DNA of 47,563 bases from Bacteriovoracaceae bacterium (lineage in GTDB: Bacteria > Bdellovibrionota > Bacteriovoracia > Bacteriovoracales > Bacteriovoracaceae): positions 1 to 47,563 of the forward strand of contig JAFMBV010000019.1 in the NCBI GenBank assembly GCA_017858255.1, written 5' to 3'. Shown piece by piece: positions 1-47,563 of this stretch (the stretch's first letter is position 1; each line of letters begins with the position of its first letter). Under the pieces are notes generated by a model. It ran no database searches, was not told the origin of the DNA, and saw nothing but the letters and a program-made list of their open reading frames with translations. The translations under genes were made by a program, and so were the position numbers.

Positions 1-535
1 CGTTATTTTAACTCTACTCTTCATTGGCTTGATCATGGTTGGCGAGAGACTTTTTGTTCTTAATAAAGAGGGCAATAAAATTAAAGAACAACTTAATAGT
101 ACACAAGCTCAAGGTGACAACCCTATTGCTCAACTTATTAGAGCATTTGAGGCCAACAAGGGTAAAGACCTTGAAACTCTTGAAATGAAGCTTGATGAGA
201 CGATTCTTAAAACGGCACCAATTTTAGAGCGTGGTATCCCGACAATTAAAATCTTGTCTGCGGTTGCTCCTCTTCTTGGTCTTCTCGGTACTGTAACAGG
301 TATGATTGCGACATTTCAGTCCATCACACTTTTTGGTACAGGTGACCCAAAGCTAATGGCAGGTGGTATTTCAACTGCTCTTATTACAACTGTTCTTGGA
401 CTTGTATGTGCGATCCCTCTCCTTCTCCTTCACAACGTTGTGTCGGCGAAATCAAAGGGACTTATTCAAATTCTTGAAGAACAAGCAGCTGGTCTTCTTT
501 CTAAACAAGTGGATGCAGGGAGTGCTAACGCATGA
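1..535 (+). CDS. ttpC: TtpC-like MotA/TolQ/ExbB proton channel protein (5' truncated)
   Basis: The reading frame is open from base 2 to the TGA at 533-535, so the gene enters from beyond the left edge and only about 177 residues are seen. The visible part has a membrane segment at the very start, a soluble stretch, then the conserved TolQ/ExbB core with the motif PLLGLLGTVTGMIATF and a final hydrophobic helix around LGLVCAIPLLLLHNVV. Two ExbB-type genes in a row followed by exbD, tonB and a TPR gene is the arrangement of the Vibrio TonB2 cluster, where the first ExbB-like protein is the long TtpC. By that analogy this is the C-terminal channel domain of TtpC, an inner-membrane protein that helps couple the proton gradient to TonB. 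The stop overlaps the next start (ATGA), implying translational coupling. A plain ExbB is the alternative; the missing N-terminus would decide. Confidence 0.75.
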   Translation, partial: VILTLLFIGLIMVGERLFVLNKEGNKIKEQLNSTQAQGDNPIAQLIRAFEANKGKDLETLEMKLDETILKTAPILERGIPTIKILSAVAPLLGLLGTVTGMIATFQSITLFGTGDPKLMAGGISTALITTVLGLVCAIPLLLLHNVVSAKSKGLIQILEEQAAGLLSKQVDAGSANA

Positions 536-1053
536 TCTTCTCTGTCTTTGAAACAGTAAGCGACTTTCTTGCCACCGGAGGCGACGTCTTAAAGGTTATT
601 TTCTTTACGACATTTCTCCTTTGGCTAATGATTTTGGAGCGTTCACTGTTTTATAAATTCCGTATGCCAGAAATCGTCAAACAACGGGTCGAAGAATGGC
701 AAAAGCGCAAAGATAAAAGTTCTTGGTTTGCTCACAGAATTAGAGAATGTGAAATTTCCAAGCTTAATCAAGAGCTCAATCAAAATATTGGCATCATTAA
801 GACTCTCGTGAGTCTATGTCCTTTCCTAGGTCTTCTAGGAACAGTGACTGGGATGATTGCTGTCTTTGATGTTATGGCGCTTACCGGAACAGGCAACGCC
901 CGTTTAATGGCCTCAGGTATTTCAATGGCGACGATTCCTACAATGGCGGGAATGGTAGCGGCTTTATCTGGGCTTTACTTTGGAAATCTTTTTGAAGGAA
1001 AGGCCAAAAAGGCTAAATCAAAAATTGAAGACCAAATGGAATTAGATTTTTAA
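532..1053 (+). CDS. exbB: ExbB-type biopolymer transport protein
   Basis: This 173-residue inner-membrane protein belongs to the MotA/TolQ/ExbB family. It has an N-terminal membrane helix (about residues 20-42, ending in a LERSLFY stretch), a cytoplasmic loop, then the family signature PFLGLLGTVTGMIAVF near residues 99-114 and a second pair of hydrophobic helices. It forms the proton-conducting stator with ExbD and drives TonB. The short length matches Vibrio ExbB2 rather than the classical roughly 240-residue ExbB. The start codon overlaps the upstream stop (ATGA at 532-535) and exbD starts 12 bases downstream, so this is the second visible gene of an operon. Confidence 0.9.
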   Translation: MIFSVFETVSDFLATGGDVLKVIFFTTFLLWLMILERSLFYKFRMPEIVKQRVEEWQKRKDKSSWFAHRIRECEISKLNQELNQNIGIIKTLVSLCPFLGLLGTVTGMIAVFDVMALTGTGNARLMASGISMATIPTMAGMVAALSGLYFGNLFEGKAKKAKSKIEDQMELDF

Positions 1054-1065
1054 TAGAGGTTTATA

Positions 1066-1473
1066 ATGAGAAGAAAAAGATTAGCTCAAAACAATGAAGA
1101 CACAGGTGTTGATTTAACACCGATGCTCGACGTTGTATTCATTATGCTTATTTTCTTTATTGTAACGACAAGTTTTGTAAAAGAAGCTGGTATTGAAGTT
1201 AGTCGTCCTAGTGCGGCGACAGCGGAAAAGAAAGACAAGGCTTCTATCTTTGTCGGTATTAGCGAAAGTGGCGACATTTGGATCGATAAACGAAAAATTG
1301 ATATTCGTTCAGTTAGGGCCAATATTGAGAGGCTTCATGCTGAAACACCAGAGGGTTCTATTGTCGTTCAAGCTGACAAAGGCTCTAAGACTGGAACACT
1401 TGTTAGAGTAATGGATCAAATTCGCGCAGCTGGAGTAACGGCGATTTCTGTTGCTGCAACTGGAGGACAGTAA
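1066..1473 (+). CDS. exbD: ExbD-type biopolymer transport protein
   Basis: This 135-residue protein is an ExbD/TolR family member: a short charged cytoplasmic N-terminus, one membrane helix beginning with the signature DLTPMLDVVFIMLIFFIV (about residues 16-33), and a periplasmic domain. The aspartate of the PMLDVVF motif is the proton-relay residue known in the family. The gene follows exbB after 12 bases with an AGAGG-like ribosome binding site, and tonB starts two bases after its stop. It acts with the adjacent ExbB proteins to energise TonB. Confidence 0.93.
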   Translation: MRRKRLAQNNEDTGVDLTPMLDVVFIMLIFFIVTTSFVKEAGIEVSRPSAATAEKKDKASIFVGISESGDIWIDKRKIDIRSVRANIERLHAETPEGSIVVQADKGSKTGTLVRVMDQIRAAGVTAISVAATGGQ

Positions 1474-1475
1474 GA

Positions 1476-2126
1476 ATGGTCTTACAAAAACAAAGCCACC
1501 TATATTTAACATCTTTGCTCTTAGGCGGGCCTGTAACGTTTGTGCTCTTTTTACTTATGGCCTACTTGGTAAGCCAACCCGCAGAGCTTGGTAAGAGCTC
1601 TGATACAGAAAACTATATTGATTTTGTAAGAAGCGTAAATAATAGCCAAGTCCAAACAAAGAAAAGACAACTGCCTAAAGAGCCTGAGAAAACAATTGAG
1701 ACTCCGCAAATGCCAAAGATGGCGATTAAGTCTCAAGTGGATGCTCCTGCACCAAAGATGGCCATGAATGTGCCTCTTTTGTCGAGTTCTCTATCTTTGG
1801 GAGATGGTCCTTATCTTGGTGGTGCTACTGGTGGAGGCGGAACGCAAACTGACCGCTCTGTTATGCCCTTGGTTCGTATCGAACCTCAGTACCCAAGAAA
1901 AGCAGCAATGACAGGTAAGCAAGGTTGGGTTCGTCTACAATTTGACGTTAACGCAGCTGGTGGAGTCGAAAATGTTGAAGTGGTTGAAGCACGGCCACCA
2001 CGTATATTTGATCAATCCGCAAAGCGTGCCCTTATGAAATGGAAGTATCAACCCAAGATTGTCGACGGCAAGCCCGTTGTGATGAAGGGTTTGAAAGTTC
2101 AACTTGATTTCAAACTACGACGGTAA
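1476..2126 (+). CDS. tonB: TonB energy transducer (TonB2 type)
   Basis: The 216-residue protein has one N-terminal membrane anchor (about residues 10-30), a short lysine/proline-containing periplasmic linker, a glycine-rich patch, and a C-terminal TonB domain. The domain starts with VRIEPQYPRKAAMTGKQGWV, containing the YP..A...G..G.V core, and ends in FKLRR. TonB spans the periplasm and transmits stator energy to outer-membrane receptors. The linker is short and lacks the long Pro-Glu/Pro-Lys repeats of E. coli TonB, fitting the TonB2 class. The ATG lies two bases after the exbD stop; its GGAGG ribosome binding site (1462-1466) is inside exbD. No TonB-dependent receptor is evident in this window. 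Confidence 0.9.
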   Translation: MVLQKQSHLYLTSLLLGGPVTFVLFLLMAYLVSQPAELGKSSDTENYIDFVRSVNNSQVQTKKRQLPKEPEKTIETPQMPKMAIKSQVDAPAPKMAMNVPLLSSSLSLGDGPYLGGATGGGGTQTDRSVMPLVRIEPQYPRKAAMTGKQGWVRLQFDVNAAGGVENVEVVEARPPRIFDQSAKRALMKWKYQPKIVDGKPVVMKGLKVQLDFKLRR

Positions 2127-2136
2127 GGAAAACTTT

Positions 2137-3369
2137 ATGTTAAATAAGGTTAAATTTATATTTATTGTTAGTGCACTCCTAGTTTTAGGAGTTCAGGCTA
2201 AATATACAGAAGAGCAGAAAAGAGAACTCCAAAATCGTCAACCTGGACTAACGTCAAAAGGTGTTCAAAGACGACTAATGCGTGCCAATGAACTTATTGT
2301 TCAGGACAACCGTAAAGGTGCCATTGAGATCCTTGAGAAAATGGCCGCAAAAACCAATTATCGTCCTTTTGAACTCGGTAAGATTTGGCAAACACTGGCC
2401 TATGCTTACGCTCAAAGTGAAAAATACGATAAAGCACGAAATGCCTTTCAAAAATCGATTGAAGTAAACGCACTTCCTTATAAGCCTACCCTTCAGTCAA
2501 TCTTTGCCTTGGCCCAGTTACAGGTATTAGCTGAAAAGTACGATCAAGCAGAGAAAACGCTTAGCGATTGGTTCTCATTATCAAAAGAAGAGAAGCCAGA
2601 TGCTTTTGTCTTTGCTGCAACTATTCAGTTTCATAAAGGTCAAAAGAAAAAGGCCCTTGAATCTATTCTTAAGGCCCTTTCCATCTCGAAAAAGCCAAAA
2701 GAAAATTGGCTTACATTTGCAGTTAGTCTTCTCTATGAAGAAGAAAGGTATAAAGAAGCTTCAGAAATGCTCTTTATGTTAGTAGAGCTCAATCACGGCA
2801 AAAAAATGTATTGGGCCCAATTGGCCGGTACTCTTCTTAATCAAAATAAAAGCATGGAGGCCTTAGCTGTTCTCGATCTTGCCATGATGCTAGAGCTTCT
2901 TGATCAAGAGGGAGAGATTCTAAATATAGTTAGTCTCTATCTTTCAAATGGACTTCCATTTGAATCAAGTATTCTTCTTGAAAAAGCACTCAATAAGAAA
3001 CTTCTTAAAAGAAATAAAAAGAACTTAGAGCTATTGGCCAACTCCCTAATTCAAGCGAAGGAATACGACAAGGCCATGGCCCCACTAGAGAAAGCTGCAG
3101 AGATGAGTGACGATGGAAAACTTTTTGCTCTAAAGGCCCGCCTCTTTTTAGAAAAAGAAGAGTTTAAGAATGCTATCAAGTTTTTTGACATGGCCTTAAC
3201 GAAAGGTCTTAAGAAGAAAATGACTGGTCAGGTCCTTGTAGAGAAGTCTGTGGCCCTTATTCAAATTGGTCAGCATCAAAAAGCTCTCCCACTCCTAAAT
3301 AAAGCACTTAACTATAAAGAATCACAGAAAATGGCACAGAACTGGAGGACATATATAGAGAAACTCTAA
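2137..3369 (+). CDS. Exported TPR protein of the TonB2 operon
   Basis: The 410-residue product starts at ATG 2137, behind a TAAGGAA ribosome binding site; an upstream in-frame TTG at 2104 lies inside tonB and is unlikely. A signal peptide of about 22 residues ends near VQAKY. The rest is helical with repeated tetratricopeptide-like patterns, for example AYAQSEKYDKARNAFQKSIE, QHQKALPLLNKAL and NAIKFFDMALTKG, spread through the chain. In Vibrio TonB2 clusters the gene after tonB also encodes a periplasmic TPR protein, so this is probably its equivalent and may scaffold the transport complex. Exact partners are not visible from sequence. I see no clear terminator directly downstream. Confidence 0.85.
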   Translation: MLNKVKFIFIVSALLVLGVQAKYTEEQKRELQNRQPGLTSKGVQRRLMRANELIVQDNRKGAIEILEKMAAKTNYRPFELGKIWQTLAYAYAQSEKYDKARNAFQKSIEVNALPYKPTLQSIFALAQLQVLAEKYDQAEKTLSDWFSLSKEEKPDAFVFAATIQFHKGQKKKALESILKALSISKKPKENWLTFAVSLLYEEERYKEASEMLFMLVELNHGKKMYWAQLAGTLLNQNKSMEALAVLDLAMMLELLDQEGEILNIVSLYLSNGLPFESSILLEKALNKKLLKRNKKNLELLANSLIQAKEYDKAMAPLEKAAEMSDDGKLFALKARLFLEKEEFKNAIKFFDMALTKGLKKKMTGQVLVEKSVALIQIGQHQKALPLLNKALNYKESQKMAQNWRTYIEKL

Positions 3370-3505
3370 CTAGGGCCAAAAAGACACCATGTAAATATTT
3401 CATATTTAAGAAGGCTAACAATTCCTATCATTTTGGAATATCCACGCCTATTTCACTCAAATTTATCCCAAATATTCGACAAGATCACTTTTCTTTAGGT
3501 AAAAC

Positions 3506-3523
3506 TGTGTAGATCAATACACA
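3506..3523. promoter_or_regulatory. Inverted repeat TGTGTA-N6-TACACA, candidate operator
   Basis: A perfect 6-bp inverted repeat with a 6-base spacer lies 58 bases before the ATG of the exported barrel candidate at 3581. Size and spacing resemble binding sites of CRP/FNR-type regulators (TGTGA-N6-TCACA), though the fifth and sixth bases differ. It is the only such symmetry I saw in this 211-base gap, which otherwise holds AT-rich sequence with no convincing promoter hexamers. Confidence 0.35.
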
Positions 3524-3580
3524 AAATTTTTGAAGTTCGTGCGGACAAACTTTGGAGAACACTTAATTAAGGAGATTTTT

Positions 3581-4537
3581 ATGACGATTAAGAAACTGGC
3601 CATGATAGGCTTAGCCTCTTCACTCGCTTTCGGCAACGTTGTTGCTCAAGAAACAACGGGTAGCGCAAGCACATCAACAACATCCACAGAAAAGACACTT
3701 GGCAACAAAGTAAAAGGTGATATTGACGAAGAAATCACTAACGCAAGAATGAGAGCTGCCAATGGATCAAAATCAAAAATTTCTGCCTCATTAGGCCTAG
3801 GATATACTGGTTCTTCACTTAAGAGACCATTTGACGGGATCAGACCAAACCTTTCTGGTACTGCCCAAGATCAAAGTTCTTCACAATTTAGTTCAAGTCT
3901 TTCTGGTCGTTATAGAATTAATCAAAGCCAATCAATCACTGCTGGTATTGGTGTTCAAATTCTTCAACCATTTCAAAAGAATGAAAACTTAGAAACAAAC
4001 AACGACAATTTAAAGAGAGCGAATGAAGTAAACATTCAAAACCCTTCAATTGCCTGGAGTTCTTCATATAAAATTGGAGATTACCAAGCTGCTTCTTCTG
4101 TTGATTACACTCAATTTACTAATGAAATCACAAAAACTGGTGGATTAGCTGGATACACTTCTCTGAATCAAACCTTTATGAAGTCTTGGGGAACATCAGG
4201 ATTTTCTTCAGGTATTGCTGCGAGTCTTACTCAGTACATCCTAAATTCAAACTCTAGTGAAGGTAACTCAAGAAGAGATTTCGGACTTTACCCAATGGCC
4301 GAATATCAAATTAATGATACTTTCGTAGCGAGAACAGTTTTTGGTTACTTTAACTACACAAACACTGGCCTTGATAGCGCAACTGCTTTTAGAAGAACTT
4401 ACGAGTACCAATCAATTGGTCTTGGTATTGTTGCTTCAAGAAATGTTTGGATTTACCCAAATATTCAATTTGTTCCTGATGAGTTAGAAGCTGGTTTCAC
4501 TAACGTATCTATCTCAGCGACAATCAACTTATTCTAA
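3581..4537 (+). CDS. Outer-membrane beta-barrel candidate, unknown family
   Basis: The 318-residue protein starts at ATG 3581 after a strong AAGGAG site. A signal peptide of about 22 residues ends in NVVAQE. A Ser/Thr-rich segment follows, then alternating hydrophobic/polar strands rich in aromatic residues and Asn/Ser/Gly. The chain ends in SATINLF, and a terminal phenylalanine is typical of outer-membrane barrels recognised by BamA. I do not recognise a named family. It sits alone between the TonB operon and L25, with its own terminator downstream and a symmetric operator-like site upstream. A role as a porin-like or structural outer-membrane protein is inference. Confidence 0.7.
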   Translation: MTIKKLAMIGLASSLAFGNVVAQETTGSASTSTTSTEKTLGNKVKGDIDEEITNARMRAANGSKSKISASLGLGYTGSSLKRPFDGIRPNLSGTAQDQSSSQFSSSLSGRYRINQSQSITAGIGVQILQPFQKNENLETNNDNLKRANEVNIQNPSIAWSSSYKIGDYQAASSVDYTQFTNEITKTGGLAGYTSLNQTFMKSWGTSGFSSGIAASLTQYILNSNSSEGNSRRDFGLYPMAEYQINDTFVARTVFGYFNYTNTGLDSATAFRRTYEYQSIGLGIVASRNVWIYPNIQFVPDELEAGFTNVSISATINLF

Positions 4538-4566
4538 TTTCTTAATAAATAGATCTTGAATATAAG

Positions 4567-4600
4567 AGGGGCTTCCAACAGGAAGCCCTTTTTATTTTTT
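4567..4600 (+). terminator. Rho-independent terminator
   Basis: A perfect 8-bp stem (GGGCTTCC at 4569-4576, GGAAGCCC at 4581-4588) with an AACA loop is followed by a T-rich tract to 4600. It lies 30 bases after the stop of the barrel gene and should end its transcript. Confidence 0.9.
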
Positions 4601-4757
4601 AAGGGGTAAATCTTGCCGATTATCTCTAAAAGTTTTCTATAAATCCCCCATCCCAACTCAGGTACAGAACCTTATTGCCCACTGCACGAAAAGCCCAATC
4701 CCTTGTTAACATAGATAAGGTAATATTCCGTCTTCTATGGAATACAAGGAGGTACTC

Positions 4758-5381
4758 ATGGAGCTTCAGCTCACCCCACGTGAAGAAACGCGATTAAATA
4801 GTAAAACAAGGGCCCACTATTTCTCTAAAGGGCTTGTTCCCGCTGCTGTACATGGCCGCTCAATTGACCCCGGCCCATGCTTTGTAAGCACTAAGCAATC
4901 AAAAAGTTGGCATAGAGGTTCAATGTTTGATGTTAATTGGAATGGCCAAAAATATAAGGCCTCAATTGATGAATTACAGTATGAGCCTGTAAGCCATAGA
5001 ATTGTTCACATTTCATTTCACCTCGTTGGTAAGAATGAAGTGACTCACATTGATATTCCAGTCAGAACAGTCGGCTCAGCTCCTGGAGAAAAAGAGGGAG
5101 GAATGGTTTCACTACAACTTGATTCTATCTCTCTTGAAGGGAAACCAGACAACATGCCAGAATATGTGGAAGTTGATGTATCTGCCCTACAAGTAGGTGA
5201 AAAGATCACTGTCGCTGACCTTACTCCTCCATCAGGATGTAAATGGTATCATCAAGATGAGGCCCAAGCAGTTGTGACATGTGCACACATCAGGGTTCAG
5301 CCAGTAGAGGAAGCACCAGTTGCGGCCGAAGCTGCACCAGAAACACCTGCTGCTGAAACAGAAGATAAAGACGCTGCATAA
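4758..5381 (+). CDS. rplY: Large ribosomal subunit protein bL25, Ctc/TL5 long form
   Basis: The 207-residue product matches the long form of L25 (Ctc, general stress protein). The N-terminal RNA-binding domain carries a GLVPAAVHGR motif (GxxPAVxYG-type) near residues 28-37. It is followed by SHRIVHISFHLV and then the Ctc domain with IPVRTVGSAPGEKEGGMV and VEVDVSALQVGEKITVADL. The C-terminus is an Ala/Glu/Pro-rich tail. It binds 5S rRNA in the 50S subunit. ATG 4758 is chosen because AAGGAGG lies just upstream, inside the longer frame that starts at 4737. The peptidyl-tRNA hydrolase gene that often follows L25 is absent; a terminator follows instead. Confidence 0.92.
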   Translation: MELQLTPREETRLNSKTRAHYFSKGLVPAAVHGRSIDPGPCFVSTKQSKSWHRGSMFDVNWNGQKYKASIDELQYEPVSHRIVHISFHLVGKNEVTHIDIPVRTVGSAPGEKEGGMVSLQLDSISLEGKPDNMPEYVEVDVSALQVGEKITVADLTPPSGCKWYHQDEAQAVVTCAHIRVQPVEEAPVAAEAAPETPAAETEDKDAA

Positions 5382-5402
5382 TCAGTATTGCTAATTATTA
5401 GG

Positions 5403-5431
5403 AAAGGGCCTTCTTACGGAGGCCTTTTTTT
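5403..5431 (+). terminator. Rho-independent terminator after rplY
   Basis: A 7-bp stem (GGCCTTC at 5407-5413 with GGAGGCC at 5418-5424, one G-U pair) and a TTAC loop are followed by seven T residues. It lies 21 bases after rplY. The T tract runs directly into the ribosome binding site of the next gene. Confidence 0.88.
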
Positions 5432-5443
5432 ATGGAGCTTAAC

Positions 5444-5866
5444 ATGTCTACACTATCCCCTTTCCATCTAGCACTTCCCGTAAAGGATATCCAAAAGGCG
5501 ATAGACTTTTACCACTCTGGATTAGGCCTTCCCTTAGGACGGCAAAGTAAAACCTGGGTTGATATTGATTTCTTTGGCCATCAAGTTGTTTTTCATTTGG
5601 CACCACAAGGGTCACCTCTTCATTACAATGACGTGGATAAACATGATGTCCCAGTTCCCCACTTTGGTGTTGTATTGGAGAAAGAGCAATGGCTTGAACT
5701 TTCAAAGAAGCTTGAATCACAAGGTATAGAATTTAAGATTAAACCTTATATAAGATTTGAGGGCCTTCCAGGTGAACAGGGCACCTTTTTCTTCATAGAT
5801 CCGAATGGTCTAGCACTAGAGTTCAAAACCTTCAAAAATTTAGATCAAATATTCGCAAAGGACTAA
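5444..5866 (+). CDS. VOC-family (glyoxalase/dioxygenase fold) protein
   Basis: The 140-residue protein has the vicinal-oxygen-chelate fold: an opening strand with a potential metal ligand in PFHLALPVKD, the helix KAIDFYHSGLGLPLG, a central PHFGVVL strand, and a closing FFFIDPNGLALEFKTF strand whose glutamate is the usual last metal ligand. Members bind a divalent metal and act as glyoxalases, dioxygenases or resistance proteins; the substrate cannot be read from sequence. ATG 5444 is preferred over ATG 5432 because GGAG (5434-5437) is well placed for it and because 5432 abuts the upstream terminator. It converges with the next gene, four bases apart. Confidence 0.85.
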   Translation: MSTLSPFHLALPVKDIQKAIDFYHSGLGLPLGRQSKTWVDIDFFGHQVVFHLAPQGSPLHYNDVDKHDVPVPHFGVVLEKEQWLELSKKLESQGIEFKIKPYIRFEGLPGEQGTFFFIDPNGLALEFKTFKNLDQIFAKD

Positions 5867-5870
5867 AAGT

Positions 5871-6773
5871 CTACAGGTTTGAAATTGCACCCTTGGCGAC
5901 ACCTTCATAGGCACGAACCATCACACTTTGAGATGCACCAACTTTGTCCTTAATAAGACGAGCAAAAAGCATAGAAAGGTTCTCGACAGTAGATTCTTCT
6001 GTCATAAAATAGACTTCATTTCCAGGTAAGCTACCTGAGAAATGGCCTTGGTTAGCTTCATAGGAAATTTTAACTTGAGGAACGCTAGGGTAACGACCGT
6101 GAGGTAATTCTGCTCCAGTCACTTTAATAATTTCTTCTTGGTTAGTTACATTTTCCCACTTACAAAAATGAATACTTCCTTTAAAAAGTTCGGTTGAAAG
6201 ATACTCTTCAAGGTCACGCCTTTCTTGTCCATTAACAAAAACATCTACGGTATTTTTGTGACCATGAAATAGTCGCTGACAATTACCATAATGTTCCTTC
6301 AAACCATGCGTATAATGAAAAGTTGGTTTTCCTTCGGGCATAGTCTCATCTTCCAGAGTTATTCTAATGGCAGAAACAGTTTCTGGCATTTCTTCTAGAA
6401 TTATTGTTTCTAAATAAGTCGCTATTGATTCCTTATTCACATGGTGAAAAGGTAGCTCACAAATCCCTTCTTTAGGACAATCATAAGTAAGCGGCATATC
6501 ACTAAGGCCATATTGAAAGTTTAGTTGAAAACGATCACCTCCAACCTCTTCGACTACACCTTTTGGTACAACCAAACGATGGTCACAATCACGATCGATA
6601 ATTTCTTTAACCTTCTTCTTTGCATAGCTGAAGTCGTAAACGACTCCCTCTCTATCCGTCTTTCCAATGAACTCTACGTGCACTTTAAGAGCATCACCAA
6701 CAATTCCTTGATGGTCGTCTAGGTAGGCATAATCTAGTACTGTTACATTTTTATAAAACAAAGAAATTTTCAT
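5871..6773 (-). CDS. Two-domain 6-pyruvoyl-tetrahydropterin synthase/QueD-like protein
   Basis: The 300-residue protein is about twice the length of QueD and is built of two T-fold halves. The first half keeps the second part of the PTPS signature, DREGVVYDF (residues 40-48) and the D64-H65 pair, but has lost the FxAAH and HGH zinc ligands. The second half carries FHYTH (His156), the GNCQRLFHGH motif (Cys165, His170, His172) and a closing EG-type strand (VMVRAYEG). The catalytic Cys and zinc site are therefore in one domain and the Asp-His relay in the other. Long PTPS-like proteins of this kind are known in marine gammaproteobacteria. It is divergent from folE2, which makes dihydroneopterin triphosphate, the family's usual substrate. 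Queuosine or tetrahydropterin synthesis are both possible. Confidence 0.8.
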   Translation of the reverse strand: MKISLFYKNVTVLDYAYLDDHQGIVGDALKVHVEFIGKTDREGVVYDFSYAKKKVKEIIDRDCDHRLVVPKGVVEEVGGDRFQLNFQYGLSDMPLTYDCPKEGICELPFHHVNKESIATYLETIILEEMPETVSAIRITLEDETMPEGKPTFHYTHGLKEHYGNCQRLFHGHKNTVDVFVNGQERRDLEEYLSTELFKGSIHFCKWENVTNQEEIIKVTGAELPHGRYPSVPQVKISYEANQGHFSGSLPGNEVYFMTEESTVENLSMLFARLIKDKVGASQSVMVRAYEGVAKGAISNL

Positions 6774-6876
6774 AAATATCCCCTACTTAAAGGCAGAGCG
6801 AGCTGATGTCTACGCATAAGTTCTTGCGTTAATTAACTTAACCCAATATAACAGAGTGAGTCCATTAAATACGGTT

Positions 6877-6893
6877 AAAAATAGCCTATTTTT
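6877..6893. promoter_or_regulatory. AT-rich palindrome between the PTPS-like gene and folE2
   Basis: AAAAATA and TATTTTT flank a 3-base centre in the 158-base divergent gap, 39 bases before the folE2 ATG. It may be an operator or part of overlapping promoters. A second short palindrome, GTTAATTAAC, lies at 6828-6837. No regulator can be named. Confidence 0.3.
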
Positions 6894-6931
6894 ACTAGAC
6901 AGTCACTTAGACGGAGAGCAAAGGAGCCCTC

Positions 6932-7909
6932 ATGCTAAAGCGAACTGAGTATAGCCACAATACTGAAGTCATCAATGCCAAAGAGGTAAAGGGTGACTAC
7001 AAAGATATTATAAATTGTGCAGTCAAAGACGAATCAGGTTTAAACGATTTTCAAAAACTTCCGAACACTCATGGTGTTGCCATTCCGCGCGTAGGAATTC
7101 AGAGATTTCGTGTTCCATTAAATTATAAACACGATGATGGCACAGTCATGAACCATGACACTGAAGCCTCAATGTTTGTTAGCCTAGATGCAGATAAAAC
7201 TGGTGTTAACATGAGTCGCTTTTGCCAAGTCCTCCAGGATGAGGCCAGTAAAAGTCCTGTTGATAACCTCTTTTTTAAAAGGGTTTTACGCCGTTTTAGA
7301 AGCGATTTAAGAGATTATGACACTGAAAAATTAATACCATCTGCAGAGCTAAATCTTTCTTTTAAGTATGCCACCAAACAAACCTCACTAAAAAGTGAGA
7401 ACTGGGGCTGGCAATATTACAATTGCGAATTAAAAGGAACAGAAAATCATCTTGGCGAAGTCGTGATGAGCTTAACTGTGAACTATGAATATAGCTCAAC
7501 ATGTCCGTGCTCTCTCTCTATGGCCAAGCAATATGAAGAAGATTACCGATCCGGGAAAACAGTCGAAGGTAATGGCATTGCGACGGCCCACTCGCAAAGA
7601 TCAAATGCCAAAACTCAAATTCTTTATAAAGTTGAAGAAGGACTATCTATAGAAGAACTTATCGCTCTTCTAAGAGAGGCCCTACCAACGGAAACTCAAA
7701 GCTTAGTTAAAAGACTTGATGAACAAGCTTTTGCCATACTAAACGGTGAAAACCCAATCTTTGTTGAACATGTCGCTAGGCGTTTAAGTCGTGCTTTGGA
7801 TGGAGAAAATCGCATTCTCGATTGGAATGTACAAATTGAGCACTGGGAATCCTTACATAGTCATAACGCAGTGGCTTATATTCAAAAAGAAAGACCGAAT
7901 CTTAATTAA
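6932..7909 (+). CDS. folE2: GTP cyclohydrolase FolE2 (type IB)
   Basis: The 325-residue protein is a type IB GTP cyclohydrolase, the zinc-independent alternative to FolE, converting GTP to 7,8-dihydroneopterin triphosphate. Visible features are the HGVAIPRVGIQRFRVPL strand near the N-terminus, the STCPCS motif with Cys191 and Cys193, the HSQRSNAKTQI stretch that follows, and ENPIFVEHVARRLSRAL near the C-terminus. The length is typical for FolE2. The ATG has AAAGGAG eight bases upstream. It is divergent from a PTPS-like gene, giving consecutive steps of pterin or queuosine-precursor synthesis. A strong hairpin terminator follows. Confidence 0.93.
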   Translation: MLKRTEYSHNTEVINAKEVKGDYKDIINCAVKDESGLNDFQKLPNTHGVAIPRVGIQRFRVPLNYKHDDGTVMNHDTEASMFVSLDADKTGVNMSRFCQVLQDEASKSPVDNLFFKRVLRRFRSDLRDYDTEKLIPSAELNLSFKYATKQTSLKSENWGWQYYNCELKGTENHLGEVVMSLTVNYEYSSTCPCSLSMAKQYEEDYRSGKTVEGNGIATAHSQRSNAKTQILYKVEEGLSIEELIALLREALPTETQSLVKRLDEQAFAILNGENPIFVEHVARRLSRALDGENRILDWNVQIEHWESLHSHNAVAYIQKERPNLN

Positions 7910-7917
7910 AATTCAAG

Positions 7918-7960
7918 AACTTACAGCACTTTTAGTATGCACCGTGCTGTAAGTTTTTGT
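7918..7960 (+). terminator. Hairpin terminator after folE2
   Basis: A perfect 12-bp stem (AACTTACAGCAC at 7918-7929 and its complement at 7944-7955) with a 14-base loop ends in a T-rich tail (GTTTTTGTT). It begins nine bases after the folE2 stop. Confidence 0.85.
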
Positions 7961-7985
7961 TATACCGGCTATAACCATTCATTAA

Positions 7986-8014
7986 TTGATCTTTTAACTC
8001 CACCTTTCTATTAT
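7986..8014 (+). promoter_or_regulatory. Sigma-70-type promoter for the S8 peptidase gene
   Basis: TTGATC (7986-7991) and TATTAT (8009-8014) are separated by exactly 17 bases, close to the consensus for the housekeeping sigma factor. Predicted transcription begins near 8021, giving a leader of about 36 bases before the ATG at 8057. The position just after the folE2 terminator supports it. Confidence 0.6.
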
Positions 8015-8056
8015 CCCCTATCTTCTTTAAAGGAAGAGGTTCGGGGAGAACAATTC

Positions 8057-11000
8057 ATGGAAACAAAGAATAAGTTTTTAAGTCTAGCGGCCATTACTGC
8101 AGTGTTATTTTTTAATGCATGTTCAAATAAAAATGCAGCGAAATCAGAACTATCACTTATAAGCAGTGATCTTTTTTCTGATCGCCCAACCAATATTACA
8201 AATTACGTAGTCCTCATCAAATTGAAAGGTCCTTCACTTATTGAAAGTGCTACTAAGGATGAGCAAGGTAACCTTGTTATAAGCGAAGATGCCAAGGCCA
8301 ATGTCCTAAGTGAACAAAAAGAAACATTAGAAAAGGCACGTGCCCTATCTCCAAATGTTAAACTTCTCTTTTCTTATAAGTTTACAGTTAATGCCTTGGC
8401 CCTTTCTGTTCCTTCAGAACTTTATGACCAGGTGGGTAACCTAGGAACAGTCGCTAAGTTAGAGACCGAAACTCTTTTTAATCGTCCAGTGGTTCCTCAA
8501 TTTAAAGAAGAGCTCATCAACAAACTAGTTAAGGAAGCCAACAAATTTAAAACAACAAGTGTTAGTCATATTGGTGCAGTAAAGGTCTATGAAGAATTAA
8601 GTATCACCGGTGCTGGAATCAAAGTCGGTATTATTGATACTGGCGTCGACTATACCCACTCAATGCTTGGTGGACCTGGAGATGTTCAGGCCTACGAGCA
8701 AATGGATAAAGAAGTTGCAACTCCACTTTTTCCGAACCTAAAAGTTGTTGGTGGTTATGACTTTGCGGGCACCGACTACTCTCCTGGTGCAGCTTTTCCT
8801 GATTGGCGTATACCTCGTCCAGATGTAAACCCAATTGATGAAGGTGGCCATGGTACTCACGTGGCAGGATCTGTCGCAGGCATTGGCGATGGTGTTAATA
8901 CTTATGATGGAGTGGCCCCAGATGCAGAAATCTACGCCTTAAAGGTTTTTGGAAATAACGGTGGAACATCTGATACGGTTGTTATCGCTGCCATGGAGTG
9001 GTCGATGGACCCTAATGGTGACCTTGATCCAAGCGATCGCCTAGATGTTCTTAACCTCTCCCTTGGTGGAAATTTCGGAAAACCATTTATTCTTTATTCA
9101 CTTGCTATTAAAAACCTTGCTAAGGCCGGAGTGTTAACAGCGATTTCGGCAGGAAATAGTGGACCTACTCCCTATATAGTGGGTGCACCTGGAACAGCAG
9201 AAGAATCGATAAGCGTTGGAGCTTCTGTCGATGCTATGGATAAGAATTGGAAGTTTGATTCAGTTTCATTCGAAACAACAACAAACCCTAAGCTTTTGGC
9301 CCAAAGAGTGGAAGCAAACTTTACTCCAAAAATTAGCGATACTCCTGTTCAAGGAAAAATCATTTTCGTTGGAGAAGCAGCTACGGACTTCGACGATGAA
9401 ACGAAGGCAAAGCTAAATGGTAATATCGCTTTTATTGATAGAGGAAGCGTATCTTTTGTTGAAAAAGTTAACCGAGCAGAAGAGGCCGGGGCCATTGCAG
9501 CGGTTGTGGCCAATAACCAGCCTGGTGATGCCTTTGTTATGGGTGGTGAAGGTACGGCCAATATTCCAGCGGTCATGATTACCCTCGATATGGGTACTTC
9601 ATTAAAAGCAGCTTTGGAAAATGGTGATGTTGGCATGAACTTTGCTTCAACAGACCTCATCGAAAAAAGCGAAATCATAGATACATTAACATCATTCTCT
9701 TCTCAAGGTCCCCGCAGTGAAGATGGTCTTTTGAAGCCTGAAATAGTAGCTCCTGGTTACCAAATTATTAGTGCCTCTATGGGCTCAGGAAGCCAGGGTG
9801 TAGCATTGAATGGTACTTCAATGTCAGCTCCTCATATGGCCGGTGTAATGGCACTCGTTAAGCAGAAGTTTCCCAAAATTGGTCATGATGAATACAAAGC
9901 TGTTGTTATGAACACAGCAAAAATAATGAAAGATGAGACTGGTCAAAAATATAGTGTCACCCTTCAAGGAGCAGGACTTGTTGATGTCTACGCAGCTCTA
10001 ACGACGGACACCTTTGTTACACCAGCATCTATAAGCTTAGGGGAATTTCAACTTGAGGATACTAAGACCCTCAAGAAAAGCGTTCTTGTTAAAAATACAA
10101 GCGATCGCGACCGTACTTTTGTTCTCAACTTCTTAGGAGAAAAGAACATTCAGGTTGAGCAGAAAGTATTTACTGTTGCCGCTAACAGTGAAGAGTTTGT
10201 CTCTTTTAAAATTAAACTTGAAGCAAGCAAAGATGTGGCCTTAGAGTTTCATGAGGGATTTCTTGTTATTAATGAGGGACCTCATAAAGTAGCGAGCCTT
10301 CCGATTCTTGGTGTTTCAAAGAGACTCTCTAGAATTGAGGCCAAAGAGCTCAATGTTTTTGCATCACATTCAGAGGATTCCTTTGATGCTCTTACCGAAC
10401 TAAAACTAACGAATGAAAGTAAGAACTCCGGTATCGCTGAAATCTTCAACCTACTGGGTGAAGATGATCGTAAGCCTTCTGCTGGTGCAGACTCCTTAAT
10501 TCTATCTCGCTCATGTGATCTACAGGCCGCTGGTTACCGTATGGTTAAGAGTGATGGTAAAACAGTCATGCAAGTGGCGATAAAGCTATTCAGTGCTGTC
10601 AGTAATTGGCAGGCATGTGAGTTATCAATTCTTATTGATCAAGATGGTGATAAAGTCGCTGAGCAGGAAATTGGTGGGCTTCCCCAAAATTACCTATCAG
10701 GTCTGAGTGATATCGTTCCCGAAGGTTTTTACTCTGTTCTCTTAGATTTCCCAAAAGCAGTAGAGCTACGCCAAAGTTATGAGCAATCAGTAATGGCAAG
10801 TAGTGGAACGTCAGAAGTAGAACTCACTTACGTACCCGCCATTCAAGATGTATTAAGTATGGTTACCTACGCAAATTCTCATTTGGCGATTATGGAAATT
10901 GATCCTTCGAAGCTCGCCCTTACTAAAGACGGCCGTATAAACATGAAAATAACTGTTTTTAGTGAAGGCGGAGTTGAGTATGAAGATGGCCTTCAAAAAG

Positions 11001-11212
11001 AATGGTTCACTGTTTCACCTCAAGAAGAAGAGCAGGCGTACCGAAATATTCCCGCTTCAATTGAGCTACCAGCAATGGGCGCTAAAACAATTGATCTGAC
11101 AAAGGGATTTGGAAAAGAATCGTTAATGATTGTTTCGCCATTTAATTATCAAGTTGGCAATACCCGAACAAGTACTGGTCGAGGACTTACAATCGTAAAA
11201 CCACAATTCTAA
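8057..11212 (+). CDS. Subtilisin-like S8 peptidase lipoprotein with PA domain
   Basis: The 1051-residue protein starts at ATG 8057 behind GGGGAG. A hydrophobic leader ends in FNAC with Cys22 as a probable lipidation site. The S8 triad is intact: Asp194 in GIIDTGVDYTH, His265 in GGHGTHVAGS and Ser588 in NGTSMSAPHMAG, with oxyanion Asn367 in SAGNSG. Between Asn367 and Ser588 is a PA-type insert (roughly residues 430-530, with AAVVANNQPGDAF and IPAVMITLDMG). After the catalytic domain come beta-rich, Fn3-like segments. Large PA-domain subtilases are secreted degradative enzymes; in a predator this could digest prey protein, which is inference. It has its own promoter and terminator and no obvious partners. 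Confidence 0.93.
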   Translation: METKNKFLSLAAITAVLFFNACSNKNAAKSELSLISSDLFSDRPTNITNYVVLIKLKGPSLIESATKDEQGNLVISEDAKANVLSEQKETLEKARALSPNVKLLFSYKFTVNALALSVPSELYDQVGNLGTVAKLETETLFNRPVVPQFKEELINKLVKEANKFKTTSVSHIGAVKVYEELSITGAGIKVGIIDTGVDYTHSMLGGPGDVQAYEQMDKEVATPLFPNLKVVGGYDFAGTDYSPGAAFPDWRIPRPDVNPIDEGGHGTHVAGSVAGIGDGVNTYDGVAPDAEIYALKVFGNNGGTSDTVVIAAMEWSMDPNGDLDPSDRLDVLNLSLGGNFGKPFILYSLAIKNLAKAGVLTAISAGNSGPTPYIVGAPGTAEESISVGASVDAMDKNWKFDSVSFETTTNPKLLAQRVEANFTPKISDTPVQGKIIFVGEAATDFDDETKAKLNGNIAFIDRGSVSFVEKVNRAEEAGAIAAVVANNQPGDAFVMGGEGTANIPAVMITLDMGTSLKAALENGDVGMNFASTDLIEKSEIIDTLTSFSSQGPRSEDGLLKPEIVAPGYQIISASMGSGSQGVALNGTSMSAPHMAGVMALVKQKFPKIGHDEYKAVVMNTAKIMKDETGQKYSVTLQGAGLVDVYAALTTDTFVTPASISLGEFQLEDTKTLKKSVLVKNTSDRDRTFVLNFLGEKNIQVEQKVFTVAANSEEFVSFKIKLEASKDVALEFHEGFLVINEGPHKVASLPILGVSKRLSRIEAKELNVFASHSEDSFDALTELKLTNESKNSGIAEIFNLLGEDDRKPSAGADSLILSRSCDLQAAGYRMVKSDGKTVMQVAIKLFSAVSNWQACELSILIDQDGDKVAEQEIGGLPQNYLSGLSDIVPEGFYSVLLDFPKAVELRQSYEQSVMASSGTSEVELTYVPAIQDVLSMVTYANSHLAIMEIDPSKLALTKDGRINMKITVFSEGGVEYEDGLQKEWFTVSPQEEEQAYRNIPASIELPAMGAKTIDLTKGFGKESLMIVSPFNYQVGNTRTSTGRGLTIVKPQF

Positions 11213-11217
11213 TGATT

Positions 11218-11241
11218 GACCGTCGAAAGGCGGTCTTTTTT
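11218..11241 (+). terminator. Rho-independent terminator after the S8 peptidase gene
   Basis: A 7-bp stem (GACCGTC with GGCGGTC, one G-U pair) capped by a GAAA tetraloop is followed by six T residues. It occupies the gap between the convergent peptidase and rmuC genes; its last base touches the rmuC stop codon. Confidence 0.88.
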
Positions 11242-12227
11242 CATAGCCTAATTATTTTTTTGAAACGCTCAGAAAGCTTTTTATTTGAAATATTTAGGCG
11301 ATCCACATCCTTTTGAATGGTTCCTAAATGCTTCACTAAATCATCCCAGCGTTCTTCGTATCGCTCAAAATCAACACCTAGTTTGTTGATCTCTTCATGA
11401 ATCTCATCAATATGACTATTCCTCTCTATATTTATCAAGACAGCTTGCACGGTACTTAAAATGGCCATTAGGGTTGTAGGAGAAGTGAGCCATACTTTCT
11501 TGCTTGCCGCATATTCTACGATTTCTCCGTGATGAGCATGAACCTCGGAAAAGATGGCCTCTGCTGGGAGAAATAAAATGGCCTGATCTGAAGTTTCATT
11601 AGCAATAATATATTTTGAACTAATATCATCTATGTGCTTTTTTAAGTTCTTAGAAAACTCTTTCGCTGCTCCCTGACGAGTGAAATCATCGCTAGTGCCA
11701 TCAACCATACGACGATAGTTTTCAAGTGGAAACTTAGCATCTACGGCCACAATCCCAAGAGGCTCAGGCATCTTTAAGATCGCATCCGCAATTTTCCCAT
11801 TAGTCATTGTTGCTTGAAGCTGAAAAACGTGGTCCATAGACTCACCAAAAACATTGACAAGAATTTGCTTGAGTTGAACCTCACCAAAGATACCTCGTGT
11901 TTTCTTATCAGTAAGAACATTTTGGAGCATCACCACATTTTCGCTTAAGGTTGAGATTTGTCTTTGGGCAGAATCAACTTTAACAAGCCTTTCTAAAACT
12001 TGCGAAAGGGTTTCACGTGACTTATCAAGCCCATCCCCTAACCTCTTTTCCATTGTTTCTCTAAGATTTTGAAACTCCTGAGATTGGTAATGTTTTTGAC
12101 GGTCTTGATAATCGACAATTGTCTTTAGAACTTGATGCTCTACATCTCCATTGCCTCTATTTCTTAATAGTAAAAAGGCCACTAAGAAAATATTTAAGAC
12201 AATTAAACCAATCGTAACAAATTCCAC
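11241..12227 (-). CDS. rmuC: RmuC-family DNA recombination protein
   Basis: The 328-residue protein has an N-terminal membrane helix (about residues 4-22), a coiled-coil stretch to about residue 100, and the RmuC nuclease-like core with KTRGIFGEVQL, VAVDAKFPLENYRR, QAILFLPAEAIFSE and VWLTSPTTLMAIL. RmuC limits inversion-type rearrangement in E. coli and is predicted to be membrane-anchored. This form is shorter than E. coli RmuC (about 475 residues), mainly in the coiled coil and tail. The start is GTG at 12225-12227 with AAGGAG upstream. It is the last gene before the convergent S8 peptidase. Confidence 0.92.
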   Translation of the reverse strand: MEFVTIGLIVLNIFLVAFLLLRNRGNGDVEHQVLKTIVDYQDRQKHYQSQEFQNLRETMEKRLGDGLDKSRETLSQVLERLVKVDSAQRQISTLSENVVMLQNVLTDKKTRGIFGEVQLKQILVNVFGESMDHVFQLQATMTNGKIADAILKMPEPLGIVAVDAKFPLENYRRMVDGTSDDFTRQGAAKEFSKNLKKHIDDISSKYIIANETSDQAILFLPAEAIFSEVHAHHGEIVEYAASKKVWLTSPTTLMAILSTVQAVLINIERNSHIDEIHEEINKLGVDFERYEERWDDLVKHLGTIQKDVDRLNISNKKLSERFKKIIRL

Positions 12228-12275
12228 AAACTCTCCTTTGTACCATTATGACAAAGAATGACTCAGGATAAAAGG

Positions 12276-13379
12276 TTACATTTTTATTTGGATACTAAGA
12301 GTAATCGAATTAGGTATTGCATTACCAAAGCCTTCCCCTTTCAAAATTTGAGAACCGGAATTGAAGTCGTCTAGTATTGGTATTCCTATTTTTGGAGAAA
12401 TTGTGAGGGATCCCCCTCCATTAAATTCTTTTTGATAAAGAAGTCCAGTATTTAACCCCAAATCAAATGATTTTACTCGTTCACCATTTTTGTTGAGGGT
12501 GTAATCAGAACCCATATCAACGCTAAAGGGCATGCGCCAATTCCCTACCAACTTTGCCGAAAAAGGGACTTCGCTTTCATCTTCATATATCACCTGATTA
12601 TCTTCAGAGTTACTTTGAGAATCTAAGCCAAGTAAAACTTCCTTTTGGTCAAGACAATGACCAATGGCCAAACTTTGGCCTTTTTTTGTTGTGATGATGA
12701 GGTCAAAGTGAAGAAAGTCACTCAGGGGAATCCTTTCATCTCCTGATATAGTGCGAGGCCTTCCCTCTTGATCAAATGAGACTCTGGACCTTAAGGTAAA
12801 TTCAGCGTCGGGGTTTTCTTGTATAACCCTCTCTAATGTTCTTTGCCCTGTACCAAGTTGAAGTGGATCAATGCTTTTTATAAAATCAGGGGAAAGACTT
12901 GAAATCCTAATATTGCACTTAACCTGAGAAGATTTTCCCTCTAATAAATCAAGGGAATAGGGAAAGAGATTACTAACAATAGGACAAGGTGAATCGATCC
13001 CCATTAATTGGTTATTTAATAAAGCTATTGTTTCTACTTGATCACTAACGAGTGTTTTTGTGATTCGAGTATTAAGACCACTCGCATATTCATTTAAGGC
13101 CCTATCATATATAGGTAAAAATTCTTCTCTTAGCTTTTCGTTACCAACCATGGGTTTTAAAGCATCTAGTACCGTTAGCTTGCCTTCAAGAACAAGTACA
13201 GGGAATGATTGCCAACTTTTGCCAGCAACTCCTAACTGAAATGAATGTCCATCCCAGCAGGTGGTTAATTCGATTCCTTCATTATCTATGGTTCTATATA
13301 TTTCACGAAAATGAGTTGGGCAATCTTGAGAAAAGACTTTAAAGGGAATGACAAATAAAAGGAAAGCTAGTCTCTTCAT
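12276..13379 (-). CDS. Exported protein of unknown family
   Basis: The 367-residue product has a signal peptide of about 17 residues ending in VFSQDCP and contains several cysteines that could pair in the periplasm. The last 90 residues show alternating polar/hydrophobic strands with Gly and Asn (for example SFDLGLNTGLLYQKEF and GGGSLTISPKIGIPIL) and end in SIQIKM, resembling outer-membrane or beta-sandwich structure. I do not recognise a family. It lies 42 bases downstream of the thermonuclease gene on the same strand and 48 bases upstream of rmuC, so co-transcription is possible. Its ribosome binding site is weak. Confidence 0.65.
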   Translation of the reverse strand: MKRLAFLLFVIPFKVFSQDCPTHFREIYRTIDNEGIELTTCWDGHSFQLGVAGKSWQSFPVLVLEGKLTVLDALKPMVGNEKLREEFLPIYDRALNEYASGLNTRITKTLVSDQVETIALLNNQLMGIDSPCPIVSNLFPYSLDLLEGKSSQVKCNIRISSLSPDFIKSIDPLQLGTGQRTLERVIQENPDAEFTLRSRVSFDQEGRPRTISGDERIPLSDFLHFDLIITTKKGQSLAIGHCLDQKEVLLGLDSQSNSEDNQVIYEDESEVPFSAKLVGNWRMPFSVDMGSDYTLNKNGERVKSFDLGLNTGLLYQKEFNGGGSLTISPKIGIPILDDFNSGSQILKGEGFGNAIPNSITLSIQIKM

Positions 13380-13421
13380 ATTTTTTATTAACCATCTTTT
13401 TGGTTACTTAGCTAGAAAACG

Positions 13422-13937
13422 TTATGGGTTTTCTGCTGCCGTTTTGCGGCCTTTAGAGTCTTGAAGAGCTTGGAATTCCCTCGCCAAGCTTTTTAAACTG
13501 CGACACCAATCCACCTTCTGCTTGGTGCCTCCATCATAAGGATAACCTAAACCATTTTTTACCAAGTAATGAGTGAGGTCCTTACCGTCAAAGAACACGT
13601 CTGCAACGATTCGAAAATATTTACCACGTTCAATGTTTTTAAGATCAATCCTCTTTGCTTTTTTTAGAAGGTTTGTAACCAGCTTCTTAGCATGACGGCC
13701 TTTTTCCTTTTCACACTTATCTTTGGTGCGAATTTCAGGCGTATCAACGCCCTTCACTCTGATATTCATACTCTTGCCGATTAAGGGATGAAGGCCGGGA
13801 ATATCGACGGTTATAGTGTCAGCATCATAATTCTTCACGAACCTGACACAATTAAACTCCTGCCCTGTGTGGGCACAAGGACCACCAAGAACTCGAAAAG
13901 AAAGCAAAGTAATGACAATAAGTCCTACATAACGCAT
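13422..13937 (-). CDS. Secreted thermonuclease-family (SNase) protein
   Basis: The 171-residue protein has a signal peptide of about 18 residues and a staphylococcal-nuclease OB fold. Family catalytic and calcium-binding residues are present: DADTI, RVKGVDTPEIR (equivalents of Arg35, Asp40 and Glu43) and the later arginine in ERGKYFRIVADVF (equivalent of Arg87). Such enzymes are calcium-dependent, sugar-nonspecific extracellular nucleases. In this context it could degrade prey or environmental nucleic acid, which is inference. The start ATG has an AAGGGA-like site upstream. Confidence 0.92.
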   Translation of the reverse strand: MRYVGLIVITLLSFRVLGGPCAHTGQEFNCVRFVKNYDADTITVDIPGLHPLIGKSMNIRVKGVDTPEIRTKDKCEKEKGRHAKKLVTNLLKKAKRIDLKNIERGKYFRIVADVFFDGKDLTHYLVKNGLGYPYDGGTKQKVDWCRSLKSLAREFQALQDSKGRKTAAENP

Positions 13938-14057
13938 GCCTAATTATCCCTTAAAGCATTTATCTAAGCCAGTGGGTAAATGTGACAGAAGATTTTAGAT
14001 GAAGGACATGACCAAGCTTGATATGTTTCCTTGTAAATTTAAATTCAAGGAAGAAAT

Positions 14058-14570
14058 ATGTTACGACTAAAATACCTGAGCGCTACACTCGGACTCTTTT
14101 TCACTCTCTCGACTTTTGCTGGTGCAGTAAAGATTCTTCACTTCACCGTGGATATTAGCGAATCCTATGGGGAGATCTTTGCAAACTATAAAGAAAACGG
14201 AGACATCGACTATTATGAATGGAAACTCGTTCATCCTCAAGATCCTAAAGACCCAGGTAACAGCGATACATTTACTGTTAAAGATATCCAAAATGGGACT
14301 GTCTTTAAAAAGGGATTACCTAAGAAATTCGTAAAAGTATGGGGAGAAAATTTTTCTGACCATAATGGTGGAGAACTTAATATAAGAGTGCCTAAAAATA
14401 TCCTTACAGGAAAACACACTTTTGAGAAAGTACTTATCGATCGCCTCGGTGACCTATGGGAAGTCAACCATACCTCTCAGGATAGAGTTAAGAGAGTTCA
14501 CATACTCGTAAAGAAATTCCTAGGGGTTCCTATTGGCGTCGTTGATTTCAAATTTATAGATAATCTTTAA
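14058..14570 (+). CDS. Small exported protein of unknown function
   Basis: The 170-residue protein begins at ATG 14058 after AAGGAAG. A signal peptide of about 22 residues ends in STFAGA. The mature part is charged and beta-strand-like, with aromatic and lysine residues and no recognisable motif. It stands alone, between a divergent thermonuclease gene and a convergent cvfB gene, with a strong hairpin 18 bases after its stop. Secretion or periplasmic location is the only property I can support. Confidence 0.7.
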   Translation: MLRLKYLSATLGLFFTLSTFAGAVKILHFTVDISESYGEIFANYKENGDIDYYEWKLVHPQDPKDPGNSDTFTVKDIQNGTVFKKGLPKKFVKVWGENFSDHNGGELNIRVPKNILTGKHTFEKVLIDRLGDLWEVNHTSQDRVKRVHILVKKFLGVPIGVVDFKFIDNL

Positions 14571-14588
14571 AGTTACTTCAGATTTAAG

Positions 14589-14620
14589 GGCACCTCTCTT
14601 TAAGAGGTGCCAATTTATCT
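14589..14620 (+). terminator. Hairpin with 9-bp perfect stem, probable terminator
   Basis: GGCACCTCT (14589-14597) pairs perfectly with AGAGGTGCC (14603-14611) across a 5-base loop. The following AATTTATCT is only moderately T-rich. It most likely ends transcription of the exported-protein gene upstream. Confidence 0.65.
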
Positions 14621-14669
14621 AACTTTTTTGAGAGCTGTCTTTACTAGATTAAAGAAAAGGCCTCTACCA

Positions 14670-15539
14670 CTATTTGATTAGTTTTATACCTTTCTCTGAG
14701 TCACTTCTTAAAATCTCTATTTTTCTCTCTTTAAAAAGCATGCCAATTGCTGATTTAAAAGTTTTCTTACTCATTCCAAGTTGTTTTTGAATTTCTTCTG
14801 GAGAACTCTTATCATTCAATGGCGATACTCCACCACACTTCTCTAAAAACGAAAGAACTCGCTCTTTTGAATCCTCTAGGTTTTGAATTCCTTGAGTATG
14901 AAGGGAGACATCCACCAACCCATCCTCACGAATTTTCTTAACAATGGCATCATAAGTCTCATCTAAAGTTACGGACTTAAATGTTTCACTGTCGTAAATC
15001 ATTCCAATGAATTTTCTGTTAATAATCACTTTATGTCCGAGATCTGTTTTTTGAACAGGAACTATCTGAACGGTATCCTTTTCCTCGAAATCAAAGACTG
15101 AGCTTTCAATATATTTACCAAGTTTAGTGGTCCCAAAAACTCGATTAGTTCCATCTTCGAGACAAACTCTAACTAAATAGTCTTCAAATTTCTTAACCCG
15201 TACTTTTTGCTCATTGCCTGGAACCAATAAATCTTTGTCTATTCCCCAATCAAAGAAAGCACCAAACTCTTCAACATCAATTGCCCTCATATAAGCATAT
15301 TCGCCTACTTCAGCAAACGGCATCTCAGAAGTGGCGACTAATTTCCCTTGGGTATCTAAATACACAAAAACATCAATTTCTTGCCCGGCATTTACTCTAA
15401 GAGGAGAAAAGGAAGATGGCATAAAAACTTCCCTTTGATCTGTATGTTCCTCTCCTTCTTGAGGTTGCAAGCGAAGGTAGCAACCTGAAGCAGATTCACC
15501 GGATACTATCATTTGATTAACTTTACCTATTTGAATCAC
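14670..15539 (-). CDS. cvfB: CvfB-family S1-like RNA-binding protein
   Basis: The 289-residue protein has the CvfB/YitL layout: an N-terminal strand-rich domain, two or three S1-like OB domains (for example EEFGAFFDWGIDKDLLVP and GLVDVSLHTQG) and a C-terminal winged-helix segment around EEIQKQLGMSKKTFKSAIG. In Staphylococcus aureus CvfB binds RNA and affects virulence gene expression; a post-transcriptional role is likely here. The start is GTG at 15537-15539, chosen because AGGAG lies seven bases upstream. The 189 bases upstream hold no recognised gene and probably carry its promoter. Confidence 0.88.
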   Translation of the reverse strand: MIQIGKVNQMIVSGESASGCYLRLQPQEGEEHTDQREVFMPSSFSPLRVNAGQEIDVFVYLDTQGKLVATSEMPFAEVGEYAYMRAIDVEEFGAFFDWGIDKDLLVPGNEQKVRVKKFEDYLVRVCLEDGTNRVFGTTKLGKYIESSVFDFEEKDTVQIVPVQKTDLGHKVIINRKFIGMIYDSETFKSVTLDETYDAIVKKIREDGLVDVSLHTQGIQNLEDSKERVLSFLEKCGGVSPLNDKSSPEEIQKQLGMSKKTFKSAIGMLFKERKIEILRSDSEKGIKLIK

Positions 15540-15728
15540 TCTATGCTCCTCTATGTAGTCTTTTGGTATTTAGTCTTTAAGCCTGAACAGATTTTGATGA
15601 CGTGACCCACAACTAACAGATACCGAATATGGTATACACGTAGAATCTCAATACTACTACAATGGCCGTAAATATAATGGGTTCGGGGTGGTTTAAGGTG
15701 CTGTTTTTTAGATTCTGGAGAGAAGTTA

Positions 15729-16829
15729 TTAAATCTTAAATACGATAAGGTCCCCTCGAATTTCAATATAATCACTACGCCCGAACTTCTCTATTAGCCG
15801 ATACGCCAACTTTCCAGTTGGAATACCCCAGATTGTCGCCCTCTTCACTTTAAATAGAAGCTCGCTGTTTTTAATATCGAGTATAACATCACCAACAAGC
15901 TTTATCTTTACCCAAAAAATCGCCTTAACCTTGGCCGTTAACAAAAGCTTTCCCTCTTCTAATAGCAAGTGAATGTCTTTTAAATTATCTAGATCGATGA
16001 GAGATTTTTGATTTTTTAAATCAGGACGTTTTTTAATGAATTCGGGCCATACCTCTTCCATGACATCATTCATTGCATGAGAAATATTCATGTTGTGTAT
16101 ATTCACTTTCCCATCAAATAAGCACCCTTGAAGAAGGGTGTAAGGGTCGACCTGAAGAGAGCCATTTTCTAGCTTGAAACAATTAATTTGAAAATTATCC
16201 ACTCGGGTTGTCTCATTATTATCATTAAATTGGGCCTTATGGGCCATAAGAGTGAAGCGATCTTCATTAATAAGAGAGCGAGCATCCATGAAGTCAGCAT
16301 CTAGAGCTCTTTTTCGAAAGCTAATAATGCCAACATTTGCTTGAGACTCATTTAAGCAAGCAGAATCAATTTCACTCGTAAAAACCCCATGAGTAGGACA
16401 AAAGATATGTGCTTTTTTGAATGAAGCATAAAATTCACGATGTTGAAAAGAAAGAAAGTCCCCTTTCATAGATATTCCGCTCTTATCGAGCTCAACTTTT
16501 GCTTCGCTCAAGCTTACTGATTCGACACCAGTTACTCCAAAACCCTTTGCCACCGGAAGGGAAAACTTTAAACCCTCCTTCTTTAAAGAAAGCCTAAAGT
16601 TACTTTCATTCCATTCTATCTCTGCGCTTATATTTTTTTGACCTGGATTTTCAAACTCCAGTTTCTCTGCACCTAAGTCAATAACCACATCCTTGGCCTC
16701 AATGGTGCCTTGAAGTAATGGGCTTTGTAAGTCTTGTTTGGAAAGTTCCCCTTTCGCCACATCAAAATAGATACGCGTTGGTTCACCATAGAGTGTTGTA
16801 GAAAATAAAAACAAAAAGATTAGTTTCAT
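15729..16829 (-). CDS. Exported protein of unknown function downstream of aapP
   Basis: The 366-residue product has a short signal peptide ending in TTLYGEP and a long beta-strand-rich body with alternating hydrophobic residues. This resembles periplasmic lipid-binding or AsmA/DUF2993-like proteins, but no diagnostic motif is visible and I do not assign a family. Its ATG lies eight bases after the aapP stop with an AGGAA site, so it is probably the last gene of the aapQMP operon. A link to amino-acid uptake is suggested only by this position. Confidence 0.65.
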   Translation of the reverse strand: MKLIFLFLFSTTLYGEPTRIYFDVAKGELSKQDLQSPLLQGTIEAKDVVIDLGAEKLEFENPGQKNISAEIEWNESNFRLSLKKEGLKFSLPVAKGFGVTGVESVSLSEAKVELDKSGISMKGDFLSFQHREFYASFKKAHIFCPTHGVFTSEIDSACLNESQANVGIISFRKRALDADFMDARSLINEDRFTLMAHKAQFNDNNETTRVDNFQINCFKLENGSLQVDPYTLLQGCLFDGKVNIHNMNISHAMNDVMEEVWPEFIKKRPDLKNQKSLIDLDNLKDIHLLLEEGKLLLTAKVKAIFWVKIKLVGDVILDIKNSELLFKVKRATIWGIPTGKLAYRLIEKFGRSDYIEIRGDLIVFKI

Positions 16830-16837
16830 AAAGTTTC

Positions 16838-17578
16838 CTAATATAGAATTTGTGCCAAAAACTCTTGAGAACGCGGATGCTTAGGGTTAGAAAAAAAAGT
16901 TTCAGGGTCCGCTTCTTCAACAATTTGTCCTTCATCCATAAATATCACTCTATCGGCCACTTGCTTTGCAAAGCCCATCTCATGAGTCACACACAACATC
17001 GTCATGCCTTCTTTGGTAAGATCAACCATCACATCGAGTACTTCTTTGACCATTTCAGGATCGAGTGCAGAAGTTGGCTCATCAAAGAGCATAATTTTTG
17101 GTTTCATACAAAGGCTGCGGGCGATGGCCACTCGTTGCTGTTGTCCACCACTTAATTGTCCTGGATACTTATGGGCCTGATCCGAAATTGCCACTCTTTT
17201 TAGAAGATCCATTGCATAGGACTCGGCTTCTTCTTTTGGTAATTTATGAACCCACTGTGGGGCGAGTGTTAAATTTTCTAGAATCGAGAGATGCGGAAAG
17301 AGATTGAAGTGTTGAAAAACCATGCCCACTTCTTTTCTTACATTTTGAAGGTTTTTTAAATTACCATTGAGGACAATTCCATCAATAACGACTTTACCGT
17401 TTTGATGGGCTTCGAGTTGATTCAAACAACGAATGAGAGTAGATTTCCCGCTCCCTGAAGGTCCACAGATAACAATTTTTTCACCTTCAAATACATCTAG
17501 GTTTATATTTTTTAAGACATGAAAATCATCAAACCATTTATTCATATCAGTTAATTTGATCATAGGTTCTTTACTCAT
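16838..17578 (-). CDS. aapP: Amino-acid ABC transporter ATP-binding protein
   Basis: The 246-residue ATPase belongs to the polar-amino-acid (GlnQ/HisP/AapP) subfamily. It has Walker [10 protein letters not shown], the Q-loop in [12 protein letters not shown], the signature LSGGQQQR, Walker [15 protein letters not shown] and the switch His in CVTHEMGFA. It powers import by the AapQ/AapM permease pair. ATG 17576-17578 is chosen because it overlaps the aapM stop (ATGA); a longer frame runs upstream inside aapM and is not credible. The gene order aapQ-aapM-aapP is classical, but the binding-protein gene is displaced to 27074-28093. Confidence 0.94.
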
Positions 17579-18669
17579 GAACGACCACCATAGGAGAAAA
17601 CTTGTTCCAACCGCTTTGAGTAGCGAGACATGGAAAAACAAAAGATAAAATAAATTAAAGCAGCAAAGAGATACGCTTCGACAGAAAAGCCCAACCATTT
17701 GGGGTCTTTAAGCGATGTTTTGGTTGTCATCAGAAGATCACTTAAAGCGATAATAACGACCAAAGAAGTATCTTTAAACATACCAATAGCAGTATTTACT
17801 GTCGGAGGGATGACAATTTTTAAGGCCTGCGGAAGAATGACCTTAAGCATTTTTTGCCAATACATTAGCCCAAGAGCATCAGCTGCTTCGTACTGACCCT
17901 TATCAACCGCTGCCAGACCTCCCCTCACAACCTCTGCCATATAGGCTGACATAAACATAATAATGGCAATTTGCGCCCTTAGTAACTTTGGTAGGACAAT
18001 TCCATCTGGCATAAAAAGAGGAAACATTACGCTGGCCATGAATAATAAGCTAATCATGGGAACACCCCTTATTAGCTCAATATAACTGACGCTTAAAGCT
18101 TTGATTAATGGCAAAGAACCTGTTCGTGCTAAGGCCAAAAGAATACCAATTGGGTAAGAAAATATAAGACCTATGAAGGCGAGGATAAGTGTTAAGGGAA
18201 GCCCACCCCAGCGATCCATACTTACCGCTTCAAAACCAAATAGTCCGCCTTTTAACAAAAAAGCGCATAAGAGAATAAGCTTTAACCAACGCCATAATAA
18301 TAATTTATTCCATCTTTTAACATCTCGGCTATATAGGCATAGTCCAATAAAAAGGGAAATCGCAACAACAGGACGCCACAAAAGCTCTCGAGGATAGAAA
18401 CCAAATAGAATAAAAACAAATTTTTCCTTAATAAAAACAAGGCATGCGCCATCGTTATGTCGACAGGTTTGAGCTGTCCCCTCCCATGTAGAATTGACGA
18501 CGAGCCAATAAAATAATGGGCCTAAAGCTTTAAAGAGAAGTCCTAAAAGAACGAGACTAATGGCCGAGTTTAAGGGCGTTGAAAAAAGGTTTTTCTTCAT
18601 CCAAACAGCAAGGCCTTGCATTAAGGGAAGACTACGTTTTTCTGGATTTTTTGTGTACTTTAAATTCAA
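17575..18669 (-). CDS. aapM: Amino-acid ABC transporter permease AapM
   Basis: The 364-residue permease has a long N-terminal extension with several hydrophobic helices, then the binding-protein-dependent transport domain with [37 protein letters not shown] and the EAA loop [16 protein letters not shown]. Its size matches AapM/BztC-type permeases for general L-amino acids. The start is TTG at 18667-18669, overlapping the aapQ stop in a TTGA sequence and preceded by AAGGAG, so translation is probably coupled to aapQ. It overlaps aapP by four bases. Confidence 0.93.
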
Positions 18670-19850
18670 GCTCCGCGCTCCTTAAGCTGTTGGCTTCGGT
18701 TATAACGATTCATGACAAAAGAAGTGCTAAGGCTGAAAAACAAATAAACGCCCATAATAAGAATAACTGCTTCAATTGCCTGACCGGTTTGATTCATCGT
18801 TGTATTAGCAACGGCCACGAAGTCTGGGTAACCTATTCCTACAGCGAGGGAGCTATTTTTAATGAGGTTTAAAACCTGAGAAGTCATCGGAGGAATAATA
18901 ACTCTTAAACTTTGTGGTAAAACGACTAGTCTAAGCGTTTGCCAGCGACTGAGACCCAAAGCTTGTGAGGCCTCCCATTGCCCACGGGAGACAGACTCAA
19001 TCCCTGCCCTAACAATTTCACCATTAAACGCACCTGCATATATTACAAGACCTAGCATTAAGGCGACAAACTCGGGGGTTAGGGTCATACCACCAGAGAA
19101 ATTGAACCCGCCTAGCTGGGGAATATCCAACTCATGAGGAGCTCCTCCAAAAAACCAAATCAATATAGGTACAACAAAGAGAAAAAGAAGACCAAAAGGT
19201 AATAACGATTTTTTTTCTCCTGTTTTCTCTCGTAATTTATTTAAAAATAATGATGTGCCATAAGTTAGTAGCCCTCCGCCAATAAAGGTCATCCAAACCC
19301 ATTTCCATATAAAATGCTCTTTAAAAATAGGAAAGAAAAAGCCCCTTTGAGAGATAAAAACTCCAGGAATTGGATTAAGGGATTCTTTAACATCAGGAAA
19401 GATTTCAGTAAAAACTGCGTACCAAAAAAAGAGCTGCAACAGCAGGGGGATATTTCTCGCCAATTCAATATAGCTTTCACTAAGTTTGCTTAAAAGCCAA
19501 TTTGGCGAGAGTCTAAATATACCTACGAAAATACCTAATATAATGGCCAAGAAGTTACCAATGATGGCGACCTTAAAAGTATTGAGAATGCCAACGAATA
19601 GTGCCAACTGATAGGAGTCATCGGCCCAGTATTCAATGCTCGATTCAGAAATTTCGAAACCTGCCTCTTGCCCAAGGAAACTAAAGCCAGAGGCTATACT
19701 TTGGCGGGCCAAGTTTTCTTGGGTGTTTGTCACCAAAACAGTGCCTAACCCAAATATGGCAAAGAAAACGAGGAATTGAAAAAAATAACCCCGTTTCTTG
19801 GGGTCATACCAAAATTGTTGCCATGGACTCTTTTGTGAGAATTTTTCCAT
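18666..19850 (-). CDS. aapQ: Amino-acid ABC transporter permease AapQ
   Basis: The 394-residue permease carries the AapQ/BztB pattern: an N-terminal helix near residues 25-42, a periplasmic loop, GILNTFKVAIIGNFLAIILG, SYIELARNIPLLLQLFFWY, a large central loop with extra helices, and the EAA loop EASQALGLSRWQTLRLV. It forms the membrane channel with AapM. It is the first gene of the local minus-strand group. The 105-base gap upstream holds an inverted repeat (19891-19909) and then a divergent plus-strand operon rather than aapJ. Confidence 0.93.
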   Translation of the reverse strand: MEKFSQKSPWQQFWYDPKKRGYFFQFLVFFAIFGLGTVLVTNTQENLARQSIASGFSFLGQEAGFEISESSIEYWADDSYQLALFVGILNTFKVAIIGNFLAIILGIFVGIFRLSPNWLLSKLSESYIELARNIPLLLQLFFWYAVFTEIFPDVKESLNPIPGVFISQRGFFFPIFKEHFIWKWVWMTFIGGGLLTYGTSLFLNKLREKTGEKKSLLPFGLLFLFVVPILIWFFGGAPHELDIPQLGGFNFSGGMTLTPEFVALMLGLVIYAGAFNGEIVRAGIESVSRGQWEASQALGLSRWQTLRLVVLPQSLRVIIPPMTSQVLNLIKNSSLAVGIGYPDFVAVANTTMNQTGQAIEAVILIMGVYLFFSLSTSFVMNRYNRSQQLKERGA

Positions 19851-19890
19851 AATTGAATTTTAGATTCAGCCCTAGACTCTGACAACAAAT

Positions 19891-19909
19891 CCCGACAAAA
19901 CAAGTCGGG
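19891..19909. repeat. Hairpin CCCGAC-N7-GTCGGG upstream of aapQ
   Basis: Perfect 6-bp arms flank a 7-base AT-rich loop in the divergent gap between aapQ and the plus-strand module. On the minus strand it is followed by ATTTGTTGTC, a weak T tract, so it could be an attenuator or terminator left from a time when aapJ lay directly upstream. An operator is also possible. Confidence 0.35.
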
Positions 19910-19955
19910 CAAAAAAATTGTGACGTATTCCTTTGATTTTCTTAATATAACGCTT

Positions 19956-21335
19956 ATGAAAAAGTCTTGGATATTTATCCTTTGTTTATTGGCCTCAAAC
20001 CTGTCCTTTGCAGATTCCACCGCTCTTTTTGAGAGGTGCCAAAGTATTTTTCTTGGAGGCAAGCTTCTTCAAAACCTTATTGATGAAGAAGAGGCAGTTA
20101 AAGAAGAGAACGCCAGTGATGGAGAATATTTAAAAAAGTTAAAGGCCCTAAAAAAAGCAAGCAGCTGTCTATCGCTACTTGAGCATGCTCAGTTAAAAAC
20201 GAGCGGTATTTTATTAGACCGTACCCCCCTCGCCTCGCTTATTCTTAAATCTTTTGTGAAGTTTCACCAAAACTGGTTGATGCCAACTGATTATGACAAA
20301 GCACCTCAATGCCAAGATCCATTTCATGATGAGGTTTTTGACCCTAAAACGCCGGCCTACCATCTAACCCGCGCTCTTTTTCAGCGCGATCGCAAGGTCA
20401 GTATGGCGATTACCGCATTTGGAGACCTCAGAAGTATACGCCAGGGGGAAAATCCAAAAAAGTCAGAGAGAAGCTCTATTTCAGGCGAAGAATATCAGAG
20501 CATGTTGGGTCTCAAAGAACCCTTAGATCTTGTGGGCGATTCACAACTCGTCGGCTTTCTTTATAAAGGTCAGGTACAGTTTGAAAAGGTCGCTCCAATT
20601 AATTGGTCCCAAACAAATAGTAGTTGGGACAAAAGCCGTGAGAGAAAAAAGTTTAAGCTCTATAACCATTTAGGTGGTGGTCTCATTGGAAGTCCAAGTT
20701 ATCTGATTCACTATGCTCCCAATCAAGCATTTAATACAAAGCTTTATCAAACTGACGGTAGGACTAATCTGCCACGTAAACTCGCTTTGGGCATATTTAA
20801 TGGAATTCTTTGTAAAGAGCCTAACGAAAGCGTAACGAGCGTTAAGATTGACGCCGCTAATAAATGGATTCATCCAATAACGAGTGAACAAAAGTGTTTA
20901 GGTTGCCATACTCCCTTGGACCACTTTGCTTCAGGTTTACGTCACCTTACTTATCTTAATAGCGCCAGCAACTCTAAGTGTAGTAAGGACAACCCCCAGG
21001 TACTTATTCCCGCAAACTTTGAAACATCTTATTCTAAAGAAGTATGGCAAGCCCCTCAAGACCCTAATGGCAAGAAGGAATCCTTTTCTTTCTCTTACCC
21101 CGTTGGATACTATGAAGAAGAAAGATTTGTGGGCTTTAATCAACTCGGGCGCCTATTGGCCCAGAGACCAGAATTTTATCAATGCCAAGTACAAAAATAT
21201 TATCACTATCTTTTTGAAAAAGATATTCAAAGTGAACTAAAGGTCAAATTGGCCACCAAGTATCAGGAACATCAAGATGGTCTCAAATTAATTCAAGATC
21301 TCATCAGTAATGCTCCAAAGGATTTGAAGAAATGA
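19956..21335 (+). CDS. Exported CXXCH protein of DUF1588/DUF1585 type
   Basis: The 459-residue product starts at ATG 19956. A signal peptide of about 19 residues ends in NLSFADS. One c-type haem motif, CLGCH (residues 314-318), sits in QKCLGCHTPLDHFASGL, which resembles the CxxCHxxxDPxGF segment of DUF1588. The preceding RTNLPRKLALGIFNGILC resembles that family's entry helix, and the later GRLLAQRPEFYQCQVQKYY resembles DUF1585. These domains are common in planctomycetes and myxobacteria, next to DUF1501/DUF1552 genes; their function is unknown. The stop overlaps the next start (ATGA), so the two proteins are probably made together. No convincing ribosome binding site is visible. Redox function is inferred only from the haem motif. 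Confidence 0.75.
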   Translation: MKKSWIFILCLLASNLSFADSTALFERCQSIFLGGKLLQNLIDEEEAVKEENASDGEYLKKLKALKKASSCLSLLEHAQLKTSGILLDRTPLASLILKSFVKFHQNWLMPTDYDKAPQCQDPFHDEVFDPKTPAYHLTRALFQRDRKVSMAITAFGDLRSIRQGENPKKSERSSISGEEYQSMLGLKEPLDLVGDSQLVGFLYKGQVQFEKVAPINWSQTNSSWDKSRERKKFKLYNHLGGGLIGSPSYLIHYAPNQAFNTKLYQTDGRTNLPRKLALGIFNGILCKEPNESVTSVKIDAANKWIHPITSEQKCLGCHTPLDHFASGLRHLTYLNSASNSKCSKDNPQVLIPANFETSYSKEVWQAPQDPNGKKESFSFSYPVGYYEEERFVGFNQLGRLLAQRPEFYQCQVQKYYHYLFEKDIQSELKVKLATKYQEHQDGLKLIQDLISNAPKDLKK

Positions 21336-22474
21336 ATCCTTTAAATAGACGGCAATTCTTAAGACAAAGTTTTTTGACGAGTATTTCAGGCCTCGTTGGC
21401 TGTCAGATGGATTACCCCAATAAACCCTATCAAGTCTTTTGGCTCCACTTAGAGGGTGCTCCTCTAAGAACGCCATTTGATCTATGGATCGATCCCTATT
21501 CACACCTTAAGAGCTTTAACCCTCCTTTTGAACAAACAAAAATATCAAAAAATGACACAAGAATGGAAGTCCCCAACGTTTGGAAAGATAAACAGGGGAA
21601 CGTAAGCCCTCTGATGGATAATCTTCTGATGTTTAGGGGGCTCACAAGCCAAAGCCCTCACCTCAAACAATGCCGAAAGGAATGGTTTCGAGGTCCTGAA
21701 ATAACTAAACTATTAAAAGAATTAAAAGAAAACAAACAAAGCTTTCATTTTCAAGGTCAAGAAAAGGCACTCGACAATACTTACGCCCAGCTTCTTGGTA
21801 AAGAAAACCAAAGAAGAAATGAGGTTAAGTTTTCCTCTAACGCCACAAAAGAATGGGCCAACCAAACCGCTAAACAGAACCCTACTCTCCTAAAAACCTT
21901 TTCATCTTGGCACCAGTGTTTAAGAGAAAAGAAAAAAGGGGACATTGGTTTAGAACTCTCCGTCATTAATTCTTTTGGAAAGGCCCCACGATACTTTGAG
22001 GGCCTATCTGAAATTGACCAAGCATCTATGACAGAACTGCAAGACTTCTATAGAGACTTGATTCGAGGCCTTGAAGTTTTTGTTCAAGAGCTAAAGGTTC
22101 ATCGCCAGTTTAATGAGACTATGATTCTTATTACTTCTGATCGTGCACGGGTTCTTACTAATAATCAGTACCCTTTAAAGAGTGAGCCAATGTGGCAAGG
22201 GCTTAACTTCTCCCTTATAGGTGGCGCATTAAAGGGTCCCGTTACTATGGGTCATATTGCAAGAAACCACCCTAAATACTCACAACCATATCCTGGTACC
22301 TGGGGTTTCGGTCTGAATGACTGGAGTCCATCTAATGTCCACCAATTACTAGCAGACCTTTGCCTGCTCAAAAGCTATAATTCTACTAAGAACTGGTCTT
22401 CTAGCAACCCCTGGATTGATTTAAAGCCACTAGGTTCAGTCTTAGTAAAAACTGCCCCAGGAAAAATATTTTAA
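21332..22474 (+). CDS. Tat-signal DUF1501-like protein
   Basis: The 380-residue protein opens with a twin-arginine motif (NRRQFLRQS) followed by a hydrophobic stretch ending in LVGC, so it is probably exported folded and perhaps lipidated. The body resembles the DUF1501 (alkaline-phosphatase-like) family: VFWLHLEGAPLRTPFD near the start, and ETMILITSDRARVLTNN followed by FSLIGGALKGPVTMGH near residues 265-310, matching the family's SEFGR and GGxxxGG segments. The usual SEFGR residues are altered (SDRAR), so metal binding may be changed. It overlaps the cytochrome-like gene by four bases and is followed after nine bases by an RND exporter, forming a compact operon. Confidence 0.7.
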   Translation: MNPLNRRQFLRQSFLTSISGLVGCQMDYPNKPYQVFWLHLEGAPLRTPFDLWIDPYSHLKSFNPPFEQTKISKNDTRMEVPNVWKDKQGNVSPLMDNLLMFRGLTSQSPHLKQCRKEWFRGPEITKLLKELKENKQSFHFQGQEKALDNTYAQLLGKENQRRNEVKFSSNATKEWANQTAKQNPTLLKTFSSWHQCLREKKKGDIGLELSVINSFGKAPRYFEGLSEIDQASMTELQDFYRDLIRGLEVFVQELKVHRQFNETMILITSDRARVLTNNQYPLKSEPMWQGLNFSLIGGALKGPVTMGHIARNHPKYSQPYPGTWGFGLNDWSPSNVHQLLADLCLLKSYNSTKNWSSSNPWIDLKPLGSVLVKTAPGKIF

Positions 22475-22483
22475 AAGAGCATC

Positions 22484-24919
22484 ATGAAAGAATCACCTAA
22501 TAATCCTCCTAAAGATAATCCTAAAGATCATCTTCAAAAATTCAAAGAAATGAAATTGGCCAACAGATGGGCGACTTTCATCGTTAACAAACCTTATAAG
22601 GCCTTAGGACTATTTTTAATTGCACTTCTCATTTTCTTGCCAGGGGTATTATCCATCCAGAGCAAATGGTCTCCTCGAATATGGTTTGATGAAGGCCATC
22701 CTCAAATTGAAAGACTTAATCGTTTTGAACAGCAGTTTGGAAGCGACACCTTCATTAGTCTCGGCTTTTATCACCCAGAAGGCGTTTTTAATAATGAGGT
22801 TCTCAAAGTCATCCAACAAGTTACCGAAGAGATGTGGCTGGTAAAAGATGTCATTAGAGTAGAGTCCCTTAGTAATTATAATATTATAAAGGCCGAGGGT
22901 GATGACATCATCATTAACTCATTTCTTGAAGAAATTAATGAAAAGTCGCTTCTCTCTTCAGAAAGATTAAACGCCCTAAGATCTGAAGCGCTTGCTGATG
23001 ACGTCCTTCCTGACTTCTTTCTCAGTAAAGATTCAACCTATGCCATCCTTTACGCTTACCTCATTCCAGGCCTTGGAGGAAAAGAGCCAAACTTCATCAA
23101 GGCCGTTGCCCAAACAAGGGAGATTATTAAAAAGTATCAAACAGGTGATTTAAAAATTCTGCTTACAGGACCAGCTGCCGGAAATGATGCCTTTAGAGAA
23201 GTAAGTAGAAGTGACAATATTAAGCTCATTCCCTTTATGTTCTTCTTTATTGTTGTCTTACTTTTTATTCAATTTAGAAGTTACTCAACGATTATTTTGT
23301 CTCTAGGCCTCATTGGAACAACGATCGGCGTAACTTTCGGCATGATGGGTCATATAGGAATCATCTTTAATAGCCTACTAGCGGCGATACCTGGTGTTTT
23401 ACTTGCTATTTGTATTGCTGATGCTGTTCATATTTTTACGAGCTACTTTTACTTTCGAAGCCTAGAATACCATTCAAAAGAGGCCATTCACTTAAGCCTC
23501 ATAAAGAACTTCCAACCAACTCTCCTCACCTCATTTTCAACGGCAATAAGCTTCGCTAGTATTACCCATACAGATATTGCTCCGATTAGAGACCTTGGAA
23601 TATTATGCTGTTTCGGCACCCTTATGGCCTGGCTATTTACCTATCTTATCATTGGCCCGCTTCTCTCTCTCGCCTCAAAGAAACTTGATCTTTATCCTGT
23701 TAAGACTTTTGAGTTTTATCGCTTTATTGGTAAAAAAAACCACTCGCAAAGAAGTAGGGCCAGCTCATACCTTATGGCCCATTTTATTTTAAAGGCACGA
23801 TATCTCATTATTTTTTCCTTCATCATCATTAGTGTCCTGAGCGTTATCATTGCCTTAAGAAATGAGGTCAACTCAGACCCAATGAAGTACTTTCATGAGT
23901 CAGTGCCCATTCGCCAAGCCTATGACTTCACAGGAACAAAACTTGATGGTCTCAGAGGCATAGAGCTTGTTGTTGATTCTGGAAAAGCAGAAGGAATAAA
24001 AGAACCTGAATTTTTAAATAGACTTGATAAATTTATGAACTGGATGGTTACCGATAAAGATATCACAAGGGTTCGCTCAGCGAGAGAGATCATAAAGAAG
24101 ATGAATCAAACTCTCCATCAAGGCAAACAAAGTGAATACCGTATTCCCGATTCTGCAGAGGCCGTAGGCCAACTTCTCTTCCTATACACAATAGGTCTTC
24201 CCCAAGGGATGGATTTAAATAACCAGTTCACTCTAGATAATCGCCTCTTAAGAATTAAAGTTACCTGGAAAATAGGTTCTTCAAAAGAGAGTGAAATTAA
24301 AAAAGATTACCTCATTGAGAAAGCAAAGGAGTTTGGATTAGATATGGCCGCGGGTGGAAATGCCCCGATTTACCTTTCTATGAACCAAAAAGTTGTCGAA
24401 ACGTTTTTTAGTTCAATGGCCATGGCCTTATGCCTTGTGAGTCTCCTACTCTTTCTTGTCTATCGAGATTTTTTCATCAGTATCTTGGCCATGCTACCAA
24501 ATGTTATCCCCTTAATCTTTGGTGGCGCTCTAATGGAACTACTTGATAAGCCCATCGACATTGGTACCTCTATTGTAAGTACGGTTTGCCTTGGCATTGC
24601 TGTTGATGACACGATTCACTTTATTTCTAGCTATAAGCAATACCGCTCCCATGGTCTCAATCCCATAGATGCCATTACAGAAACATTTCTAGTTACTGGA
24701 AAGGCACTGGTTGTGACAACGATTCTCTTAGTCGTGGGATTTGGTGCTTTTATCTTTGCTGATTTTGTACCAAATAGAAACTTTGGCCTTCTTTGTTCGA
24801 TGATTCTGGCCTTGGCGTTACTTACGGACCTTCTTTTTCTCCCAGCTCTACTTCTCACCATTGACCGAGGGGATAAAAAGGCAGAGGGAAATCAGGACGA
24901 AGCTTTACCCACTAATTAG
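22484..24919 (+). CDS. RND/MMPL-family exporter
   Basis: The 811-residue inner-membrane protein has the two-fold RND layout. There is a membrane helix near residues 38-60, a large periplasmic loop, then a bundle of five helices. The second half repeats this, with a helix near 433-457, a second loop, and a final bundle. The paired MMPL signatures are visible: AICIADAVHIFTSYF in the first half and GIAVDDTIHFISSYKQYR in the second, where the aspartates carry protons in known members. Relatives move lipids, hopanoids or other hydrophobic molecules out of the inner membrane. It lies nine bases after the DUF1501-like gene, so cargo linked to those two exported proteins is plausible but unproven. 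Confidence 0.9.
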   Translation: MKESPNNPPKDNPKDHLQKFKEMKLANRWATFIVNKPYKALGLFLIALLIFLPGVLSIQSKWSPRIWFDEGHPQIERLNRFEQQFGSDTFISLGFYHPEGVFNNEVLKVIQQVTEEMWLVKDVIRVESLSNYNIIKAEGDDIIINSFLEEINEKSLLSSERLNALRSEALADDVLPDFFLSKDSTYAILYAYLIPGLGGKEPNFIKAVAQTREIIKKYQTGDLKILLTGPAAGNDAFREVSRSDNIKLIPFMFFFIVVLLFIQFRSYSTIILSLGLIGTTIGVTFGMMGHIGIIFNSLLAAIPGVLLAICIADAVHIFTSYFYFRSLEYHSKEAIHLSLIKNFQPTLLTSFSTAISFASITHTDIAPIRDLGILCCFGTLMAWLFTYLIIGPLLSLASKKLDLYPVKTFEFYRFIGKKNHSQRSRASSYLMAHFILKARYLIIFSFIIISVLSVIIALRNEVNSDPMKYFHESVPIRQAYDFTGTKLDGLRGIELVVDSGKAEGIKEPEFLNRLDKFMNWMVTDKDITRVRSAREIIKKMNQTLHQGKQSEYRIPDSAEAVGQLLFLYTIGLPQGMDLNNQFTLDNRLLRIKVTWKIGSSKESEIKKDYLIEKAKEFGLDMAAGGNAPIYLSMNQKVVETFFSSMAMALCLVSLLLFLVYRDFFISILAMLPNVIPLIFGGALMELLDKPIDIGTSIVSTVCLGIAVDDTIHFISSYKQYRSHGLNPIDAITETFLVTGKALVVTTILLVVGFGAFIFADFVPNRNFGLLCSMILALALLTDLLFLPALLLTIDRGDKKAEGNQDEALPTN

Positions 24920-25020
24920 AAGCGTCTCCTCTTTATACAGAGCTATAGTTATTACAACTCAAGCTCTCTAATCACACGCCTGTTCTAAACTATTATTAGC
25001 TGAACTTAAGGATTAAAGAC

Positions 25021-25611
25021 GTGTTTAAGAGACTCTTAAAACTCATCATAATGAGCTTCATATTATCAAACAATGCTCTAGGAATAGAGTTTACGAAGAA
25101 GTTTAATAAGTCAGAAAACCCCACTCAAGACTTTCAAAAGCAAAGTTTTAATTTTGAGGAGCGCTTAGAAGAGGCACGCTTAGAGGCCGAAAGAATCGTT
25201 GCCCTACTTGCCGCAGACAATACCTATCGAGCAGGCATTCTCTATCAAGGCAATATTGAGAGAACCTTTAAAAGTCTACAAAACATCACATTTACATGGG
25301 ATCGGTCAGGAAAAAACTTTGGTAGATGTGATAGTCAAACTTTTGCCTATGTCATCAAACTCTATTCAAAGTAGCATCGCTATAATGTGAATATTTGTCC
25401 AATATTACTACTACAGCCGTTTTCCATTTTAACTCAAGTCCTTATCCACGAAGCCGCCCATCTTGGTTTTGGAGCAAGCGAATGCCAAGCAACTGCTTTT
25501 GAAGTGCTCACCCTTCATTATAGCTCCTTTGAGGAAGTTTTCCGAACACCTTATTGGGATAAATGCAGCACGGACAAGCTCAATAAATTATTTACTGAAA
25601 GGCTTCAATAA
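25021..25611 (+). pseudogene. Exported HEAAH metallopeptidase-like gene with in-frame TAG
   Basis: Read from GTG 25021 (AAGGA upstream) the frame runs 117 codons, meets TAG at 25372-25374, then stays open in the same frame to TAA at 25609-25611, for 196 codons in all. The first part has a signal peptide (about 22 residues, ending NALGIE) and a helical region. The part after the stop carries VLIHEAAHLGFGASECQATAFE, with the zinc motif His143-Glu144-x-x-His147 and a possible third ligand at Glu154. The two parts fit one secreted protein of a family in which an ICP-type segment precedes HEAAH. A single nonsense change is the simplest explanation; readthrough is the alternative. An ORF starting at GTG 25387 would lack a signal peptide. 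Confidence 0.75.
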
Positions 25612-25690
25612 TTTCTATGGTCAAGAAATCTTGAACATTTAAACTTTTCAATACATTAAAGAATTCCATCTAAGCTGCTAAAATATTACC

Positions 25691-26350
25691 ATGGATGCAA
25701 CTTCTAGATTAACTTTGAAACTACGCCTTGTTCGCCAAGGGCTCTTGCTAACTCAGCAAGATGTCGCTGACCAACTTGGGATTAGCCTTCGTACTTATCA
25801 AAGATTAGAAGCAGGTCAATCGCCTCTCGATGCCGCCACTGTCATACACTTTTGTGACAAGTATAATTTTTCTTTTCTCGATTTTACCCATCCTAATATA
25901 AATGTAAGCGAGTGCACAGACTCTGAGTTCTTTAACTTTGATAAGAAATTCTATATTCATAGTGATATCCATCAAAAAAGCTTCGAAGAAGTCAAACCTG
26001 TTATTAATGAGAAAAAATCAAATCTCTTAAAAGTTCTCGAATCACCTTCTTTTCATGCAGCGCCAGCGGCACTAATGGTGGCAGATGCTTCTATTACAGT
26101 AGCTAACGAAAGTTTACTTAAAATCGCCCCTCAACTTAATGAGAGTAAATGGAAGACCATGAGTAAATGGGATAATTTTAACGAACAAGTAAAGGCTTGG
26201 GATGTATGCCTCAAAGATGATTACATGGGGTTTCATTCTAAATGCGCGATTAAAAGTGACAAGACGATTATACCTGTAAAAAGCTATAATCTGATGCTAA
26301 ATAAAGATAAAGATAACCCCATTTTAATCAGACAAATTATTACTTTATGA
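25691..26350 (+). CDS. XRE-family regulator with PAS-like C-terminal domain (copy 1)
   Basis: The 219-residue protein has an N-terminal helix-turn-helix of the XRE/Cro type (about residues 8-62, core TQQDVADQLGISLRTYQRLE). The C-terminal half contains APAALMVADASITVANESLL, which resembles the first strands of a PAS sensor domain, and then a KAWDVCLKDDYMG segment shared in pattern with the next gene. It is followed 19 bases later by a paralogue (26370-27077), so the two are probably co-transcribed. The ligand or signal is unknown. The ribosome binding site is poor; ATG 25691 is the only start that keeps the whole DNA-binding domain. Confidence 0.82.
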   Translation: MDATSRLTLKLRLVRQGLLLTQQDVADQLGISLRTYQRLEAGQSPLDAATVIHFCDKYNFSFLDFTHPNINVSECTDSEFFNFDKKFYIHSDIHQKSFEEVKPVINEKKSNLLKVLESPSFHAAPAALMVADASITVANESLLKIAPQLNESKWKTMSKWDNFNEQVKAWDVCLKDDYMGFHSKCAIKSDKTIIPVKSYNLMLNKDKDNPILIRQIITL

Positions 26351-26369
26351 AAGGTGATGTAAAATAAAA

Positions 26370-27077
26370 ATGAATTTTTCTGAATTATCTAAACCTATTG
26401 ATAAACTTTCTCGTTTACTTATTCGTCTAAGAATTTATCGAATGGGAAAGCAAATTACTCAGCAAGAAATCGCCGATAAACTTGGCCTCAGTATAAGAAC
26501 CTATCAAAGGCTGGAGCAAGGCCTTGCGCCTATAGAGATGAGCACTCTTTATAAAACTGCTGAGGTCTTCGACCTTTCCTACGACAAACTTGCAGGTGCT
26601 GTATACACTGAGAGTGATATTCCCAATGTTACTTTTATCGAAAGTTTTGAAAATATTCCCTTGGCGCCAAATATAGACCCCATGGAGATACAAAAAACGT
26701 TTTCACAACTCATCTCCCTACTAAGAGATGGGAGCTATACACCCAAAGAGCTATACAAGGCTCAGGAATTTAAAAATAACGCTTTTGAACTCTTCTATTG
26801 TGAACCCGCTTTCACCTTTTATAACAAAAGCCTCCGAAAAAAAAATGAGCCAATAAATAAGGCCAAGGAAAGTACTATTAAGCACTTATCAGATTATGAA
26901 TTTTTCATTCGCTTATGGGAAGTTTGTTACCAAAAAATCAATCATCCTTGGTTTTTAGCAACTACCGAGCATGAGAGGTTTGGTCAAAAATTAGAGGTTC
27001 TGACTATTAATCATTTTATTATTCATGAAGGGCAACCGTTTAATTTGGGAATGGTCCTTAATAGACATTCTATTTAA
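26370..27077 (+). CDS. XRE-family regulator with PAS-like C-terminal domain (copy 2)
   Basis: The 235-residue protein is a paralogue of its neighbour: the XRE helix-turn-helix (about residues 14-72) has TQQEIADKLGLSIRTYQRLE, nearly the same recognition region as copy 1. The C-terminal half has EPAFTFYNKSLRKKNE, aligning with the PAS-like segment, and FIRLWEVCYQK, aligning with KAWDVCLKD. Similar recognition helices suggest related operators or heterodimers. Its TAA shares bases with the stop of aapJ on the other strand (27074-27077), so the two genes converge with a 4-base overlap. Confidence 0.82.
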   Translation: MNFSELSKPIDKLSRLLIRLRIYRMGKQITQQEIADKLGLSIRTYQRLEQGLAPIEMSTLYKTAEVFDLSYDKLAGAVYTESDIPNVTFIESFENIPLAPNIDPMEIQKTFSQLISLLRDGSYTPKELYKAQEFKNNAFELFYCEPAFTFYNKSLRKKNEPINKAKESTIKHLSDYEFFIRLWEVCYQKINHPWFLATTEHERFGQKLEVLTINHFIIHEGQPFNLGMVLNRHSI

Positions 27078-28093
27078 CGAATAGGCGGAGCATACATAAG
27101 CCCACCTTTGGTCCAAAGATTATTTAAACCCCTTTCAAGCTTTAAAGAACTATCTTTTCCAATATTGCGATCAAAGACTTCCCCGTAGTTTCCTACTTTT
27201 TTAATTATAGAATAGGCCCAATCCTCTGAGAGCCCCAAGGCCTTTCCATTCCCTGGAGTCACTCCAAGTAATCTTTTAATATTAGGAACCTTTGTCGATT
27301 TTTTTACTTTATCGACATTTTTAGAATTTATCCCATACTCTTCAGCACTAATCATCGCGAACACAGACCACTTAACTATATCAAACCATTGGTCATCACC
27401 ATGAATCACTGCAGGACCTAAGGGCTCTTTAGAGATCACTTCTTCTAAGATTAGATAATCATCGGGACTCTTCGTTTTTGACCTCTCGGCAACTAGTCCA
27501 GAGGCATCATTAGTAAAGGCGTCACAGCGGCCCTTGAAAAAGGCCTGAGTTACTTCATCATTAGATTCAAAAACAACTGTTTTCATTTTTAAGCGGTTTG
27601 CCCTGAAGTAGTCGGCCAGATTCAGCTCTGATGTCGTGCCCTGCTGAGTACAAATAGTGGCCCCATTTAATTCTTTAATTTTGGTCACCTTGTCTTTGCG
27701 ACGAACCATAAAGCCCTGACCGTCATAAAATATAGTTGGCCCGAAATTTAAACCCAAAGAGGTGTCACGAGTTAAGGTCCAAGTAGTAACGCGAGAGAGA
27801 AGATCAATCTCACCAGACTGTAAGGCCGTGAAGCGGGCCTGTCCGGAGAGAGGAACAAATTTCACTTTACTTGGATCACCTAAAACGGCCGCGGCCACTG
27901 CTCGGCAAACATCAACCTCAATTCCGAACCAATTCCCCTTTGAATCGGGCGCAGAAAAGCCAGCAACTCCCATCGTCGTTCCACAATTGACCATTTTTCT
28001 TTTTAAAACTTTATCTAAAATGGAATTTCCAAAAGAAGGTGTCACTAGAAGAAGAAAAATAAGCGCAGCGCACAATTTTAACTGATTTAGCAT
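27074..28093 (-). CDS. aapJ: General L-amino-acid ABC transporter substrate-binding protein
   Basis: The 339-residue periplasmic protein has a signal peptide of about 22 residues ending in PSFGNS and the family-3 solute-binding fold: VNCGTTMGVAGFSAPDSKGN at the start, GIEVDVCRAVAAAVLGDP, the RFTALQSGEIDLLSR ligand segment, GATICTQQGTTSELNLADYF, and CDAFTNDASGL in the second lobe. These are diagnostic of AapJ/BztA, which binds a wide range of L-amino acids. In rhizobia the gene heads aapJQMP. Here the permease and ATPase genes lie 7 kb downstream on the same strand with opposite-strand genes between. The start ATG has GAGG upstream. Confidence 0.93.
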   Translation of the reverse strand: MLNQLKLCAALIFLLLVTPSFGNSILDKVLKRKMVNCGTTMGVAGFSAPDSKGNWFGIEVDVCRAVAAAVLGDPSKVKFVPLSGQARFTALQSGEIDLLSRVTTWTLTRDTSLGLNFGPTIFYDGQGFMVRRKDKVTKIKELNGATICTQQGTTSELNLADYFRANRLKMKTVVFESNDEVTQAFFKGRCDAFTNDASGLVAERSKTKSPDDYLILEEVISKEPLGPAVIHGDDQWFDIVKWSVFAMISAEEYGINSKNVDKVKKSTKVPNIKRLLGVTPGNGKALGLSEDWAYSIIKKVGNYGEVFDRNIGKDSSLKLERGLNNLWTKGGLMYAPPIR

Positions 28094-28103
28094 TGTAACC
28101 TCA

Positions 28104-28127
28104 TGTGATGTTTACCCTATCATCACA
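28104..28127. promoter_or_regulatory. Inverted repeat TGTGATG-N10-CATCACA before aapJ
   Basis: Perfect 7-bp arms with a 10-base spacer start 11 bases upstream of the aapJ ATG, overlapping the likely leader. It may be an operator or a leader hairpin controlling aapJ. The TGTGA/TCACA half-sites recall CRP, but the spacing is too wide for a canonical site. Confidence 0.4.
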
Positions 28128-28264
28128 AGTCATTGTAAACATGTAAAGTTAGAAGCCATGGTTTTTATCATACTTTTAGTAGGACTTTGTAAGTTGCCAC
28201 TTCTCTCTCGTCACCGTTAACATAATTAAGATTGTTTAAACTTAAAAAGGCGAGAGGAACAGCT

Positions 28265-29116
28265 ATGTTGAATCTTAAGAAGTTTGCGTTTATTACCATG
28301 ATTTGCATGAGTTCCTATTCGGCCTCACTACTTGCGGATGCTCAGGTCATTGGCTTTCTTCTTGGTGAATTAAATCGTAGCTATGATGCCAATGTTCAAC
28401 AAGAACTTGTGCGCACTCTTAAAAGTTACAATCAAGACCAGTCCGTTCAGCAGGAACTTATTGGCCAATTACAAAACACTAGAAACTTCCTAAATGTTAG
28501 AGTTGAAGCAGCAAGAAGCCTAAGCACTTTGACTGCTGATACTGTTGTTAGCAACGCTATTATCAGGGCCCATGACCAATCTACAAACATTAACTTTAGA
28601 TCTGAATTGCTAAAGTGCCTTTACTTAAGGGCCCCTAATGACCTGAGAGTCCGAAATGTTCTTATCCAAAATATTAAGCAAAATAATGACTATCGCATAA
28701 AAGAGGCCTCGGCCTTTGCCCTTATGAATGCCTTGGACGATGTTGGTGTCAGACAAGAACTTATCAACTTGGCCCAAAACCAATTTATTAAAACAAATGT
28801 TCGAATTTCTTTAATTAAAACTCTCTATCGTGGCATCCAATACCCTGAGGTACGCTCTATTATTGAAGGTATTGCACTGGCGAATAATCAAGATATTAAT
28901 GTTAGAAGTGCTGCAACGAGAGTTCTAAGCACTTTTCCCAAAGGTCGCCAAAGTCGTTCAGCACTTTTTAATCTAGTTGCAAACTCTCAATACGCAAGCA
29001 TTAGGGCCACAGCAGCTGCGGGCCTAAAGTTTGAAATGACTGAAGAAGATGTTCGCTGGCTAAGTCTTCCCGTTGATCCAAGATCAGGACTAGTAAGAGA
29101 CCCCTTTCAAAACTAA
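28265..29116 (+). CDS. Exported HEAT-repeat-like protein
   Basis: The 283-residue protein starts at ATG 28265 behind AGAGGA. A signal peptide of about 25 residues ends near SLLADA. The rest consists of helical repeats of about 30 residues with recurring patterns such as NVQQELVRTLKSY, SVQQELIGQL, GVRQELINLAQN and INVRSAATRVLSTF, typical of HEAT-like solenoids used for protein binding. Its function is not identifiable. It is divergent from aapJ and converges with the FMN reductase gene, the two stop codons sharing bases (29113-29116). Confidence 0.75.
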   Translation: MLNLKKFAFITMICMSSYSASLLADAQVIGFLLGELNRSYDANVQQELVRTLKSYNQDQSVQQELIGQLQNTRNFLNVRVEAARSLSTLTADTVVSNAIIRAHDQSTNINFRSELLKCLYLRAPNDLRVRNVLIQNIKQNNDYRIKEASAFALMNALDDVGVRQELINLAQNQFIKTNVRISLIKTLYRGIQYPEVRSIIEGIALANNQDINVRSAATRVLSTFPKGRQSRSALFNLVANSQYASIRATAAAGLKFEMTEEDVRWLSLPVDPRSGLVRDPFQN

Positions 29117-29622
29117 GAAAGGGCCTCTGCTAAAGTTTTTAACTGACCAAGAATTGCCATCGCAGATTCAGAGTTCAATGTTTTTGAAAAATTAGTAACG
29201 ACCGGTCTAGGAACAACGATGGCACCGAGATGTTCTAGCTGCGCGCGCATGGCCTGAGTAACTTTCAAACCTCCACCACCAGAATGAGTAGCAACAACCG
29301 CAGGTTTGCCATTAAAGGCCGCGCGCCAATCTTCACTACCTGAGCGACTAATCCATGCGATCGCATTATTAACAATAGGAGGCATACTTCCGTTGTACTC
29401 CGGAGCACAAAAAGTAAGAGAGCTCGCATTAGCAAAAAGTAGAGTTAAAGTATTCGCATTTTCTGGAATCCCTTCTTTTTCACGACTAGGTGTATATACA
29501 GGCAAGTCATAATCTTCAAGACAGATGACCTTTACTTCTAATGAGAGTTCCTTGGCCGTTTCTCCCAAAGAGTCAGCTAATAATTTATTATTGTTTTTAG
29601 TCGCAGAAATAATTAAATGCAT
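29113..29622 (-). CDS. NAD(P)H-dependent FMN reductase family flavoprotein
   Basis: The 169-residue protein has the flavodoxin-like fold of the SsuE/ChrR/YieF family. The signature APEYNGSMPPIVNNAIAWIS (residues 73-92) matches the FMN-binding PEYNGSxPxxLKNAIDW motif, and GKPAVVATHSGGGGL matches the following strand and glycine turn. Members reduce FMN, quinones or metal ions; the substrate here is unknown. The start ATG has AAGGA upstream. It stands alone, 89 bases from the next gene. Confidence 0.9.
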   Translation of the reverse strand: MHLIISATKNNNKLLADSLGETAKELSLEVKVICLEDYDLPVYTPSREKEGIPENANTLTLLFANASSLTFCAPEYNGSMPPIVNNAIAWISRSGSEDWRAAFNGKPAVVATHSGGGGLKVTQAMRAQLEHLGAIVVPRPVVTNFSKTLNSESAMAILGQLKTLAEALS

Positions 29623-29711
29623 AAGAGATCCTTAAAGTAGTTTTAGGGAGATTAGTAAAGTGAAAGCAACTTGAAAAGAAAATTAGAAAAGAGTGGTAGC
29701 GACCATTACTA

Positions 29712-30056
29712 TTAGTCTAAAGGTTCGGCTTGAATAATTGCGTGATCAGATGAGCGCCCGAGAGGTTCATCGCCATTTTGAGGCTCATCATTTAGGTGAT
29801 TGATTATAGTCTCTTCATAATCACGAACCATGGCCTTTACGAGATCATCTTGAGGGATATTTAATATTTTTACAAGATCACCAAGAGCTTTCAAAGGTAT
29901 TGCACAAATACCTCTTTCGACATTTGAAACAAATTGACCATTCTTGTAGCCGAGAAGGTTAGAAAGCTCTACTTGGCTAAGCTTTTTGGGGTGCTGTAAC
30001 CTAAATTTCTTTACTAGATGCGCTATCCCACTAAAACTTCTATTTTTTGATTTCAT
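29712..30056 (-). CDS. Small XRE-family transcriptional regulator
   Basis: The 114-residue protein has one helix-turn-helix domain (about residues 10-70, core LSQVELSNLLGYKNGQFVSN) and an acidic C-terminal tail. It is a typical single-domain Cro/C1-like regulator with no visible sensor domain. It faces away from a lipoprotein gene, and a perfect 9-bp inverted repeat (30111-30139) lies 55 bases upstream of its start, a likely position for an autoregulatory operator. Confidence 0.88.
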   Translation of the reverse strand: MKSKNRSFSGIAHLVKKFRLQHPKKLSQVELSNLLGYKNGQFVSNVERGICAIPLKALGDLVKILNIPQDDLVKAMVRDYEETIINHLNDEPQNGDEPLGRSSDHAIIQAEPLD

Positions 30057-30110
30057 CTATGAATCCTTTTAAAATAGCTTATAATCCATAAAGGCTAGCA
30101 TCAACAAAAA

Positions 30111-30139
30111 ACACTTAGATCTATAAAATGTCTAAGTGT
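30111..30139. promoter_or_regulatory. 9-bp inverted repeat enclosing a TATAAA-like hexamer
   Basis: ACACTTAGA (30111-30119) and TCTAAGTGT (30131-30139) are perfect complements separated by 11 bases that include TATAAA. It lies in the divergent gap between the XRE gene and the lipoprotein gene, 24 bases before the GTG start at 30163. Protein bound here would cover a -10-like element, fitting a repressor operator, probably of the adjacent XRE protein. Confidence 0.5.
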
Positions 30140-30162
30140 AGAGACCCGGGAGAGGACTCAAA

Positions 30163-30573
30163 GTGAAAAAATTACGTAATAAGAATTATTTACTTACAAT
30201 TGTGCTTTTTCTTAGTGGATGCGGACAATTTGAAGTTTTTAAGAACTCTGCTCAAAAGCATCAGACGCCTCTACCAAGTACTTACGGTGAAAAGGTTCGA
30301 CTGCGCCTCATAGAAAATGTCCCCAATTATCAATTTTGCCTGGAAAAGTACCTTAGACCTACTGGAGAAGGTGCCTTCAATGGTTCTGTTACCTTCTCAT
30401 TACTCATAAACAAGCATGGCGCGGTTAGAAATGTGGCCATCCTTTCCGATAAACTGAAAAATCTCAAAGCAAAAGGCTGCCTGATAAAAGTCCTAACAAT
30501 GATGGAGATGCCTAAGCACAATAAAGAAAAAGACTTTGAAGTACGCCAACCCATGGGCATTAACATGAGATAG
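30163..30573 (+). CDS. Lipoprotein with AgmX/PglI-like C-terminal domain
   Basis: The 136-residue protein starts at GTG 30163 with AGAGGA upstream. The leader ends in LSGC, a clear lipobox with Cys20. The rest, with CLEKYLRPTGEGAFNGSVTFSLLI, a GAVRNVAI strand and a late CLIKVL helix, resembles the TonB-like AgmX/PglI C-terminal domain found in myxobacteria and relatives, in which two conserved cysteines flank the fold. A role in envelope biogenesis or motility is known for some relatives but cannot be assigned here. A candidate operator lies just upstream. Confidence 0.75.
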   Translation: MKKLRNKNYLLTIVLFLSGCGQFEVFKNSAQKHQTPLPSTYGEKVRLRLIENVPNYQFCLEKYLRPTGEGAFNGSVTFSLLINKHGAVRNVAILSDKLKNLKAKGCLIKVLTMMEMPKHNKEKDFEVRQPMGINMR

Positions 30574-30599
30574 TCTTTACAGCTAGTTGGCCAAGAAAT

Positions 30600-30621
30600 T
30601 ATGCCTGCCTAAAGAGGCATA
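30600..30621. repeat. Hairpin TATGCCT-N8-AGGCATA
   Basis: Perfect 7-bp arms lie 27 bases after the lipoprotein stop, in a 172-base gap before the next gene. There is no T tract, so it is a weak terminator candidate; a protein-binding site is equally possible. Nothing else is evident in this gap. Confidence 0.35.
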
Positions 30622-30745
30622 CTGTCCTATATAAAATCAAGCACTTAGCACCATATTCCCGTAAAAACTTCCTATCATCGTAGAATGGACTGTGGCTTAA
30701 TTCTAAGGCCTTCACACCGATAAGTTACCGTTGTTTAAAGTGGAT

Positions 30746-33700
30746 ATGGAATTACGTATGCGGAGACTAGGAAAACTAAATAAAGTAAGAAGCTTGGTCA
30801 CCCTTTTCTTCCTTTTATTAGGTTTTCAAGCTTTTGCGACTAATGAATTTCAACTTAGTGCTAATGGACGCATCATTGTCGCTCCCGCCAACACACCAGT
30901 TCAAAATATTTATGAAGCGACTCAAATCATGAATCGCTTGAAGGCACTTAACACCTCTGTTTTAATCCCAAGTAAGTTCGGCCCTGAGAATAGAGAAATT
31001 GTTAAATCCTTAAGGCAAGATATCAATGCCCTTAGAAGAAATCGATTAGTTGAAGACCAATCCATACTCAATAGAGTTAGAGTCGCAATTAATGCCTTAC
31101 AAGCTCCAGGCCCATCAGGTTCAAGTAAACCAACAGAGCTTTCAACCGAGCTTTCAAAGGCCTTTGAAAACGTAAAGACTCACCCTGAATTAAACCACCT
31201 TAAATTCAATGGTGTTCAACAAATGAGAGAGCTTTCCTCAAAAGAAGGCATCCCCTCTTATTGCAAAAACTATCCTTCTTTAGATAGAGAAGAACTACAG
31301 GGCTACTATGGCCAAGTTGAAAATGGCGCAGGTTTTACATGTTTTGAGATTAATCAGGACCGCATAGGTCTTGACCTTAGCACAATTGGTGATGCTTTAT
31401 TATCAATTGAAGAGGGCGCTTACGAAAAAAGGGATGAATCTTTAAGAAGAGATATTATGCTTACTGCAACAGCAGGTGCCTTAAGAGAATCGGCTGCCTA
31501 TGCTGGTTACTTTGAGGGGACTGATCCTGATCTGTCATCATTAAGAGGTTGTGCGGCCTGTGGTAGTTTAGTTAGAGGAAATAGAGTCAATCCTCCAAAT
31601 CAAAAAATGTTGGAACTTATTGATGAGCACAAAAGTAATTTAGAAAATAAAGTTCAAGGCATGGAAAAACAATTTTCAGATGCTGGTCTTAAACGAAAAG
31701 ACACATTCATAAAAGAGCATATTAAGCAGGCACTTATTATAGGAAATCTCTACGAAATTAAAGCAAATGGAGAGGGAGAAAATGCCCGTCGTAACTATCA
31801 GCAACTGAGGATATCCCAGAGTAATTGCCGAGAACAAGTGCAAGGGCAAACCAGTGAGATTTATTCTGAGCCAGAACTTGCCATCTCAATTGCCGCAGCC
31901 CGCTGTCCTCAGTTGATTGAATCAGGACGCTTTGAAGATTTCGCTCAGTGCAGGGATCAAATCGTTAGAAATTCTCAAAACCCAAACTTAAGAGAGCGCT
32001 TTGAACAATGCGTGAACTCTCAAGAAAAGGCGGCCAATTACAATATTGGTAGCGTCCTTCCTGTTATGGCCAAAAAACTCGCTGAATACCCTATTCTTTT
32101 TAATCGGGAAGATAATTCAAACCTCATCCCCTTTACACAATCAGAATCAAACTTTGTTCCCTCTGAATTTTCAAAAAAGATATCTTCTCTTCCGGGTGCC
32201 TTTGAAATATCTAGTGCCATAAAAGACCTATTACTAAGCGGAGTGGAAGACCCCGACACTGCAATCGATGAACTATTAGAAGATCCAAATTTAAAAGATA
32301 AAGTGGATGGCATTATCAATAAGGCCATGCAAGACCAAGAAGTTCAGGCCAATCTAAAAGATGAAGTCAAAGATTACCGCCGACAAGTTACGAGTTCAGC
32401 AGAAGAGATTTGTAAAAATGATGGCGATTATCTTCATCACTTCCCAGAGCTAGTAAACGAAGTTATAGCAAGACGTTTAAATGCCCCTGGACTTACACCA
32501 CGAGACAAACAAAAAGTATTGGCCCAAAGTCAGTCGTCACAATGCCATCTATTACAAATCCAACCTCCTGATGAAGAAGGTGGTCTTCCCGTTGCCTATC
32601 AAGCGGTAGGAGTCGTATTGGCCATTGGTATTGGACTAGTGCCAGGAGTGGGTACTGCTATTGCCGCTGCCGCCATCGGTGCAGTTATAGGAGTAAGTGA
32701 TGGTATCGATCGCAATGCTGTTGCTAGTGATCGGCTTGCTGCTACCGAAGTTGCCTTTTCAGCAGGCTTTGCAAGTAGTGATCAGGTCCTTGATGCGGCT
32801 GGAAACCTTACGGACTCACGCTTAACTCTAGGAGCGGAAGCTCTTCTTGTAGGCGGAGAGGGACTCTCTCTTCTCTCAAGAGCAACCCGTTCGGCAAGCG
32901 CTGCAAGTGACGTTGCAAGAACTCCGGCTTCGCCTCCACCAACAGGGACAACTTTAGAGGCGGGTGAAACCGTTACTGAGGTAAGCGCACGCACCGATGC
33001 TGCCCCTATTGATTCTCCAAGCGTAACTCGAACCACTAATATTGAAGATATTAACAGGGTAGATTTTGATCCTGGCGCTTATTTAAGACAAGAAAATCTA
33101 TCTCCCGATGAAGAATCGCAATTCATCACTAGGCTTCAAAGAAATAACCCTATTGTTTACAAAAGATATTTAGATGAACTTGTGAATGGTCGTACGGATA
33201 ATGTTATTGTGGCGGGAGATTTTCACATTGGTGGGAGAAATGATCCTAATGGTGAAAGGTTTGAAGCTTTCTTAAATCATTTGCGCCAAAATAAATCGCA
33301 ATTTACAGACCCCAATTCAAAAGTAATTATGATGGGCGATGTTCTCGACTTACCAGGCTATTCTCAAAACCTTGGAAAGCTATACCCTGAGATCGCGGCC
33401 AATCCCGACAAATATTATGTCACATCTGTTAGAAAAAATAGTCGTGGTGAGTATGTAGCAAGCTCATCTCCAAATTGGGATGCCATTAAAGATCAAAACC
33501 CAGAACTCTGGAAAAGAATTAGAAATGATATGGTTGATACCCAAATGGAGACTTTAGATCAGGTTGCTGAGGCCGCAGGAATATCCACGAAACAGATCCA
33601 AACCGTATTTGGTAATCATGAGTTACCGACAAGAAGAGGCTTTTATAAGAGAAACCCAGATGGGAGTATTCCCCTTGTTCCAGCAACAACAAAAGACGGC

Positions 33701-34318
33701 GTCCCTATCCTAGATGGTGAAGGTAATCAAATAATGGTTTCGGCCACGATAGATAAAAGTAATATATCTCAGACCGACCTTGATTTAAATAGTGCGCAAG
33801 AGATTAGAGATGCCGAATACCTAAACTCTAGGTGGGCACAAAACTACAATGTCGTGACCCAAAGTGAGGAAGGTGTTGGTTATGTTTTTACTAAGACCAC
33901 CTTACCTAGTGGAGAAGTTGTAGAGTGAAAATTACTTGTTACTCACAAGAGGGTTGAGGGTGGTGAGAATATTGACGAATTAAATAGACTTGAAAAAGAC
34001 AGTCCTAAAGTAAATGAAGAAGTGAGAGGTCTTATCGATGCTGATGGTATTTTGGTTGCGGATAGCCATGCCGCAGTAAATGTTGCAGGTCGCGATCATT
34101 CAAATAATGAATCTAGAGAACGCTTTTTTTACAGTTCTCTACCGGCCTTAGGTGGAGGGATGTCAGACCGTCAATCGCCTGGTTTCTCTTATATTATTCC
34201 AGAGAGAGTGCAAACATTTACAATGGTTTTAGGAGATGCTGGCAACAATCGGTACACCTCAGATTTTGGTTGGTCTCTAGATGAACTCCACGCCTTAAGA
34301 GTACCCAAACCTAGATAA
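30746..34318 (+). pseudogene. Giant exported metallophosphatase protein interrupted by in-frame TGA
   Basis: The frame from ATG 30746 has a signal peptide ending in QAFATNE and runs 1060 codons to TGA 33926-33928. It then continues in the same frame without a stop to TAA 34316-34318, which would give 1190 residues. The long N-terminal region has coiled-coil stretches and many cysteines. Near residues 620-652 is a Gly/Ala hydrophobic segment (GLVPGVGTAIAAAAIGAVIG). The C-terminal calcineurin-like phosphatase starts with IVAGDFHIGG, then MMGDVLDL and VFGNHE. The remaining metal-binding His motifs, LLVTHKR and VADSHAAV, lie after the TGA. So the stop removes part of the active site. It may be a recent nonsense mutation or a readthrough product. 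ATG 30758 is an alternative start. Confidence 0.75.
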
Positions 34319-34324
34319 AGTCAC

Positions 34325-35386
34325 TTAGAGATTAATTTTATCCACACGTCTTTTCACTTCTGAGCGAAATTTAAGATCATGAAATTTGGTCGTTTGACCG
34401 TGGATTTTCTTAGGATCAAAACTGTCCATCTTTTCAAAAAGGCCTGAAAGGTCAGAGAGTCTCTCTTCCTTACCAAGAACCCCAATTCCATTTAAAAATA
34501 AATGTCCTTCACTTTCTTTGGGCATCCAAACAGGTGTTCCAGTGCTTAAGGCCTCTGCGGCCCTCGTAGGAAAGCCAACAATTTGAAATGTAAGAAGGCC
34601 ACGACTAGAAGCAAGCAATGGCGCTAACTCCCCTGCACAACGATTTCCATAAAACATAGGGTCACTTTCTTCACTTTTTAATTCAGCTAAGTGACCATCC
34701 TGACCTACAAACTTAAATTTTAAATTAGCAGATTTTAGACTCTCAATTAATTTTAAGGCCTGATCTTTCGTCACTGTTTCAGCATCGATGCAAAGAAAGT
34801 CATTAGGAAATGATTTTCTAATGGTCTCGGGAAAAAGAGGAAAGTCAGAGGCCTTAAAGAAAGGACTCATGATTTTCACATTCTTATGCTTTTCCTGCCA
34901 AAAGCTCTCTGCCGAGTCATGGGTAACCCACAATTCATCGGCCTTTAGTAAATTCTTAGCGGCCCAACTTTCAAGGTAGGTCTTAAAGATTTTCTCTCGC
35001 CAAAATTTTTGTTTTCTTTCTAAGAACTTATTTTCTGCCAAATAAGTAATTTGATAAACGCCATCACACTTTTCAAAGCCTTGGGAAAAACCACTTGAGA
35101 TATTGATAAGAAGGTCGACATTACAAGGCACTGTTATATTGCGACAGGCACCAGGAATAAACATGGCCTTCTTCCACCACTGATCACCAAAAGCAATGTC
35201 CTCAGTAAGCATATTTGTGAGATAGGTACTTTTAATCTTTCTCTGCTCAATTGGACCAAGAATTTTTCCTTCATGGTGAACAATTGTATAGAGCTCAGCA
35301 TCCTCATAAATAGAGAGAATATTCTCAATAATTGAGGTGGTAGCATTTCTTGAAACTAAAGCATCACAACTAACAGCTACTTTCAT
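34325..35386 (-). CDS. Glycosyltransferase of the GT4/GT-B type
   Basis: The 353-residue protein has GT-B features. The N-terminal half includes MKVAVSCDAL and ADELWVTHDSAESFWQEK, matching the strand and helix that end the acceptor domain. The C-terminal half includes FKFVGQDGHL, FYGNRCAGELAPLLASSRGLL and the donor-binding GFPTRAAEALSTGTPVWM segment, where the usual GxPxxEAxAxGxPV pattern is recognisable. It probably transfers a sugar to a surface polysaccharide or lipid. Its ATG overlaps the stop of the UDP-sugar enzyme gene by four bases, so the two are coupled and probably act in one pathway. It converges with the phosphatase gene. Confidence 0.8.
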   Translation of the reverse strand: MKVAVSCDALVSRNATTSIIENILSIYEDAELYTIVHHEGKILGPIEQRKIKSTYLTNMLTEDIAFGDQWWKKAMFIPGACRNITVPCNVDLLINISSGFSQGFEKCDGVYQITYLAENKFLERKQKFWREKIFKTYLESWAAKNLLKADELWVTHDSAESFWQEKHKNVKIMSPFFKASDFPLFPETIRKSFPNDFLCIDAETVTKDQALKLIESLKSANLKFKFVGQDGHLAELKSEESDPMFYGNRCAGELAPLLASSRGLLTFQIVGFPTRAAEALSTGTPVWMPKESEGHLFLNGIGVLGKEERLSDLSGLFEKMDSFDPKKIHGQTTKFHDLKFRSEVKRRVDKINL

Positions 35387-36360
35387 TTTTGGAGACTTTT
35401 AAAATACTCGGCCGTTACTTTTAGTCCGTCTTCAAAACCAATTTTTGGTCGATAGTCACTAATCGTAAAAAGCTTATGCATATCGGGACGCCTCTTTTTT
35501 GGGTCATCTTCTGGAAGCGGGTGATAAGAAATTTTTGAATCAGAATTGAGAGTTTTAATAATAAACTCTGCAGCTTCTTTAATTGTATATTCATCTGGAT
35601 TTCCACAGTTAAAAGGTGTGTGGATTACCGAAAACATAACATTATGAATGGCCTGTACAAGGTCAGTAACAAAACAAAAGCTTCGCGTTTGGCTGCCATC
35701 ACCATAAATTGTAATATCCTCATTATTCATGGCCTGAGTGATAAAGTTTGGAATAACCCTTCCATCATCAGGGCGCATGCGTGGTCCATAGGTATTAAAT
35801 ATACGGACAATACGCGTATCAACATTATATTGGCGGTGATAAGTCATCGTAAGAGACTCTGCAAAGCGCTTAGATTCATCATAGGGAGAACGAATACCAA
35901 TTGGATTAACGGCTCCCACATATTCTTCTACCTGAGGGTGAATCTCGGGATCGCCATAAACTTCTGAAGTAGAGGCCTCTAGGAAACGAGCGTGTTTGTC
36001 TTTAGCGAGTTCTAAGAGATTCCACGTCCCTACCGAGTTCACTTTCATGATCTCTAAAGGAATGATTTTAAAATCTATAGGAGATGCTGGTGAGGCCAAG
36101 GAGAAAATATAATCAATATTGACTCCACTAAAATCTGGTAATTTTTCGGCCACATCACATTCATGAAACTCAAAATTATTATATTTAGAAAGTATTTCAA
36201 TATTTGATCGTGAGCCTGTTATAAAATTATCGAGACCAATAACTTTTGCTCCGAGTCCCAAATAAAACTCACTTAAAGTCGAAGGAACAAAACCTGCCGC
36301 TCCTGCCACGAGAATCGTTTTACCTTCTAATGTTTCCGGGAGAATAATTCGTTGACCCAT
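35383..36360 (-). CDS. NAD-dependent sugar epimerase/UDP-glucuronate decarboxylase-like
   Basis: The 325-residue protein is an extended short-chain dehydrogenase. Its closest pattern is UDP-glucuronate decarboxylase, which makes UDP-xylose: SLASPASPIDFK, EASTSEVYGDPEIHPQVE, the SPYDESKRFAE active-site Tyr and Lys, and FNTYGPRMRPDDGRVI are all present. The Rossmann glycine motif is atypical: GAAGFVPS (residues 20-27) instead of GGAGFIGS, so the third glycine is proline. NAD binding might still occur, since extended SDRs tolerate some changes. It precedes a glycosyltransferase with a 4-base overlap, suggesting that its product feeds that enzyme. Confidence 0.88.
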   Translation of the reverse strand: MGQRIILPETLEGKTILVAGAAGFVPSTLSEFYLGLGAKVIGLDNFITGSRSNIEILSKYNNFEFHECDVAEKLPDFSGVNIDYIFSLASPASPIDFKIIPLEIMKVNSVGTWNLLELAKDKHARFLEASTSEVYGDPEIHPQVEEYVGAVNPIGIRSPYDESKRFAESLTMTYHRQYNVDTRIVRIFNTYGPRMRPDDGRVIPNFITQAMNNEDITIYGDGSQTRSFCFVTDLVQAIHNVMFSVIHTPFNCGNPDEYTIKEAAEFIIKTLNSDSKISYHPLPEDDPKKRRPDMHKLFTISDYRPKIGFEDGLKVTAEYFKSLQK

Positions 36361-36388
36361 AACTCTTGCCTCTTTAAGTGAATACTAT

Positions 36389-37285
36389 TTAATACCTTTT
36401 TAGCTGAAGAACCGTACTGCCAATCAAGAGGAGTAATCCACCGAGTAATTGAAGAGGGGCCAGCGTTGCATCTAAGAATATCCAATTTACGGCAATGGCG
36501 CAAAAAGGAAAAAACATTTCAGCCAATGCACATAGTCTAGCAGGAATTCGTTTAAGACCTTGATAATATAGGCCCATACCGAGGAAGCCTGAGATCAACA
36601 CCATAAAGAAGATTTTTGACCATATTGCCCCTTGTCTAATGAAGGGGGCGTCTTCCCCGGCAAGCGCCGGAATAAGAAAGAGAAGGCCCGCAAAAAATCG
36701 TCCGGCCATAACTTCTGTTTCTTTATAGCCTTTATTAACTAGCTCTTTTCCAAATACGGTACTTGCCCCCCAGCCAAAGACGGCCGTCAAAGTAAGAGCA
36801 TATCCTAGAACTGCAGGCCCTTCTAAAAGGTTTTGGCCCTTCATAAGAAGATGAATACCTCGATTCAAATCATTGAAGCTAATGAGCACACCACCAAATA
36901 AGCACAGAACGGCCCAACCAAGGAATTCTTTCTTAACAGGTTCACCTAAGACTTTATAGGCCAAAAGAATGGCGATAAGAGGCTGAAATTTTTGTAATAG
37001 AATGACAAGAGATGGGTTTAGTAGAGAGAAGGCCTTAGTGAAGGCCAAGGTTGCCAATGCCGAACCGAGACCACCAATTATTCCGAAATGAATCAGGTCT
37101 TTCTTGGAGATTTCCTTTAAGGAGCGCGCCATTTTATAGAGAACGGGAGAGAGCCCAAGAGTTAAAATTAAATGCTCAGCAAACACTAGCTTTGTAGCGC
37201 TTAGGCCACCGAAAATAAGGGGGTAACGAATAAGTGTATCTAGTGCCCACAGTAAACTGGCCAAGAAAATAAAAAAGACACCCAT
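36389..37285 (-). CDS. EamA/DMT-family transporter
   Basis: The 298-residue membrane protein has ten predicted helices in two EamA repeats. The first repeat includes ATLAFTKAFSLLNPSLVIL and the second GMGLYYQGLKRIPARLCAL, both showing the family pattern of a polar turn then an AL..P helix. The family exports amino acids, nucleotide sugars and other metabolites; specificity cannot be read. Its ATG shares one base with the trmFO stop (TAATG), so it is translated downstream of trmFO. The sugar-enzyme gene follows 28 bases later. Confidence 0.9.
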   Translation of the reverse strand: MGVFFIFLASLLWALDTLIRYPLIFGGLSATKLVFAEHLILTLGLSPVLYKMARSLKEISKKDLIHFGIIGGLGSALATLAFTKAFSLLNPSLVILLQKFQPLIAILLAYKVLGEPVKKEFLGWAVLCLFGGVLISFNDLNRGIHLLMKGQNLLEGPAVLGYALTLTAVFGWGASTVFGKELVNKGYKETEVMAGRFFAGLLFLIPALAGEDAPFIRQGAIWSKIFFMVLISGFLGMGLYYQGLKRIPARLCALAEMFFPFCAIAVNWIFLDATLAPLQLLGGLLLLIGSTVLQLKRY

Positions 37286-38718
37286 TAGAGTGGTTGCTCC
37301 TGAAATCCCTGATACTCAGGAATAATTCTTGGTAACATTTCTTCAAAAACTTCTCTCGCCTTGTCACTCGCGATTTTCTTCTTAATACGCTTACGATTCT
37401 TACGATCTCTTCTTTGTTCTTTAGTCAAAGTTACTGTTGGTAGTAGCCCAAAGTTAATGCTTGAAGGTGAAGGCTTCAAACAAGTCATCACATAATTGAC
37501 TAAAGCTCCGATCCCTGTCTCTTTTGGCCAATGAAGTGGCTCATGACCATGAATACGCCTCAACAATTGAGAAGCAACATAAAGCCCAATAGAAGCAGAC
37601 TCAGTATAACCTTCAACCCCAGTAATTTGACCGGCAAAATACATCGTTGGAAAGTCTTTTGAAGAAAAGTCCCAATTAAGAACTCTTCTTGAATTGATAA
37701 AAGTATTGCGATGAACACTACCTAAATGAAGAAAGCTTGCCTTCTCAAAACCAGGAATGGTTCTAAAAACACGAATCTGCTCAGGGTATTTAAGTCGTGT
37801 TTGAAATCCGACGAGGTTAAAAGCACTTCCCTCTAGATTTTCTTTTCTTAGTTGAACACAAGCATGAGGAATCTCACCATTTGGAAGCTCAAGCCCTATT
37901 GGCTTCATGCAAGAAAATCTAGCAGTCTCTGGCCCTCTCTCCGCCATAATATCAACTGGCAGACAGGCTTCAAAAAACTTATAATCCTCAAAATTTTGTG
38001 CCGGTACTTTTTCAGCAGCAACCAAGGCCGCAATGAAGGTATCGTATTGCTCTTTATTCATGGGAGCATTGAGATAATCCGCCTCAATCCCTTCTTCTTC
38101 AGGGACCGGCTTATGTCTATCCTTATGATAGAGCTTTGTGTAATCGAGAGAGTCAGCGTCTACGACTGGTGCAATCGCATCGTAAAAGTAAAAGTCTTCC
38201 TTCGCTATATTTTCGGTTAACCACTTTTCAAGAGGAGAAGTCGTTAAGGGACCTGTTGCAATGATGGTATAATCACAGCCATGGTTCTTGGCCAACATGA
38301 GAGGGTCAGAAACCTCTTCATAGCGTGTTTCAATGAGAGGATTTGCTTCAATTATTTCAGTGATTTTTTCAGAGAAAGCAACACGATCAACTGCCAATGC
38401 ATCCCCTGCTGGTACGGCCGTCGCCTCTCCTGCTTCCAAAACTAAAGAGCCAAGCCCTCGCATTTCATGCTTGAGAAGACCATGTCCACTATTAGGGTCT
38501 TTGCTTTTTAAGGAGTTGGTGCAGACAAGTTCTGCCATTGTCGTAATTTTTTGAGAAGGGTTTGGCCGAGACTTTTTACTCTCAGCTAAGACAACTCTTA
38601 CACCGTGACGGGCCAAGAAGAGGGCCGCTTCGGTCCCCGCAAGTCCAGCGCCAACAACAAGAACTTTAGGAGAATTTCCCCCACCTGAATGCGACTCATG
38701 CGTAGCGTTTTGCTCCAT
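37285..38718 (-). CDS. trmFO: TrmFO, folate-dependent tRNA (uracil-54-C5) methyltransferase
   Basis: The 477-residue flavoprotein uses methylene-tetrahydrofolate and FAD to form ribothymidine-54 in tRNA. It has the FAD motif VVGAGLAGTEAA (about residues 21-32) and the TrmFO-specific stretches AELVCTNSLKS, FSCMKPIGLELP, YFAGQITGVEGYTESASIG and SINFGLLPTVTL. The length is slightly above the usual 435-470 because of an N-terminal extension and a basic segment (RRDRKNRKRIKKK). ATG 38716-38718 has AGGAG upstream. TrmFO replaces TrmA in Firmicutes, some deltaproteobacteria and relatives, which supports the taxonomic guess. It is divergent from nadE by only 66 bases. Confidence 0.95.
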   Translation of the reverse strand: MEQNATHESHSGGGNSPKVLVVGAGLAGTEAALFLARHGVRVVLAESKKSRPNPSQKITTMAELVCTNSLKSKDPNSGHGLLKHEMRGLGSLVLEAGEATAVPAGDALAVDRVAFSEKITEIIEANPLIETRYEEVSDPLMLAKNHGCDYTIIATGPLTTSPLEKWLTENIAKEDFYFYDAIAPVVDADSLDYTKLYHKDRHKPVPEEEGIEADYLNAPMNKEQYDTFIAALVAAEKVPAQNFEDYKFFEACLPVDIMAERGPETARFSCMKPIGLELPNGEIPHACVQLRKENLEGSAFNLVGFQTRLKYPEQIRVFRTIPGFEKASFLHLGSVHRNTFINSRRVLNWDFSSKDFPTMYFAGQITGVEGYTESASIGLYVASQLLRRIHGHEPLHWPKETGIGALVNYVMTCLKPSPSSINFGLLPTVTLTKEQRRDRKNRKRIKKKIASDKAREVFEEMLPRIIPEYQGFQEQPL

Positions 38719-38784
38719 CTTGATATATTCTCCTAGCGAAGCTTTTGACTGTGTTTAGGGATTTTTACCCCTACAGGATCTTAT

Positions 38785-40536
38785 ATGCAAATAGTCTTAA
38801 ACCAAACTCAACACATAATAGGCGATTTCGAGCAAATATTTCAGGATCTTAGACTCACTTTGACTGCCCCCACAACTAGCGAGGCTGAACTCCAGCTTTT
38901 TCCGGAGCTTTTTCTCACGGGCTACCCCCTTCAAGACCTCGTCTTACAAAAAGAATTTATTGAAAACTACCTCCACTTTTTCAACGAATTTCAAACTTGG
39001 CTCAAAGATCATGCCGATCTCCCCAAGAATAGACTCATCCTCGTCGGAGGGCTTAAGTACCGATTCGATAAAGATGAACTTCCTCTTTATATAGAGAATG
39101 TTGTCTATGAATGCCGCCCGGGTACCGGTCTGGTCGCCTTGTACACCAAATGTCTTCTGCCTAATTATGATATTTTCGATGAGCAGAAGTATTTTCACCC
39201 TGGTAAAGAAGCCGCCATTATTGAGTTTCAAAGTAAGCGCTTTGGTCTGCTTATTTGTGAGGATATGTGGTTTAGCTCCACCCATGAAATGGACCCCGTA
39301 AAGCTTCTCTTTGATAAAGTAGCAAAAGAAGGGCCAATAGACGGTTTACTTAACCTTTCAGCTTCCCCTTATTTCATTGGAAAACAGCAAAAGAGAGAAA
39401 CTAGAGCAAAAGAAATTGCCCAACTTTTTCAAGCACCATTTTTCTATGTGAATCGCGTTGGTGGGGAAGACGATATACTTTTTGACGGTCAAAGTTTTGC
39501 GACTGATGGTGAAAAAGTGTGGCAGGCAAAAGCCTTCCAAGAAGATGCTCTTAAAGTTAAATTACCTCTATACAAGGGCAATTCTGCGACGACATACAAG
39601 AATTCCCACATTGAAAATAGCTGGGAGTCACTCTTTCAAGCCGACTTGGCGACGTCAAAGGAAGATGCACTTCCAAAACTAAACCCATGGGATGAAGAAA
39701 CCTGTGAGGAAGTTATAAAGGCACTAACATTTGGCCTGCAAGAATACACCTCAAAGTGTGGTTTTAAGTCATTTCTTGTGGCCCTTTCTGGGGGAATTGA
39801 CTCGGGGCTTGTGTTGGCCCTGACAAAAATGGCGCTTCAGCCCCATCAAAAAATTGAAGCCGTTTACATGCCGAGTAAATACTCCTCCCCTCTTTCTACA
39901 GAATTGGCCGAGGAGTTATGCGAAAAGCTAGACATTCCACTCACTCATTTCCCAATTAAGTTTCTCCACTCGGCCATGGGCCAGGAGTTCACAAAAAATT
40001 ACAGAACCCCTCTCGAAGGATTGGCGGACGAGAATATTCAAAGTCGCCTAAGAGGAACGATTCTCTATGCTCGAAGTAATCAAACTGGAAGTATGGTCAT
40101 CAATACTTCTAATAAATCGGAGATTGCTGTAGGTTACTCTACCCTATATGGTGACAGTGTTGGCGCCATAAGTCTTCTAGGGGACCTCTATAAAAGTCAG
40201 GTTTATGATCTTTCTCATCATCTTCACAATACCAGAGGTAATCTACCTCTTGGCTATATTGAAAGACCACCAAGTGCAGAACTCAGAGAAAACCAAGAGG
40301 ACTCGCAAAGCCTTCCCCCCTATGAAAGGCTCGATGCCATTCTTGAAGGGCTTCTTTCCTACCGCTTAAGTCAGAAAAAACTTCATGAAATGGGCTTCAA
40401 TAAGGACGAAGTAAAAAAAGTTTATGACCTTTACACAAAAAGCGAGTATAAGAGGAGTCAATTCTGCCCTATCATTAAAGTGAAGGCGAAGAGTTTTGGT
40501 TTTGGCTACCGTATGCCAATAACCAAGAAGAGCTAA
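38785..40536 (+). CDS. nadE: Glutamine-dependent NAD(+) synthetase
   Basis: The 583-residue enzyme makes NAD from nicotinate adenine dinucleotide, ATP and glutamine. The N-terminal glutaminase has the nitrilase triad Glu41 (FPELFLTGYP), Lys122 (LYTKCLLPNY) and Cys158 (LLICEDMW). The C-terminal synthetase has the ATP loop SGGIDSG (from residue 335), VINTSNKSEIAVGYSTLYGD and ERPPSAELRENQ. Length and layout are those of the bacterial two-domain form. It starts at ATG 38785 behind an AGGAT site, in a 66-base divergent gap shared with trmFO; TTGACT at 38745-38750 could be its -35 element, but no clear -10 is seen. The H1-like gene follows 25 bases later. Confidence 0.95.
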   Translation: MQIVLNQTQHIIGDFEQIFQDLRLTLTAPTTSEAELQLFPELFLTGYPLQDLVLQKEFIENYLHFFNEFQTWLKDHADLPKNRLILVGGLKYRFDKDELPLYIENVVYECRPGTGLVALYTKCLLPNYDIFDEQKYFHPGKEAAIIEFQSKRFGLLICEDMWFSSTHEMDPVKLLFDKVAKEGPIDGLLNLSASPYFIGKQQKRETRAKEIAQLFQAPFFYVNRVGGEDDILFDGQSFATDGEKVWQAKAFQEDALKVKLPLYKGNSATTYKNSHIENSWESLFQADLATSKEDALPKLNPWDEETCEEVIKALTFGLQEYTSKCGFKSFLVALSGGIDSGLVLALTKMALQPHQKIEAVYMPSKYSSPLSTELAEELCEKLDIPLTHFPIKFLHSAMGQEFTKNYRTPLEGLADENIQSRLRGTILYARSNQTGSMVINTSNKSEIAVGYSTLYGDSVGAISLLGDLYKSQVYDLSHHLHNTRGNLPLGYIERPPSAELRENQEDSQSLPPYERLDAILEGLLSYRLSQKKLHEMGFNKDEVKKVYDLYTKSEYKRSQFCPIIKVKAKSFGFGYRMPITKKS

Positions 40537-40561
40537 ATTTTATAAAGCAAAGGATATTCTC

Positions 40562-41083
40562 ATGACCCAAAAAAATGTAGAGGCCGTATTGAAACAATGG
40601 AACCAGATGAAAAAAGAAATCGAAGATCTAAATAAAGTCGGTCAAAAATCCGTTAAAGACCTTCAGAAAAAAGTCGATACCTTTTTAAAGTCAGCAGAAA
40701 AGGACCTTAAAAATGTGGTTGATAAAGATATCCCGAAATTAGTTAAGAAGTTTCAAAGTGAAAAGAAAGGTCTTGAGAAATTAGTTGAAAAGTCAGTTAA
40801 TGATGAGATCAAAAAAGCTAAAACGTTTCTTCTTGGTCACAAGAAAGAACTTAATAAAATTCAAAAGTTAGTTGAATCTTACCTTCCCAAGAAAGCGACT
40901 AAGAAAGCTACTAAGAAAACCACCAAGAAAGCTGCCAAAAAAACCACCAAGAAAAAAGTGGCCATAAATAAGGCGACTAAGAAAAAGGTTGCCAAGAAAG
41001 CAGCAAAGAAAACAACAAAGAAAAAAGCTGCCACCAAAACGGCTAAAAAGACGACTAAGAAAAAAGCTGCGAAGAAAAAGTAA
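40562..41083 (+). CDS. Histone-H1-like lysine-rich DNA-binding protein
   Basis: The 173-residue protein has two parts. Residues 1-108 are a charged, mostly helical coiled-coil region. Residues 109-173 are built almost wholly of Lys, Ala and Thr in repeats such as KKATKKTTKKAAKK, like the tail of eukaryotic histone H1 and of bacterial Hc1/AlgP-type proteins. Such tails bind DNA without sequence preference. A nucleoid-compacting role during a dormant or attack phase is plausible in a predator but is inference. It starts at ATG 40562 behind AAAGGAT and lies 25 bases after nadE, so is probably co-transcribed with it. Confidence 0.82.
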   Translation: MTQKNVEAVLKQWNQMKKEIEDLNKVGQKSVKDLQKKVDTFLKSAEKDLKNVVDKDIPKLVKKFQSEKKGLEKLVEKSVNDEIKKAKTFLLGHKKELNKIQKLVESYLPKKATKKATKKTTKKAAKKTTKKKVAINKATKKKVAKKAAKKTTKKKAATKTAKKTTKKKAAKKK

Positions 41084-41095
41084 TTTCGGACACTT

Positions 41096-41147
41096 AGGCC
41101 TTCGCGTTAAATTAAACCCGACAATTTCGTTTGCGAAGCGTGGGCCT
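41096..41147 (+). terminator. Imperfect hairpin after the H1-like gene
   Basis: AGGCCTTCGC (41096-41105) pairs with GCGAA (41133-41137) and GGCCT (41143-41147), leaving a 5-base bulge. Only TTTC follows, so termination would be weak. It ends 17 bases before the next start codon. Confidence 0.3.
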
Positions 41148-41164
41148 TTCGATACCATAAATAG

Positions 41165-43369
41165 GTGAAAAAACTAGAAAGACGCCTCGGTTTAGGGGCG
41201 GTTGTCTCCATATCTGTTTCTGCCATGCTTGGAAGTGGGATTTTTGTTCTTCCAGGTATTGCTGCAACAACCACTGGACCTTCAGTGTGGCTTGCCTATA
41301 TTTTGGCCTCACTTTCGGTTTTACCAGCGGCCCTTTCCAAATCAGAACTGGCCACGGCAATGCCTACCTCAGGCGGTACTTACGTTTACCTTGAAAGAAC
41401 CTTTGGCCCAATTGTTGGAACAATATCCGGTCTAGGTCTTTGGTTATCTTTACTTCTCAAGGCAACTTTTGCTCTTATGGGGTTTGGCGCTTATCTCAAA
41501 GTTCTTGCACCACAAGTTCAGTTGGTGCCTACAAGTTTAAGTATTCTCGCCTTTATATGTATCCTCAATATTTTTGGTGTGGGTAAAGTCTCAAGTCTAC
41601 TGATGGCCGTCGTTGGCCTCTGCATTGCCCTTTTGACGGGTATCTCTGTTGGCTCTGCCTTTACTTTTGACGCTGCCAACCTCGATCCTCTTTTTCCGGG
41701 AGGTATATCAGGGCTAGCGTCAGCGACCGCTCTCGTCTTTGTCTCTTATGCTGGGGTGACAAAGGTTGCTGCAATTGCTGAAGAAATAAAAGATCCGGAA
41801 AAAAATCTACCTCGCGGTATTATGATTTCTTTGCTTATCGTTACCTTGGTTTATTCAGGTGTTACTTTCCTTCTCTTTGGGAATTTACCTATAGACCAAA
41901 TAAGCAACAATCTTAAACCAATTTATTCCTTAGCTGTGCACATTCAAGGACCATTTTTGGGCCTCGTTACAGCGGTGATTGCAGTGATCACCATGAGCTC
42001 CATGGCAAACTCTGGCATATTGGCCGCTAGCCGCTTTCCTTTTGCCATGGCCCGAGACAAGTTATTGCCTTCGCAACTTGGCCGTCTAAACCGTAAATAC
42101 TTGACGCCAGTATGGAGTATTATCATCTCTGGATTGGTGATGGTTTTTGTCCTTCTCAATATGGATGTGACGAAGATTGCCAAGTTTGCCTCAGCCTTTA
42201 TGATTCTCATCTACATGGCAGAAAATATTTCCGTTATCGTATTAAGGGAATCACGAGTTCAGTGGTACAAACCAGAATATAAGTCACCTTTTTATCCATA
42301 CGTACAAATTATTGGAATTATCCTCAACATCATCCTTCTCTCTTATATGGGACCAAAACTAGTTGTCCCCGCTTTGCTTTCAATATCAATTCCAGGGCTG
42401 ATGATCTACCTACTCTATTCAAGAAAAAACACCACGAGAAAAGGCGTTATAGGTATTCGAGGTAAACGTCAGGATCTTGTAGAAGAAGTCACAGAGGTCC
42501 TTCCGCGCACGCGCTTAGAAGACATGGACCTATCTGTTGATGCCAATGTGGTAGTAACCCTCTTTGGAAGAGAACGTTCTCCCGAAATGCTCATTGAAAT
42601 GGGTGTCGCCTTGGCCGAGCACGGAAACTGTGAGGTCGCTCACATAACTGAAGTACCAGAACAAACTGATCTTGATGATCTTATGGATGAACCGGCCGAA
42701 CTTAAATCCTTGAGAAGACGTGTCGTCGCCATGGCAGTAGAAAAAAAGGAACCGATTACTTTTGACCCAGTGGTCTCCCACGACCTGGCCAGAACTGTTT
42801 TTCACATCAGTCAAAGACTTCATTGCCAATGGCTTCTCATTGAATGGCGAGGAAAAACAGCTGGTGCTTTTACCATTCATAATCCAATGGGCTGGCTAAA
42901 AGGCCATCTTCGTTGCAACCTAGGTATCTTTAGAGATGCTGGTGTTCGCTATATAAGAAAAATCATTTGTTATATCCGTGGTGATGAAACTGACAGTATT
43001 GTCATTTCAACTGCCGATCATCTTGCCGAGGTGAACAGGGCCGATATAACCCTCTTATCAATTCTACCAAACGATTCCACTGAAGAAGTTCTACAACGAA
43101 CTGAAAGAGACCTAAAAGAGCAGGCTAAGATATGTATTAGCCGCACAAATGTTCTCATCGTTCAAAGTAATGACACTATTAATGATGTTATCGCTCAAAC
43201 TGTAGAGTTTGATTTATTCATCTTTGGTGGTTCTCGCCACAAATTTGTATCAAATCTATTTGGTTCAGATGACGACCGTTTAATGGCCAAAGCCGCTTGT
43301 TCTGTAATCTCGGTTCAAAGTGCACCTGAGAATATAGAGGACAAAAAGGTGAAGGATTATTTCCTTTAG
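41165..43369 (+). CDS. APC-family amino-acid permease fused to universal-stress domains
   Basis: The 734-residue protein starts at GTG 41165. Residues 1 to about 420 form an APC-superfamily transporter with around 12 helices, opening with SISVSAMLGSGIFVLPG and containing TSGGTYVYLERTFGP and AAIAEEIKDPEKNLPRG, hallmarks of amino-acid/polyamine carriers. Residues from about 455 to the end are cytoplasmic and resemble two universal-stress-protein folds: NVVVTLFGRERSPEMLIEMG, then KIICYIRGDETDSIVISTA, ending in FIFGGSRHKFVSNLFGSDDD. The tail probably regulates transport by nucleotide binding. Substrate is not identifiable. The ribosome binding site is poor. Confidence 0.88.
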   Translation: MKKLERRLGLGAVVSISVSAMLGSGIFVLPGIAATTTGPSVWLAYILASLSVLPAALSKSELATAMPTSGGTYVYLERTFGPIVGTISGLGLWLSLLLKATFALMGFGAYLKVLAPQVQLVPTSLSILAFICILNIFGVGKVSSLLMAVVGLCIALLTGISVGSAFTFDAANLDPLFPGGISGLASATALVFVSYAGVTKVAAIAEEIKDPEKNLPRGIMISLLIVTLVYSGVTFLLFGNLPIDQISNNLKPIYSLAVHIQGPFLGLVTAVIAVITMSSMANSGILAASRFPFAMARDKLLPSQLGRLNRKYLTPVWSIIISGLVMVFVLLNMDVTKIAKFASAFMILIYMAENISVIVLRESRVQWYKPEYKSPFYPYVQIIGIILNIILLSYMGPKLVVPALLSISIPGLMIYLLYSRKNTTRKGVIGIRGKRQDLVEEVTEVLPRTRLEDMDLSVDANVVVTLFGRERSPEMLIEMGVALAEHGNCEVAHITEVPEQTDLDDLMDEPAELKSLRRRVVAMAVEKKEPITFDPVVSHDLARTVFHISQRLHCQWLLIEWRGKTAGAFTIHNPMGWLKGHLRCNLGIFRDAGVRYIRKIICYIRGDETDSIVISTADHLAEVNRADITLLSILPNDSTEEVLQRTERDLKEQAKICISRTNVLIVQSNDTINDVIAQTVEFDLFIFGGSRHKFVSNLFGSDDDRLMAKAACSVISVQSAPENIEDKKVKDYFL

Positions 43370-43380
43370 TAAATGACCCA

Positions 43381-44460
43381 CTAAAGAGTTAAGACTTCTC
43401 CAAGATATGGGCGCCATTTTCCTTGCCACAAATTTAAAGCTCCAGATCGTAGAGACTGGGACTTCTCGTGAACATCTAAAAGACAATAAGAGAGTGCAAC
43501 ATTTGACTCATGTAGGCCCGCATCCATAGTTGGGATTTGATTCCATGTTCCCGTATTGAAATAATACTTCCCCTCTGGAAAACGGCGCCACTCTTGAACA
43601 TGGGTGTGACCCATAACAACGGTATGGATGTGCCGCTTTTTCTTTAAAACTCCCTTGGCCTTTCTCTCGTAATTTGGATAAATCGTTATCTGTTTTAAGA
43701 GTTTAAGCGTCGTTTTGAAGTTTCTATTTTGTTTTGTGTATATGTCCTTATTTGTTTCCCACAAGTAACTCAGCACTGTCCTTGTCATCCTTAAGAAGAA
43801 AACAAAGTCATGAAAGAAAACCCACCTAATATAGGAGTTTAAAGGTCTAACCTTATCAATATAAGGTCTCTCCTTTCTTAAACGAGGTAGGACATTTATA
43901 CAAAACAGACTCCCCCAAGGAAGATTTAATATTTCTTTACCATTAGGTCCTTCAAGAAAGTAATTTTTCATCGGGACAGTATTTATAACCTCATATTTAT
44001 GTCCATGTTCTATATAGACACCATTTTCATCGAGTTCAAAATCAATACAAAGATCTTCACCGATTAATTCTTGCAAACGTTTTTTTGCACCAGGAAATGC
44101 CATTGCAGCATCATGATTACCAATAATGTAAGTAACTTTTTTATTTGGGGATTTTAAAAACTCCCTAATCGCATCAAAGAATTGTGGATGGCCTTGATAA
44201 ATTTTATCAATCCCCTTGATTGACAACTTTTCATCAACAATATGGCTAAAAACACCATCATTATCAATTTGAATGAGATTCAAAATATCTCCATTTAAAA
44301 CTAAATGAACATTTTTTAAATAGAATTGACCTGAAGAGTAATATTCTAGGAATTCAGCAAACTTCTCATCTTCAAAAAAATCTTCAAGAATATTTAATTG
44401 ACCGTTTTTAAGAAACTTTCCCTTTCCTAAATGAAGGTCTGATAAAACGAGATATATCAC
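43381..44460 (-). CDS. Calcineurin-like metallophosphoesterase
   Basis: The 359-residue protein has all family metal motifs: SDLHLG (Asp8, His10), LNGDILN (Asp58), GNHD (residues 114-117), EHGHKYE and MGHTHVQE. The longer length and hydrophobic stretch around WVFFHDFVFFL suggest membrane association, as in some UDP-2,3-diacylglucosamine hydrolase relatives, but the substrate is unknown. The start is GTG 44458-44460, overlapping the stop of the diguanylate cyclase gene (GTGA) with AGAGG upstream, so it is coupled to c-di-GMP signalling genes. Confidence 0.9.
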   Translation of the reverse strand: MIYLVLSDLHLGKGKFLKNGQLNILEDFFEDEKFAEFLEYYSSGQFYLKNVHLVLNGDILNLIQIDNDGVFSHIVDEKLSIKGIDKIYQGHPQFFDAIREFLKSPNKKVTYIIGNHDAAMAFPGAKKRLQELIGEDLCIDFELDENGVYIEHGHKYEVINTVPMKNYFLEGPNGKEILNLPWGSLFCINVLPRLRKERPYIDKVRPLNSYIRWVFFHDFVFFLRMTRTVLSYLWETNKDIYTKQNRNFKTTLKLLKQITIYPNYERKAKGVLKKKRHIHTVVMGHTHVQEWRRFPEGKYYFNTGTWNQIPTMDAGLHESNVALSYCLLDVHEKSQSLRSGALNLWQGKWRPYLGEVLTL

Positions 44461-45488
44461 TTGACCTCTTGCTGGTTTGATTCAATACCAAGAATATCTC
44501 TTGTATAACAAACCCTACCACGACCAGTTTTTTTAGCTTCGTACATCATTTTGTCGGCCATAGATAAAATCTCTTCTTGACTCTTAGCGTCTTCGGGAAA
44601 AGTAGCGACCCCAATAGACACTGTTAAATGGAATTTAGAATCTTTTTTATTCATCGATGACACACCAGCATGGAAAGCTTCATTCTTAACGGCATCTAAG
44701 ACTCTATCGCCTATCAGTTTACCAGTTTCACCATCGACATCAGGAATAATCATTACGAACTCATCGCCACCATAACGATATATAAGATCAGATTCCCTTA
44801 AGGTCGTTTTTAATAACTCTCCAAGAGAGGCCAGGAGCTGAGTTCCGACAAGATGTCCATGACCATCGTTTACGTTCTTAAAGTGATCAATATCAATGAA
44901 CAAAATTGTAAAAACTTCTTTAAACTCTCTATACCTTTCAACAGCTAGTTCGATATCTTTTAATAATTTTCTTTGATTATAAAGTCCCGTTACATCATCA
45001 ACATGCACTAGGTTTTCTACTTTTTTCAGCTCATCTAATCTATTCCAGCCTTTTGAAATATTCGTGACAAAGAGGTTAAATAATTTGAGAACACTCTCCT
45101 CAACAACTCTAGTCATTTCAAATAGACCAAAGAAGTTTTGAGTTGCGTTTTCTCCGCTTGAAAACAGATAGAAATCTTTTCCTTGAAAGCTAATCTTCCC
45201 CAATTCTTTAGGGTTCTCTAACGCTCTTTTGAATAACTCGTTTACGTGCTCTACTTTATAAAGACCACCATAACTACGTTTATTCCAAGAAATACGCACA
45301 GAATCTTGTGATGGTCTATCTTTCAAGAGCTCTTGGTCTTTAGCACAACTAAAAATAATAAGGGGGCCGGTTCCAAAGTTCTTCTTTAGAAAACGCTCAA
45401 TTTGACCATAGGTAACCTTTTTTCCTTGAAGGAAGTTAAAGGTGGCCATTACTTTTGCTAATGCGGCAGTATCGTTTTCTTTAGACAA
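44457..45488 (-). CDS. GGDEF diguanylate cyclase
   Basis: The 343-residue protein has a C-terminal GGDEF domain with an intact active site, YGGDEFVMI (GGDEF at 240-244), preceded by the inhibitory I-site RESD at 231-234, and by the usual VDDVTGLYNQRKLL entry and FIDIDHFKNVND metal motif. It should make cyclic di-GMP and be feedback-controlled. The N-terminal 150 residues have no membrane helix and may be a GAF-like sensor. The start is taken as TTG 45486-45488 with AAGGGA upstream in the previous gene; an internal ATG at residue 14 is an alternative. It is the middle gene of an operon with an acidic coiled-coil protein and a phosphoesterase. Confidence 0.93.
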   Translation of the reverse strand: MSKENDTAALAKVMATFNFLQGKKVTYGQIERFLKKNFGTGPLIIFSCAKDQELLKDRPSQDSVRISWNKRSYGGLYKVEHVNELFKRALENPKELGKISFQGKDFYLFSSGENATQNFFGLFEMTRVVEESVLKLFNLFVTNISKGWNRLDELKKVENLVHVDDVTGLYNQRKLLKDIELAVERYREFKEVFTILFIDIDHFKNVNDGHGHLVGTQLLASLGELLKTTLRESDLIYRYGGDEFVMIIPDVDGETGKLIGDRVLDAVKNEAFHAGVSSMNKKDSKFHLTVSIGVATFPEDAKSQEEILSMADKMMYEAKKTGRGRVCYTRDILGIESNQQEVK

Positions 45489-45493
45489 GGTTT

Positions 45494-47563
45494 TTAATCC
45501 CTTTTTCTCTTTGTTTCTGAGTCAAAACTTATATCATCTTCAAGGACTTCAATAGATCCTCTTAATGTTTTCATGATTCTCTCTAGTCTTTCCTCAAGCT
45601 TCATTTTATCGTCTCTTGATTTTTGTTCACGTATGACGACATTTTCCATATTAAATTCTAATTGATCTATTTTTCTCTTTAATTCAAGAATCTTTTTATC
45701 ACGAGACTGTACTTGTGATTCAGAGTCCATTTTCACCAATTCTAATTGGCTCTCAAGTTCTTTTTCTCTTTGCTTAATATGATTGAAGTCAATTCGTACC
45801 TTACCTTGAAGGCGATCAAATTCTTTCTGCAGCTTTCTCGCCTTCTCTTCTGAGTATAGCTTTTTCTCATCTGTTAGGCGCAAGCGATACTTCATCTCAT
45901 CCATTTCGCTACCGTGACGCTTTTTGAGGATAGAGATTTCAATTTTGGCCTCGTCCAACTCTGCCTTAAGACCTAGATTATCTTGCTCTACTAATTTATT
46001 TTCTTTTTTAAAGTTTTGAATCTCTTTTAGAAGATCCTCTCTTTCCTCACGTAATTGTCTTATCGTCGCTTGAAGACGAACAGCATCACCTTCACTTAGG
46101 CTAGGTGGTACTCTAACATTATCCGAGGATATATTTAACGTTCCCTCTGATGCCGTATCGTCACTTGGCCGGGGGCTTTTTAATACATCAACAGTATTGG
46201 TTTGTAAGGTTCCCTCATACTGCTCCTCTATTTCATCCTCTTCTAATAAATCTTCTTCCAACAATGTGGTAGATTCATCTTGTTCAGGCCGAAACTCATG
46301 TGTTGCACTTTCATGGTCAATCATGGCCTCTAATTCTTTCGTAACCTCTTCAGTCATGACAACCGTTGGATTGGTGCTCTCTTCGAAGTCATTTTCTTCT
46401 TCATATTCATCTTCATCTTTATCTAGGGCATCCAACAAGTTTTCTTCAACCTCATAGTCAGAGTCTTCTTCCAATTCTTCGCCACTCATATCAAGAGAGT
46501 CTTCCTCGAATTCTTCTTCTAAATTATCTTCTATTCCAGTCGTTACAGAACCGGTCATTTCTTTCATCTCACCTAAATTAATGGCCTGAGTTTTTTCAAT
46601 TTCCTCATCGTCATCATTTGCAAAACCTAATTCTTCAGAATCGAATTCAGACTGAATCTCTTCCTCACTATCGTTGGCAAAAAGAAGTTCTTCATCTTCC
46701 TCTGAACTTTCAACATCCTCGGAATCGTCTATATCTTCTGCTCCCAATTCAAGGACATCTTCTGATGTATCATCTCCATTTTCAGCACTTAAAACCGCGT
46801 CGTCTCCTAAATCAAAGTCTTCATCTTCTTCAATCTCAAGTAAATCTTGACCATTGTCTATGTTATCTTCGCTAACGTCATGTGACTCAATATCCATACC
46901 CTCAGTGGTATCTCCTGCTAATTCAAATCCTTCATCTTTTTTGGCTGGAGTATCACCTGCTGGCTCCAATGTACTATTACCTTCCAGGTCCATATCCTCA
47001 TCATCAATTGCGCCTAAATTAAAATCGAGTCCTCCGTCATCACTTCTTTCTTCAGCAACTTCCTCTGCCTCTGGCTCTGTTGAGAAGGACAACTCCCCAT
47101 CATCTGTTAACTCCTCATTCTCAAATTCGAGAAGCTCATCTTGGTCTAGACTTTCATCACTCATTTCACTAACCTCGTTTGCCTCTTGAGCGGCATTATC
47201 AAGAGACGCTACGCTTTCCTCTTCAGTAGGTTCATCATTTAATTCGAATTCACCTGTATCGTCTAAAGAGATTGAGTCCGTTTGTGGACTATTTGGCTTT
47301 TCAAATTGCATTTCTTCATCATTATTTTGCTTTAGATCCAACTCTCCAGTTTCTTCATCAAACTCAGAGAGTTCTTCTGCCGTGGGTAAAGAACGACTAT
47401 CAGTTAACCTGGTCAGTTCATCATCAAGATCTTCAACTTGCTCGGTACTTGCTTCTAACTCTTCTTCATTGTCACTAAACTCTAACTCGCCCTCATCGAG
47501 GTCGATGTCGTCCTCTTCATCTAAATCAATATCTTCCGCTTCGTCTAAATTAATTTCTTCCGC
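45494..47563 (-). CDS. Very acidic repeat/coiled-coil protein (5' end beyond window)
   Basis: The frame is open from TAA 45494-45496 to the right edge, giving at least 689 residues. It begins outside the window; a TTG at 47341 is not needed as a start. The N-terminal three-quarters are almost entirely Asp, Glu, Ser and Leu in degenerate short repeats such as DLEIEEDEDFDLGDD-like units, without predicted structure. About 200 residues near the C-terminus (from SEGDAVRLQATIRQLREE on) form a strong coiled coil, ending in a basic TKRKRD tail. Coiled coils with long acidic linkers occur in polarity and motility scaffolds of myxobacteria and bdellovibrios. Such a role is inference; the missing N-terminus could hold the decisive domain. 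It is followed 5 bases later by a diguanylate cyclase gene. Confidence 0.8.
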   Translation of the reverse strand, partial: AEEINLDEAEDIDLDEEDDIDLDEGELEFSDNEEELEASTEQVEDLDDELTRLTDSRSLPTAEELSEFDEETGELDLKQNNDEEMQFEKPNSPQTDSISLDDTGEFELNDEPTEEESVASLDNAAQEANEVSEMSDESLDQDELLEFENEELTDDGELSFSTEPEAEEVAEERSDDGGLDFNLGAIDDEDMDLEGNSTLEPAGDTPAKKDEGFELAGDTTEGMDIESHDVSEDNIDNGQDLLEIEEDEDFDLGDDAVLSAENGDDTSEDVLELGAEDIDDSEDVESSEEDEELLFANDSEEEIQSEFDSEELGFANDDDEEIEKTQAINLGEMKEMTGSVTTGIEDNLEEEFEEDSLDMSGEELEEDSDYEVEENLLDALDKDEDEYEEENDFEESTNPTVVMTEEVTKELEAMIDHESATHEFRPEQDESTTLLEEDLLEEDEIEEQYEGTLQTNTVDVLKSPRPSDDTASEGTLNISSDNVRVPPSLSEGDAVRLQATIRQLREEREDLLKEIQNFKKENKLVEQDNLGLKAELDEAKIEISILKKRHGSEMDEMKYRLRLTDEKKLYSEEKARKLQKEFDRLQGKVRIDFNHIKQREKELESQLELVKMDSESQVQSRDKKILELKRKIDQLEFNMENVVIREQKSRDDKMKLEERLERIMKTLRGSIEVLEDDISFDSETKRKRD

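Follow-up and report, generated by a model that had tools for sequence, protein, structure and literature searches.

A reduced cytochrome-DUF1501 gene pair next to an RND transporter gene in the genus of a Bacteriovoracaceae bacterium

Related systems

In Verrucomicrobia and Planctomycetes, genes for cytochromes of the PSCyt3/PSD2 type (DUF1588/DUF1585) lie next to partner genes whose function is unknown (PMC5615132). Units that combine a DUF1588/1585 cytochrome with a DUF1501 protein are widespread, and our literature search gave no paper that assigns a function to them; searches for DUF1501 together with DUF1588, and for DUF1501 in predatory bacteria, found no functional work. A second system of interest is PbgA/YejM, whose periplasmic domain has an alkaline-phosphatase fold without the usual catalytic residues and is tied to the handling of envelope lipids (PMC7018646).

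A three-gene cluster

We analyzed a cluster of three genes in the window, that is, in the whole 47,563-nucleotide stretch of DNA, which is from a Bacteriovoracaceae bacterium. The cluster and the transport genes on either side of it are:

Gene 1, 19956-21335, + strand: 459 aa, predicted exported protein with a single CXXCH
Gene 2, 21332-22474, + strand: 380 aa, twin-arginine, lipoprotein-like protein
Gene 3, 22484-24919, + strand: 811 aa, MMPL-type RND protein
aapQMP-like genes, 16838-19850, - strand: amino acid ABC permeases and ATPase; outside the trio and divergent from gene 1
aapJ-like gene, 27074-28093, - strand: amino acid ABC substrate-binding protein; outside the trio and parted from aapQMP

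The preliminary description of this DNA reported three packed open reading frames at 19956-24919 on the + strand, and their coordinates confirm this: genes 1 and 2 overlap by 4 bases (ATGA), and 9 bases separate gene 2 from gene 3. Also as described, gene 1 has a single CXXCH, gene 2 contains SDRAR (residues 269-273), and gene 3 encodes an RND/MMPL pump (Pfam MMPL, 1.7e-31). Scans of the locus for promoters and terminators gave scores no better than those of shuffled sequences.

The window's cluster shares several features with the PSCyt3/PSD2 units: predicted export, a haem-bearing DUF1588/1585 segment at the C terminus, and a conserved neighboring gene. However, gene 1 has no family match beyond the C-terminal segment, lacks the second haem near the N terminus, and scores below the Pfam cut-offs; also, its partner is degenerate and an RND gene comes next.

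Conservation within the genus

To see how the trio is distributed, we used a sample of 192 genomes: the window's own genome and its relatives. Seven of these belong to the window's genus, and the six relatives among them are metagenome-assembled genomes labelled Bacteriovoracaceae, Bacteriovoracia, Bacteriovoracales, or Halobacteriovoraceae. Gene 1 is present in all seven genomes and full-length gene 2 in six. The order of the trio is kept in all six unbroken loci (the window's included), with protein identities of 33-83%. The 4-base overlap between genes 1 and 2 is found in each of these loci, and the gap between genes 2 and 3 is 7-12 nucleotides in five of them. In the seventh genome (G003), a contig ends inside gene 1, and a piece of the RND gene lies beside aapJ on another contig (L083), which is consistent with the same arrangement. 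Because the order and the overlap are retained across six diverged genomes, the arrangement is above chance.

The pair outside the genus

We also examined the surroundings of 28 homologues of gene 1 that do not belong to the genus's reduced version. Seven were reached via gene 2, and gene 1 was the sole basis of choice for the other 21; two of the 28 are further copies in genomes of the same genus (G001 and G006). In all 28, a DUF1501-like gene is either the immediate neighbor or separated by a single gene, and these partners are full length, except for a split one (L129) and one that is cut by the end of a contig. The cytochrome-DUF1501 pair is thus found throughout the phylum Bdellovibrionota. 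No RND gene of the window's type lies beside any of the 28 pairs within the stretches examined, some of which are on short contigs. So, a search for linkage in relatives, as the preliminary description proposed, gives a split answer: the trio holds together within one genus, and outside it the pair and the RND gene are separate.

Many of the 28 pairs (L088-L094 and L116-L135) are accompanied by a third secreted protein of about 180-240 aa (for example, L119 3598-4200, - strand), with the consensus F.GGPCDIYEQ...LR.G..LK.C...CxSPxWQ. Within the window's genus, this "GGPCD" protein is limited to G001 and G006, two genomes with further copies of gene 1; it is absent from the other five genomes (G000, G002, G003, G004, and G005). 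We considered whether it might survive elsewhere in the window's genome (G000), and its absence there rules this out. The triad and the window's cluster share homologous, adjacent genes 1 and 2. The triad differs in that the DUF1501 partner is longer (about 530-600 aa) and has the SEFNR, SDHG, and DxH motifs, in its third secreted protein of about 200 aa, and in lacking an RND. Functional work would find a clearer target in the phylum-wide triad, with its third secreted protein, than in the window's cluster.

Three minor observations concern these pairs. Several genomes have three to six matches to gene 1. In G026, two cytochrome/DUF1501 units face each other (L127 2097-13303). In the second pair of G001, the DUF1501-like gene is broken into two open reading frames in the assembly (L129 8024-9673).

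The insertion site

In the window, an operon of the aapJQMP type is interrupted by a block that is largely on the opposite strand (16838-28093). The gap between aapJ and aapQ is closed, with aapJ and aapQMP adjacent, in seven genera and filled in four. In the window's genus, in G022 and G063 (which belong to one genus, g17), in G050, and in G040, this gap contains the RND gene, oriented opposite to aapQ and aapJ. The pair is absent from this site in these four other genomes, which have other genes there. The RND occupies the site in three other genera where the pair is missing, so its residence there does not depend on the pair. In g17, for instance, an exported protein with a single CXXCH (312 or 297 aa; L084 5464-6402 and L173 9453-10346) lies between the RND and aapJ. 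The copy from G022 (L084) is weakly similar to SoxX. In g17, the RND has a haem protein of another kind next to it.

Since the pair exists elsewhere without the RND, and the RND can hold this site without the pair, neither needs the other: in the trio, two separable units have merged, and only in this genus. The arrival of the pair in this genus only is a simpler account than its loss elsewhere. The trio is a reduced variant of the cytochrome-DUF1501 unit plus a transporter and does not form a new category. The preliminary description had proposed one undescribed three-part system; the cluster is indeed conserved, but only within one genus, and it is at best a genus-level merger.

These data also bear on whether the merger is a coincidence of position. 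The pair might have landed by a resident RND gene in the gap between aapJ and aapQ, shared at most a promoter with it, and kept the job that is typical of the phylum. We consider this a real possibility, though short of even odds. It would explain why three other genera have the RND at this site but not the pair. Also, the gap is elsewhere filled by unrelated genes (the weakly SoxX-like cytochrome of 312 or 297 aa, and proteins of about 270 aa), so the site looks tolerant of insertions. However, coincidence does not readily account for the order and short spacing that are kept across six strongly diverged genomes. Nor does it account for the specific alteration of the pair: the long branch, the lost motifs (see below), and the missing third partner suggest a changed role.

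Gene 1 is a probable remote relative of DUF1588/DUF1585 proteins

Gene 1 begins with what we judged by eye to be a Sec-type signal, MKKSWIFILCLLASNLSFADS. Its haem motif (C314-LG-C317-H318) is invariant as CXXCH in 15 of 15 aligned relatives; four other cysteines (C28, C71, C286, and C410) are also invariant across these relatives, which include other genera. The host genome encodes TatC and a cytochrome c assembly protein (PF01578). Predicted export, a conserved CXXCH, and haem-attachment machinery in the genome are the features by which we would recognize a c-type cytochrome, and gene 1 has all three.

The family assignment is less direct. The only Pfam match is to DUF1585 (PSD2), at E=0.049 and 13.8 bits versus a cut-off of 25.8; DUF1588 was not reported by the Pfam search, and NCBIfam gave no added match for gene 1 or gene 2. 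A profile built without the genus does match gene 1, at 5.3e-52 (the best of 1000 shuffles reached 0.55). When we used hhalign to compare a broad alignment of gene 1 with true DUF1588/1585 proteins of the phylum, the probability was 95.6 (P=1.3e-8), and the match spans the CXXCH and the C-terminal segment. With an alignment from the genus only, the probability was 88.4; an unrelated profile, as a control, gave 0.3. These comparisons support gene 1 as a putative remote homologue of DUF1588/DUF1585 proteins (PSCyt3/PSD2-like), in reduced form. Structural data added little: a search of PDB sequences with the gene 1 alignment found nothing, and the structure model (pLDDT 56) was too poor to serve as a query. 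In a tree, a long branch leads to a single clade (support 1.0) that holds the genus's gene 1 cytochromes; the additional copies from G001 and G006 that were included fall outside it.

Gene 2 is a probable DUF1501 derivative that has lost signature motifs

Gene 2 starts with MNPLNRRQFLRQSFLTSISGLVGC, which includes a twin-arginine motif (NRRQFLR) followed by a lipobox-like cysteine (LVGC, Cys24). By eye, four of the six genus members have a lipobox (LVGC, LTGC, LLGC, or LSSC), G005 has a marginal one (TTSC), and G006 has none. A Tat motif with a lipobox-like cysteine is found in three of the six, a Sec-type signal in two, and a Tat motif without the cysteine in one.

Pfam's DUF1501 model (PF07394, cut-off 27 bits) does not match gene 2 at E values up to 1, and the host genome's only Pfam DUF1501 sits elsewhere, on contig C153. 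However, full-length relatives (L089 and L090) pass the DUF1501 cut-off, and a profile built without the genus matches gene 2 at 1e-20 (best of 1000 shuffles, 0.17), which rescues the homology of gene 2 to DUF1501. Thus, for both genes, the family assignments of the preliminary description are literally rejected by Pfam, an outcome that the description had itself named as refuting, but homology at the remote or superfamily level is recovered through intermediates, by HMMs for both genes and by hhalign for gene 1.

Among the positions that are each shared by at least 24 of the 28 outside relatives are those of a D-x-H-x-x-G motif, those of E-F-x-R (SEFNR), and the histidine of SDHG. In the window's genus, about 130 middle residues are missing, SEFxR has become SDR (gene 2 carries ITSDRARV), and SDHG and DxH are gone. 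The conserved positions that are lost or changed are D435, H437, E487, F488, and H501 (L119 numbering). Both histidines are absent from all six proteins, and the changes of E to D and F to R are found in all six. The N-terminal G-x-P...D motif is still present in all six. We considered whether gene 2 might be decaying and ruled this out: six genomes have it with an open frame, and its second codon positions are constrained. Between the window and G002, dN is 0.29 and dS is near saturation.

A search of PDB sequences with the canonical DUF1501 protein of contig C153 gave nothing meaningful. The AF2 model of gene 2 has a pLDDT of 65.7, which is moderate. In a Foldseek search with this model, LtaS-type proteins ranked first (E 1.6e-6); upon realignment, sulfatases, BcsG, EptC, and YejM had Z scores of 9.6-11, and the best match (VIA-align) had Z 11.0 and an rmsd of 4.6 over 240 residues. 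The predicted fold of gene 2 is probably that of the alkaline-phosphatase/sulfatase superfamily, with moderate confidence given the pLDDT of the model.

The preliminary description allowed for hydrolase chemistry. Gene 2 is unlikely to have such an activity: the residues that full-length relatives conserve most are gone from all six genus members. Gene 2 might nevertheless still be catalytic, as an alkaline-phosphatase superfamily enzyme whose metal site has been re-wired; it would then act on an envelope lipid that the RND handles and have the haem protein as its redox partner. The fold, which resembles LtaS, EptC, and sulfatases, would fit, as would four acidic or histidine residues (E41, D50, H110, and D270) that are invariant in the six members. 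But the D-x-H and SDHG motifs are lost in every member. Also, SDR has an Arg after its aspartate, where His is usual in the alkaline-phosphatase superfamily. This makes an active enzyme unlikely; gene 2 is most likely a lipid-anchored pseudo-hydrolase scaffold.

Gene 3 is probably a proton-driven RND transporter

Gene 3 scores 109.8 bits against Pfam MMPL (PF03176), well above the cut-off of 20.5. It is similar to the HAE3 (3e-43), HpnN (9e-29), and BstA (3e-7) models but is below all of the family cut-offs; for HAE3 (TIGR00921), the score is 147.9 bits, against a cut-off of 351.9. It shares MMPL domains and transmembrane Asp motifs with these lipid transporters but differs from them in its operon partners. 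Its two Asp motifs (ADAVHIF from residue 312 and AVDDTIHF from residue 706) are kept in 10 of 10 relatives, and because both conserved transmembrane motifs contain an Asp, the RND is probably proton-driven. As the nearest models are HAE3, HpnN, and BstA, its substrate may be a hydrophobic compound of the envelope. No gene for a substrate, an adaptor, or an outer-membrane channel is apparent in the cluster.

Possible roles of the trio

Our preferred explanation, to which we give a probability of roughly 40%, is that the haem protein and the pseudo-hydrolase serve or modulate an envelope-lipid RND. It rests on the conservation of the cluster in one genus. That the pair is functionally coupled to the RND is a guess, and it is the weakest step. 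On this account, a reduced, fast-evolving cytochrome (DUF1588/1585)-DUF1501 pair lies ahead of an HAE3/HpnN-like RND in one gene cluster. Gene 1 would be exported by Sec and receive one covalent haem. Gene 2 would be exported by Tat (or by Sec, in two of the relatives), become anchored to lipid, and act as a non-catalytic scaffold that keeps the haem protein at the membrane. The RND, driven by the proton gradient, would transport an envelope compound that is hydrophobic or amphiphilic, and the pair might bind, oxidize, or gate this compound in the periplasm, by comparison with PbgA/YejM. That comparison is an analogy of fold only, since gene 2 is a separate, lipoprotein-like protein that is not fused to a membrane domain. 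Also, one paper bears the title "The essential inner membrane protein YejM is a metalloenzyme," so YejM is contested as a non-catalytic precedent.

A more specific version is that of a redox-gated lipid transporter, in which the dead DUF1501 lipoprotein would dock the haem protein onto an HAE3-type RND pump. We think this quite unlikely, but if it is true, the cytochrome/DUF1501 group would have its first testable function, that of a periplasmic complex coupled to transport. Alternatively, genes 1 and 2 might sense redox state as a lipoprotein complex and thereby regulate the pump, with no chemistry on a substrate. Four or five of the six members have a lipobox-like cysteine after the Tat or Sec signal, which would suit such a complex, and the periplasmic domain of PbgA, with its usual catalytic residues missing, might be an analogue (PMC7018646). 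As gene 2 resembles PbgA in fold only, we rate pure sensing as very unlikely.

To return to the preferred explanation, a partner that lacks the motifs and is encoded together with a transporter suggests that, at least here, the pair has a role in binding or redox reactions rather than in hydrolysis. The window's variant allows a concrete test of epistasis, and its class of transporter is approachable.

Other genes at the site

Between the trio and aapJ, the window contains two tandem, related XRE-like regulators (25691-27077, + strand). The tandem is kept in G001 and G002, reduced to one copy in G006, and absent in G004 and G005. The window also contains an open reading frame of 117 aa (25021-25605, + strand) that matches the beginning of a G002 protein of 188 aa (L077 11823-12389, with an HEAAH motif). 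The similarity (68%) runs past the in-frame stop, which could reflect a nonsense mutation, a sequencing error, or readthrough.
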